Shown here in pieces: positions 1-37,673 of a stretch of DNA of 37,673 nucleotides (its first letter is position 1; every line of letters starts with the position of its first letter). Location: assembly GCA_021797085.1 (NCBI GenBank), contig JAKAAG010000007.1:5161-42833 (forward strand), written 5' to 3'. The notes beneath the pieces are model-generated. The model ran no database searches, was not told the DNA's origin, and saw only the letters and a program-made list of their open reading frames with translations. The stretch is from Nanobdellota archaeon. Lineage in GTDB: Archaea > Nanobdellota > Nanobdellia > Parvarchaeales > Parvarchaeaceae. The position numbers and the translations under genes are program-made.

Positions 1-155
1 GAAAAGACTGACAGCAACGCTTCTAACCCTTTCATCCCTTTTTTATTAATATCTTCAGCTGTATCTTTAATGTAATTTTTAGAATCCGCTAATTTTCTTT
101 CTTGTGCTAACTCCTCTTCTCTGCTTATTGTATAGTCATCAAGAGATGCTCCCAT
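1..155 (-). CDS. 5' part of an unrecognised charged protein, runs off the left edge
   Basis: An open frame starts at an ATG at 155 on the minus strand and stays open to the window edge for about 51 codons. The N-terminus reads MGASLDDYTISREEEL and is rich in Lys and Glu. A good ribosome-binding site, GGAAGTGA, lies about 5 nt upstream of the ATG. This differs by one base from the archaeal consensus GGAGGTGA. No domain can be named from this fragment; the charged, helix-prone composition is all that can be said. It is divergent from the gene at 334. Confidence 0.6.
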   Translation of the reverse strand, partial: MGASLDDYTISREEELAQERKLADSKNYIKDTAEDINKKGMKGLEALLSVF

Positions 156-300
156 TTTTATCACTTCCTTTTTGTTTGTTTAAATAAAGAATATGCAGAA
201 TAGTATTACTATATAAACTTTTAGCTATTTAAAAGTGATTTTTTATATAAAATTTAAAGTGAAAATCAAAAAAGAAAAAATGGAAAACCAGAAAATTAAA

Positions 301-308
301 TTTTATAT
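301..308 (+). promoter_or_regulatory. TATA box for the HExxH protein gene
   Basis: TTTTATAT ends 25 nt before the ATG at 334. With archaeal TATA-to-start spacing this places the transcript start at or next to the ATG, so the mRNA would be leaderless. Confidence 0.5.
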
Positions 309-333
309 CTAACCTGTAATCAATTATTATATT

Positions 334-1077
334 ATGGGCCGTAAAGAGAAGCTGGAAAAATTACTTAAAGATTTAAATGCTTCCTTTGAAAGTTCAAAAC
401 TCTTAGAATACATGGATTTCAGCCCCAAAAGCTTTATTTTTAAGCCAGAGAAAGAAGATTTAGATGGGAAAGTCGTTTACAATGCATTGGCTTCGTATGA
501 TCCCGAAAAAGATAAATTTTATCTAGTTAAGGAGCTGTTCAACCCCGGCCCTTTAGATAAAGAACAGAAAATACAAAATACGGAAAGCCAAAAGGCCCTT
601 ATAATGCATGAAGAAGTGCATAGGGCCGTGATAAAATCAGGTTTGCTGGATAGATACAGCAATGATCCTGTAATAAGCTCTACTTTTTACTTGGACAAAT
701 ATCATGGCCTGCCGTTTGTTTTAGCATCCCTTAAATTTAATGGGAGAATCTCAAATTACTCTTATGTTGACAATGAACTAATTGACTTCACAAACGCTTT
801 CGATTCTTCAAGTAAACTTGTTGAATATCTTGAGGATAAGGCAAATTACAGCATTAAAAAAAGTATATATCTTTTGGATTTAACGAATTCCAAAGAATCA
901 GCGGAAGAGATAGCATACAAGCTAAATTCAGCCGGAATAAAATTCAGGGACGGTACTATGTTCGCAACCGGCAGAAAAGAAGCAATTATTTACTTTAAAG
1001 ATGCCTTTTACAAAGCTAAATTAAATGACAGCCAGAGTAGAGTATTTATAACTTACAAAAAACTTGATTTGTGGTAG
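334..1077 (+). CDS. Unrecognised protein with an HExxH motif (putative metallopeptidase-like)
   Basis: A 247-residue soluble protein with no signal peptide or clear membrane segment. The one recognisable element is HEEVH at residues 92-96, within ALIMHEEVHRAVIKSG. This is the zinc-binding and catalytic pattern of zincin peptidases (two His ligands plus a catalytic Glu). Further on, NELID around residues 147-151 has Glu148 placed where gluzincins often carry the third ligand. Both residues are seen; the peptidase function is inference, and the rest of the sequence matches no family I know. Start: the ATG at 334 sits 25 nt after a TATA box. The next gene has its own promoter, so this is probably a single-gene unit. 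It could equally be a degenerate or non-enzymatic protein with a chance motif. Confidence 0.7.
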   Translation: MGRKEKLEKLLKDLNASFESSKLLEYMDFSPKSFIFKPEKEDLDGKVVYNALASYDPEKDKFYLVKELFNPGPLDKEQKIQNTESQKALIMHEEVHRAVIKSGLLDRYSNDPVISSTFYLDKYHGLPFVLASLKFNGRISNYSYVDNELIDFTNAFDSSSKLVEYLEDKANYSIKKSIYLLDLTNSKESAEEIAYKLNSAGIKFRDGTMFATGRKEAIIYFKDAFYKAKLNDSQSRVFITYKKLDLW

Positions 1078-1147
1078 AAATTTCAATTATTAAGAAAACC
1101 TATCAGAATGGTTCAATGATTAAAAATGTATTTAAAAGGAAGAAAAG

Positions 1148-1158
1148 TTTAATATATA
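1148..1158 (+). promoter_or_regulatory. TATA box deciding the start at 1176
   Basis: TTTAATATATA ends 17 nt before the ATG at 1176 and lies inside the longer open frame that begins at 1071. It therefore supports the shorter protein start. Confidence 0.5.
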
Positions 1159-1175
1159 CACGGAGTATAATAATT

Positions 1176-1664
1176 ATGGTAGAAAGAAAAAAATTTCATT
1201 CTGTTTTATCTTCAACTGCTGTTAGGTTATCTGTATACTCCTCTTTCTTAGATTTTGGTTTAGCAATATCAGTTTTTTTCCTGCAGAGGAAACTGCTCCC
1301 TGTTGCAATGACTTCTTTTCTTTTAAACTTGTTTGACACAGCAATAGCATACTTGACGTTTGCAATAATCGGACTTTTTCTTGCAGCTATGGCCTTAAGA
1401 TTTAGAGAAAGGGTTATAACTATAACACCGCCCATATATAAAGCAGAGCAGATAAATGTAAGGAAAGTAAAGATTTCAGTACCTAAGGAGACTTTCAATG
1501 AAAAAAAAGCTACAACCGCGATTTTAAAGGTAAAGCCAGAAGACGCAAATCAAGAGATACAGAGGATAGTAACCAAAAACAAACAGGACTTCATAAAGTT
1601 CAATGGCGTCTGGTATAAAGTCGCGAAGGATAAGTTTGACAAAGTTGCAAGGCCAGATTATTAG
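1176..1664 (+). CDS. Small two-helix membrane protein of unknown function
   Basis: About 162 residues starting at MVERKKF. The frame is open back to 1071, but that extension overlaps the previous gene's stop and contains the TATA box at 1148-1158, so I chose the ATG at 1176. Two hydrophobic segments lie near residues 20-40 and 50-73. A charged C-terminal domain of about 85 residues follows, ending near FNGVWYKVAKDKFDKVARPDY-like basic/aromatic sequence. With Lys/Arg before helix 1, both termini are probably cytoplasmic. I do not recognise the family. The C-terminal domain could be a small binding module, but nothing shows a ligand. Confidence 0.6.
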   Translation: MVERKKFHSVLSSTAVRLSVYSSFLDFGLAISVFFLQRKLLPVAMTSFLLNLFDTAIAYLTFAIIGLFLAAMALRFRERVITITPPIYKAEQINVRKVKISVPKETFNEKKATTAILKVKPEDANQEIQRIVTKNKQDFIKFNGVWYKVAKDKFDKVARPDY

Positions 1665-1707
1665 TTTAAATAGATAGTAATTTAACTTTTAACAACCTCA
1701 TAATTAA

Positions 1708-2061
1708 ATGAAAGGGCAAGGACTCCCAGTTTCGACATTAATTATAATATTGTTAGGTCTGCTGATTTTAGTCTTAGTGGTGATATTTGTTATTTTGCCG
1801 ATTTCAAAAACCTCAAATTCAATAAAACCTCCCGCTTCAAATGTGAGTTCATTTGAGTTTACTTGTAGTACAGATTGTAGTTTGGCGAGTAGCCCAAATC
1901 CCGCAAGCACCTCTTTTTGCACAGCAACAATGCCAGGTTACTCCTCTTTACACTGCTATAGTCAGATACCTGGCACTAGCAGCTATTTCTATGACGGTGG
2001 CAGCTGTGTTTACACAGATACTTATGGTAAAACCATAACTGCTGACAGCAGCGACTGCTGA
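1708..2061 (+). CDS. Cys-rich secreted protein with a type IV pilin-like (class III) N-terminus
   Basis: A 117-residue protein. It begins MKGQGLPVSTLIII, followed by about 25 uninterrupted hydrophobic residues. A short basic/polar leader with KGQ directly before a long hydrophobic helix resembles archaeal class III signal peptides (pilin-like proteins cut by a prepilin peptidase). The outer domain is rich in Ser, Thr, Pro and Tyr and has six cysteines (two as CSTDC, then four more, the last being the C-terminal residue). That suggests up to three disulfides in an exported mini-domain. No Glu is present at the usual +5 position, so it may be a membrane-anchored surface protein and not a fibre pilin. 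The gene stands alone, with 46 bp before it and 203 bp after it. Confidence 0.6.
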   Translation: MKGQGLPVSTLIIILLGLLILVLVVIFVILPISKTSNSIKPPASNVSSFEFTCSTDCSLASSPNPASTSFCTATMPGYSSLHCYSQIPGTSSYFYDGGSCVYTDTYGKTITADSSDC

Positions 2062-2264
2062 AGTTGAATTTTTGCTAAAGAAGTTTAATGATTATAAAAT
2101 TCCGATAAGGCCAACAATCAGATTTGTTTCAATAACTAGAAAGGTAAAGAAAACTATAAATTGTACTGCTTTAAAATAATTGTATGTTTGAATTTTATGA
2201 ATGCGAGTTTTATTTGATTAATCAAACTAAAAATTTTATTATTAAGGGGTTTCTTTAATATAGT

Positions 2265-3053
2265 ATGGTTTCCGTTACATGGTTAGAAGGCTTTGATCCT
2301 TCTTATATATTCAAATCAAAACAAGATTTTAAAAATTGGCTCTTATCTCATATAGATCTTACTTATCTACCTCCATACTTCCCTGAAAGCAAGTTAAAAG
2401 AGTTCATAAAAAAGGCAATTGATTATGGGTTTAGAAGAGTATGTATACCCATAACTGCTCTTTCAAAAGCCCAAGAGTTCATGGGCCAGTCAGATAAACT
2501 CGAATTGATAACCTTTATCTCCTCTTTTCATGGCAACAGAAACACAATAGAAGAAAAAAAGCAAGCATGCTCTTCAGCTATATCCTTTAAAACAAGCGAA
2601 ATAGAATTCAGCCCAAATCTGTCGTTATTAACAGATAACCCTGAATTGTTTAAGGAAGAAATCAGTTCTCTTTTGGAAATGACGAAACAGGCAAATAAGC
2701 AATCAAAAGTCTACCTTGAGATAGATAAGTTACCCGATGACTTAATAGAAAATGCAATTAAATTGTCACAGGAATGCTCGCCAGACTATATAAGTATTTT
2801 TATAAGGTTACTGGAAGAAGAGACTTATGACGGCGAGAATCTTAACTTTTCAAAGGAATGGTTTGAAAAAATAGACAAGGCGCTTGGAAAAGACAAAAAA
2901 ACAAACCTAAAAGTATACGGAAGGATAGACAACTTTAATAATCTCCTGCCAATTCTTTACCTTGCAACAAAATATGGTTGGAACTTTGATAATTTTAGGA
3001 TAGGTACCGAATATGGGTTTGATATAATGGATGGTTTAGATACCTCAGAATAG
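2265..3053 (+). CDS. DeoC-like (deoxyribose-phosphate aldolase fold) protein, apparently lacking the Schiff-base lysine
   Basis: A 262-residue protein whose landmarks follow the DeoC/DERA TIM barrel in order: IDLTYLPP (30-37, cf. IDHTLLKP), AIDYGFRRVCIP (51-62), the TFISSFHG strand (83-90, cf. the vigFPlG strand), EIEFSPNLSLL (112-122, cf. EIDMVINIG), VYLEIDKL (149-156), DYISIFIR (174-181) and LKVYGRIDN (215-223), then FRIGTEYG (244-251, cf. RiGtSsG). In DERA the Schiff-base Lys lies in the FVKTSTG strand; here the corresponding stretch DYISIFIR has none. Lys216 matches the second active-site Lys. Asp of the proton relay appears as Glu114. The fold call is inference from scattered motifs; aldolase activity is doubtful. 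The next gene is convergent. Confidence 0.55.
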   Translation: MVSVTWLEGFDPSYIFKSKQDFKNWLLSHIDLTYLPPYFPESKLKEFIKKAIDYGFRRVCIPITALSKAQEFMGQSDKLELITFISSFHGNRNTIEEKKQACSSAISFKTSEIEFSPNLSLLTDNPELFKEEISSLLEMTKQANKQSKVYLEIDKLPDDLIENAIKLSQECSPDYISIFIRLLEEETYDGENLNFSKEWFEKIDKALGKDKKTNLKVYGRIDNFNNLLPILYLATKYGWNFDNFRIGTEYGFDIMDGLDTSE

Positions 3054-3080
3054 ATATTTTATAGTTTGAAAAGGTCATAG

Positions 3081-4235
3081 CTACATCTTTTTTAATTTTT
3101 CAATCTCTTTTTTCACTTTTTGGTCGTTTTCTATCTGAATACAAGTATCAACTGCTGCGATTATCGTTTTTCTTAGCTGGCCCAATGAATCATTACTACC
3201 AGCCAATTCTCTAAACCTATCTGAATGGCCTGCCACGCTTTTCGGAGCTATCTTAAAGTCAATATGTCCAGTGGGAACGGCTTTGCTGACGTTTGCTTCA
3301 TCTGTTGCTCCTATCTGTTGATCCCTTTTTTCGTAGAGCTTTGCTGCATTTACTCCTTGTTTTTTCAAGTTATTATACAATATTTTGTCTATTACTAGGG
3401 CATTTTTATACTCCTTATATATCGGAGTTATCTGCTTGATAGTAACCTTAGTTTTATAAGTTTTTCCTATTCCTATTGCTATCTTTTTTATTCTATTATA
3501 AGTGTGTATCAAGTAACTGGTTTTAGTACTTCTTAAGTCTATTTCAAGTATGCTTTTATCGGGTATGATATTAGAAGCCTTTCCTCCTTCTTTTATATAC
3601 ATTCCAACTAATACATGCATATATTTGTTGAAAGATGCAGTAGCGTTTCTTATGCTCAAGTAAGTTGCAATAAGCGCATCAAGTGCATTTATCCCCTTCT
3701 CTGCTTCTTCCAGATGGCTGGCTTTGCCTTCAAAAATAATTTCAGTAGTTATATCTGCAGGCGACTGGCAACCAACACTCCACTGCGAATCTGGATGCAC
3801 TCCTATAACAAAATCTATATCTTTAAACGCTCCTGCTTTAACAAGCATGTCTTTGCTTCCAGCATATTCTCCAATGCCTTCTTCGGACGGAGTGCCGATT
3901 ACGACTATTTTTCCTTTGTAACCTTTTTCTTTTAGTTTTATGGCAGTTCCAACTGACCAAGCGGCTATAAGATTATGTCCGCAAGAATGCCCATTGGGCA
4001 AGGCATCTTCCTCACACAATAAGCCAACAACCGGCCTTCCGCTGCCGTATTCCGCTCTAAAGGCTGTTTTCATTCCTTTGTATGGCTTCTTTATTTTAAA
4101 GCCATTTTTCTTTAGAAAGTCAGAAAGCAAAGCGGATGTTTTGAATTCCTTGCTGCCTATCTCTGCGAGATTGAATACCTCTTTCGAAATTTTATATATG
4201 TCGTTAAATCGGCCATAGTCATTGCTTATGTTCAT
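3081..4235 (-). CDS. M20 family (M20D-type) amidohydrolase/peptidase
   Basis: A 384-residue cytoplasmic enzyme of the amidohydrolase M20D group (p-aminobenzoyl-glutamate hydrolase, ACY1L2/PM20D2-like dipeptidases), which cleave amide or peptide bonds with a metal centre. Visible motifs are DALPNGHSCGHN (residues 77-88, His/Cys metal site), GTPSEEG (114-120, catalytic Glu and metal Glu), GVHPDSQW (145-152), the dimerisation-domain motif KASHLEEAEKGINALDA (171-187) and a final His in VAGHSDRF near 335. Length fits the family. It is transcribed divergently from the gene at 4305, with only 69 bp between the start codons. The substrate cannot be deduced; a dipeptidase or amino-acyl amide recycling role is most likely. 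Confidence 0.85.
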   Translation of the reverse strand: MNISNDYGRFNDIYKISKEVFNLAEIGSKEFKTSALLSDFLKKNGFKIKKPYKGMKTAFRAEYGSGRPVVGLLCEEDALPNGHSCGHNLIAAWSVGTAIKLKEKGYKGKIVVIGTPSEEGIGEYAGSKDMLVKAGAFKDIDFVIGVHPDSQWSVGCQSPADITTEIIFEGKASHLEEAEKGINALDALIATYLSIRNATASFNKYMHVLVGMYIKEGGKASNIIPDKSILEIDLRSTKTSYLIHTYNRIKKIAIGIGKTYKTKVTIKQITPIYKEYKNALVIDKILYNNLKKQGVNAAKLYEKRDQQIGATDEANVSKAVPTGHIDFKIAPKSVAGHSDRFRELAGSNDSLGQLRKTIIAAVDTCIQIENDQKVKKEIEKLKKM

Positions 4236-4275
4236 ATAAACTTGTATACTTGGGTAATTTAACAGTTTCCTTAAG

Positions 4276-4284
4276 TTTTTATAC
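4276..4284 (+). promoter_or_regulatory. TATA box for the PsbP-like protein gene
   Basis: TTTTTATAC ends 20 nt before the ATG at 4305, consistent with a leaderless transcript. It lies in the short divergent spacer shared with the M20 gene. Confidence 0.45.
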
Positions 4285-4304
4285 TTCTGAATGTTCTATA
4301 GATT

Positions 4305-5057
4305 ATGGGATTATTAAAAGTCTTATTTTATATAATAATCGCAATAATTGTGTTTTCATTAATTTCTACCTATGTAATAAATATAAATGCGCCTGAAGTT
4401 GCGGGTTTAATCGGCCAGTCTGTAGTTTCTTTTTTCAAGGGAGCTAATTCAAATAATACAATGGTTTCAAATGGAGTTAATTTCTCTTATCCAGGAAACT
4501 GGCTTATTTTCTCTCCTTCTGTTGTAAATGGGGTGCCAATCCTTTCACAGAATACTAGCATTTCCAAAGGGATATCAAACGAGCTTACAAATTCTTCTGT
4601 GTCAATAATAATACCAAATTCATACGTTTCTAACATTATCGGTGACATACCAAGCATGATATCCGGAGCATTGTCAAAGAACCTGAGCCTTGCAAGTATT
4701 AGTAAGCTGATAAAAAACGTCAATTTAGTATTAGTGTCTGATTTTAATATTCCAGCCAATTTTTCAAATACTACAAACATAAATGAAGTAAGCGGTTTTC
4801 TAAGTTCTTTCAAAATAAGCACATTAAATTATTCAAATATTAACCTGTCCGGCAAACCCGGGGTTGTCATAACTGACAGGAATATCAGAATACCGCAGAT
4901 TGAGAACATATCCTTCAAATACGTTAAAGTTGCCATAGCGGTTACTGGCAAAACCGTCTGCATGGTTTTCGGGTTGGCTTCACAAAACAGTTCAATAAGC
5001 ACTGTCAACATGGCTTTTAGCAGAGTAGTCGAAAGCATAAAGTGTAAAGAGCAGTAA
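4305..5057 (+). CDS. Membrane-anchored extracytoplasmic protein, PsbP-like domain
   Basis: A 250-residue protein with an N-terminal hydrophobic anchor at about residues 4-23 and a Ser/Asn/Val-rich outer domain. NGVNFSYPGNWLIFSP (around 57-72) resembles the opening of PsbP-like and lipoprotein folds (sFsyPsnW). Later strands alternate hydrophobic and polar residues, fitting a beta-rich fold. There is no lipobox; anchoring is by the N-terminal helix. Many NxS/NxT sites suggest an N-glycosylated surface protein. The PsbP relation is inference from one motif and general architecture. It has no close operon partner; the next gene downstream on the opposite strand is tRNA-Phe. Confidence 0.6.
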   Translation: MGLLKVLFYIIIAIIVFSLISTYVININAPEVAGLIGQSVVSFFKGANSNNTMVSNGVNFSYPGNWLIFSPSVVNGVPILSQNTSISKGISNELTNSSVSIIIPNSYVSNIIGDIPSMISGALSKNLSLASISKLIKNVNLVLVSDFNIPANFSNTTNINEVSGFLSSFKISTLNYSNINLSGKPGVVITDRNIRIPQIENISFKYVKVAIAVTGKTVCMVFGLASQNSSISTVNMAFSRVVESIKCKEQ

Positions 5058-5099
5058 TGCCTTGTGTTATACAATGTATAAGTTATTTTTTGGAAAGTG

Positions 5100-5171
5100 T
5101 GGAGCTAGAGGGATTTGCACCCTCACCGTCACGAGCTTCAGTCGTGTGCCCTCCTGTTGGGCGATAGCTCC
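5100..5171 (-). tRNA. tRNA-Phe (anticodon GAA)
   Basis: A 72-nt cloverleaf on the minus strand. The acceptor stem GGAGCTA pairs with TAGCTCC and the discriminator is A. The D stem is GCCC/GGGC with loop AACAGGA. The anticodon stem is CACGA/TCGTG around loop CTGAAGC, giving anticodon GAA. The T stem is GAGGG/CCCTC. No intron and no encoded CCA. Odd point: the T loop reads TGCAAAT, so position 55 is G in place of the near-universal U (pseudouridine 55). A15-U48 pairing is intact. A TATA-like TTATTAATATTAATC lies at about 5190-5204 in the correct place for a promoter. Confidence 0.9.
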
Positions 5172-5208
5172 AAGATTATGATTGCTTGATTAATATTAAT
5201 AATTATAC

Positions 5209-6243
5209 TCACTCAAATGAAAATTTGCATACTTCATTATTAATGGCAGAACACTCCTTTTCGTTTAATTTTAACATAGTTCCGGTTATCTTGTAGGAAA
5301 GGCCGGAAAGCACGCTTCCTAGAAGAAAACACCTTTTTTCTATTGCGTCATCAACGTGGAGCGCATTAAACGAATTGTATACATCTACCTCTAAAAAATA
5401 CCCCAGGTCTGTTTTTAACGTCTTTATTTTTCCGAATCCGCTTAGAATAGAGATTATGCTCAAGTCATTTAAACCGTACTTTTCCTTTATAACCTGCAGG
5501 TTGTACTGTTGGTACAACTTTGCTAGCTCTTTTCCTGCTTGGTTTTCTATTCCATATACCCCTTGTCCGATTATCTTTCTTAATTTACTAAAAAGATAAG
5601 GAAAGTAAACAACAGGTATTATTTCGGAAGGGATCGAATTTACAAAAATGTCTGTTTCATCCTTGGTTATTTCTACTGCCCTTAAATTTTGGTTTTTCTC
5701 ATCGAATATCTGAGAAGGTATGTAGGAATATTCTCCCTTCTCATCCTTTACATCTATATTGAAGTAATCCATGTCTGAATCACCAGTACTTCTGCACTTC
5801 TCTTCGGTAACCTCCACATCTCTGTTTGTTATTATTCTGTAGATCCCGGTTAGTATACCTATGCTGTTAAAACAGTAAGGGGAATTTGATATTAAATTCA
5901 AAAATGAATTTGCACTACCATCTATACTTATCTTGTAGACATTTAAGTCACTGGATACTTTATTTATACGCCCCAGCCCCATTCCCTTGAAAAGATCGAA
6001 TATTTCTATTTCTGTTCTTTCTTCTCCTCTTATTTTTAATGACTTTCTTTTTATTAGATCTTGAAGAAAAGAATAAAAAACTGTAGATGAAACTTCTTGA
6101 AATATACTTTTAGTTGCAAGTCCTAGTATCATATTAACGGAGTTTTGCAGCGATTCTAGACTACCTTTTGGCAAAACCAGTACACGAATCTTGTTTAATA
6201 GATAAATGCCTCTTTCGTCATCGTACTCCAGCTTTATTTCCAT
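5209..6243 (-). CDS. Protein with two tandem V4R (4-vinyl reductase-like) domains
   Basis: A 344-residue soluble protein that appears to be an internal duplication. Each half ends in a V4R-type signature: GILTGIYRIITN then VEVTEEKCRSTGDSD (about 129-156), and GSVLSGLSYKITG then LKLNEKECSAINNEVCKFSF (about 309-343). V4R is a predicted small-molecule-binding fold related to Bet3/TRAPP, found in BchJ and in archaeal regulators. The C-terminal copy is closer to the pattern (hydrophobic-G-x-hydrophobic-G, E-x-x-C, C-x-F). No DNA-binding domain is visible, so a ligand sensor or scaffold is as likely as an enzyme. It is divergent from the DUF929 gene with only 50 bp between starts, sharing a TATA region. 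Confidence 0.65.
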   Translation of the reverse strand: MEIKLEYDDERGIYLLNKIRVLVLPKGSLESLQNSVNMILGLATKSIFQEVSSTVFYSFLQDLIKRKSLKIRGEERTEIEIFDLFKGMGLGRINKVSSDLNVYKISIDGSANSFLNLISNSPYCFNSIGILTGIYRIITNRDVEVTEEKCRSTGDSDMDYFNIDVKDEKGEYSYIPSQIFDEKNQNLRAVEITKDETDIFVNSIPSEIIPVVYFPYLFSKLRKIIGQGVYGIENQAGKELAKLYQQYNLQVIKEKYGLNDLSIISILSGFGKIKTLKTDLGYFLEVDVYNSFNALHVDDAIEKRCFLLGSVLSGLSYKITGTMLKLNEKECSAINNEVCKFSFE

Positions 6244-6264
6244 ATACTAGATAAATTAGCAAAA

Positions 6265-6272
6265 TTTATATG
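6265..6272. promoter_or_regulatory. Shared divergent TATA element midway between two start codons
   Basis: TTTATATG on the plus strand (CATATAAA on the minus) is centred about 25 nt from the ATG at 6294 (plus) and about 25 nt from the ATG at 6243 (minus). Both genes would be leaderless from one central element. It overlaps the alternative upstream ATG at 6270, which argues against that start. Confidence 0.5.
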
Positions 6273-6293
6273 CTTTTAAATATTGTACTTAAG

Positions 6294-7082
6294 ATGGATA
6301 GTTTGAAGTTTAAACTTAAAACAATAATTTACATGTTTGTGACTCTACTAGCAGTAATAATCGTCGTCGTTTTGTATCTGCTCTTCTTTGTGAATGGTTC
6401 AGCTACAAAAAGCGTTGGAAACAATTGGTTTAGCATAAATGGCGCTTCTCCAATAATCAATAACGGTAAATTATGGGTAAATTTTGCAGGCATTGAGGGT
6501 TGTGAGTACTGCGCTGTAGAAAGATATGCATTTTTCGATGCATTAAGCAACTTTGGGAATTGGACATATTACGGAAAGGCAATAACTATAAGCACATTGC
6601 CAGTAACAAACTATTCACAGCTTCCGCAAATAGATACTCTCTTTTATCATGCATACGAGGGAGATTGGACACTAAACTTTCTTAATCCGCATTTGGTTTA
6701 CACCTCTAAATACGTTAACTTTACTTCCGAGGAGCTTTACAATGACGTGTACCCTAATCCTTCTCCATTACAAGTGTTTACTCCTCTTGAAAACAAATAT
6801 GCAACAAAATATGACCCACAGGGGGCAGTTCCTTTTTCACTTATAGGCGGAACTTTCTTTGAAGTTGGGGCCGGCTCTAGCTTAGTAAGCAACGGAGTTC
6901 CTATAATATTCGCTGCTAATGGGACTGGGTACATGCCAAGTTATATAATAAACCAATTCAATACCACTGGCTCTGCAATAAACAAAGGAATAACCTCGGA
7001 AGCCAATTACATAACAGCAATGATATGCCAAGACATAAACAATGCCGCACCAGTTTGTTCCTCTTCCTTACCATCAGTCTGA
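6294..7082 (+). CDS. DUF929 family membrane-anchored thioredoxin-like protein
   Basis: 262 residues from MDSLKFK; the in-frame ATG at 6270 lies inside the TATA box, so I use 6294. An N-terminal helix (about residues 9-34) anchors an extracytoplasmic domain. GIEGCEYCAVERYAFFDAL (about 69-87) carries a CxxC motif as in thioredoxin folds, and the following FYHAYEG, TPLENKYATKYDPQGAVPF and IGGTFFEVGAGSS segments match the general DUF929 pattern known mainly from Sulfolobales and Thermoplasmatales. A second Cys pair (MICQDINNAAPVC) near the C-terminus could form a disulfide. The likely role is thiol-disulfide exchange or thiol-linked chemistry outside the cell; this is inference. Confidence 0.75.
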   Translation: MDSLKFKLKTIIYMFVTLLAVIIVVVLYLLFFVNGSATKSVGNNWFSINGASPIINNGKLWVNFAGIEGCEYCAVERYAFFDALSNFGNWTYYGKAITISTLPVTNYSQLPQIDTLFYHAYEGDWTLNFLNPHLVYTSKYVNFTSEELYNDVYPNPSPLQVFTPLENKYATKYDPQGAVPFSLIGGTFFEVGAGSSLVSNGVPIIFAANGTGYMPSYIINQFNTTGSAINKGITSEANYITAMICQDINNAAPVCSSSLPSV

Positions 7083-7114
7083 TTCCTAATCTTTATGCTT
7101 AGGTATTCAAAATA

Positions 7115-7122
7115 TTTATATA
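7115..7122 (+). promoter_or_regulatory. TATA box deciding the start at 7144
   Basis: TTTATATA ends 21 nt before the ATG at 7144 but only 6 nt before the ATG at 7129, so the first ATG would lie outside the transcript. Confidence 0.55.
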
Positions 7123-7143
7123 GAATTAATGTTTTTATTTGAA

Positions 7144-7710
7144 ATGGCATTAGCACCAGTAGCATTCGCTATCTCTGCCTTTTCTGTTGCAGCCATAATC
7201 TCTGGTATAAATTTAAAAGGGTCAAGCAAAGACAAGACAACTGCAAAAACTCTTGGTATAATAGTTACTTTGGCGGGTCTTGCAATATTCATCTCTTCCT
7301 TGCTTCTTATAATAACAACGCCTTATGGAACTGTTTATCCTGCAGCAAATGTAGAATTGATGTTTTCCCTTCTTATGCTGATATTCTCATTTGTATGGAT
7401 AACATTTGGAATGACTCTTTTGTATAACTGGGACATGAAGTTCATAGGAGATATGACTATGGTACTTTTCGTTTTTAATGTAATTGCGATAATCGCCTTG
7501 TTCTTCTGGAATTCAGGCTATGCCGTTTACAGCCTTGTAGATTTCATAATCGTTGAAATAACCCTAATCTCCTACTTATTTGATGAAGTAGGCTTCTTTG
7601 CGCTCACTCATGGCAAGATGAAAGCAGGCCTGCAATCTGGTTTTCTTATTGCATCCGGTGTGCTTTCAATATTGCTGGCAGTGACTGCAAGCGGGATAAT
7701 CCCATTGTAG
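7144..7710 (+). CDS. Multi-pass membrane protein of unknown function
   Basis: About 188 residues starting at MALAPVAFAI; the start is fixed by TATA spacing. About six hydrophobic helices are visible. A polar loop with GSSKDKTTAK follows helix 1, and conserved-looking charged positions occur inside the membrane region (NWDMKFIGD, EITLISYLFDEVGFF). The size and helix number recall the SatP/GPR1-FUN34-YaaH acetate transporters, but the diagnostic motif is not seen, so I do not assign it. The MBL hydrolase follows 21 bp downstream with its own strong ribosome-binding site, so the two probably share a transcript. Confidence 0.6.
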   Translation: MALAPVAFAISAFSVAAIISGINLKGSSKDKTTAKTLGIIVTLAGLAIFISSLLLIITTPYGTVYPAANVELMFSLLMLIFSFVWITFGMTLLYNWDMKFIGDMTMVLFVFNVIAIIALFFWNSGYAVYSLVDFIIVEITLISYLFDEVGFFALTHGKMKAGLQSGFLIASGVLSILLAVTASGIIPL

Positions 7711-7718
7711 ATAGTATC

Positions 7719-7725
7719 GGGGGTG
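7719..7725 (+). promoter_or_regulatory. Ribosome-binding site for the UPF0173 gene
   Basis: GGGGGTG lies 6 nt before the ATG at 7732. It supports translation from inside a two-gene message and fixes the start. Confidence 0.6.
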
Positions 7726-7731
7726 TTTTAA

Positions 7732-8385
7732 ATGGTTAGCGTTAAATGGTTAGGTCATGCCGCATGGATAATAAATTTTAAGGATACAACAGTAATAATT
7801 GACCCTTTTCTTACTAACAATCCAAAAGCTGCAATGAAGGCGCAAGATGTAAAAGTAGACATGGTTTTCGTTACCCATAATCACTTTGACCATTTAGGGG
7901 ATGCATTCGATATCGCAAAAAGAAACAATGCTAAATTAGTAGGGAAGTTTGAACTTTCTTTAGATGCCCAGAAAGCAGGGATATCTGAGGCAAATGCAAT
8001 AGGTATGAACATAGGTAGCATGACAAAATTAGGTTCATTGGAGATAGCAATGGTTCCAGCGATACACAGCGGCAATGAAGGGGGGTTTATCATACGCGGG
8101 GATGGAAAGACTATATATCATGCTGGTGATACTGCTTTGTTCAGTGACATGCAGCTAATAAAGAAACTTTATAAACCAGACGTTGCTATGCTTCCAATAG
8201 GCGGGTTTTTCACAATGGGGCCCAAGGAAGCTGCGATTGCTGCTAAGTATATAGGAGCAAAAATAGTTTTCCCGATGCATTACAATACTTTTCCCCCAAT
8301 AGTGCAGGATGCAAATAAATTTGCAAAGATGGTAAAGGGCTCAAAGGTAGTAGTTTTAGAGCCGGGCCAGGAAACGGCAATTTAA
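7732..8385 (+). CDS. UPF0173 family metallo-beta-lactamase-fold hydrolase
   Basis: 217 residues, typical for the UPF0173 (YtkL-like) group of cytoplasmic metal-dependent hydrolases. It begins with a beta strand and KWLGHAAWII (5-14). VIIDPFLTNNP follows, then the metal motif THNHFDHLGDA (HxHxDH), IPAIHSGNEGGF-type His, HAGDTALFSDM (Asp ligand) and FPMHYNTFPP near 182-191 (last His). All expected metal ligands are seen. Substrates of this family are not established. It is the second gene of a pair with the membrane protein upstream. Confidence 0.9.
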   Translation: MVSVKWLGHAAWIINFKDTTVIIDPFLTNNPKAAMKAQDVKVDMVFVTHNHFDHLGDAFDIAKRNNAKLVGKFELSLDAQKAGISEANAIGMNIGSMTKLGSLEIAMVPAIHSGNEGGFIIRGDGKTIYHAGDTALFSDMQLIKKLYKPDVAMLPIGGFFTMGPKEAAIAAKYIGAKIVFPMHYNTFPPIVQDANKFAKMVKGSKVVVLEPGQETAI

Positions 8386-8419
8386 AACTTCAGCAAAGAA
8401 GAATCTATGCCTGAATTGC

Positions 8420-8428
8420 TTATTTAAG
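8420..8428 (+). promoter_or_regulatory. TATA box
   Basis: TTATTTAAG ends 22 nt before the ATG at 8451, supporting a leaderless transcript. Confidence 0.45.
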
Positions 8429-8450
8429 CAGTAAACTCTAATATAATAAA

Positions 8451-9089
8451 ATGGACAGTAACGAGGCCGGTTATTTCAGGTCATCATTGTCAAAGCTTAT
8501 AATTGATTCTAATTTTAAGGGTTCAAGTAGCAGCGACTTGGAAAACAAGGTTCTTAATGCTGTGTCAGATTTTGAATTAATGATAGGACAGAATAAGTTT
8601 GAAAAACTTGCAAATATATACAAAGAAAACAGTGAGTTTTTCAACCATGCCTTTTCCTCTTATCTTTATTCTGTTACTAAGGAAATGAATAAATACAAGA
8701 AGCATGACGGAGATGAAGATAGGTATAAACTACTGCTATCCCAGGCTTCACTTAAAATGCTGGAAAGAGAGCTTTCACACAAAGGCTATGAAAGCAATCT
8801 TCCAATAAAATCGCTTGATTACTCCAAAAAACATGGGAAAAGATATCTATACAAGACGGCATTGAATAGCCTTGAAAATGAAGGGTTTGTACAGAAAGTC
8901 AGAATCGCACCTTATATGGCACTTTTATCCTTGGATATCTTAGGGTTTATACCATTAATAAAAGAAGGACTCAGGACTCCCAGCATTTATGCGGCTGAAC
9001 TCGTGGGGATAACCGATATTTTTCTTGCAATAAGCGGCGGTCTACTTGCATATTTAATGGGTTACGAGAAGGGCAAGCGGCGTAAATAA
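8451..9089 (+). CDS. Unrecognised protein with two C-terminal membrane helices
   Basis: 212 residues. The first ~145 are soluble, charged and mostly helical. Two hydrophobic stretches (about 149-170 and 182-205) end in a basic tail GYEKGKRRK. The architecture suggests a cytoplasmic domain held to the membrane by a C-terminal hairpin. I recognise no motif. The downstream peptidase gene has a separate promoter, so a functional link is not implied. Confidence 0.6.
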   Translation: MDSNEAGYFRSSLSKLIIDSNFKGSSSSDLENKVLNAVSDFELMIGQNKFEKLANIYKENSEFFNHAFSSYLYSVTKEMNKYKKHDGDEDRYKLLLSQASLKMLERELSHKGYESNLPIKSLDYSKKHGKRYLYKTALNSLENEGFVQKVRIAPYMALLSLDILGFIPLIKEGLRTPSIYAAELVGITDIFLAISGGLLAYLMGYEKGKRRK

Positions 9090-9156
9090 TCAGATAAATT
9101 GCAAAGTCATGTGGATTCTTTAAAACTATTAATATTCCTTTTATTCATTAGGTTTC

Positions 9157-10401
9157 ATGAAACCCTATAATAAATACAGGCTTGATAACGGATTGGAAGT
9201 TATTCTAAGCCCAAACGACCACCTTCACAGCGTTTCAATAGCCATTGGTCTTAATTATGGCATGTTATATGAAAGTAATAGCACGACAGGAGTTTCACAT
9301 CTTATAGAGCACATGATTTTTGAAGGGACAGGAAAATTTGACAAGAAAACATTAAAGGATTTTCTAGATAACCAAACAGTATATTGGAATGGCGAAACAG
9401 AAGGAGAAATGACTTCGTATAAGTTCAAATTATTAAGTTTATCAAAACCGCAATATGTGTTCGATATTATATCAAGCATGCTTTTCAATTCGGTTTTCCC
9501 AGAAGACAACTTAAAAAAGGAAAAAAATGCCGTAGTAAACGAAGTGCAAAGCAATTTTGGAGCAGAATTCTCCTTGGAAGGAGCAATTCCGAGGGCTTAT
9601 CTTTTAAGGAAGCCGACAACAACTTTTTTTGGGGGAGATCCCAAAAAAATTGAGGAATTATCTAAAGACACAATAGTAGATTTATACTCAAAATACTACT
9701 CCCCAAGCAATGCAGTTATCGCAATAGCCGGAAATTTCGACACTAAAAAAGTCATTCAAAGCATAGATAATGCATTTGGTGGTATAAAAAAAGTAACCGC
9801 AATTCCTGAGTTAAAGGCCTATACTGGCAAAACCAAATATAAAAGTGTGTACATGAGAAGTTTTAATCCTTACCCGGGTCAGTCTTCTATAGTATTTGGA
9901 ATGAGAATCCCGGGGGCGGAGGAGCTTTACAAAAAATCGGAAAAAGGAAAAGCAAGCTTAGACTATATACATAATATTTTAGCTAATAGGTTAATGGAAA
10001 GTCTGCGCGACAACGCAGGATTGGTGTACCTAGCAGATTCAGACATAGATATAAGCAGGCACACAGGTTATCTTGTTGTGTACGCAAAGACAAAGAGTAG
10101 GGATTTAGAAGAGAGCAAGAAGCTAATCTTTAGCGAGATAGAAAAGATAATAAATGGAGATGTTGCTGACAAAAACTTAAATAACTCTAATATAAGCTTG
10201 AAAGCAAGTCTTGCCGATACATTCGATTCCACACTCGACCATTCTACAGAAATGTTAACTTCTTCTTTGAAATATGGGCGGGATATAAATCAGTTATACA
10301 AAGAGGCAATAACCCTCACTCTAGATGATGTAAGGGCGGCGGCTTCTAGTTATCTAAAAACAGAGGGCCAAGACGATTCTATCCTTGTAATATCGAGTTA
10401 A
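9157..10401 (+). CDS. M16 family zinc metallopeptidase
   Basis: 414 residues, the size of a single M16B-type subunit (processing-peptidase-like) with two homologous halves. The inverted zinc motif HLIEH is at residues 48-52 (H48, E51, H52), and the third ligand is Glu129 in NAVVNEVQ. The H52-to-E129 spacing of 77 equals that in pitrilysin. The C-terminal half has RLMESLRDNAGLVY (about 280-293), matching the conserved R..LRe..gl.Y region that helps bind substrate. No signal peptide, so it acts in the cytoplasm on peptides or unfolded proteins. A weak TATA (TATTAATATT, 9127-9136) precedes it. Confidence 0.9.
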   Translation: MKPYNKYRLDNGLEVILSPNDHLHSVSIAIGLNYGMLYESNSTTGVSHLIEHMIFEGTGKFDKKTLKDFLDNQTVYWNGETEGEMTSYKFKLLSLSKPQYVFDIISSMLFNSVFPEDNLKKEKNAVVNEVQSNFGAEFSLEGAIPRAYLLRKPTTTFFGGDPKKIEELSKDTIVDLYSKYYSPSNAVIAIAGNFDTKKVIQSIDNAFGGIKKVTAIPELKAYTGKTKYKSVYMRSFNPYPGQSSIVFGMRIPGAEELYKKSEKGKASLDYIHNILANRLMESLRDNAGLVYLADSDIDISRHTGYLVVYAKTKSRDLEESKKLIFSEIEKIINGDVADKNLNNSNISLKASLADTFDSTLDHSTEMLTSSLKYGRDINQLYKEAITLTLDDVRAAASSYLKTEGQDDSILVISS

Positions 10402-10410
10402 TTTAAAACA

Positions 10411-10420
10411 TATTTAAATA
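10411..10420 (+). promoter_or_regulatory. TATA box for the deoxyhypusine synthase operon
   Basis: TATTTAAATA ends 20 nt before the ATG at 10441. Confidence 0.5.
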
Positions 10421-10440
10421 ATAAATTCACTAAAATAAGG

Positions 10441-11376
10441 ATGCTAGGCAAGAAGGTAAAAAACATAGAGATTAAAAAAGGAGAGAAGGTTTCTGACTTA
10501 GTGAACGCCTTTTCAGAGAGCGGGGGGTTCACTGCAAAGAAATTAGCAATAGCTTCTGATATATTTAAAGACATGCAAAGAGACAGCAAATGTGTTAAAT
10601 TCCTTTCTTTTCCAGCCGACGTGATATCAACAGGTTTAAGAGGCGTAATAGTGGATTTAGTAAAAAACAAGCTTGTAGATGTGATAATAACTACTTGCGG
10701 AACACTGGACCATGACCTTGCAAAAGTTTGGAAAGACTATTACGCAGGAACTGAAATGTCGGATGATGCAAAATTAAGGCAGGAAGGCATAAATCGTTTA
10801 TACAATATATTCATACCAAATGACAGTTATGGATATATTCTCGAAGACAAGCTCATACCTATACTAAAAGAAGCGGCGGGGCAGCAAAAAGAATATTCAA
10901 CAAGTGAGTTGATATCATTTATTGGGAGTAAGATAAGCAAGGAGAAAAATGCAAAAGAGTCAATAGTTTTCTGGGCTTGGAAGAATAACATACCCATAAT
11001 AGTTCCCGGAATAACAGATGGAAGTGTGGGTTCACAGATATGGATGTACTCGCAGAAAGATAAGGACTTCAAAATAAATCTAATAAAAGATGAAGATCTT
11101 TTGGCAGGCATAGTCTTTAAGGCAAAAAAGAGCGGAGCTTTAATGCTTGGAGGGGGGATCTCCAAGCACCATACAATTTGGTGGAACCAGTTTAAGAACG
11201 GTTTGGATTATGCGATATACATGACTACCGCAGTTGAATGGGACGGTAGTCTGTCAGGCGCAAGGTTGGAAGAAGCAATATCTTGGGGCAAAGTTAAGCC
11301 GGAAGCAAAACAGATAACTGTAGAAGGTGATGTTACAATACTGCTTCCATTATTGTATTCTTCTTTTTTGGGGTGA
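10441..11376 (+). CDS. dys: Deoxyhypusine synthase
   Basis: 311 residues. The enzyme uses NAD and spermidine to transfer an aminobutyl group to a lysine of translation factor aIF5A. Motifs: SFPADVISTGLRG (56-68), VIITTCGTLDHDLAKVWKDYY (81-101), FIPNDSYG (124-131), GSVGSQIW (194-201) and the active-site LGGGISKHH with Lys242, the residue that forms the enzyme-substrate intermediate. These are the family hallmarks and are intact. It heads a tight row: the SSB-like gene begins 4 nt after the stop, and its ribosome-binding site overlaps the TGA stop. Confidence 0.93.
   Translation: MLGKKVKNIEIKKGEKVSDLVNAFSESGGFTAKKLAIASDIFKDMQRDSKCVKFLSFPADVISTGLRGVIVDLVKNKLVDVIITTCGTLDHDLAKVWKDYYAGTEMSDDAKLRQEGINRLYNIFIPNDSYGYILEDKLIPILKEAAGQQKEYSTSELISFIGSKISKEKNAKESIVFWAWKNNIPIIVPGITDGSVGSQIWMYSQKDKDFKINLIKDEDLLAGIVFKAKKSGALMLGGGISKHHTIWWNQFKNGLDYAIYMTTAVEWDGSLSGARLEEAISWGKVKPEAKQITVEGDVTILLPLLYSSFLG
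11370..11376 (+). promoter_or_regulatory. Ribosome-binding site overlapping the dys stop codon
   Basis: GGGGTGA ends 4 nt before the ATG at 11381 and includes the TGA stop of the upstream gene. It fixes the start at MKISEL although the frame is open further upstream, and suggests translational coupling. Confidence 0.65.
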
Positions 11377-11380
11377 AAAA

Positions 11381-11665
11381 ATGAAAATATCGGAATTAAA
11401 GGATGGAATGAGTGACGTTGATTTGTCAGCAGAAATAACCGAAATAGGAGAAGCAAGAGAGGTAATGACCAAATTCGGCAGTAATAAAGTCGCCACCGCA
11501 AAAATAAAAGATGATAGCGGGGAATGCAAGCTTTCTTTATGGGGAAAGCAAATTGAAATGTTTTCTGTAGGGGATACTATAGAAATAAACAAAGGCTACG
11601 TTAAATCATTTAGAGACGAGCTGCAGGTGAACGTAGGCAAGGCAGGCTCCATAAGAAAGCTGTGA
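11381..11665 (+). CDS. Single OB-fold nucleic-acid-binding protein (SSB/RPA-like)
   Basis: 94 residues from MKISELKDGM. The pattern fits an archaeal OB fold of the COG1599 type: VDLSAEITEIGEAREV, TAKIKDDSGECKLSLWGKQ (strands 3-4 with the typical DxsGe...lWg), then VGDTIEINKGYVKSFRDELQVNVGK. It probably binds single-stranded DNA or RNA. No acidic tail. It sits between deoxyhypusine synthase and a transporter, so the operon does not show its role. A second, two-domain RPA is encoded at 13419 on the other strand. Confidence 0.85.
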   Translation: MKISELKDGMSDVDLSAEITEIGEAREVMTKFGSNKVATAKIKDDSGECKLSLWGKQIEMFSVGDTIEINKGYVKSFRDELQVNVGKAGSIRKL

Positions 11666-11666
11666 T

Positions 11667-12518
11667 ATGCTTTATACCTATATATTTTCTCTTTTTATAA
11701 TACTTGTTGGATTCTCAGTGTATCCATTGATATCAAAAAAATACATAGGAAGTGTTGGCTACAGAAAATTCATACCAATATTTCTTGGATTTTCCTCAAT
11801 CGGCACTCTTATAGTTCCATTTATTATTTATAGAAGCCTATCCTTTGATATAGCGTACCTGCCGCTGCTTGCAATTTTAGGTGCGATGTATACTTTAGGG
11901 ATGTATCTGATGCTTTATTCAGTAGAGCATTACAACATATCTATAATAAATACAATTGTCGGGTCACAAGAGGTGCTTATAGCATTATTCAGCAGCATAT
12001 TCTTTTTCATTTCTGACTTGCATTCAATTATACTCCCTTTTTTAATTATAATTGGGGGGATAGTATTCCTCTTATTTAATACAAATGGAAAAGCTAAGTT
12101 TTCTAAGTATGTAGTGTTTACATTGCTGGCGGTACTCTTATGGGTTTTTATGTGGGTTCTATTTTACACTATAAACACAAATCTCCCATTGCTTTACTAT
12201 GCAATCCTTCAATCATTCGCTTTTCTGTTTTGTTTGCCTGTGGCGTTTTTACAGAATAGACATAAATCAATTATTTATTACGTCTCTGATAAAAAGTTCA
12301 AGTACATCGTATTAGCGGGCATTCTCAATGGCGTTGCAACAGTTGTTTTCTCGTTTGCTTACAAATTTAATGCAGTTCTAACTCCCTTTGTTGCTCAATT
12401 AGGGATTCCAATAGTAATAGTGGCATCATTTTTGCTTTTAGGAGAAAGAGCGAAAAAACTTGGGTTAATTGGAATAACCTTAATAACTATTGGATCTTTT
12501 CTTTACATCTTTGTATAG
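11667..12518 (+). CDS. EamA/DMT-family-like transporter
   Basis: 283 residues with about ten hydrophobic helices, the usual size and layout of drug/metabolite transporters made of two five-helix EamA repeats. The end (FVAQLGIPIVIVASFLLLGERAKKLGLIGITLI) has the family-typical pattern of helix 9, a Gly-Glu turn and helix 10. It starts one base after the stop of the SSB-like gene, so it belongs to that transcript. Substrate is unknown. The stop lies next to the end of the convergent RPA gene (1 bp apart). Confidence 0.8.
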   Translation: MLYTYIFSLFIILVGFSVYPLISKKYIGSVGYRKFIPIFLGFSSIGTLIVPFIIYRSLSFDIAYLPLLAILGAMYTLGMYLMLYSVEHYNISIINTIVGSQEVLIALFSSIFFFISDLHSIILPFLIIIGGIVFLLFNTNGKAKFSKYVVFTLLAVLLWVFMWVLFYTINTNLPLLYYAILQSFAFLFCLPVAFLQNRHKSIIYYVSDKKFKYIVLAGILNGVATVVFSFAYKFNAVLTPFVAQLGIPIVIVASFLLLGERAKKLGLIGITLITIGSFLYIFV

Positions 12519-12519
12519 T

Positions 12520-13419
12520 TTAAGAAAGGTTATATTCCGTTTTAGAAATCTTTCTTGCAGTCAATGAATAATTATCATTAAATTTATTCATTTTTGCGCT
12601 TATATTTACTTGGTACAAACCAAATGAAATATCATTTAGTTTTTCTTTTATGTCCTGGCTTTGTGAAAGCTTCAAAAGAGAATCTGCTTGCCGGTCAAAG
12701 AATGTTATGCTTGAACTGTAAATGCCATCGTCGAATATTCCCCTTATCCGTAAAGTTTTTGACAGTGCTTTATCCTTATGGACATCACATTCAACATCTA
12801 CTTTCTTTTTGCAAATATTGCACCTTATTAGGTAAATATCATCTGAGAAAAGTCTCGTTATAAATCCGTTTATATCCGCCGTTTCTCCGTCCTTTATGTC
12901 TCCTATTTTTTTGTACACCGTTTTTATTTCCTCTTTCTTTTGAGTAACAGTTGAATTTACAGATATTGCACTTCCACTTCCAAGGTTTAATTCTATGATT
13001 CCATTAAAGGGATTTTCTTTTGAGTATGCATTTGCTATTGATATGCTTTCTCCGTCTGGGCTGTTTATTATTCTGTCAATATAATTTTCATTCCAAGTTA
13101 CTACTGGCATTTCACCAGTTTCATCTTCTATAACAAAATTCATAACTCTGGCCTCTCTTCCCTTTACTGTTACAGTTCTTGGTGGAAACTTCCTTTTTAT
13201 TTTTGCAGACAAGTTTACGTGGTTTATCCTCTGGTTTATCTCTTTTATCTTGTAATCCCGTTTAATTGGTATAATGCCATTTTCCGTTGCCAGCATCCTT
13301 AATATTGCGTCTTCAGTTAACTCTGGAAACTGCTTTTTCCTTTGTCTTATAATATCAAGTATCTCTTCCTTTGACTTATTGCTTTTTTCAGTTATCTTAT
13401 CGATTATCCACTCTTCCAT
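12520..13419 (-). CDS. rpa: Replication protein A-like ssDNA-binding protein with zinc finger
   Basis: 299 residues. The N-terminal ~50 residues form the helical module seen in archaeal RPA41-type proteins (KSKEEILDIIRQRKKQFPELT...AILRMLA). OB fold 1 spans about 60-155, with VMNFVIEDETGEMPVVTWNE. OB fold 2 spans about 165-290 and contains a zinc finger with Cys200, Cys203, Cys211 and His214 (CxxC-x7-CxxH). It coats single-stranded DNA in replication and repair. The ATG overlaps the stop of the phosphohexomutase gene (TAATG), so it is the second gene of that pair. Together with RadA upstream on the same strand it forms a recombination/repair neighbourhood. Confidence 0.88.
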   Translation of the reverse strand: MEEWIIDKITEKSNKSKEEILDIIRQRKKQFPELTEDAILRMLATENGIIPIKRDYKIKEINQRINHVNLSAKIKRKFPPRTVTVKGREARVMNFVIEDETGEMPVVTWNENYIDRIINSPDGESISIANAYSKENPFNGIIELNLGSGSAISVNSTVTQKKEEIKTVYKKIGDIKDGETADINGFITRLFSDDIYLIRCNICKKKVDVECDVHKDKALSKTLRIRGIFDDGIYSSSITFFDRQADSLLKLSQSQDIKEKLNDISFGLYQVNISAKMNKFNDNYSLTARKISKTEYNLS

Positions 13420-14690
13420 TATTTTATGATTGAATTTACAATATCCTTTATTTTCCTGTAAGCCTCTTCATCTTTTCCTTCATAATAAACTCTTAGTATT
13501 GGTTCTGTATTAGATTTTCTGAACAGCATAAATCCTTGCTCGTTTATCACCTTTATTCCGTCTATTCTTTCAATCTTCCCATATTTAACCGCTTCTTTTT
13601 CTATTTTATTCATTTTCGCGGTTCTTTTTGATTCATTTTCGAATGGAAGGGATGCTGAACCGAAATATACTGTTGGAAATTCATTAACAAGCTGGCTTAG
13701 TTTCTTTTTAGTCTTATTTAGAATATTGGCTAGCAGTATGCCTCCTAATAATCCGTCTGAAAAAGGAAAATACTTTGCAAAATAGTAGTGCGAAGCTGTC
13801 TCCACTCCCAAGTCGAATTTTTTGTTTACAAGCCTTTTTTCTAGGTTTGGCCTGCCAACCTTTGAGTAAGTGATTTTTGCAAATTCTTCGAGATGCAAGG
13901 AGCAAGATACTGTAGCTAGAACTTTCTTAAGTTTTAGATATTTTATGAATATCATCGTTATAACCATAGGATCTACAAATTTACCTGTTTCATCTACGAA
14001 AGCTACTCTGTCACCATCAGCATCGAACTGCATTCCTAAATCCAAGCTGCTTTTCTTAACCATTTTACCCAATTCAATTGCATTTTCTTTTATTGGCTCG
14101 GGAGTTTTGCCATAAAAATTGCTATCTGGCATAGGGTGTAAAAGCTTTATTTTACAGCCGAGTCTTTTAAAAATATCTTGGGCTATACTTGTTGTCGAAC
14201 CGCCCATGCTGTCTATTCCAACGTTTAGATTGAGTTTTCCGATTCCTTTTGTTATATAAGAGATATACCTCTCGTAATAATCCTCTTCTACTATATTACC
14301 TACCTTTTCAGTGAACTTACCTTTATCGTACACACTTTTTACTTTTTCCGGTGTTACAGTGACACCTTTGTTGTAAGGCAGCAATCCAGTGTACTTTGCA
14401 GGATTGTGGGATGCTGTTATGCATAGTCCGTTTGTTTTTTCAATAAATGAAGCAAATACAGGTATCATTATTGGCCCTAAGCCCAAATCCACAACATCTT
14501 TTCCACTTTCAACCAAGCCTTTTTTAACGAAGTCTCTTATTGCTAGGCTGCCTACTCTATTGTCGTATCCTAAGAATATCTTCTTACCTTTTAAGGTGGT
14601 TGCAATTGCCCTACTTATCTTGTATGCTTTTTCTTCGTCTATCTCCTGGGGGTATAATCCACGTATGTCGTATTCTTTGAATATTTCCAT
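13419..14690 (-). CDS. Phosphomannomutase/phosphoglucomutase (alpha-D-phosphohexomutase)
   Basis: 423 residues with the four superfamily signatures in order: catalytic TASHNPAKYTG with phospho-Ser94 (92-102), metal loop DADGDR (223-228), sugar loop GVETASHYYF (295-304, a variant of the usual GEeSGH), and phosphate loop FRKSNTEPILRVY (about 389-402). The N-terminal YDIRGLYPQEID is typical of archaeal ManB/GlmM-like enzymes. It interconverts hexose 1- and 6-phosphates and feeds nucleotide-sugar synthesis for glycans, which fits the glycosyltransferase cluster at 26402-30325. A TATA-like GTTTTATAGTA at about 14709-14719 gives it its own promoter after mrp. Mannose versus glucose or glucosamine preference cannot be read from sequence. 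Confidence 0.88.
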   Translation of the reverse strand: MEIFKEYDIRGLYPQEIDEEKAYKISRAIATTLKGKKIFLGYDNRVGSLAIRDFVKKGLVESGKDVVDLGLGPIMIPVFASFIEKTNGLCITASHNPAKYTGLLPYNKGVTVTPEKVKSVYDKGKFTEKVGNIVEEDYYERYISYITKGIGKLNLNVGIDSMGGSTTSIAQDIFKRLGCKIKLLHPMPDSNFYGKTPEPIKENAIELGKMVKKSSLDLGMQFDADGDRVAFVDETGKFVDPMVITMIFIKYLKLKKVLATVSCSLHLEEFAKITYSKVGRPNLEKRLVNKKFDLGVETASHYYFAKYFPFSDGLLGGILLANILNKTKKKLSQLVNEFPTVYFGSASLPFENESKRTAKMNKIEKEAVKYGKIERIDGIKVINEQGFMLFRKSNTEPILRVYYEGKDEEAYRKIKDIVNSIIK

Positions 14691-14730
14691 AAGTTATATT
14701 GTCTATGATACTATAAAACGATTAATTAAA

Positions 14731-15753
14731 TTATCCATTAACTATTTTACCAACGGCAATCTTTAGTTGGTTTATGCTTTCTTCCTTTTCTGCATTAAGG
14801 TCATTAAAGAAAGGCAATTTTGCAAGTATTGGGAGATCAAGCTTTGTATTTTTATTTCCTATTTCATTTTTTCCTCCACAGTGTTTGCATACAAAGTAAC
14901 TCATGTTTTCTATTACGCCGATTACTGGGATGTTTAGGCTTTTGGCAACCACAATTGTTTTCTTTCCAATTAAGTTGGAAAGCTCTTGAGGTGTTGTAAC
15001 TACCACTGTTGCATCAACAGGTATTGACTGAAAGACAGTTATAGGCGCATCACTAGTTCCAGGAGGTAAATCTAAGAAAAGTATATCTAAATTGCCCCAA
15101 TTAGTATCATTGTACATCTGTTTTATTGCACTAGAGACCAATGGCCCACGCCATATTATTGCTTCTACGTCGGTTAGCATATCAACTGCCATTATCTTTA
15201 TCCCCTCTTTTATTATGGGGGTTATTTTTCCGTCTTCATCGGCATATGCTCTCTCTTTTAAATTGAATAAAGAAGTTATTGACGGGCCAGAGATATCGCA
15301 GTCAAGTATTCCTGTTTTATAATTCATTGAATTTGCAGTTTCTGCAAGTAATTTTACAATAGTACTTTTTCCAACGCCCCCCTTTGCAGAGTAAACCGCT
15401 ATTATTCTTCTTATACTTTTTTTCTCGTATCTTTCTATGCTCTGCGGCATTTGTATTTGTTCCTTCCTTACAACTTCCTTTATGTCTTCTAACTCCTTTT
15501 TGGACATGAATCCGAAGTTTACTTCTACATCGTTATATCCTTTCTCTTTAAGTGCTTTTTTAACGTCTTTCTCTATTGTTGAGGATAAAGGGCAGCCTGG
15601 CACGGTTAATTTTACATTTACCTTTATCTTTCCATCTTCTTCTTCAATGGATTCTACCATTCTAAGCTTAACTATGCTTATGCCTATCTCTGGGTCTTTT
15701 ATAGGTTCAATTAAGCCAATGATATCTTTGAGTCTGTCGCCTTCTAATCTCAT
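14731..15753 (-). CDS. Mrp/NBP35-family Fe-S cluster carrier ATPase with N-terminal MIP18 domain
   Basis: 340 residues. Residues 1-80 form a MIP18/DUF59 domain with conserved Cys54 in VPGCPL. The ATPase part has the deviant P-loop AKGGVGKST (123-131), switch DCDISGPS (151-158) and LFLDLPPGTSD (225-235). The CxxC Cys289/Cys292 (VCKHCGG) is where bridging Fe-S clusters bind in ApbC/NBP35. It loads or carries Fe-S clusters in the cytoplasm. It lies 19 bp after radA, with GGTGA just upstream of the ATG, so it is third in the RAM-radA-mrp transcript. Confidence 0.92.
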   Translation of the reverse strand: MRLEGDRLKDIIGLIEPIKDPEIGISIVKLRMVESIEEEDGKIKVNVKLTVPGCPLSSTIEKDVKKALKEKGYNDVEVNFGFMSKKELEDIKEVVRKEQIQMPQSIERYEKKSIRRIIAVYSAKGGVGKSTIVKLLAETANSMNYKTGILDCDISGPSITSLFNLKERAYADEDGKITPIIKEGIKIMAVDMLTDVEAIIWRGPLVSSAIKQMYNDTNWGNLDILFLDLPPGTSDAPITVFQSIPVDATVVVTTPQELSNLIGKKTIVVAKSLNIPVIGVIENMSYFVCKHCGGKNEIGNKNTKLDLPILAKLPFFNDLNAEKEESINQLKIAVGKIVNG

Positions 15754-15772
15754 GTTTCACCAGCAAAATGGC

Positions 15773-16810
15773 TTATTTTTTCTTTTCTTCTTCTATATCC
15801 ATTATTCCATTGGATGTAATTTCAAAAGAAGCTTCTCCTTCAGGCAGGCTTGGTGAGTCCACTAGCTTTGCAACCCTTGAGCCTTTCTTACCTTTTCTTA
15901 AGTATATCCTGTAAGTAGCTACATGCCCTATTATGTGTCCACCAACTGCTGCAGTTGGATCTCCAAACATTACATCCGGCCTGGCCATTACTTGATTTGT
16001 TATGTAAACTGCCACGTTAAAACGGTCAGCTAGTCTTTGAAGATTATGTAGAACTACATTCACTTTCTGTTGTCTATCTGCTAATGTTCCCCTACCAACG
16101 TATTCAGCACGAAATAGGGCCATCATGCTGTCCACTACTATCAATTTTATCTTAGGATCTGCATTTATTAATTCAGGTATTTTGTCAACCAAAAGAACCT
16201 GATGATCAGAGGAATAAGCTCTTCCTATTTTTATGTTTTGCAAAGCCTGCTTGGGATCAAGGCCTTTTACTGCTGCCAATTGCTCGATTCTTGCCGGTCT
16301 GAAAGTTCCTTCTGTGTCAATCCATATCGCATGGCCTTCTAATCCTCCCTTCTCCAATGGTAGTTGTACATTAACTGCCAATTGAAAGGCAAGTTGGCTT
16401 TTACCCGAACCATATTCTCCGTAGCATTCAGTTATTGACTGCGTTTCTACTCCTCCACCTAACAAAATATTAAGGGCCTCACTCCCAGTAGATATCCTTT
16501 GTACGCTTTTTCTCTTGTCTTCGAACTCTAATCCGGACATGAAGTTCATTTTCGACGCTTCTCTTGCCTCAGCTACTATTTTCCTTGCCGTTGGTTCCCC
16601 TATCCCACAGGCTTCTACCAAAACCAATGGATTAGCGGTTGCAAGTGCTATTATATCCTGGTAACCAGCATTTCTTATCTTTGAAGCAATAGTGCTGCCA
16701 ACTCCCGGCAAATCTTTTATATCCTTGTATTCAAAGTCAGAATGTATCTCTTCTGTAGTTTCTTCATTATCATTCTCTTCTTCAATGTGTTCAATTTCGT
16801 CTTCTTCCAT
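15773..16810 (-). CDS. radA: DNA repair and recombination protein RadA
   Basis: 345 residues. An acidic N-terminal extension of about 28 residues precedes a helix-hairpin-helix domain (IKDLPGVGSTIASKIRNAGY at 31-50, then GIGEPTARKIVAEAREA). The RecA core has Walker A GEYGSGKS (131-138), Walker B LIVVDS (223-228), and loop regions FRAEYVGRGTLADRQQ and MARPDVMFGDPTAAVGGH. It forms filaments on ssDNA for strand exchange. A ribosome-binding site GAGGT precedes the ATG by about 5 nt and sits at the end of the RAM-domain gene. The acidic tail (EEDEIEHIEEENDNEE) is longer than in many RadA proteins. Confidence 0.96.
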   Translation of the reverse strand: MEEDEIEHIEEENDNEETTEEIHSDFEYKDIKDLPGVGSTIASKIRNAGYQDIIALATANPLVLVEACGIGEPTARKIVAEAREASKMNFMSGLEFEDKRKSVQRISTGSEALNILLGGGVETQSITECYGEYGSGKSQLAFQLAVNVQLPLEKGGLEGHAIWIDTEGTFRPARIEQLAAVKGLDPKQALQNIKIGRAYSSDHQVLLVDKIPELINADPKIKLIVVDSMMALFRAEYVGRGTLADRQQKVNVVLHNLQRLADRFNVAVYITNQVMARPDVMFGDPTAAVGGHIIGHVATYRIYLRKGKKGSRVAKLVDSPSLPEGEASFEITSNGIMDIEEEKKK

Positions 16811-16817
16811 TTTTACC

Positions 16818-17066
16818 TCACTTTACCTTGTTTAATACTATAGTAGTGTCAGTTCTGCCGACACCTTTTTCTTTTCTTAGTTGCGAAACAACAAAGTTTG
16901 AAAGCTCCTCTATATTGCTGTATTTTAATCTTATTAATAAATCCCACTGCCCGCTTATTAACATTACTTCTGTTACCTTTTCATCACTGCTAACGGCCTT
17001 GGCTATTTCTATTGCTGAAGACCCTTGTGAAACCTCAACGAATATAAGTGCTTCCATCTGTTCCAT
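16818..17066 (-). CDS. Stand-alone Lrp/AsnC ligand-binding (RAM) domain protein
   Basis: 82 residues matching only the C-terminal RAM domain of Lrp/AsnC regulators: ALIFVEVSQGSSAIEIAKAVSS..VTEVMLISGQWDLLIRLKYSN. There is no helix-turn-helix. Such small proteins usually bind an amino acid or similar effector and assemble as octamers. A TATA (17088-17097) ends 21 nt before the ATG at 17066, favouring a leaderless start there. GGGGGT directly before that ATG would also suit a start at Met4 (17057). It is the first gene of the radA-mrp unit, so it may sense a metabolite tied to that operon. Confidence 0.85.
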   Translation of the reverse strand: MEQMEALIFVEVSQGSSAIEIAKAVSSDEKVTEVMLISGQWDLLIRLKYSNIEELSNFVVSQLRKEKGVGRTDTTIVLNKVK

Positions 17067-17087
17067 ACCCCCTTTAAAGTTCTACGT

Positions 17088-17097
17088 ATATTTATAA
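17088..17097 (-). promoter_or_regulatory. TATA box for the RAM-radA-mrp operon
   Basis: TTATAAATAT on the minus strand ends 21 nt before the ATG at 17066. Confidence 0.5.
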
Positions 17098-17132
17098 TTT
17101 TTATTTATAACCAAAGATAAACTGATAAGTAC

Positions 17133-17140
17133 TTAAATAC
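17133..17140 (+). promoter_or_regulatory. TATA box
   Basis: TTAAATAC ends 21 nt before the ATG at 17162. Confidence 0.5.
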
Positions 17141-17161
17141 TAAATATATTAATTTATAATT

Positions 17162-17551
17162 ATGGAAAGAGCATACACTCGTTCATTACTAGAAGCTTAT
17201 TTTTCATCCAAAGGCAATGAGTGGAAAACTAAGAAAGGCAGTGTCGGCGAGTATATAAAATCTCTTGGTAAAGATGGTTTAGTTGCAGAGTTTAAGGCCG
17301 ATCCAAATTTCAAGAATGTACAATTATTTATGGATCACTTAAATGACGATATAACTGCCATAATAAAGGGAGACCTGCAGAATTTTATAAAACCAGAGGT
17401 TGAATTAAGTGATTATCTAACAGATACAGGTAATGCTCTTATAAGTTCAATAGAAGAAGCTACAAAAGTGACTGTAGACCCTGGTATTAAAATGTTTTTA
17501 ATAGCCTTGGTCCTTTTAAGTGCAATGCTCGGTGCTTACGGCCATCAATAA
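17162..17551 (+). CDS. Small tail-anchored protein of unknown function
   Basis: 129 residues. A soluble helical domain of about 105 residues is followed by one hydrophobic segment at the extreme C-terminus (MFLIALVLLSAMLGAYG), the layout of tail-anchored membrane proteins. Start fixed by TATA spacing. It is divergent from the RAM-radA operon with 95 bp between starts. No known motif seen. Confidence 0.6.
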   Translation: MERAYTRSLLEAYFSSKGNEWKTKKGSVGEYIKSLGKDGLVAEFKADPNFKNVQLFMDHLNDDITAIIKGDLQNFIKPEVELSDYLTDTGNALISSIEEATKVTVDPGIKMFLIALVLLSAMLGAYGHQ

Positions 17552-17584
17552 TCTTCTTATTAATAAAAACATTTGAAGTGTTTA

Positions 17585-17680
17585 TTAAATATTTTTAATT
17601 GCTTTTTCAAGGCAATTAACTTCCTCTATACAGTTCACACCTACTGATTCTGCTATTTTCTTTGGGTTATAATCTAAAGT
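17585..17680 (-). other. Possible -1-frame continuation (lost or frameshifted tail) of the peroxiredoxin
   Basis: Directly after the peroxiredoxin's last codons, the -1 frame stays open for 31 codons and ends at a TAA at 17585. It reads TLDYNPKKIAESVGVNC then IEEVNCLEKAIKNI, a helix-like, protein-like sequence with two cysteines. The frame switch would occur at GGAAAACTTTAG, where a run of four A would let the AAA codon slip back one base. This may be a real frameshift mutation, a sequence error, or recoding. Nothing else occupies this stretch. Confidence 0.4.
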
Positions 17681-18264
17681 TTTCCTATGTCCTTGACAGT
17701 ATCAACGTCCATGGTTTTAACTGTTTCAGTTGATTTTGACACCGCTGGTACTATACATATGTGGCCTTCAGATTCTTTCGCGTTGTATATGGCTTTAAGG
17801 CCCTTGAGCGCAAACATTATATGACCAATATCCTTTCCAAGCGCATCATTGAAAATAGAGTAGTACTGTAGTTTTCCATCAGGATCTATAATTACCATCC
17901 CTCTTCTGGCGCCACCAGTTTCACTGTTTAAGAAACCATAATTGGTTATTACCTCTTTTTTTGGGTCTTCTATCATTGGTATCTTGCTTTTGCTTACTCT
18001 TGGAGAAGCTTGAACCCAGCCCTTATGCGAAAACACTGTATCGGCACTTATAACAAAGACAGCAATGCCTTCGCTTTCAAATTCGCTGAATTTCTCCATT
18101 AATGCCTCAATATCAGTAGCACATACAAATGTGAAATCTCCGGGGTAAAAAGTTAAGAGAACCCATTTTCCGCGGTAGTTTTTCAAGTCAATCAGCTTTA
18201 TTTCATCACTATCTGGAAAATATGCCTTTTCCTTAAATTCAAATACTTCTTTTCCTATTTCCAT
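17674..18264 (-). CDS. Peroxiredoxin (AhpC/TSA family)
   Basis: 196 residues from MEIGKEVFEF. The longer frame (from 18300) begins in the promoter region and is rejected because AGGAGGT lies 3 nt before the ATG at 18264. The peroxidatic Cys48 lies in FYPGDFTFVCATDIEAL (PxDFTFVC). The conserved Arg is in GGARRGMVIIDPDG. A second Cys170 in GHICIVPAV is the likely resolving residue, as in typical 2-Cys AhpC. It reduces hydroperoxides in the cytoplasm with a thioredoxin-like donor. The C-terminus is abrupt, and a plausible further tail exists in the -1 frame downstream (17585-17680). A TATA-like AATATTTAAA at 18307-18316 would give a ~20-nt leader. Confidence 0.92.
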   Translation of the reverse strand: MEIGKEVFEFKEKAYFPDSDEIKLIDLKNYRGKWVLLTFYPGDFTFVCATDIEALMEKFSEFESEGIAVFVISADTVFSHKGWVQASPRVSKSKIPMIEDPKKEVITNYGFLNSETGGARRGMVIIDPDGKLQYYSIFNDALGKDIGHIMFALKGLKAIYNAKESEGHICIVPAVSKSTETVKTMDVDTVKDIGKL

Positions 18265-18267
18265 ATT

Positions 18268-18274
18268 ACCTCCT
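18268..18274 (-). promoter_or_regulatory. Strong ribosome-binding site for the peroxiredoxin
   Basis: AGGAGGT, the best Shine-Dalgarno match in the window, lies 3 nt before the ATG at 18264 and decides this start over the in-frame ATG at 18300. Confidence 0.7.
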
Positions 18275-18394
18275 AGAATTATTATATACGATATAAACAT
18301 CCTTAGTTTAAATATTTTTGAAATATCAACCTGCCATAAATAATCGTATTAGCGTTTAGAGAAATTATTTATTATGACATTAAACTATACTGTA

Positions 18395-18874
18395 ATGGTA
18401 AGACCAAGTTGGGATGAATATTTTACCGAGATAACAAAAAAAGTAGCAGAAAGATCAACCTGCGATAGAGGTCATGCGGCCTGCGTTATTGTCAAGGAAA
18501 ACAGAATTCTTGCTACTGGCTATGCTGGTTCACCGAAGGGAATGCCGCATTGTGATGACGTTGGCCACATGTTGAGGAAGCAGTATGATAATGAAACGGG
18601 AGAGATAACTACGCACTGTGTAAGAACAGTACATGCAGAGCAGAATGCAATAACACAAGCTGCAAAATTCGGTGTTTCTCTTGATGGTTCAACAGCTTAC
18701 GTAACAATGGAACCTTGCTTCACATGTGCAAAAATGCTTGTTCAAGTAGGCGTTAAAAGAGTCGTTGCATTTAAAAAATACCACGACGATAAAGATACTG
18801 TTGAGCTTTTCAAGAAGTCCGGCATACCTTTAGAAGTAAAGGAAGACAAAGAAGAAGAGTACTCAAATAAATAG
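18395..18874 (+). CDS. dCMP deaminase family protein
   Basis: 159 residues from MVRPSWDEYF, which matches the usual N-terminus of deoxycytidylate deaminases; an in-frame ATG at 18374 would add seven residues and cannot be excluded. Zinc site: HAEQNAI (His80, Glu82 as catalytic acid/base) and PCFTCAKM (Cys108, Cys111). A further zinc-type cluster, CDRGH (23-27) with HCDD (52-55) and HC (74-75), is as in T4/eukaryotic dCMP deaminases. It makes dUMP for thymidylate synthesis. It ends 3 bp from the convergent NadM-DUF488 gene. Confidence 0.9.
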   Translation: MVRPSWDEYFTEITKKVAERSTCDRGHAACVIVKENRILATGYAGSPKGMPHCDDVGHMLRKQYDNETGEITTHCVRTVHAEQNAITQAAKFGVSLDGSTAYVTMEPCFTCAKMLVQVGVKRVVAFKKYHDDKDTVELFKKSGIPLEVKEDKEEEYSNK

Positions 18875-18877
18875 AAT

Positions 18878-19894
18878 TTATTTATAAACAAGGCTGCCGC
18901 GATATCTTTCAGCATGCTTGTTTATTTTATGCTCCAACGTTTCATTGTGGTTTATTATATGTGTCACTGAAAAGTGCTTTGCAGTAAGTAAGTCTGCTAT
19001 AAGAGAACGATGACAATTCCATGGCAATACCTCTGCGCACATTACTGCAGTTCTTTTTTTAACGGATATTTTAACTAGCTTAGTTATTCCTACTTTAAAC
19101 TCCTTTTTCTGCATGTAATCGGCAAAACCCCTGAAAGATTCGTTTTCCCAGAAGGTATTAATTGAATCTTTACCAGGTTTTCTTAGGCCCCCCAACTCTT
19201 TAAAGTGTTTATATTCAATTCCATTTTCAGCTAAAACGGTCTTTAAACTACCGGAGTTAAACTGCGGGTTATGCCTAGACTTCGGTATTGTTCTTATGTC
19301 TACAACCTCCTTAATCCCATATTCTTTCATCAACAACACAAAATCTTTTATGTCTCTAGTAGAATGTCCTACAGTGAATACTCTTTTGCTGCCAGTTATG
19401 TCAATGTTTCTTATTCTTTCTATTCCGTCTGTTTTATGTATAACTTTTAAAGTTCCTTCTGGTAGTAAATGCTCTATTTTTTCGTTTAATAAAATCATTT
19501 TTCTTATTTTTGTTCCAGATAATTTATCACGCTTAAACTCCCCTATTTTTTCTACCTTACTTTTGTTATCTAAAAGTATTTTTTTCACAAGTTTATTTCC
19601 AGTGTAGCACACATCAAAGTAACCGACGGTATTTGCAAGCTCTTTAAACCACTTGCTGTATGACATTTTATCGTCTAATCCAAATATTTTGAAATTTTGA
19701 ATATTCTCGTCTTTAAGCGAGCGTTCAATCATCTCTTTTCTTTCTTCAAACGTGAATGGATTTATTTCTGTGAACGAAAACTGTTTGCTCCCTATAACAA
19801 TCTTTATTTCGTTTCTATTTTTACAGATTGAAAGTATTGTGTTAAGGTGGCCTTTGTGAAAGGGTTGAAACCTCCCTATAAACAATATCTCCAT
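18878..19894 (-). CDS. Fusion: archaeal NadM-type NMN adenylyltransferase + DUF488
   Basis: 338 residues in two parts. Residues 1 to about 165 are a nucleotidylyltransferase of the archaeal NMNAT type: GRFQPFHKGH (7-16, HxGH-like ATP site), GSKQFSFTEINPFTFEER (35-52) and SGTKIR (126-131). These make NAD from NMN and ATP. Residues about 170-338 are a DUF488 domain: FTVGHSTRDIKDF, VDIRTIPKSRHNPQFN (198-213), ELGGLRKPG, and the signature CAEVLPWNCHRSLIADLL (286-303). Both halves look complete. The junction is in one open frame with no gap, so the fusion is read directly. DUF488 function is not settled, so a role in NAD or nucleotide metabolism for the second half is inference from the fusion. 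Confidence 0.88.
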   Translation of the reverse strand: MEILFIGRFQPFHKGHLNTILSICKNRNEIKIVIGSKQFSFTEINPFTFEERKEMIERSLKDENIQNFKIFGLDDKMSYSKWFKELANTVGYFDVCYTGNKLVKKILLDNKSKVEKIGEFKRDKLSGTKIRKMILLNEKIEHLLPEGTLKVIHKTDGIERIRNIDITGSKRVFTVGHSTRDIKDFVLLMKEYGIKEVVDIRTIPKSRHNPQFNSGSLKTVLAENGIEYKHFKELGGLRKPGKDSINTFWENESFRGFADYMQKKEFKVGITKLVKISVKKRTAVMCAEVLPWNCHRSLIADLLTAKHFSVTHIINHNETLEHKINKHAERYRGSLVYK

Positions 19895-19940
19895 GGGATA
19901 ATATCGCTTTACAATTATTAAAGTAATTTTTGATGTTTAT

Positions 19941-21275
19941 TTATAATTTATAATCCAAATCTTGTTTGAATTTTTCAAGGTAAAACTGCTTTTCATTGTA
20001 ATCCGCAAGGTAAAGGCAGTTGTCCATTGCTTCTTTCAAGCAAGAGGTTGCGCCCGGAGACGGCGTTACTGAGAATAGGGCGCCGTCACCTTCTATTGCA
20101 GTTCCGCCCAATGCAAGCTGCTTTTTGTTTGTGTCTATTATCTGTGGTCTGATGCCTCCGACATTCTCGGCAAGCTTAAGATCATCTGGTTTAAGTGATG
20201 GCACTATTTTGTTTACTTCATTTTTAGTAAAGGATATCTTACCAATAAATGGTATGGAGTAAATCAAGTTTTCCTTTACAATTTTTGATATAGTCTTATC
20301 AAACAGTATATTTTCTAGGCTCTTTGCAGTATCTTCATTGAAGTTAAGTGAGCGGAAGTAATCTGGCATAGAATAAATATTTCCTTTTTCAAGTTCAGGG
20401 TATATGTTAACAGTTGGCCCGAACCTAGTTATATTTGGATCTGTAATGTCGGGATCGCCATGCACAGCTGCAAAGGGTATCCCCTCTCTTTCAACCCTAT
20501 AAACCTTTCCGTTTAGTACTTTTTTTGAGTAATAGAACTTGCCGCCAACAGATAATATACCTAAGTTCTTTCCGTATCCTAATTTTTTTGCGAAGAAAAG
20601 GCTGTATGCTCCAGCGGTTACTAACACAGAATCTGAAAGAAATTCATTTTTATTGGTTTTTACTGTATAACCTTGGGAAGTCTTCTTTATCTCTTTTACT
20701 TCTTCGTTGAATTTTGCTTTAAATGATTCTTTTTGCAGGGCTATCTCCATAAAAGATTTTGACAGGTTATGGTAATCAACCATGTATCCGCTATCCGTGA
20801 AAAGAGCAAGTAAATTTTGATTTTCTTCTCTTCCTTTTACTACATTTGGCTCAACCTTTGCTATGTCTTCTTTTTTATCTAGTTTTTTAACATATGGAAA
20901 TATCTCCTTGAATTCCGAATCATACCTTTTTTCGAGTTTATCTATTTCCTCGTCTCCAACTGCAAGCGTCATTTTCTGGCATTTCTGTATGACATTCTTT
21001 CTTTCATCTTCATCTAATTCCTTATTTGCATAACTTACGACTAATTTTGCATTTTCCTTTGTTTCCTTAGTTTTTTCTATTGAATAGTTTGTTTCTATCT
21101 CCCCAGAATGAAGAGTCTGACTATTGTTGTTGCTGTTTGAGTTAAGCAATGCAACGTCCTTTTCCTTCTCTATTATAAGCACGTCTTTGAATTCAGAATA
21201 TCTGCTTAGAGCATACATGCTTGCGGTTCCAACGACTCCTGCTCCAATTATTATGATTTCATATTTTTTTGCCAT
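19941..21275 (-). CDS. mqo: FAD-dependent malate:quinone oxidoreductase (Helicobacter-type, class 2)
   Basis: 444 residues. The N-terminal FAD site is IIIGAGVVGTASMYAL (8-23), then NNNSQTLHSGEIETNYS (about 49-65), which matches the NSQTxHxGxIETNYT segment I recall for the Helicobacter enzyme. Further matches are PFAAVHGDPDI, TRFGPTVNIYP, KIVPSLKPDDL, GGIRPQIID and the C-terminal TPSPGATSCL. The enzyme oxidises malate to oxaloacetate and passes electrons to membrane quinone. No transmembrane helix is seen, as expected for a peripheral membrane flavoprotein. L-2-hydroxyglutarate oxidase-like activity is the main alternative. It has 46 bp to the NadM-DUF488 gene and its own upstream AT-rich promoter region. 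Confidence 0.85.
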   Translation of the reverse strand: MAKKYEIIIIGAGVVGTASMYALSRYSEFKDVLIIEKEKDVALLNSNSNNNSQTLHSGEIETNYSIEKTKETKENAKLVVSYANKELDEDERKNVIQKCQKMTLAVGDEEIDKLEKRYDSEFKEIFPYVKKLDKKEDIAKVEPNVVKGREENQNLLALFTDSGYMVDYHNLSKSFMEIALQKESFKAKFNEEVKEIKKTSQGYTVKTNKNEFLSDSVLVTAGAYSLFFAKKLGYGKNLGILSVGGKFYYSKKVLNGKVYRVEREGIPFAAVHGDPDITDPNITRFGPTVNIYPELEKGNIYSMPDYFRSLNFNEDTAKSLENILFDKTISKIVKENLIYSIPFIGKISFTKNEVNKIVPSLKPDDLKLAENVGGIRPQIIDTNKKQLALGGTAIEGDGALFSVTPSPGATSCLKEAMDNCLYLADYNEKQFYLEKFKQDLDYKL

Positions 21276-21431
21276 GTTATCTTAATAAATTGCCAAAATT
21301 TAATTGTTTCATATCAAAATTAATGAGGGATTAAATGTTCTTGAAAATGGAAGTAAGCAATATAATGCTGGTAAATTAAAAGCTTGAAGAAATAAGAACT
21401 AAGAGACTGTACACCTAAATAAAAAAAGCTA

Positions 21432-21502
21432 TGCGGTCAGCGGGATTCGAACCCGCGTTCTCAGCTTGGAGGGCTGATGTTCTACCACTATACTATGACC
21501 GC
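21432..21502 (-). tRNA. tRNA-Gly (anticodon UCC) with C at position 33
   Basis: A 71-nt cloverleaf on the minus strand. The acceptor GCGGTCA pairs with TGACCGC and the discriminator is A. The D arm is GTATAGTGGTAGAAC. The anticodon stem TCAGC/GCTGA closes loop CCTCCAA, giving anticodon UCC. The T arm is GCGGG-TTCGAAT-CCCGC. No CCA encoded and no intron. The base before the anticodon is C in place of the almost invariant U33. The D-stem pairing is weak (two or three pairs), as in many tRNA-Gly. It is 50 bp upstream (minus) of the exonuclease gene's end. Confidence 0.92.
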
Positions 21503-21511
21503 ATTTTAAGA

Positions 21512-21529
21512 ATCTGTCTATAAACAGAT
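21512..21529. repeat. Inverted repeat over the tRNA-Gly promoter
   Basis: ATCTGT and ACAGAT are perfect 6-bp arms around CTATAA, lying 10-27 bp upstream of the tRNA-Gly 5' end, where the TATA element is expected. It could be an operator, or chance in AT-rich DNA. Confidence 0.35.
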
Positions 21530-21552
21530 AAATATCTTTATTTTACTAGATA

Positions 21553-22152
21553 TTAGATTTTTGATAGGTATGCAGGCACATTGTAGCTATCATATTCATT
21601 TAAGAGCTTTTTTCCGAAGATAAGCCTTGACAGTGCCTCAGCTTCCATTTTCGCCCCGTTTAATGCATTGTGGGGTTTAGGTTCGGAGGGCAAGCCCACA
21701 TAATTGAACACGTAATCTGAGTTTATGTCTGTTTTTTCATTTTTTAATGGAATTTTTAAATTTCTACTTAGCATAGATGCATAAACAAGCGAATGCGTAT
21801 CTAATACTCTGTGGCCAAATGAGAAATCTATATTGTATCTTTTAAAAGAGTAGTTCAAGAATCCGGCATCAAAGTTTACATTATGACCGCCTATTGTTTT
21901 GTCTTCCACTGGTTTCATCCATTCAATAAATTCATTTAATACCTTCTCCAAGGTTTTCTTTTTTGGATCGTTTAAATCTTCTTTCTTGAAACCGTTCACA
22001 TTCAAGGCTTCTTCCGTGTATTCCTTGTCTTTTTCGATTTGGCATTCCTGATAAAACTGCCTTTCCGGGTTAAAGAAGTCAACTGCCCCTATACTTAATA
22101 TAGAATGCTTATAGGGATTCGTTCCAGAAGTCTCCACGTCTATAACTATCAT
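21553..22152 (-). CDS. DnaQ-like (DEDDh) 3'-5' exonuclease homologue with an altered last motif
   Basis: 199 residues, one exonuclease domain. Motif I is VIDVETSG (Asp5, Glu7). Motif II is GGHNVNFDAGFL with Asp95. Motif III begins at His161 in KPHNALNGAKMEAEAL. DEDDh enzymes have Hx4D here (as in HxALxDA); the residue at the Asp position is Gly166, with Asn165 beside it. So three acidic ligands and the His are present but the final metal-binding Asp is not. The overall pattern resembles RNase T/oligoribonuclease-like trimming enzymes. It may be inactive, weakly active, or use Glu170 instead. It is divergent from the RAM-rpoN pair, with 60 bp between starts. Confidence 0.82.
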   Translation of the reverse strand: MIVIDVETSGTNPYKHSILSIGAVDFFNPERQFYQECQIEKDKEYTEEALNVNGFKKEDLNDPKKKTLEKVLNEFIEWMKPVEDKTIGGHNVNFDAGFLNYSFKRYNIDFSFGHRVLDTHSLVYASMLSRNLKIPLKNEKTDINSDYVFNYVGLPSEPKPHNALNGAKMEAEALSRLIFGKKLLNEYDSYNVPAYLSKI

Positions 22153-22173
22153 ATTATTTCAATAATATAGATT

Positions 22174-22190
22174 GCATAAAGCTTAAATAC
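22174..22190. promoter_or_regulatory. Back-to-back TATA elements in a divergent spacer
   Basis: An imperfect palindrome around AAGCTT gives CTTAAATAC (22182-22190) 22 nt before the plus-strand ATG at 22213, and CTTTATGC (minus, 22181-22174) 21 nt before the minus-strand ATG at 22152. Confidence 0.45.
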
Positions 22191-22212
22191 ATTGATTTGA
22201 CATTAAATAGCA

Positions 22213-22440
22213 ATGGTAAAAGCCATTGTACTGGTCAATATTGCCCCAGAGAAAACGGAAAAAACCTTTGGCAGCGTCAAAAAGCTTCCAGAGGTTAAGG
22301 AAGCTTTTCAGGTTTATGGAGAGTATGATGCCGTTTTCGTTATAAACACAAAGACGACTCATGACATACAAGAGTTTGTCAGGAAAATAAGGAAAATGAA
22401 TGGCATAATGCGAACAGTTACAGTTATAGAAATGATATGA
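22213..22440 (+). CDS. Second stand-alone Lrp/AsnC ligand-binding (RAM) domain protein
   Basis: 75 residues, again only the RAM fold: VKAIVLVNIAPEKTEKTFGSVKKL..VKEAFQVYGEYDAVFVINTKT, ending VRTVTVIEMI-like beta strand. The Gly in VYGEYD is the usual effector-site turn. No DNA-binding domain. The stop overlaps the rpoN start (ATGA), so it is translationally coupled to an RNA polymerase subunit. It is closer to the canonical SmtB/LrpA C-terminal pattern than the protein at 17066, and the two are clearly different sequences. Confidence 0.88.
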   Translation: MVKAIVLVNIAPEKTEKTFGSVKKLPEVKEAFQVYGEYDAVFVINTKTTHDIQEFVRKIRKMNGIMRTVTVIEMI

Positions 22441-22628
22441 TACCGATGAGATGTTACAGTTGTGGGAAACCTTTGTCACAGTATTGGGAGAAGTACAAAG
22501 AAGGCATAGCAGAGAAGTCACCTAAAGAAGTTTTAGATGAGCTTGGGATAAAAAGATATTGCTGTAGAGCAGTTTTTCTTGGAACAGTAGACGAAGATAA
22601 CATAATAAACTTTTCAAACATGGAGTAA
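22437..22628 (+). CDS. rpoN: DNA-directed RNA polymerase subunit N (RPB10 homologue)
   Basis: 63 residues, normal for the family. It begins MIPMRCYSCGK (canonical MIPVRCFTCGK), with the second zinc pair in KRYCCRAVFLG (canonical RYCCRRMLL). These four Cys hold the zinc that links the RpoD-RpoL platform to the catalytic subunits. Its position after a RAM-domain gene is unusual: in many archaea it sits in the rpl18e-rpl13-rps9 cluster. The 4-nt overlap with the upstream gene sets the start. Confidence 0.96.
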   Translation: MIPMRCYSCGKPLSQYWEKYKEGIAEKSPKEVLDELGIKRYCCRAVFLGTVDEDNIINFSNME

Positions 22629-22650
22629 TCCATTACAATATAAAAATACA

Positions 22651-22660
22651 CTTAAATACT
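22651..22660 (+). promoter_or_regulatory. TATA box
   Basis: CTTAAATACT ends 21 nt before the ATG at 22682. Confidence 0.5.
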
Positions 22661-22681
22661 ACTTGTTTTCATTATTTTTAG

Positions 22682-23134
22682 ATGGTTTATAAGAAAAATA
22701 GCCTAGAAAACAGATTACTGCTTAATGCTATAGATAATGTTGCTCCTAATAAGAAGAGGTTGCTTAATGAGGTATTCCAGCTTAATAGTGACTGCAAAGA
22801 AAATCACGATCCATTCTTTATAGATAATCTGGAAAAATTTGTTTATAATCTGAAAGGCAGTATCAGCTCAGAAACAAGTTATAAAATAGAGGAAACTGTG
22901 GAAAACCTCGAATTTATCTATAATTTAAAGGAATTAAAGAAGGACTATAAATTTGGAAATCTTCCTGAGAAAGGAGAAGAAGAAAATATAGCAGAGCTGT
23001 ATAAACTAATTGCAGACAATTGCGAAATACTAAACTATAAACAACTTAGTGCCGCTGCGAGTTTAGTGCATTATCTAAGCACTTCTGATGAATGGGAAAA
23101 AGTCAATTATCTTCACTTGCTAAATTATCATTAA
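22682..23134 (+). CDS. Unrecognised small helical protein
   Basis: 150 residues, soluble, charged and strongly helix-prone, with Leu/Ile/Tyr spacing suggesting a helical bundle. Two Cys (residues about 38 and 104) and no motif I can name. Start fixed by TATA spacing, so it is leaderless. The next gene has its own TATA. Its length class and composition resemble the protein at 23222, but I see no clear sequence relation. Confidence 0.55.
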   Translation: MVYKKNSLENRLLLNAIDNVAPNKKRLLNEVFQLNSDCKENHDPFFIDNLEKFVYNLKGSISSETSYKIEETVENLEFIYNLKELKKDYKFGNLPEKGEEENIAELYKLIADNCEILNYKQLSAAASLVHYLSTSDEWEKVNYLHLLNYH

Positions 23135-23189
23135 TGTTTTAACATATTCTTGTAAAAATTACAATAAAATCGGAAAGTTTTCTGTAATA

Positions 23190-23201
23190 TTTATATATAA
23201 G
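23190..23201 (+). promoter_or_regulatory. TATA box
   Basis: TTTATATATAAG ends 20 nt before the ATG at 23222; one of the strongest TATA matches in the window. Confidence 0.55.
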
Positions 23202-23221
23202 TTTAATTCTAGTCTTAAAAG

Positions 23222-23791
23222 ATGGCCACGGTAACCTACAATGAAAGATTTGATTCTTTGGTTTTTGAAATAACGGAAAAGGCAAAGAAGCTTGACAGCA
23301 TAACAAAAATACCCACTGAGCAGGTCTCTACAGATTCGCAATCCTTTGAAATGTACGGTATGCTTCCGGACTTTAAAAAGATTTACAGAAAAGATTATAT
23401 TAATTCGCTTTTCCTTCTTAGGAAGCTAGTGGGAAGGGATATTCTGGTATCTGATTTGAAGAAACTTTCGGAATCAAAGAAAAACGGAATAATGCAATCT
23501 TACTTGGAAGGGATACTGGAAGAAAATGGAAACTGCGCAGTAGAAAGTAAGTACAACCATTCAATAGATTACTTTTTGCCGGCAAGAAATGAGATTAATA
23601 AATTTTACATTTCAAATGAAAGAATAACCTTCTTTTCCGGCACAAGTTTTTATTTTGAGAAAAGCTCGGGCAAATTTTATGATTTTTCAAGGATAAATGA
23701 AAATGAAGCAAAGCTAGGGGAGCTGATACTAAAGAATATCTCCCAAGAAGAAAGGCAACTTAGGCTCAAAAATTACTATAATGAGGGATAG
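23222..23791 (+). CDS. Unrecognised soluble protein
   Basis: 189 residues from MATVTYNERF. The N-terminal two thirds are helical and charged; the later part (FYISNERITFFSGTSFYFEKSSGKFYDFSR region, about 135-165) is beta-like and aromatic. No signal peptide, no membrane segment, no known motif. The strong TATA suggests good expression. tRNA-Pro follows 41 bp downstream from a separate promoter. Confidence 0.55.
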   Translation: MATVTYNERFDSLVFEITEKAKKLDSITKIPTEQVSTDSQSFEMYGMLPDFKKIYRKDYINSLFLLRKLVGRDILVSDLKKLSESKKNGIMQSYLEGILEENGNCAVESKYNHSIDYFLPARNEINKFYISNERITFFSGTSFYFEKSSGKFYDFSRINENEAKLGELILKNISQEERQLRLKNYYNEG

Positions 23792-23797
23792 AATAAC

Positions 23798-23809
23798 TTA
23801 TTATATAAG
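23798..23809 (+). promoter_or_regulatory. TATA box for tRNA-Pro
   Basis: TTATTATATAAG ends 23 nt before the mature 5' end of the tRNA. Confidence 0.5.
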
Positions 23810-23832
23810 AATGAATATTCTTTACGTTGTAT

Positions 23833-23907
23833 GGGGCGGTGATCTAACTTGGTTATGATGCCAGACTTGGGCTCTGGATGTTCCGGGTTCAAATCCCGGC
23901 TGCCCCA
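23833..23907 (+). tRNA. tRNA-Pro (anticodon UGG)
   Basis: A 75-nt cloverleaf. The acceptor GGGGCGG pairs with CTGCCCC (one G-U pair) and the discriminator is A. The D arm contains TTGGTTATGA. The anticodon stem CCAGA/TCTGG encloses loop CTTGGGC, giving anticodon UGG. The T arm is CCGGG-TTCAAAT-CCCGG. No intron and no CCA. U33 and U55 are normal here, unlike in the other two tRNAs of the window. Confidence 0.93.
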
Positions 23908-23910
23908 TTC

Positions 23911-23917
23911 TTTTTTT
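23911..23917 (+). terminator. Poly-T terminator after tRNA-Pro
   Basis: Seven T residues begin 4 nt after the discriminator base, typical of archaeal intrinsic termination at T-runs. Confidence 0.5.
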
Positions 23918-23942
23918 GGCATATTACATCTAGTTCTTTGTT

Positions 23943-24698
23943 TTAAACAAGTACTCCGGGGAGTGCAATTGGTATTGTCATTATGCCTATAGATGCTATA
24001 AGAAGACCCATGTTTACTTTGCTAAATATCTTTGGTCCGTCGAATTCATAAGGCTCTCCTTGTAAAAGAAAGAAGAGCACGACAAGGTACCCTATTGACA
24101 AAACATAGATTTCTATTGAGGGTACCAAAACCAGGCTTATTGCTGTCAATACTCCCAAGCCAATGTATACTATCCCAACACCGTACAATTTCCATTTGTG
24201 CGTGAGGTAAACACCGATGATGGAAACTATGCCGGCAATTAAACCGATAAAAAGTAGCGTAAGCATGTTCGGGAGATTACTATAATTTCCGGTGGGTTCC
24301 AGACTAGACAAGCTGTAACCTATAAGAATTGCAACTCCATTTAGTCCAAAGTAAAGGATTGCAGCACCCGTTCCTCCAATGTATCTTATAGCGATAAATA
24401 GTATAACCAAACCAATTAAAGTAGAAATTATTGGTATCGGTATTATGAATGCACCAATGGAGCCGATGAGAACCGGCAGATCCGCAAATAACTCTGCAAA
24501 TACAAATATGTTGAGCGCGATGTTAGGATAAAAATTGAAAAGAATCATTAGGATTACTACTAATACTAGAATGCTGGCCAATGCAATGTAGGCAATGTAC
24601 GCTACCCAGAAGGAAAGTGTCAAAGAATGCTTCCTTTTTGGATATGTCTGTTTTATAGGAGAACTGTAGTGCATTTCTGCAGATGGCTCTTCTTCCAC
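23943..24698 (-). CDS. Multi-pass membrane protein of unknown function, GTG start
   Basis: 251 residues with a polar N-terminal tail of about 27 residues (Glu-, Pro-, Lys-rich) and then roughly eight hydrophobic helices to the C-terminus. I use the GTG at 24698 because AGGGGT lies about 8 nt upstream; the first in-frame ATG (24674) would remove eight residues. An ATG at 24700 is out of frame. No transporter signature is visible. Gly-rich helices (IGGTGAAILYFGLNG) suggest tight packing. Confidence 0.6.
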   Translation of the reverse strand: MEEEPSAEMHYSSPIKQTYPKRKHSLTLSFWVAYIAYIALASILVLVVILMILFNFYPNIALNIFVFAELFADLPVLIGSIGAFIIPIPIISTLIGLVILFIAIRYIGGTGAAILYFGLNGVAILIGYSLSSLEPTGNYSNLPNMLTLLFIGLIAGIVSIIGVYLTHKWKLYGVGIVYIGLGVLTAISLVLVPSIEIYVLSIGYLVVLFFLLQGEPYEFDGPKIFSKVNMGLLIASIGIMTIPIALPGVLV

Positions 24699-24774
24699 AT
24701 AGTATTACCCCTTTTTAGATTTTTAAATATAATAGCATTTCCAATTCCTTACTATTTCAAGGAAAATTCAGCAA

Positions 24775-24784
24775 TTATTTATAA
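24775..24784 (+). promoter_or_regulatory. TATA box deciding the start at 24806
   Basis: TTATTTATAA ends 21 nt before the ATG at 24806 and would place a TTG at 24791 upstream of the transcript. Confidence 0.5.
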
Positions 24785-24805
24785 TATTATTTGAGTAAAC
24801 AGGAT

Positions 24806-25525
24806 ATGAATGAATTGCATGCTTACCGAAAATTGGCGGAATACTACGATCTGATATACTCTTTTAAAGACTACAAGAAAGAAGCAGAAGAAATCTCTAA
24901 ATTGATTTTAAAATATAAGAAAAATGAAGGTAAATCCCTTTTAGATGTGGGGTGTGGAACAGGATTACACATAAAATATCTTAAGCCAAGTTATGACTGT
25001 GTAGGCGTCGATTTAAACGAGGAAATGCTAAAAATCGCAAGAAGAAACGTAAAAGGGGTTAAATTTCTGCAGGGAAACATGCTATCCTTAAATATAAAAC
25101 AGAAATTTGATGTAGTAACTTGCTTGTTCAGTGCGATAGGCTATGCAAAGACTGCAGCGCAGTTAAGAAATACCTTATCCGGATTTTATAAACACTTGAA
25201 TCCTGGTGGAATTTGCATAATAGATGCCTGGTTTGATAAGGAACATTGGAGAGTGGGCTCAGTACATCTTCGCAGCTATGACGGTGATACCGTTAAAATA
25301 TCTAGAGTTGGTTACTCTGCTATAAAAGGAAAGATGTCGATTTTGGACGAGCATTATCTTATAGCGGAAAAGAACAAAGGGGTTATGTATATCCAAGATA
25401 AAAGCGAGCTCAGACTTACGGAAAGGGAAGAGTTCTTACAGTTATTAGAGGAAGCCGGTTTTAAACCAATTCTACTAAAAGAAGCCATAATGGGAAGGGA
25501 TAGATACATAGGAATAAAGGAATGA
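24806..25525 (+). CDS. Class I SAM-dependent methyltransferase
   Basis: 239 residues from MNELHAYRKLAEYYDLIYSF. SAM-binding motif I is LLDVGCGTGLH (GCGTG at 49-53), followed by the acidic loop VGVDLNEEMLKIARRN, motif with LQGNMLSL, and FDVVTCLFSAIGY. The N-terminal YYDLIYSFKDY is common in small-molecule methyltransferases of the Methyltransf_25 type. Nothing indicates the acceptor. Start is set by TATA spacing. It stands as its own unit; the next gene has another promoter. Confidence 0.88.
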   Translation: MNELHAYRKLAEYYDLIYSFKDYKKEAEEISKLILKYKKNEGKSLLDVGCGTGLHIKYLKPSYDCVGVDLNEEMLKIARRNVKGVKFLQGNMLSLNIKQKFDVVTCLFSAIGYAKTAAQLRNTLSGFYKHLNPGGICIIDAWFDKEHWRVGSVHLRSYDGDTVKISRVGYSAIKGKMSILDEHYLIAEKNKGVMYIQDKSELRLTEREEFLQLLEEAGFKPILLKEAIMGRDRYIGIKE

Positions 25526-25583
25526 CCTCTGTTTTGTTGTTTTATTGATTAAAGTATTTATTACACAGTTACACTATCAATAA

Positions 25584-26054
25584 ATGGTAGTTTATAGGAA
25601 TCTTGATGAAATAATATCAGATTTTAAGAGCAAGAAGACATTCTACTTGGCACATCCAACCGTGGCTCGTAATGAGATAAGAGAATGGGAGCTTGCAGTA
25701 GAGAAAAAATATAACATAACTCTGCTTAACCCTTTTTTCGATAATTATAGGAAGGACTCAACAGAATTAAAGGAAGGCAAGATTTATACACAGAACTTGG
25801 ATTACAAGTTTATAGTGGAGGAGGATTTAAAGGCCATAGACAGGTGCGATGGCATTCTTGCAATTCTTACTGAAAACAGCATAGGCACAGCAATGGAGCT
25901 TTTTTATAATTCAGTCCATCTGTCCAAGCCGACTTACATAATAATAGAAGACAGTAATCTAATGCACCATCCTTGGATGAAATATATTGCTTCCTATCCA
26001 CCATTTAAAAGCAGAGAAGAGTTCACAAGAGAAGTATTAGAAAAATTGTATTAA
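25584..26054 (+). CDS. Nucleoside 2-deoxyribosyltransferase-like protein
   Basis: 156 residues. TFYLAHPTVARNEIREWE (19-36) matches the opening phosphate/base-binding loop of the family (yLAgP). RCDGILAILTENSIGTAMELFYN (87-109) carries the DxD/ dGxxE region with Glu105 in GTAMEL as the likely nucleophile. KPTYIII is the closing strand. Family members cleave or transfer the N-glycosidic bond of (deoxy)nucleosides or nucleotides. Substrate is not determined. A TATA-like AGTATTTATTAC at 25553-25564 precedes the ATG by about 20 nt. Confidence 0.75.
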   Translation: MVVYRNLDEIISDFKSKKTFYLAHPTVARNEIREWELAVEKKYNITLLNPFFDNYRKDSTELKEGKIYTQNLDYKFIVEEDLKAIDRCDGILAILTENSIGTAMELFYNSVHLSKPTYIIIEDSNLMHHPWMKYIASYPPFKSREEFTREVLEKLY

Positions 26055-26079
26055 AAAATAAAATAAAAATTATAAGTAT

Positions 26080-26268
26080 TTAGAAGATTCCTTTTTTCTC
26101 CTTTATTGCAGCTTCTACCTTTTGCATAACATCAGGAGGAATCGGGTCCATACCATGTTTTTCTTTAGCATGCTTTGCTATCAATGGCATGAGTTCTTCC
26201 TTTGTTTTTGCCTTGGTCTTAAAGCCACAGTCCATTCCTATATCCTTACATGCGAATGTATACGCCAT
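26080..26268 (-). CDS. DUF1059 small protein
   Basis: 62 residues: FACKDIGMDCGFKTKAKTKEELM then HAKEKHGM, the complete DUF1059 pattern with Cys7, Cys14 and two His that may bind a metal. Found widely in archaea and bacteria; function not established. GAGGTGGTG at 26271-26279 is a strong ribosome-binding site, and a TATA-like CTATTTATCG (minus, 26301-26310) would give a short leader. It is transcribed alone. Confidence 0.9.
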   Translation of the reverse strand: MAYTFACKDIGMDCGFKTKAKTKEELMPLIAKHAKEKHGMDPIPPDVMQKVEAAIKEKKGIF

Positions 26269-26270
26269 AA

Positions 26271-26279
26271 CACCACCTC
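26271..26279 (-). promoter_or_regulatory. Ribosome-binding site of the DUF1059 gene
   Basis: GAGGTGGTG ends 2 nt before the ATG, with its GAGGT core about 6 nt away. One of few single-gene units here with a Shine-Dalgarno site. Confidence 0.6.
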
Positions 26280-26365
26280 AAATCTTTATTGGATTTTAGC
26301 CGATAAATAGGTTCTTTTGTAGTTTTATTGCTACTGGGTAGAGATTCTTTAATCGAAATAAATAG

Positions 26366-26377
26366 TTTTTAAATAAG
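26366..26377 (+). promoter_or_regulatory. TATA box for the GT2 gene
   Basis: TTTTTAAATAAG ends 24 nt before the ATG at 26402. Confidence 0.45.
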
Positions 26378-26401
26378 TAGGTTATTAAAAATGTTTATAA
26401 T

Positions 26402-27148
26402 ATGAAAAAATGGCCAAAGATCTCTGTAATCATACCTGTTTACAATGAAGAAAGCTATGTCCCTGATCTTATCAGGTCAATAAAGCAGCAGACCTACAAA
26501 AATTACGAGGTAATAGCGGCAGACTCATCTACAGACAGCACTCCAAAAATACTCAGAAAATTCGGCGTAAAGGTAATAAAAATACCGAAGACGAATGTTT
26601 CAGCGGCAAGAAACGCAGGAATTAAGAAAGCTAAAGGGGAAATAATTGCACTGATAGACGCGGATTATATACTGCAAAAGGGCCTTTTCGAATCTGTCGT
26701 GAAATACTTAGACAACCCAAAAAATAAGAAGGTCGTATGCATAGAACCAAGACCAAAATTGAGTTTAAAAGACCTTAAAAAACGGGACATAATAAAATTC
26801 AAGTTTCTAAACGAGCTAATCTATCTATATAAAAGAATAAGCTTTTTTACGTGGGTGCCCGCAGCATATGGCTGTGATTTCTGCAGACTAGATGCAGTAA
26901 AAAGGTCCGGCCTTTTTAATGAAGAAATAGACGTTGCAGAAGACAAGGAGTTTTTTTCAAGGCTTAGAAGGCAGGGCAAGTTCAAAATGATTAAAGACCA
27001 TGTTAGGATGTCGTACAGAAGGCATTCAAAAGAAGGGGCGATAAAGACCGGTTTGATCTACTTTTTCGCCTCAGTTTCTGCGCTTTTTACAAAAAAATTC
27101 AGGTTTAAGTTTAAGTCTATAAGGCGTAAAAACAAAGGTAAGAATTAA
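26402..27148 (+). CDS. Family 2 glycosyltransferase
   Basis: 248 residues, GT-A fold. KISVIIPVYNEESYVPDLI (5-23) is the nucleotide-binding start, followed by ADSSTDSTPKIL, SAARNAGIKKAKGEIIALIDAD (DxD metal site at about 82-84) and EDKEFFSRLRRQGKF (acceptor/catalytic ED region). One hydrophobic stretch near residue 216-233 may bind the membrane. It probably adds sugars to a lipid or glycan on the cytoplasmic side. The stop overlaps by 4 nt the stop of the convergent GH1 gene, linking it to the glycan cluster by position only. Confidence 0.9.
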   Translation: MKKWPKISVIIPVYNEESYVPDLIRSIKQQTYKNYEVIAADSSTDSTPKILRKFGVKVIKIPKTNVSAARNAGIKKAKGEIIALIDADYILQKGLFESVVKYLDNPKNKKVVCIEPRPKLSLKDLKKRDIIKFKFLNELIYLYKRISFFTWVPAAYGCDFCRLDAVKRSGLFNEEIDVAEDKEFFSRLRRQGKFKMIKDHVRMSYRRHSKEGAIKTGLIYFFASVSALFTKKFRFKFKSIRRKNKGKN

Positions 27149-28269
27149 TAGCGTTTTTTCCCGTATTTTAATGCTATATCCCTCAATGCAAATGCACTCG
27201 GCTTTATTATCCTCCTTTTCGTTAAATTGTCAAAGCCTATTATTCCAAAGTTTTTATTATACCCAAAGTTCCATTCGAAATTGTCCAGAAAAGACCAATG
27301 TAAGTAGCCCATAACTGGCACACCTCTTTTTTTCGCAGACATCAGCTCTGAAAAATGCTCATTAATAAATTTTATCCGGTATTTGTCATCTAAAGTATCA
27401 ACGCCATTTTCAGTTATCATAACCGGTTTTCTGAAAAGTTTGTATTCTCTCTCTGCTATATTAGCTATCCCTTTCGGGTCCACAAACCATATTTTTTTCC
27501 TGCTTTTGTTTATCTTAGATGCCAAAAACCGCATCGCATCAATCGTTTTGTAGTAGTTTATGCCTATGAAATCGAATCTAGTTTGGATAAGCGGCCGCTG
27601 ATTGAACATATAATCAAGAGTTTTTGCAACAGGATAAAATATGGCGTCGCTTTTAAATTCCATAAAATTGTTAGCAAATGACACAGTGTAACCATTGGCT
27701 TTCAAAATGTCATACACTTGGTTGTGCAGCAAAAGTATATTGTTCAATACCCTATTAAACAGGAGGTAAGACCTCCTAAAGGGAGGGTATTCCTTAGAAA
27801 GATATGCCTTTGAGGCGTATATTACTGGCTCATTTATCGTTAGCACATACTTAACGTCCAGGTCATTTTTTAGCAATGAGTCAACGTACTTTATGAAATA
27901 CGTAAAATTTTCTCTTCTTTCGAATCCGTGTATGTTGTAAAACCAAAGCGGCAGAGTATAGTGCCAAAGCGTAGGTATCGGCTCTATCCCGGCGTTCTTT
28001 AATTCTTTTATAATTGATTTGTAATGTTTTATGGCAGCAAGATTTATTATACCTGGGGAAGGCATTATCCTAGAAAAGTTTATCTCAAACCTGTAAGCGT
28101 TTAAATGCAAGCTTTTCATTATCTCTATGTCTTTTTTGAAATACTTGTACTCCATACATCCGCTTCCAGATTTGTATGGGAGCCTGCCGTTCATCTCAAA
28201 ATGCCACCAATCTGTGTTCTTATCATTCCCTTCTACTTGGTGCGCAGAGCTTGATGTGCCTATTAGCAT
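27145..28269 (-). CDS. Family 1 glycoside hydrolase (beta-glycosidase), compact form
   Basis: 374 residues from MLIGTSSSAHQVEGND; this ATG overlaps the upstream stop (TAATG), and GGGAGGGGGA lies just before it, so the longer frame starting at 28335 is rejected. Both catalytic acids are present: acid/base Glu147 in LTINEPVIYA and nucleophile Glu287 in MITENGVD. The AYRFEINFSRIMPSPG and LHWSFLDNFEWNFGY motifs are typical. GH1 enzymes usually have 440-490 residues, so this is short, probably in the loops between strands. No signal peptide, so cytoplasmic. It is the third gene after a flippase-like protein and a GT4, so it may trim or transglycosylate a glycolipid made by them. Confidence 0.92.
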   Translation of the reverse strand: MLIGTSSSAHQVEGNDKNTDWWHFEMNGRLPYKSGSGCMEYKYFKKDIEIMKSLHLNAYRFEINFSRIMPSPGIINLAAIKHYKSIIKELKNAGIEPIPTLWHYTLPLWFYNIHGFERRENFTYFIKYVDSLLKNDLDVKYVLTINEPVIYASKAYLSKEYPPFRRSYLLFNRVLNNILLLHNQVYDILKANGYTVSFANNFMEFKSDAIFYPVAKTLDYMFNQRPLIQTRFDFIGINYYKTIDAMRFLASKINKSRKKIWFVDPKGIANIAEREYKLFRKPVMITENGVDTLDDKYRIKFINEHFSELMSAKKRGVPVMGYLHWSFLDNFEWNFGYNKNFGIIGFDNLTKRRIIKPSAFALRDIALKYGKKRY

Positions 28270-29375
28270 TATCCCCCTCCCAGTACCTTTCTGTACATTT
28301 TTTCCAGTTCTTTTATGATAACTTTCTCTTCGCATTCCTTGGTGTCTTTGTATGCTCTGTTAACGTTCACTTTTTTCCATTTTGTATTCTCTAATATTTT
28401 AGTGAGGTCTTTTTCATTTTTGAATTGCAGCGTATTCCTTTTCACTATATCTGGCAATTCTCCCTTTTTGTAGGTTATAACTGGTATTTTGCAGCGTTTA
28501 GCTTCCATTATAGGCATTCCAAACCCCTCCCAAAGAGAAGGGAAAACGAATACATCAAATGAATTATACATCTTGACTGTATCAGTTGCATGTCCAAAGT
28601 ACTTTATTCTTTTGTCATCAGATATATCAAATGGCAGTTTAGCACCATACAAGTGCAGTTCAAATTTATCAGACTTTACTTTTTTGAATGCTTTTATCAG
28701 CATTTCTGCGTTTTTATTGTATGCATAACTGCTTAGGTGGCCTATTATTATCTTGTCTTTCTTGCGGGGTTTTTCAAGTCTCTTAAAGTTATTCCCTACT
28801 ATATTATATATTACAGAGATCCTATAAGGTTCTACGCCCATATTTATAAGGTCCCTGCGAGTGTTTTCACTAACACATAAAATGTGATCTGCCTTCTTAA
28901 TGGCAAGGATCATCCCTCTTTTTTCCATTACATGTGCAAACCTATTCATCGCCGTTACCGGCAGATACATGTAACCTTTTGAGGTGGCCTTGTTTACATA
29001 ATTGTCTATCCCTATCTTTGGTATTTTCTTGAACATATCTAAATCGTGTATTGACACTACCTGTTTTGATTTAATGTTTAAGAATGGTTTGAGAAACAAG
29101 CTTGAGACGAATATGCCAGGTGACATATAATGAATTATATCGGGCTTCCCCTTTACCCAACCATCTGCTAGGTCTTTATCCAAGGTAAACTTCCTGTTCG
29201 TTTTGTTGACCATATCAAATAGCCGTTTATTTGACAGGCTGTAAGCTCTTGCATCTACATCTCTAGCATATTTTTTTAAACCTTTATAGAGAAGTATCCC
29301 ATGTTCTATTATACCTAGGCCGCTTTTCGGTGCAAAACTTACTGATACAAGTAAGACTTTTATTTTGTCTATCAT
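28269..29375 (-). CDS. Family 4 glycosyltransferase
   Basis: 368 residues, GT-B fold. The N-terminal half holds KVLLVSVSFAPKSGLG and SIHDLDMF. The C-terminal half has KIIIGHLSSYAYNKN and FDVFVFPSLWEGFGMPIMEAKRCKIPV-type sequence, with the E-x7-E motif (EGFGMPIME) that binds the sugar nucleotide. It transfers a sugar from NDP- or GDP-sugar, retaining configuration. Start overlaps the stop of the membrane protein gene upstream (ATGA) and its stop overlaps the GH1 start (TAATG), so the three are one operon. Confidence 0.92.
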   Translation of the reverse strand: MIDKIKVLLVSVSFAPKSGLGIIEHGILLYKGLKKYARDVDARAYSLSNKRLFDMVNKTNRKFTLDKDLADGWVKGKPDIIHYMSPGIFVSSLFLKPFLNIKSKQVVSIHDLDMFKKIPKIGIDNYVNKATSKGYMYLPVTAMNRFAHVMEKRGMILAIKKADHILCVSENTRRDLINMGVEPYRISVIYNIVGNNFKRLEKPRKKDKIIIGHLSSYAYNKNAEMLIKAFKKVKSDKFELHLYGAKLPFDISDDKRIKYFGHATDTVKMYNSFDVFVFPSLWEGFGMPIMEAKRCKIPVITYKKGELPDIVKRNTLQFKNEKDLTKILENTKWKKVNVNRAYKDTKECEEKVIIKELEKMYRKVLGGG

Positions 29376-30325
29376 ATCTTTTTAATGTTTTTATCTAAGT
29401 TTATAACTCCTATGGTTAAATACCCTACAACCGTAACTAGAAACGTGTTAAACAACCTAAATATTATGAGGGATGCAAGTGCCAATACACCCGGAACATT
29501 GAATAGAACCATCAATGCCACCAATGATATATCCTCCGTTCCGATACCTGCAGGCAGCATGGACATACCCCCGATGGTTACGGAGACAGTGAATATAAAT
29601 ATGCCGCTAAGCAAGGAAATATTTACATTAAATGCCGAAAGTATAAAAACAAGCAGCAGAGCTTCTGCTATCAATGAAGGTATGAACAGAAGCATACCGG
29701 AAATAAAATACCTCTGCGCCATCAACCCCCTCTGCTTTCTCATGCCTTCGATGTATTTTAATCCCCTCTTTATAGTTTTAGATGTTCTTATCCTTTTGCG
29801 GCTGTTTATCAATGAAACCAGCTTTTTGTAAGGAGATTCAAATCCTAGTATAGTTATGAAAATATACCCTAATGCAAATATAAACAAAAGGTATAGTATG
29901 AACTTTGACAGCAATACTGAGGATATAAGTGCAAGAAGTATTGCTCCCATCCCACCGGTAGTGCCAAGGAATACCATTATGCTTACAGAGAAAAACCTGG
30001 CGTCTTTTTTGAATTTATCCAGCTTTCTTAGAGGTATAAGCTGTCCCACACCTGCACTTCCCATTCCTAAGCCGAAAAATGCGTACATAAAAAGAAAGCT
30101 TTTTATTAACGGCATTTTAACTTTGACCTTTTTAAGCGTTAATTCCCAAGGCAGAAACTTTAATGCAGTGAACAACACCCATGCAAGTGCTATGTAAGGG
30201 ATATATCTCAGGTTTATTTTTTCCAGGTCTTTTATCGCCTGCGGAAGGTTGTAATTTAGAAGAAAATAAAGTAAAAATACTACCAATATAACAACCAATA
30301 TTGTGTTTTCTATCTTTTTTTGCAT
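29372..30325 (-). CDS. LPG synthase-type (UPF0104) integral membrane protein
   Basis: 317 residues with about eight hydrophobic helices. The C-terminal signature MSMLPAGIGTEDISLVALMV (about 255-274) and FRLFNTFLVTVVGYLTIG match the UPF0104/lysylphosphatidylglycerol synthase transmembrane family (cf. lPgGlGvrE). Archaeal members such as AglD-linked proteins act with glycosyltransferases, probably in lipid-linked sugar handling or flipping. First gene of the GT4-GH1 operon. A TATA-like TTATTTTAAC lies at about 30346-30355 between two arms of an inverted repeat. Confidence 0.85.
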   Translation of the reverse strand: MQKKIENTILVVILVVFLLYFLLNYNLPQAIKDLEKINLRYIPYIALAWVLFTALKFLPWELTLKKVKVKMPLIKSFLFMYAFFGLGMGSAGVGQLIPLRKLDKFKKDARFFSVSIMVFLGTTGGMGAILLALISSVLLSKFILYLLFIFALGYIFITILGFESPYKKLVSLINSRKRIRTSKTIKRGLKYIEGMRKQRGLMAQRYFISGMLLFIPSLIAEALLLVFILSAFNVNISLLSGIFIFTVSVTIGGMSMLPAGIGTEDISLVALMVLFNVPGVLALASLIIFRLFNTFLVTVVGYLTIGVINLDKNIKKI

Positions 30326-30339
30326 TAGTTTAATAGAAA

Positions 30340-30360
30340 GTTAGTGTTAAAATAACTAAC
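30340..30360. repeat. Inverted repeat bracketing the glycan-operon TATA
   Basis: GTTAGT (30340-30345) and ACTAAC (30355-30360) are perfect 6-bp arms with a 9-nt spacer holding the minus-strand TATA-like element, 15-35 bp upstream of the ATG at 30325. A candidate operator site. Confidence 0.4.
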
Positions 30361-30366
30361 ACCAGT

Positions 30367-30672
30367 TCACTTTACAATTGTCATGTCTGCCGTAAAATAA
30401 GTTACTATTATCTCTTTTTGTTTTAACTTTTCTGCCAGTGCTTTGATTTCCTTGGAAAACTTTTTGCCCTTTGCAAGTTTAACGTTTTTTTCATATCTTT
30501 CTATTGTAAAACTATCTCTTGCTTTTCCATTCCACACGCCCTTTGTTTTGTACACAGTATAACCGGAAGGAAACACTTTATCGGCCCACTTATAAATAAT
30601 TTGCAGAGCGGCGCTTTCTCTTTTTACGTTTCTATCCATCTCAAAATGGATCTTTACAACAAGTATTTTCAT
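30367..30672 (-). CDS. Unrecognised small basic protein
   Basis: 101 residues, Lys-rich, alternating strand and helix pattern ending in an exposed-looking strand (IIVTYFTADMTIVK). It could be a small alpha/beta fold; I cannot name a family. An internal Met (MDRNVKR, 30639) is an alternative start, but the TATA position (minus, about 30701-30710) favours 30672. It is divergent from gatC and shares its spacer. Confidence 0.55.
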   Translation of the reverse strand: MKILVVKIHFEMDRNVKRESAALQIIYKWADKVFPSGYTVYKTKGVWNGKARDSFTIERYEKNVKLAKGKKFSKEIKALAEKLKQKEIIVTYFTADMTIVK

Positions 30673-30700
30673 CTTCTGTATTATTCATTGGTTCGTTTAA

Positions 30701-30710
30701 TATTTATTTG
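30701..30710. promoter_or_regulatory. Shared TATA region of the small basic protein and gatC
   Basis: TATTTATTTG (minus CAAATAAATA) lies about 29 bp from the minus-strand ATG at 30672 and about 30 bp from the gatC ATG at 30741. Confidence 0.4.
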
Positions 30711-30740
30711 ATGTTAGGAATTATAGTATTATATCTTAAA

Positions 30741-31013
30741 ATGGAAAAAGGCGAGTTTGAACGGCTATTAAAGACTGCCAGAATAGAATTAGACGAAGAA
30801 GAGTACTCTTCGATAGAGAAAGACATAAATGAGATATTGAGGTTTTTTGATAAACTTGAAAATGTTTCTTTGGAGAATGAAGAGCTGGCTTTTCATCCGG
30901 TTGAAATTCCGGAAAAACTTAGAGACGATAGCACTGAGAATAAGAATGAAATAGAGAACATATTCTATAATGGAGAGAATTACAGGTTTTACTTTCTAGG
31001 GCCAAAAATATGA
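30741..31013 (+). CDS. gatC: Glu/Asp-tRNA amidotransferase subunit C
   Basis: 90 residues from MEKGEFERLLKTARIEL; the frame is open to 30708 but that part overlaps the promoter. The pattern LLKTARIELDEEEYSSIEKDINEILRFFDKLENV is the usual GatC helix pair (lakLArLelteeE...l..dl..Il.fve.L..vd), and the tail wraps the GatA-GatB interface. Position directly before gatA with a 4-nt overlap (ATGA) confirms it. First gene of the gatCAB-aspS unit. Confidence 0.9.
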   Translation: MEKGEFERLLKTARIELDEEEYSSIEKDINEILRFFDKLENVSLENEELAFHPVEIPEKLRDDSTENKNEIENIFYNGENYRFYFLGPKI

Positions 31014-32338
31014 CTGCCAAATTTCTTAGTTTAACTGATTCTGAGTATGCTATCTTTATTTCGCAACTTAAGCAGGCCAATGAAAGGCTAAATGCATTTA
31101 ATTTTATAGACGAAAATAAAAAAAGCGGAAAGATAATAAGCGTTAAAGACAATATATGTGTGAAAGGCATGCCCGCAACAGCTTCTTCTAAGATATTGCA
31201 AGGCTATATGCCTGGATTTAACGCTACTGCAGTTCAAAGGCTGGAAAACAGTGGTTTTTCAGTAATAGGTAAAACAAACATGGATGAATTCGGGTTTGGT
31301 AGCTTTGGTTTGAATTCAGAGCATCCTGCAAAGAACCCTTTTAATGAAGAATATGTCGCAGGAGGCTCTAGTTCCGGAAGTGCAGTAGCCACAGCATTGA
31401 TAAAAGAGCATGTTTCGATTGCAGAGTCTACAGGCGGTTCAATCTCGGCTCCAGCGGCATTCTGTGGGGTAGTGGGTTTAACGCCAACTTACGGGGCAAT
31501 CTCCAGATATGGTTTGATAGATTATGCAAGCTCCTTGGATAAGATAGGTTTCATCGGAAAAAGTGCAGATAACCTAAGAGATGTTATGGAAAAAACGGTC
31601 GGCAGTGACCCAAAGGACACTACCTCTCTTTCGAATGTAATATCCAACAAAAATCCACATAAGCTTTACGTAATAGATAATCTTGTGGAGAACATAGATG
31701 AAAGCATAAAGGACAGGTTTGAAGATTTGCTTGCCAAATTATCCGCAAAAGATTATGAGATTGAGCATGTTAATGTTGATTACTTGGAGTATTCTGTTCC
31801 GGCCTACTATATATTATCAATGTCAGAGGCTTCAACAAATCTTGCAAAGTATCAGGGATTCAAATACGGCTTTAAGGTTAAGGACTTTTCGTTGAATTAT
31901 AACGAATTTTTTATGTCTGCTAGAAAACAGTTCGGGAAGGAGGCAAAGAGGAGAGTAATACTCGGAACATTCATAAGGAGCAAAAGCATCAAGCAGAGAT
32001 ACTACGAGAAGGCGCTTGCTATAAGGCATGCAATAATAGCAAGGATGAAAAAATTTCTTAACGATGGGTTTATCATAATGCCAAGCATGCCCATATTTAC
32101 TCCGAAAATAAGCGAGGTAAGCGACATAAGCCCTGTAGAGGCATATTCTATGGATATGCTCACAGTACCGCCAAATCTTTGTGGTTTTCCACACATGTCA
32201 TTTCCGTATTTTTATGAAAAAGGAATGCCATTAGGAGCACAGATAATAACCGATCATTTCAATGATTATTCCTTATTGGATTTTTTATCAGAATGGGAAA
32301 GCGGTTTTAAGTACAAGTTTAAGGAGGAGATTGGATAA
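31010..32338 (+). CDS. gatA: Glu/Asp-tRNA amidotransferase subunit A (amidase)
   Basis: 442 residues. Subunit A hydrolyses glutamine and passes ammonia to GatB. Amidase triad: Lys46 (SVKDNICVKG), cis-Ser120 (AGGSSSGSAVA) and nucleophile Ser144 (ESTGGSISAPAAFCG). GVVGLTPTYGAISRYGL is the usual following stretch. The conserved DTGGSIRQPA is changed here to STGGSISAPA (Asp to Ser, Arg-Gln to Ser-Ala), though triad residues remain. It overlaps gatC by 4 nt and gatB by 1 nt (TAATG). Confidence 0.95.
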   Translation: MTAKFLSLTDSEYAIFISQLKQANERLNAFNFIDENKKSGKIISVKDNICVKGMPATASSKILQGYMPGFNATAVQRLENSGFSVIGKTNMDEFGFGSFGLNSEHPAKNPFNEEYVAGGSSSGSAVATALIKEHVSIAESTGGSISAPAAFCGVVGLTPTYGAISRYGLIDYASSLDKIGFIGKSADNLRDVMEKTVGSDPKDTTSLSNVISNKNPHKLYVIDNLVENIDESIKDRFEDLLAKLSAKDYEIEHVNVDYLEYSVPAYYILSMSEASTNLAKYQGFKYGFKVKDFSLNYNEFFMSARKQFGKEAKRRVILGTFIRSKSIKQRYYEKALAIRHAIIARMKKFLNDGFIIMPSMPIFTPKISEVSDISPVEAYSMDMLTVPPNLCGFPHMSFPYFYEKGMPLGAQIITDHFNDYSLLDFLSEWESGFKYKFKEEIG

Positions 32339-33624
32339 TGAAAATAGGGTTAGAAGTGCACGTTGCGTTGCCTACAAAGACAAAGCTTTTCTGCTCTGAT
32401 TTGGCGTACGAAAACCAAGAAGAGCCAAATTCAAACGTATGCCCGGTATGTCTTGGTTTACCGGGTGCTAAGCCCGTTTTGAATCAAAACGCATTAGATA
32501 TATCGGCAAGAATAGCAAAGGCATTAAACTGTGAAATAAATGAAAAAACCTGGTTTGTCAGGAAAGTCTACTTTTATCCAGATTTACCAAAAGGATATCA
32601 GATAACGCAGTTAGATGGAGCAATAGGGATAAAAGGTTATGTTGATTTAAATGGCAAAAAGATAGGCATAAGAAGGGTGCAGATAGAGGAAGATCCTGCA
32701 AGGATAATAAGGGAAAAGGATTACTCTTTGATAGATTTTAATAGATCCGGCGTACCTCTGAATGAGATAGTTACTGAACCCGATATAACAAGCTTGGAAG
32801 AACTTAAGAACTTTATAGAAGAGCTTAGGAGTATACTGTACTACCAGGGGGTTAACATAAACCAAGAATTGAAAACAGATCTAAACATATCCCTGGCAGA
32901 AAAAAGGGTAGAGGTAAAAAACGTTACTGGGGTCAAAAATTTGATTTCTGCGGCAGAATATGAGATAAAGCGGCAGTCTGTTCTTATTAAAGAAGGCAAG
33001 AAAATAAATGCAGAAACAAGGTCTTATAAGGAGGATTCAAATGAAACAGTTTCTTCAAGAGAAAAAGAAACAGAAGAAGAGTACGGCTTCACATTTGAGC
33101 CGGATTTGACATTTTATGACACCACAAAGTTGACAATACCAAAAGCGGTAATAGCAAGCAATATAGCAAAGGAACTGGCAGATAAGAACGAATACAATGA
33201 GAAAACTATAAGGGAATTGATTCTTTTCAACAGGAGGAATCTTTCGCTTTTAACTAGTATAAGCAAGGAGGAATTTAAAAAAGGCGTTTCTTTAATAGAG
33301 AAGTTTGCATCCTTTGGCATAGAAGACTATTCGGAACAAGAGTTTAGGAAAATGCTTGATAAGGACGTAAGCTCTATCGAAAAAGAGGGCTTTCTGCAGC
33401 TACTTGGCAGAACAAATAAATCTGAAAAGAAAGCGGATAAAACTGAGATAGAAGCAGGAATAAAAGAGATGCTGTCTTCAGATAAAACATTGTTTGACAG
33501 GGGGATTAAAGACGAAAAGGCAATGAATTTTATGATAGGAGAAGTAAAAGAAAAATACCATATTACTGGAAAGGAAGCCGCGGATTTTATAAAGAAAGTA
33601 ATAAAAGGGATGTTAAATAATTAA
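32338..33624 (+). CDS. gatB: Glu/Asp-tRNA amidotransferase subunit B
   Basis: 428 residues. The kinase/amidotransferase subunit converts Asp-tRNA-Asn (and Glu-tRNA-Gln) to the amide form. GLEVHVALPTKTKLFCSD (4-21) and NVCPVCLGLPGAKPVLN carry Cys zinc ligands. RVQIEEDPA, DFNRSGVPLNEIVTEPD and DLNISL(a) follow as in the family. The helical and YqeY-like C-terminal tail (about 290-428) is present but short. GatB here is about 40-60 residues shorter than many bacterial forms. The archaeal Gln-specific enzyme is GatDE; none is in this window. Confidence 0.95.
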   Translation: MKIGLEVHVALPTKTKLFCSDLAYENQEEPNSNVCPVCLGLPGAKPVLNQNALDISARIAKALNCEINEKTWFVRKVYFYPDLPKGYQITQLDGAIGIKGYVDLNGKKIGIRRVQIEEDPARIIREKDYSLIDFNRSGVPLNEIVTEPDITSLEELKNFIEELRSILYYQGVNINQELKTDLNISLAEKRVEVKNVTGVKNLISAAEYEIKRQSVLIKEGKKINAETRSYKEDSNETVSSREKETEEEYGFTFEPDLTFYDTTKLTIPKAVIASNIAKELADKNEYNEKTIRELILFNRRNLSLLTSISKEEFKKGVSLIEKFASFGIEDYSEQEFRKMLDKDVSSIEKEGFLQLLGRTNKSEKKADKTEIEAGIKEMLSSDKTLFDRGIKDEKAMNFMIGEVKEKYHITGKEAADFIKKVIKGMLNN

Positions 33625-33628
33625 GGAT

Positions 33629-35401
33629 ATGGATATCTATTGCGGCGATTTGTCGGCTGATTTAGTCGGTAAAGAAGTGACTTTAAGTGGGTGGTGCAGA
33701 TATATACGTGACCATGGCGGAAAGCTCTTCGTTGATTTAGCGGATAGAACGGGCATATCACAGGTTGTCTTTGATGGCAATCTTCTGGAGCCGGCAAAAG
33801 TTCTTGGTAGGGAGTATGTTATAAGGGTAAAAGGCCTAGCGCAGGAAAGGGACAAAGAAACCATTGACAAAGAAAATCCAACAGGAAAGTTTGAGGTAAA
33901 AGCTGAAAATTTGATTATAATAAACAAGGCTGACACGCCGCCGTTTGAAATAACGGATGAAAAGGGCAAGTTTCTTGCAGCAGAGGACCTTAGGTTAAAA
34001 TATAGATACTTGGATCTGAGGAGAACAGAAATGATAAGCAACATAGTTTTCAGGGATAAAGTTACCAAAGCAGCAAGGCAGTTCTTCTGGGACAACGGCT
34101 TTCTTGAACTTGAAACGCCCACTTTGGTAAAGGATACCTATGAAACAGGTGCGAGGCCGTTTATAGTGCCTTCTAGGACAAAAAAGGGAAGTTTCTATTC
34201 TCTTCCGCAGTCACCTCAGATATACAAGCAGCTTATAATGGTAGCCGGTTTCGACAAGTACTTCCAAGTAGCGAGGGCATTCCGCGATGAAGACCAAAGG
34301 GAAGACAGGCAACCCGAGTTCACCCAGCTTGACTTAGAAGTTTCCTTCAAAGATGAAAATTACATTATGCTTTTGATAGAAAGCCTTATAGAAAAGATAT
34401 TGAAATCGGTAATGAATGAAGACATAAATCTACCATTAAAGAGATTGAAGTACGAAGAAGCAATAAACCGGTATGGCAGCGACAAGCCTGATTTAAGATA
34501 TGGCTATGAAATAATTGATATCACAGATGCGATGAAGAAAAGTGATTACAACACCGTAAAAAGAGTCTTAGAAAACGGCGGAAAGGTAAAGGCAATTTGC
34601 TTTTCAGCTGACTATGGCAAATCGGAAAGGATAACCAAGGATTTCATGCTTTCTGCCATAGAACTCGCAAAGACGAATGGGTTAAAGGGCCTTACATGGT
34701 TATTCGTTGAAAACGGAAAACTTAAATCCATACCGGAGGCAATTGCAAGTTCTTTGTCAAATATTGAGGGGGACTTAATGTCCCTGCTTAAGGCAAAAGA
34801 TGGGGATATAATAATATTTGCAGCCGATTTAGATGAGCTGCTTCTTTTGCAGACATTGGGCAAAATAAGAAAGGCAATAGGGGATAAAATAGGAAAATTC
34901 AGCAGCAAATTCTCCTTCCTTTGGGTCATAGACTTTCCATTGTTTGAGGTTGACGGTATAACCAAAAAACTGAAGCCATCACACAACCCATTTACGGCAC
35001 CTTTTACAGAAGATATGGAATTGCTGGAAAAAGAGCCTGAAAAGGTAAGGGGGAGGCAGTTCGACCTTGTATTGAATGGAAATGAGGTTGGCGGCGGAGC
35101 CGTCAGAATAAACAATGCAGATCTACAGCTTAAAATACTAAAAATGATAGGGATGTCAGAGCAGGAGGCATTAGATGCCTTTGGTTTCCTGATAACCGCG
35201 CTTAGATTCGGCGCTCCGGAGGACATAGGTTTTGCAATAGGCCTTGACCGTTTTGTTACTGTTCTAAAGGAAAAGCAGAGTATACGCGATTTTATATTAT
35301 TCCCAAAGACAAAGAGCTTTGACTCACCGATAGATGGCTCACCTACGAAAATAGAAGATAAAAGGCTTTTAGATGACTATAAGCTGAAAAGAACAGATTG
35401 A
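33629..35401 (+). CDS. aspS: Aspartyl-tRNA synthetase, bacterial type
   Basis: 590 residues; archaeal AspRS is about 430-440. An N-terminal OB anticodon-binding domain (1-105) is followed by class II motif 2 (FRDEDQREDRQPEFTQLD, 218-235), a bacterial GAD insertion (about 300-410, KVKAICFSADYG...LTWLFVENG), HNPFTAPF (452-459) and motif 3 GFAIGLDR (534-541). This is the bacterial architecture. In IRDHGG, His29 corresponds to the His of non-discriminating bacterial enzymes (discriminating ones, such as E. coli, have Leu). It probably charges tRNA-Asn with Asp for GatCAB. It follows gatB by 4 bp with a weak AAGGAT site. Confidence 0.95.
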   Translation: MDIYCGDLSADLVGKEVTLSGWCRYIRDHGGKLFVDLADRTGISQVVFDGNLLEPAKVLGREYVIRVKGLAQERDKETIDKENPTGKFEVKAENLIIINKADTPPFEITDEKGKFLAAEDLRLKYRYLDLRRTEMISNIVFRDKVTKAARQFFWDNGFLELETPTLVKDTYETGARPFIVPSRTKKGSFYSLPQSPQIYKQLIMVAGFDKYFQVARAFRDEDQREDRQPEFTQLDLEVSFKDENYIMLLIESLIEKILKSVMNEDINLPLKRLKYEEAINRYGSDKPDLRYGYEIIDITDAMKKSDYNTVKRVLENGGKVKAICFSADYGKSERITKDFMLSAIELAKTNGLKGLTWLFVENGKLKSIPEAIASSLSNIEGDLMSLLKAKDGDIIIFAADLDELLLLQTLGKIRKAIGDKIGKFSSKFSFLWVIDFPLFEVDGITKKLKPSHNPFTAPFTEDMELLEKEPEKVRGRQFDLVLNGNEVGGGAVRINNADLQLKILKMIGMSEQEALDAFGFLITALRFGAPEDIGFAIGLDRFVTVLKEKQSIRDFILFPKTKSFDSPIDGSPTKIEDKRLLDDYKLKRTD

Positions 35402-35449
35402 TAATTTTAACCAAGTTATCTTTGTTTCTAATGCAATTTGCTAATCTAC

Positions 35450-35839
35450 CTATAATTCATTGTCAAATTTCATTGTTTTATCATTCAATGCGTACCTAAG
35501 AAATTTCTTCCATTCTCCGTCCTTGTAATATCTTAATTTCCAGTTAGTAAAATCATAATCAAGCACCTTCTCTCCTTTTTTATCTGTGGAAGGCTTGCTG
35601 AAATAAACTTCAAGCCGCCTTTCCTGATTTGCATGTGATTCATTGTAGTATATTTTTATGGAGTAATCTAGATTGGGGTCTAGTACTCTAGAGTAGGAGG
35701 ATCCTTCAGACCGCATAAATTCTCTCGTATCAGTTATCAATCTTATAAGACTAACGTGCTGTGCGGTTTCCCCCAAGTCTTTTATTATCTTTTCTATATT
35801 GTTTTTTGAATTAACCGTTTTTTCCGCCCTATTTTTCAT
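35450..35839 (-). CDS. Unrecognised small soluble protein
   Basis: 129 residues, helical N-terminus (EKTVNSKNNIEKIIKDLGETAQ) and a beta-rich C-terminal half with many aromatics (YSIKIYYNES, WKLRYYKDGEWKKF). No family recognised. A TATA-like CTTAAATATTAAT (minus, about 35857-35869) precedes the ATG. Convergent with aspS. Confidence 0.5.
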   Translation of the reverse strand: MKNRAEKTVNSKNNIEKIIKDLGETAQHVSLIRLITDTREFMRSEGSSYSRVLDPNLDYSIKIYYNESHANQERRLEVYFSKPSTDKKGEKVLDYDFTNWKLRYYKDGEWKKFLRYALNDKTMKFDNEL

Positions 35840-35877
35840 ATACTCTACAGCTTTTATTAATATTTAAGATTTTCAAT

Positions 35878-36999
35878 CTAAATGGTTATAATTGGCACTT
35901 CCATTTCATCGGTTGATAATCCGCCGTGATTTGAAACGGGTTCTTCATTTCTGTGCTCTACCTCTTTTTTGTTCAACCTATAGTTAAATGTAAACCCAAA
36001 ATCTCCTTCTGCCGCACCAAAGTAATCTGGCAAAGTATCCTCTATATCTTTGTTTATTCTGCCTAGAAGCAGTTCCCTTTCGTTTCTGTTGAATACCTTC
36101 ATAGGGTATTTCTCCAAATCCTTTGTTATTTCATACCTAGACCTAAACAAAGGAGATCGAGTGTCACCGTAAGGCGGCAGTTCAAGTTTTTTTATCAGCT
36201 TTTTATCCCTGCTGAAATCTATTATTTCATTGACTTTTTTGTGCCCGTGATCAGCTGTTATTATTGTATTTGTCTTTTTTCCTGCGTTTAGTTCGCTTAC
36301 CCTTTTTAATATGTATTCTGCGGCTTCTTTAACTTCCGTGTTATCATAGCCGTACATATGCTCCAGCGTATCAACATACGGAATATAAAAATGTATGAAT
36401 TTTATGGATTCATTTTCCAGCGCCTTCCTGTATATGTAAAGGGCATCCCATATGTTTTCATATCCACTTATCTCTGTAGCCCCTGAAAATATTAAAGAAC
36501 TGAAAGAGGAGTTTACTATAAACGAGGGGGTTATTACAAGACTGCGTATACCTTTTTTTGAAAGCGCGTTGAATATTGTTTTTATCCGCAGCATATCCTT
36601 TAGTTTTCCTATGTGGCTAAGCAGGTTGTTTGAGTGCGGGGCAGAAGCATATGTATTCTCCAATGGCTTTACTATTGCACCCGTAAGTTTTAAAAAAGCC
36701 TTATATCCAATAACCCCGTGCATTCCGGGGTTTAATCCTGAAACCAATGAAATGGATGCAGTATCTGTGCTTGAGGGGAATACGCTGCTTACTTTCGCTT
36801 TTTTAAAGCTTGAGAAATATCGGGTATTGGAATAAAGGTTCCAGCCTAAGCCATCTACAAATAAAAGGCTAGTTCTTTTTCCCTCCTTCAAATCAAGTCC
36901 AAGCCTTTTTCCCGTATTTTCTATACCAAATACGGAAAGCTCTTCGTTGAATAAATTGCATATGCTATTGTTGTAATCCGGAAGAACAAGCTTGCTCAT
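35878..36999 (-). CDS. Alkaline-phosphatase-superfamily phosphodiesterase (nucleotide pyrophosphatase-like)
   Basis: 373 residues. LLFVDGLGW (45-53) has first metal Asp49. SSVFPSSTDTASISLVSGLNP (71-91) has the nucleophile, most likely Thr78, and HGVIGY follows. Then HFYIPYVDTLEHMYG (Asp/His metal ligands), ADHGH (about 248-252) and SNHGG near the end. All metal-site elements of the superfamily are seen. No signal peptide, so probably cytoplasmic, unlike many exported relatives. Natural substrate may be a nucleotide sugar, dinucleotide or phosphodiester; it cannot be decided. A TATA-like element lies at about 37014-37027. Confidence 0.88.
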   Translation of the reverse strand: MSKLVLPDYNNSICNLFNEELSVFGIENTGKRLGLDLKEGKRTSLLFVDGLGWNLYSNTRYFSSFKKAKVSSVFPSSTDTASISLVSGLNPGMHGVIGYKAFLKLTGAIVKPLENTYASAPHSNNLLSHIGKLKDMLRIKTIFNALSKKGIRSLVITPSFIVNSSFSSLIFSGATEISGYENIWDALYIYRKALENESIKFIHFYIPYVDTLEHMYGYDNTEVKEAAEYILKRVSELNAGKKTNTIITADHGHKKVNEIIDFSRDKKLIKKLELPPYGDTRSPLFRSRYEITKDLEKYPMKVFNRNERELLLGRINKDIEDTLPDYFGAAEGDFGFTFNYRLNKKEVEHRNEEPVSNHGGLSTDEMEVPIITI

Positions 37000-37031
37000 C
37001 CAATGTATTGCAGCTGATTTATTTTAAGCTT

Positions 37032-37673
37032 TTAGACCAGCTTCTTTCCTAATTTTTTGTCTACGCCTAAAATAACTTCTATATACATGCTGTCTATTGC
37101 ATCCGGCGGGACTTGCATTCTGTCTCCGGCTGTAGATACAATCATTGAAAATGCGTATGGTTCATGTTTCTTATAACCCAATACGGAATCTTCAAAGTAA
37201 CCAATTCCCACTACAGCATCCCCTGGTTTAGGCCTTGGAAAGCCATGTGCATCTGCAATTTTGTCAGTTATCTTTGAAGAAATTAACCCGGCTCCTTGGC
37301 CTATGTTTTCCATAGTCTTATACCTAATGCTGGGCTGGACGTATTCACCTTTTTCTTTTCCAGGTTTTCTTATAAGATACGCTCCATTTACAAAGTAATC
37401 GCTTACCTTTCCTTTTTCCAAACCGATTAGGTAATCCAAATTCACAACACCAAGGAATTCCTTGTTTCCCCTCTTTACAGGGCCAGTTTCCTTATCCAAG
37501 TTATTGAAATCTTCGCTGTTTATACCTACTGAAATAGGGTTTATGTAGGCCACCCCTGGAATCATATTCTTGTATACGTTTTTGAAGTTCTCATCGTTAG
37601 TGCCATTTGAAGAAAAAGGTATTATTTCGTAAACGCCGTGTAAAAAGTAAGCTTCCTTGCCTTTTTCTCCCTC
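37032..37673 (-). CDS. Unrecognised protein, 5' end beyond the right edge
   Basis: At least 213 residues: the frame is open from the stop at 37032 through the first ATG at 37565 and for 36 more codons to the window edge, with no stop. The upstream part (EAYFLHGVYEIIPFSSNGTN) looks as protein-like as the rest, so the true start lies outside. Gly-rich turns and alternating strands (GDAVVGIGYFEDSVLGY, YAFSMIVSTAGDRM) suggest a beta fold. I recognise no family. It lies 32 bp upstream of the phosphodiesterase gene on the same strand. Confidence 0.6.
   Translation of the reverse strand, partial: EGEKGKEAYFLHGVYEIIPFSSNGTNDENFKNVYKNMIPGVAYINPISVGINSEDFNNLDKETGPVKRGNKEFLGVVNLDYLIGLEKGKVSDYFVNGAYLIRKPGKEKGEYVQPSIRYKTMENIGQGAGLISSKITDKIADAHGFPRPKPGDAVVGIGYFEDSVLGYKKHEPYAFSMIVSTAGDRMQVPPDAIDSMYIEVILGVDKKLGKKLV

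Follow-up and report, generated by a model that had tools for sequence, protein, structure and literature searches.

The question raised by this locus is what a DUF488 domain does when it is joined, within one protein, to an archaeal enzyme of NAD synthesis. The window, meaning the whole stretch of 37,673 nucleotides that was analysed from a Nanobdellota archaeon of the family Parvarchaeaceae, carries at 18878-19894 an uninterrupted frame of 338 codons on the minus strand (338 aa, with the stop codon counted in the coordinates), and the plus strand of the same interval has many stops throughout. An earlier note, made from the DNA letters alone, had described one open frame in which a NadM-type enzyme is fused to DUF488, and had suggested NAD, NMN or a related nucleotide as the substrate of the DUF488 part. 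The single frame and the true fusion were both borne out, on the minus strand where that note gave no strand, and it was also right in looking to the DPANN archaea. We know of no experimentally shown substrate for DUF488, and as far as experiment goes the note was right to call its function unsettled; a computational prediction is reported from Burroughs and Aravind (2023), in their survey of the rhodanese-phosphatase superfamily with its clade of RapZ-C, DUF488 and DUF4326. The titles and abstracts of the literature mentioning DUF488 did not indicate a NadM-DUF488 fusion. A natural fusion to an enzyme of known reaction narrows the substrates to try, and both halves can be assayed in one protein. 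The long type of DUF488 is common on bacterial plasmids and is found among the candidate phage-defence families.

The frame divides into two domains. Residues 1-165 (19400-19894, minus strand) form the NadM half, assigned as an NMN/NaMN adenylyltransferase by the NF002243 model, by homology to MJ0541 and the MTH NMNAT, and by Foldseek. The DUF488 half, of the long type, comprises residues 171-338 (18881-19384, minus strand) and was delimited by PF04343, invariant positions and the structure model, its conservation running from about residue 171 through the C-terminal end. Both domains were recovered by Pfam, where CTP_transf_like scored 45.6 bits over residues 4-132 (cut-off 21) and DUF488 scored 99.4 bits over residues 182-303 (cut-off 22.2, E 2.7e-28), and the complete DUF488 signature that had been described was confirmed as CAEVLPWNCHRS at residues 286-297. 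A separate start for the DUF488 half at the junction was rejected, since no ATG, GTG or TTG lies in frame between residues 150 and 182. AlphaFold modelled the entire fusion with high confidence (pLDDT 91.7, pTM 0.89), as a packed, compact two-domain protein. We read the gene product as bifunctional, and hold this reading, together with the mechanism proposed below, with somewhat less than even confidence.

The joint between NadM and DUF488 is real and old. Full-length fusions were found in nine genomes of the genus, namely the source genome (G000), G001, G002, G005, G008, G010, G021, G023 and G026, and in two more (G009 and G014) the fusion is interrupted by a contig end. The full-length proteins are 337-344 residues long, those of the eight other genomes being 46-75% identical to the source protein, and six of the fusion genomes were identified with MAG records that bear separate names (TL1-2, FK_Sedi_A, FK_Sedi_B, LSA5, MAS3 and UBA573). 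The recurrence of full-length copies in these eight genomes rules out both chance and artefact. An assembly or binning artefact that joined two genes could appeal to the five sister genomes in which NadM and DUF488 are separate; its probability is negligible, as the junction and length are the same in nine genomes, six of them separately named MAG records, the neighbours match in most fusion genomes, and the proteins have diverged this far with both halves under purifying selection (pairwise NG86 omega 0.05-0.22 in both halves, from only those pairs with an estimable dS). The earlier note had held that separate, unlinked genes in close relatives together with an assembly join at this point would speak against it; the separate genes were encountered and the join was excluded.

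We then considered the distribution of the two domains among 28 genomes of the genus, many of which are incomplete, so that absences are soft. The fusion was present in 11 of the 28, including the two cut at contig ends. Separate and unlinked NadM and DUF488 genes were carried by five (G004, G012, G016, G020 and G024), a long DUF488 with no NadM found by three (G006, G015 and G017), a NadM with no long DUF488 found by two (G013 and G025), and neither was found in the remaining seven. NadE was not found in the three genomes with a long DUF488 and no NadM, nor in G020 and G024, where NadM is present; judged by eye, long DUF488 and NadE showed no clear association in their occurrence across the genus. 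A search for the domain pair, which the note had proposed for DPANN genomes, succeeded within the genus and returned no fusion in 378 class genomes and 371 phylum genomes, and a pattern scan of GTDB contigs and the viral contigs likewise contained none outside the genus. The fusion appears to be limited to one genus of Parvarchaeota, taxonomically narrow and of single origin. It was also noted that G009 has, besides its contig-edge fusion, a second and distant NadM-like gene (G009:C5, L127 about 3530-4025), which could be contamination (4%).

The N-terminal half bears out the NadM assignment of the earlier note. It passed the NCBIfam model NF002243, 'nicotinamide-nucleotide adenylyltransferase' (152.8 bits, cut-off 127), and missed the TIGR01527 equivalog (132.7 bits vs a cut-off of 181.2), so that by sequence it is a divergent member of archaeal NadM. 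Residues 3-165 matched the NMN adenylyltransferases of M. jannaschii and M. thermautotrophicus in the PDB (E 2e-30 and 1e-24), and Foldseek aligned the half to solved archaeal NMNATs with TMt 0.89-0.94, rmsd 1.4-2.0 and 32-40% identity. Both NadM motifs are in place, GRxQPFHxGH as GRFQPFHKGH at residues 7-16 (19847-19876, minus strand) and S(G/S)TxxR as SGTKIR, the second catalytic motif, at residues 126-131 (19502-19519, minus strand). In the alignment of the nine full-length fusions every position of the first motif save K14 is invariant, as are S126, T128, I130 and R131 of the second; R131 is probably the counterpart of R136 of the MTH NMNAT, which has been mutated in a solved structure.

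The fusion is the sole NadM-class gene found in the source genome, the other weak NadM match (C23:4817-4996) lying within a CoaD-like ORF. On contig C12 of this genome, genes for a protein of isochorismatase/nicotinamidase type, NAD synthase, nicotinate phosphoribosyltransferase (458 bits) and NAD kinase stand side by side as pncA-nadE-pncB-nadK, a cluster that lacks the NadM step alone. Clusters of pncA, pncB and nadE were also found in the fusion genomes G021 and G023. With the fusion, the gene content completes the route from nicotinamide through nicotinate, NaMN, NaAD and NAD to NADP, the activities being predicted ones. Sequence, fold and pathway context agree in supporting the NadM half as the cell's NMN/NaMN adenylyltransferase, again as a predicted activity. 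In other Nanoarchaeia, NadM was found to carry a C-terminal Nudix domain in several genomes (Pfam-confirmed in L089, L092 and L107); the fusion shows that this place behind NadM can also be taken by a domain of another family. It was also noted that a standalone Nudix gene of the source genome (G000:C4, L237:2840-3247) scores on models of the Nudix half of NadM-Nudix and of the ADPR-responsive regulator NtrR.

The DUF488 half retains all 21 positions that are invariant across the aligned archaeal, bacterial and viral long DUF488 proteins. Among the invariant residues are C286, E288, C294, H295 and R296 of the proposed active-site loop, CAEVLPWNCHR (19007-19039, minus strand; proposed from conservation and the model), and the D199-x-R201 motif (19292-19300, minus strand). 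In the model of this half (pLDDT 92.3), the strand at 114-118 ends at C118 and the helix at 128-137 begins at R128 in the numbering of the half, which places C286 at the end of a beta strand and H295-R296 at the start of the next helix in fusion numbering. The top-ranking Foldseek matches with probabilities of 0.9 and above were Cys-phosphatases (PRL, DUF442 and plant phosphatases, up to 0.99), archaeal PTPs appearing at 0.82-0.89; E-values were about 0.01-0.05 and TM scores 0.37-0.47. The best matches, mostly Cys-phosphatases, had probabilities of 0.97-0.99 with E 0.01-0.03 and TM 0.37-0.45. The loop is a CX9R (C286-x9-R296) and not the CX5R of PTPs, the score on DUF488-N3a (PF22751) was below the gathering score (21.5 bits vs 27), and by sequence no solved relatives of DUF488 were found. 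We think, from the model, that the layout is of the phosphatase/rhodanese type and would suit a cysteine-dependent enzyme for a ribose-phosphate. As separate observations, the half also scores on the PADLOC candidates PDC-M19A and PDC-M45B, and other Nanoarchaeia have DUF488 proteins extended at the N-terminus by about 140-180 residues (L144:4503-6115, L145:371-1961, L146:389-2121 and L147:4007-5625). Each of these N-extended genes is directly followed on the same strand by a gene for 255-261 aa with no Pfam match (three scanned), an arrangement that resembles an undescribed two-gene unit.

Trees of the two halves were compared to characterize the history of the fusion. In the genus NadM tree a branch supported at 98/98 has every fusion NadM on the same side, and in the wider class tree ten fusion NadMs form a 100/99 clade, G023 being unplaced. 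The DUF488 tree rejected the fusions alone as a clade (p 0.003) and did not reject a clade of the fusions with one standalone DUF488 (p 0.228). That gene (L121:7136-7735) belongs to G031, from a different genus of the same family; it nests with the fusion DUF488 halves, is positioned behind sufBD genes, and has an N-terminal tail (...ANIKHTNTTDRRIIFTVGHS) that, by reading, resembles the fusion linker (...KNIHKTNEKRIFTIGHS). It seems to descend from a fusion whose NadM half has been lost. Two independent fusions, with G023 apart, were considered and set aside in favor of one origin, given the 98/98 NadM branch and the DUF488 clade at p 0.228. The fusion probably arose once, and the simplest history is one fusion, after which the NadM half was lost a single time, either in G031 or in its donor. 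Nucleotide identity was found to jump near the domain boundary, from 58-78% to 82-93% between G000 and G002 and from 69-85% to 85-94% between G008 and G005, so that the DUF488 half has probably recombined on its own, apart from the NadM half. Within 18878-19894 the jump near the boundary was seen against both G002 and G001.

The surroundings of the fusion gene were also examined. A gene for a FAD-dependent oxidoreductase of the DAO/Mqo type (19941-21275, minus strand) lies 46 bp upstream on the same strand, so co-transcription of the two is possible, and this adjacency is retained in G001, G002, G005, G008, G010, G014 and G021. A dCMP-deaminase family gene (18374-18874, plus strand) converges on the fusion, 3 bp off its stop, and adjoins it in every fusion genome but G023. 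Genes for RadA and a DEDD exonuclease were identified close by with Pfam, the locus order being radA, peroxiredoxin, dCMP deaminase, fusion, FAD oxidoreductase and exonuclease. This synteny is whole or partial in most fusion genomes, with the copy of G023 located elsewhere. It was noted in passing that proteins of 150 and 189 aa with no Pfam match (22682-23134 and 23222-23791) lie near the fusion locus in several genus genomes, and that only in G026 does a P-type ATPase gene stand between the FAD oxidoreductase and the fusion gene (L134:4704-6752).

Other DUF488 genes keep different company. In the genus, a long DUF488 gene that stands alone is flanked by tRNA synthetase genes and others, but not by genes of repair. 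Long DUF488 was matched in 124 bacterial plasmid records, and a DNA glycosylase adjoined or lay near the gene in 4 (L256, L260, L252 and L250) of the 12 annotated records that make up the neighborhood sample, which has no background rate: of the UDG family in Agrobacterium, Paraburkholderia and Rhodococcus and of the AlkA type in Acidithiobacillus. In Variovorax, the gene is close to transketolase and directly before 6-phosphogluconate dehydrogenase. The genes around bacterial DUF488 are for DNA glycosylases or belong to carbohydrate metabolism and stress, rather than to NAD metabolism. DUF2945 was additionally seen near long DUF488 in three plasmid records. The source genome has a second, short DUF488 gene of the inactive DUF488-N3i subclade (G000:C3, L128:5869-6755), and in the genus this short gene has a uracil-DNA-glycosylase gene next to it and a dCTP-deaminase-like gene not far away, G026 (L133) having a similar layout by ORF size.

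Taken with the fold, the fusion suggests the following mechanism. The NadM half would join AMP from ATP to the nicotinate mononucleotide made by PncB, and NadE would then amidate the product to NAD. The DUF488 half would be a phosphate-handling enzyme of the protein-tyrosine-phosphatase/rhodanese fold, with Cys286 as the likely nucleophile and His295-Arg296 predicted by the model to hold the phosphate. Its substrate would most likely be a small ribose-phosphate from the turnover of pyridine nucleotides, for which NMN, NaMN, ribose-5-phosphate or an ADP-ribose phosphate are candidates, and it would fill the clean-up or recycling place that the Nudix ADP-ribose pyrophosphatase domain takes in NadM-Nudix. 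By analogy, its reaction would be the removal or transfer of a phosphate carried by a ribose-phosphate of the pyridine-nucleotide cycle, a possibility we put a little short of even; the substrate itself is guessed from the partner in the fusion and from precedents in the literature. The full proposal, in which DUF488 is a cysteine-dependent, metal-independent phosphatase or phosphotransferase on a pyridine-nucleotide-derived ribose-phosphate and replaces Nudix behind NadM, is rather unlikely as a whole. One more specific candidate, ADP-ribose-1''-phosphate from tRNA 2'-phosphotransfer, was dropped: KptA/Tpt1 was found in none of the 28 genus genomes, and the only two that have a macro domain lack the fusion, which leaves such a role without a visible substrate source.

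Several findings bear against a role in the NAD cycle. The source genome already has ADP-ribose-type Nudix genes, the standalone long DUF488 persists where neither NadM nor NadE was found, G031 keeps the DUF488 half only, and the one surviving fusion may be accidental. The separate recombination of the DUF488 half, the bacterial neighbors, the Foldseek E-values and TM scores and the CX9R loop count against it as well. A single fusion event is weak evidence for a pathway common to both halves. The joint may instead be accidental and harmless, with NadM making NaAD and NAD while DUF488 keeps an unrelated standalone job on the same chain, most likely on the sugar-phosphates of base excision repair (deoxyribose-phosphate, damaged DNA ends) or in nucleotide stress. 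This pairing of a DNA-repair role with an accidental fusion is a serious contender, almost as likely as the NAD-cycle reading. It draws on the single event, on the five sister genomes with unlinked domains, on the three genomes with DUF488 and no NadM found together with the DUF488-only relative, on the glycosylases of the four plasmid records and the uracil-DNA-glycosylase beside the short DUF488-N3i gene, and on the dCMP deaminase, RadA and exonuclease genes around the fusion itself. Set against it, 11 species have retained the fusion without damage to either catalytic site, the glycosylase neighbors were seen in that small plasmid sample, and the standalone genes of the genus lie beside tRNA synthetases. 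A sugar-phosphate substrate would reconcile the NAD and the DNA-glycosylase settings.

It is also conceivable, at a distinctly low probability, that the DUF488 half is a sensor in the manner of RapZ-C, which would bind a ribose-phosphate or nucleotide and tune the NMN adenylyltransferase activity. The RapZ-C pocket (H190, T248, G249, H252 and R253, with C247 near) offers a Cys-His-Arg site that binds sulfate or malonate and probably GlcN6P (PMC5737377, PMC9841335), E. coli RapZ-C shares D-[IV]-R (as DVR) and C...HRS with DUF488, and the packed two-domain model counts in its favor. In the hhalign alignment of DUF488 with RapZ-C, Cys pairs with Cys and HRS with HRS; the score of 18.1 is nonetheless below the shuffled maximum of 18.5, so that the profile comparison gave no significant support for RapZ-C homology, and the strict conservation of C286 and C294 suggests chemistry. 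Returning to the NAD-cycle reading, the activity on NAD, NMN or a related nucleotide that the earlier note suggested for DUF488 is plausible; the idea gains from the phosphatase-like fold and from the NadM-Nudix proteins of other Nanoarchaeia, and loses by the single fusion event, the separate genes, the genomes with DUF488 and no NadM, the G031 relative and the bacterial glycosylase neighbors. The fusion is a testable, weak hint that DUF488 handles ribose-phosphates of NAD metabolism. If the full proposal above is true, the standalone long DUF488 proteins across bacteria would share the chemistry, and the family would have its first testable substrate class.

Known systems place the fusion as follows. 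The solved archaeal NadM enzymes (MJ0541, PDB 1f9a; MTH NMNAT, PDB 1ej2) have the same fold and catalytic motifs as its N-terminal half and are single-domain proteins of about 170-180 aa, whereas the fusion adds a C-terminal DUF488. The long standalone DUF488 proteins (PF04343) have the 21 invariant residues in common with it, plasmid-borne bacterial homologues reaching 48% identity; most of those examined have a single domain, and DNA glycosylase genes are close to several of them, while the DUF488 of the fusion is attached to NadM. With the rhodanese-phosphatase superfamily and its clade of RapZ-C, DUF488 and DUF4326 it has in common the strand-end Cys, the helix-start Arg, D-x-R and HRS, and Foldseek suggests a phosphatase-like fold; its CX9R loop sets it apart, and the profile comparison did not demonstrate that it belongs to the clade. 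The related DUF4326, a rhodanese-phosphatase clade, has been predicted by the group of Burroughs and Aravind to process ribose-linked phosphates of ADP-ribose (PMC9503650). ADP-ribose pyrophosphatases of the Nudix and COG1058 families tend to be fused with enzymes of NAD recycling, including NadM, and COG1058, joined to PncC and once without a known function, turned out to be an ADP-ribose pyrophosphatase whose role came to light via the fusion (PMC3680494). COG1058-PncC is like NadM-DUF488 in having had an unknown domain on an NAD-recycling enzyme, there acting on ADP-ribose, but involves another enzyme and domain family and is widespread in bacteria, whereas NadM-DUF488 is confined to one genus. 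The bifunctional NadM-Nudix proteins (PDB 2qjo and 2qjt) have the same order as the fusion, with NadM in front and, behind it, a domain whose presumed substrate is a ribose-phosphate compound; their second domain is Nudix, whereas the DUF488 of the fusion is unrelated to it, with neither a Nudix box nor a Nudix match in Pfam.
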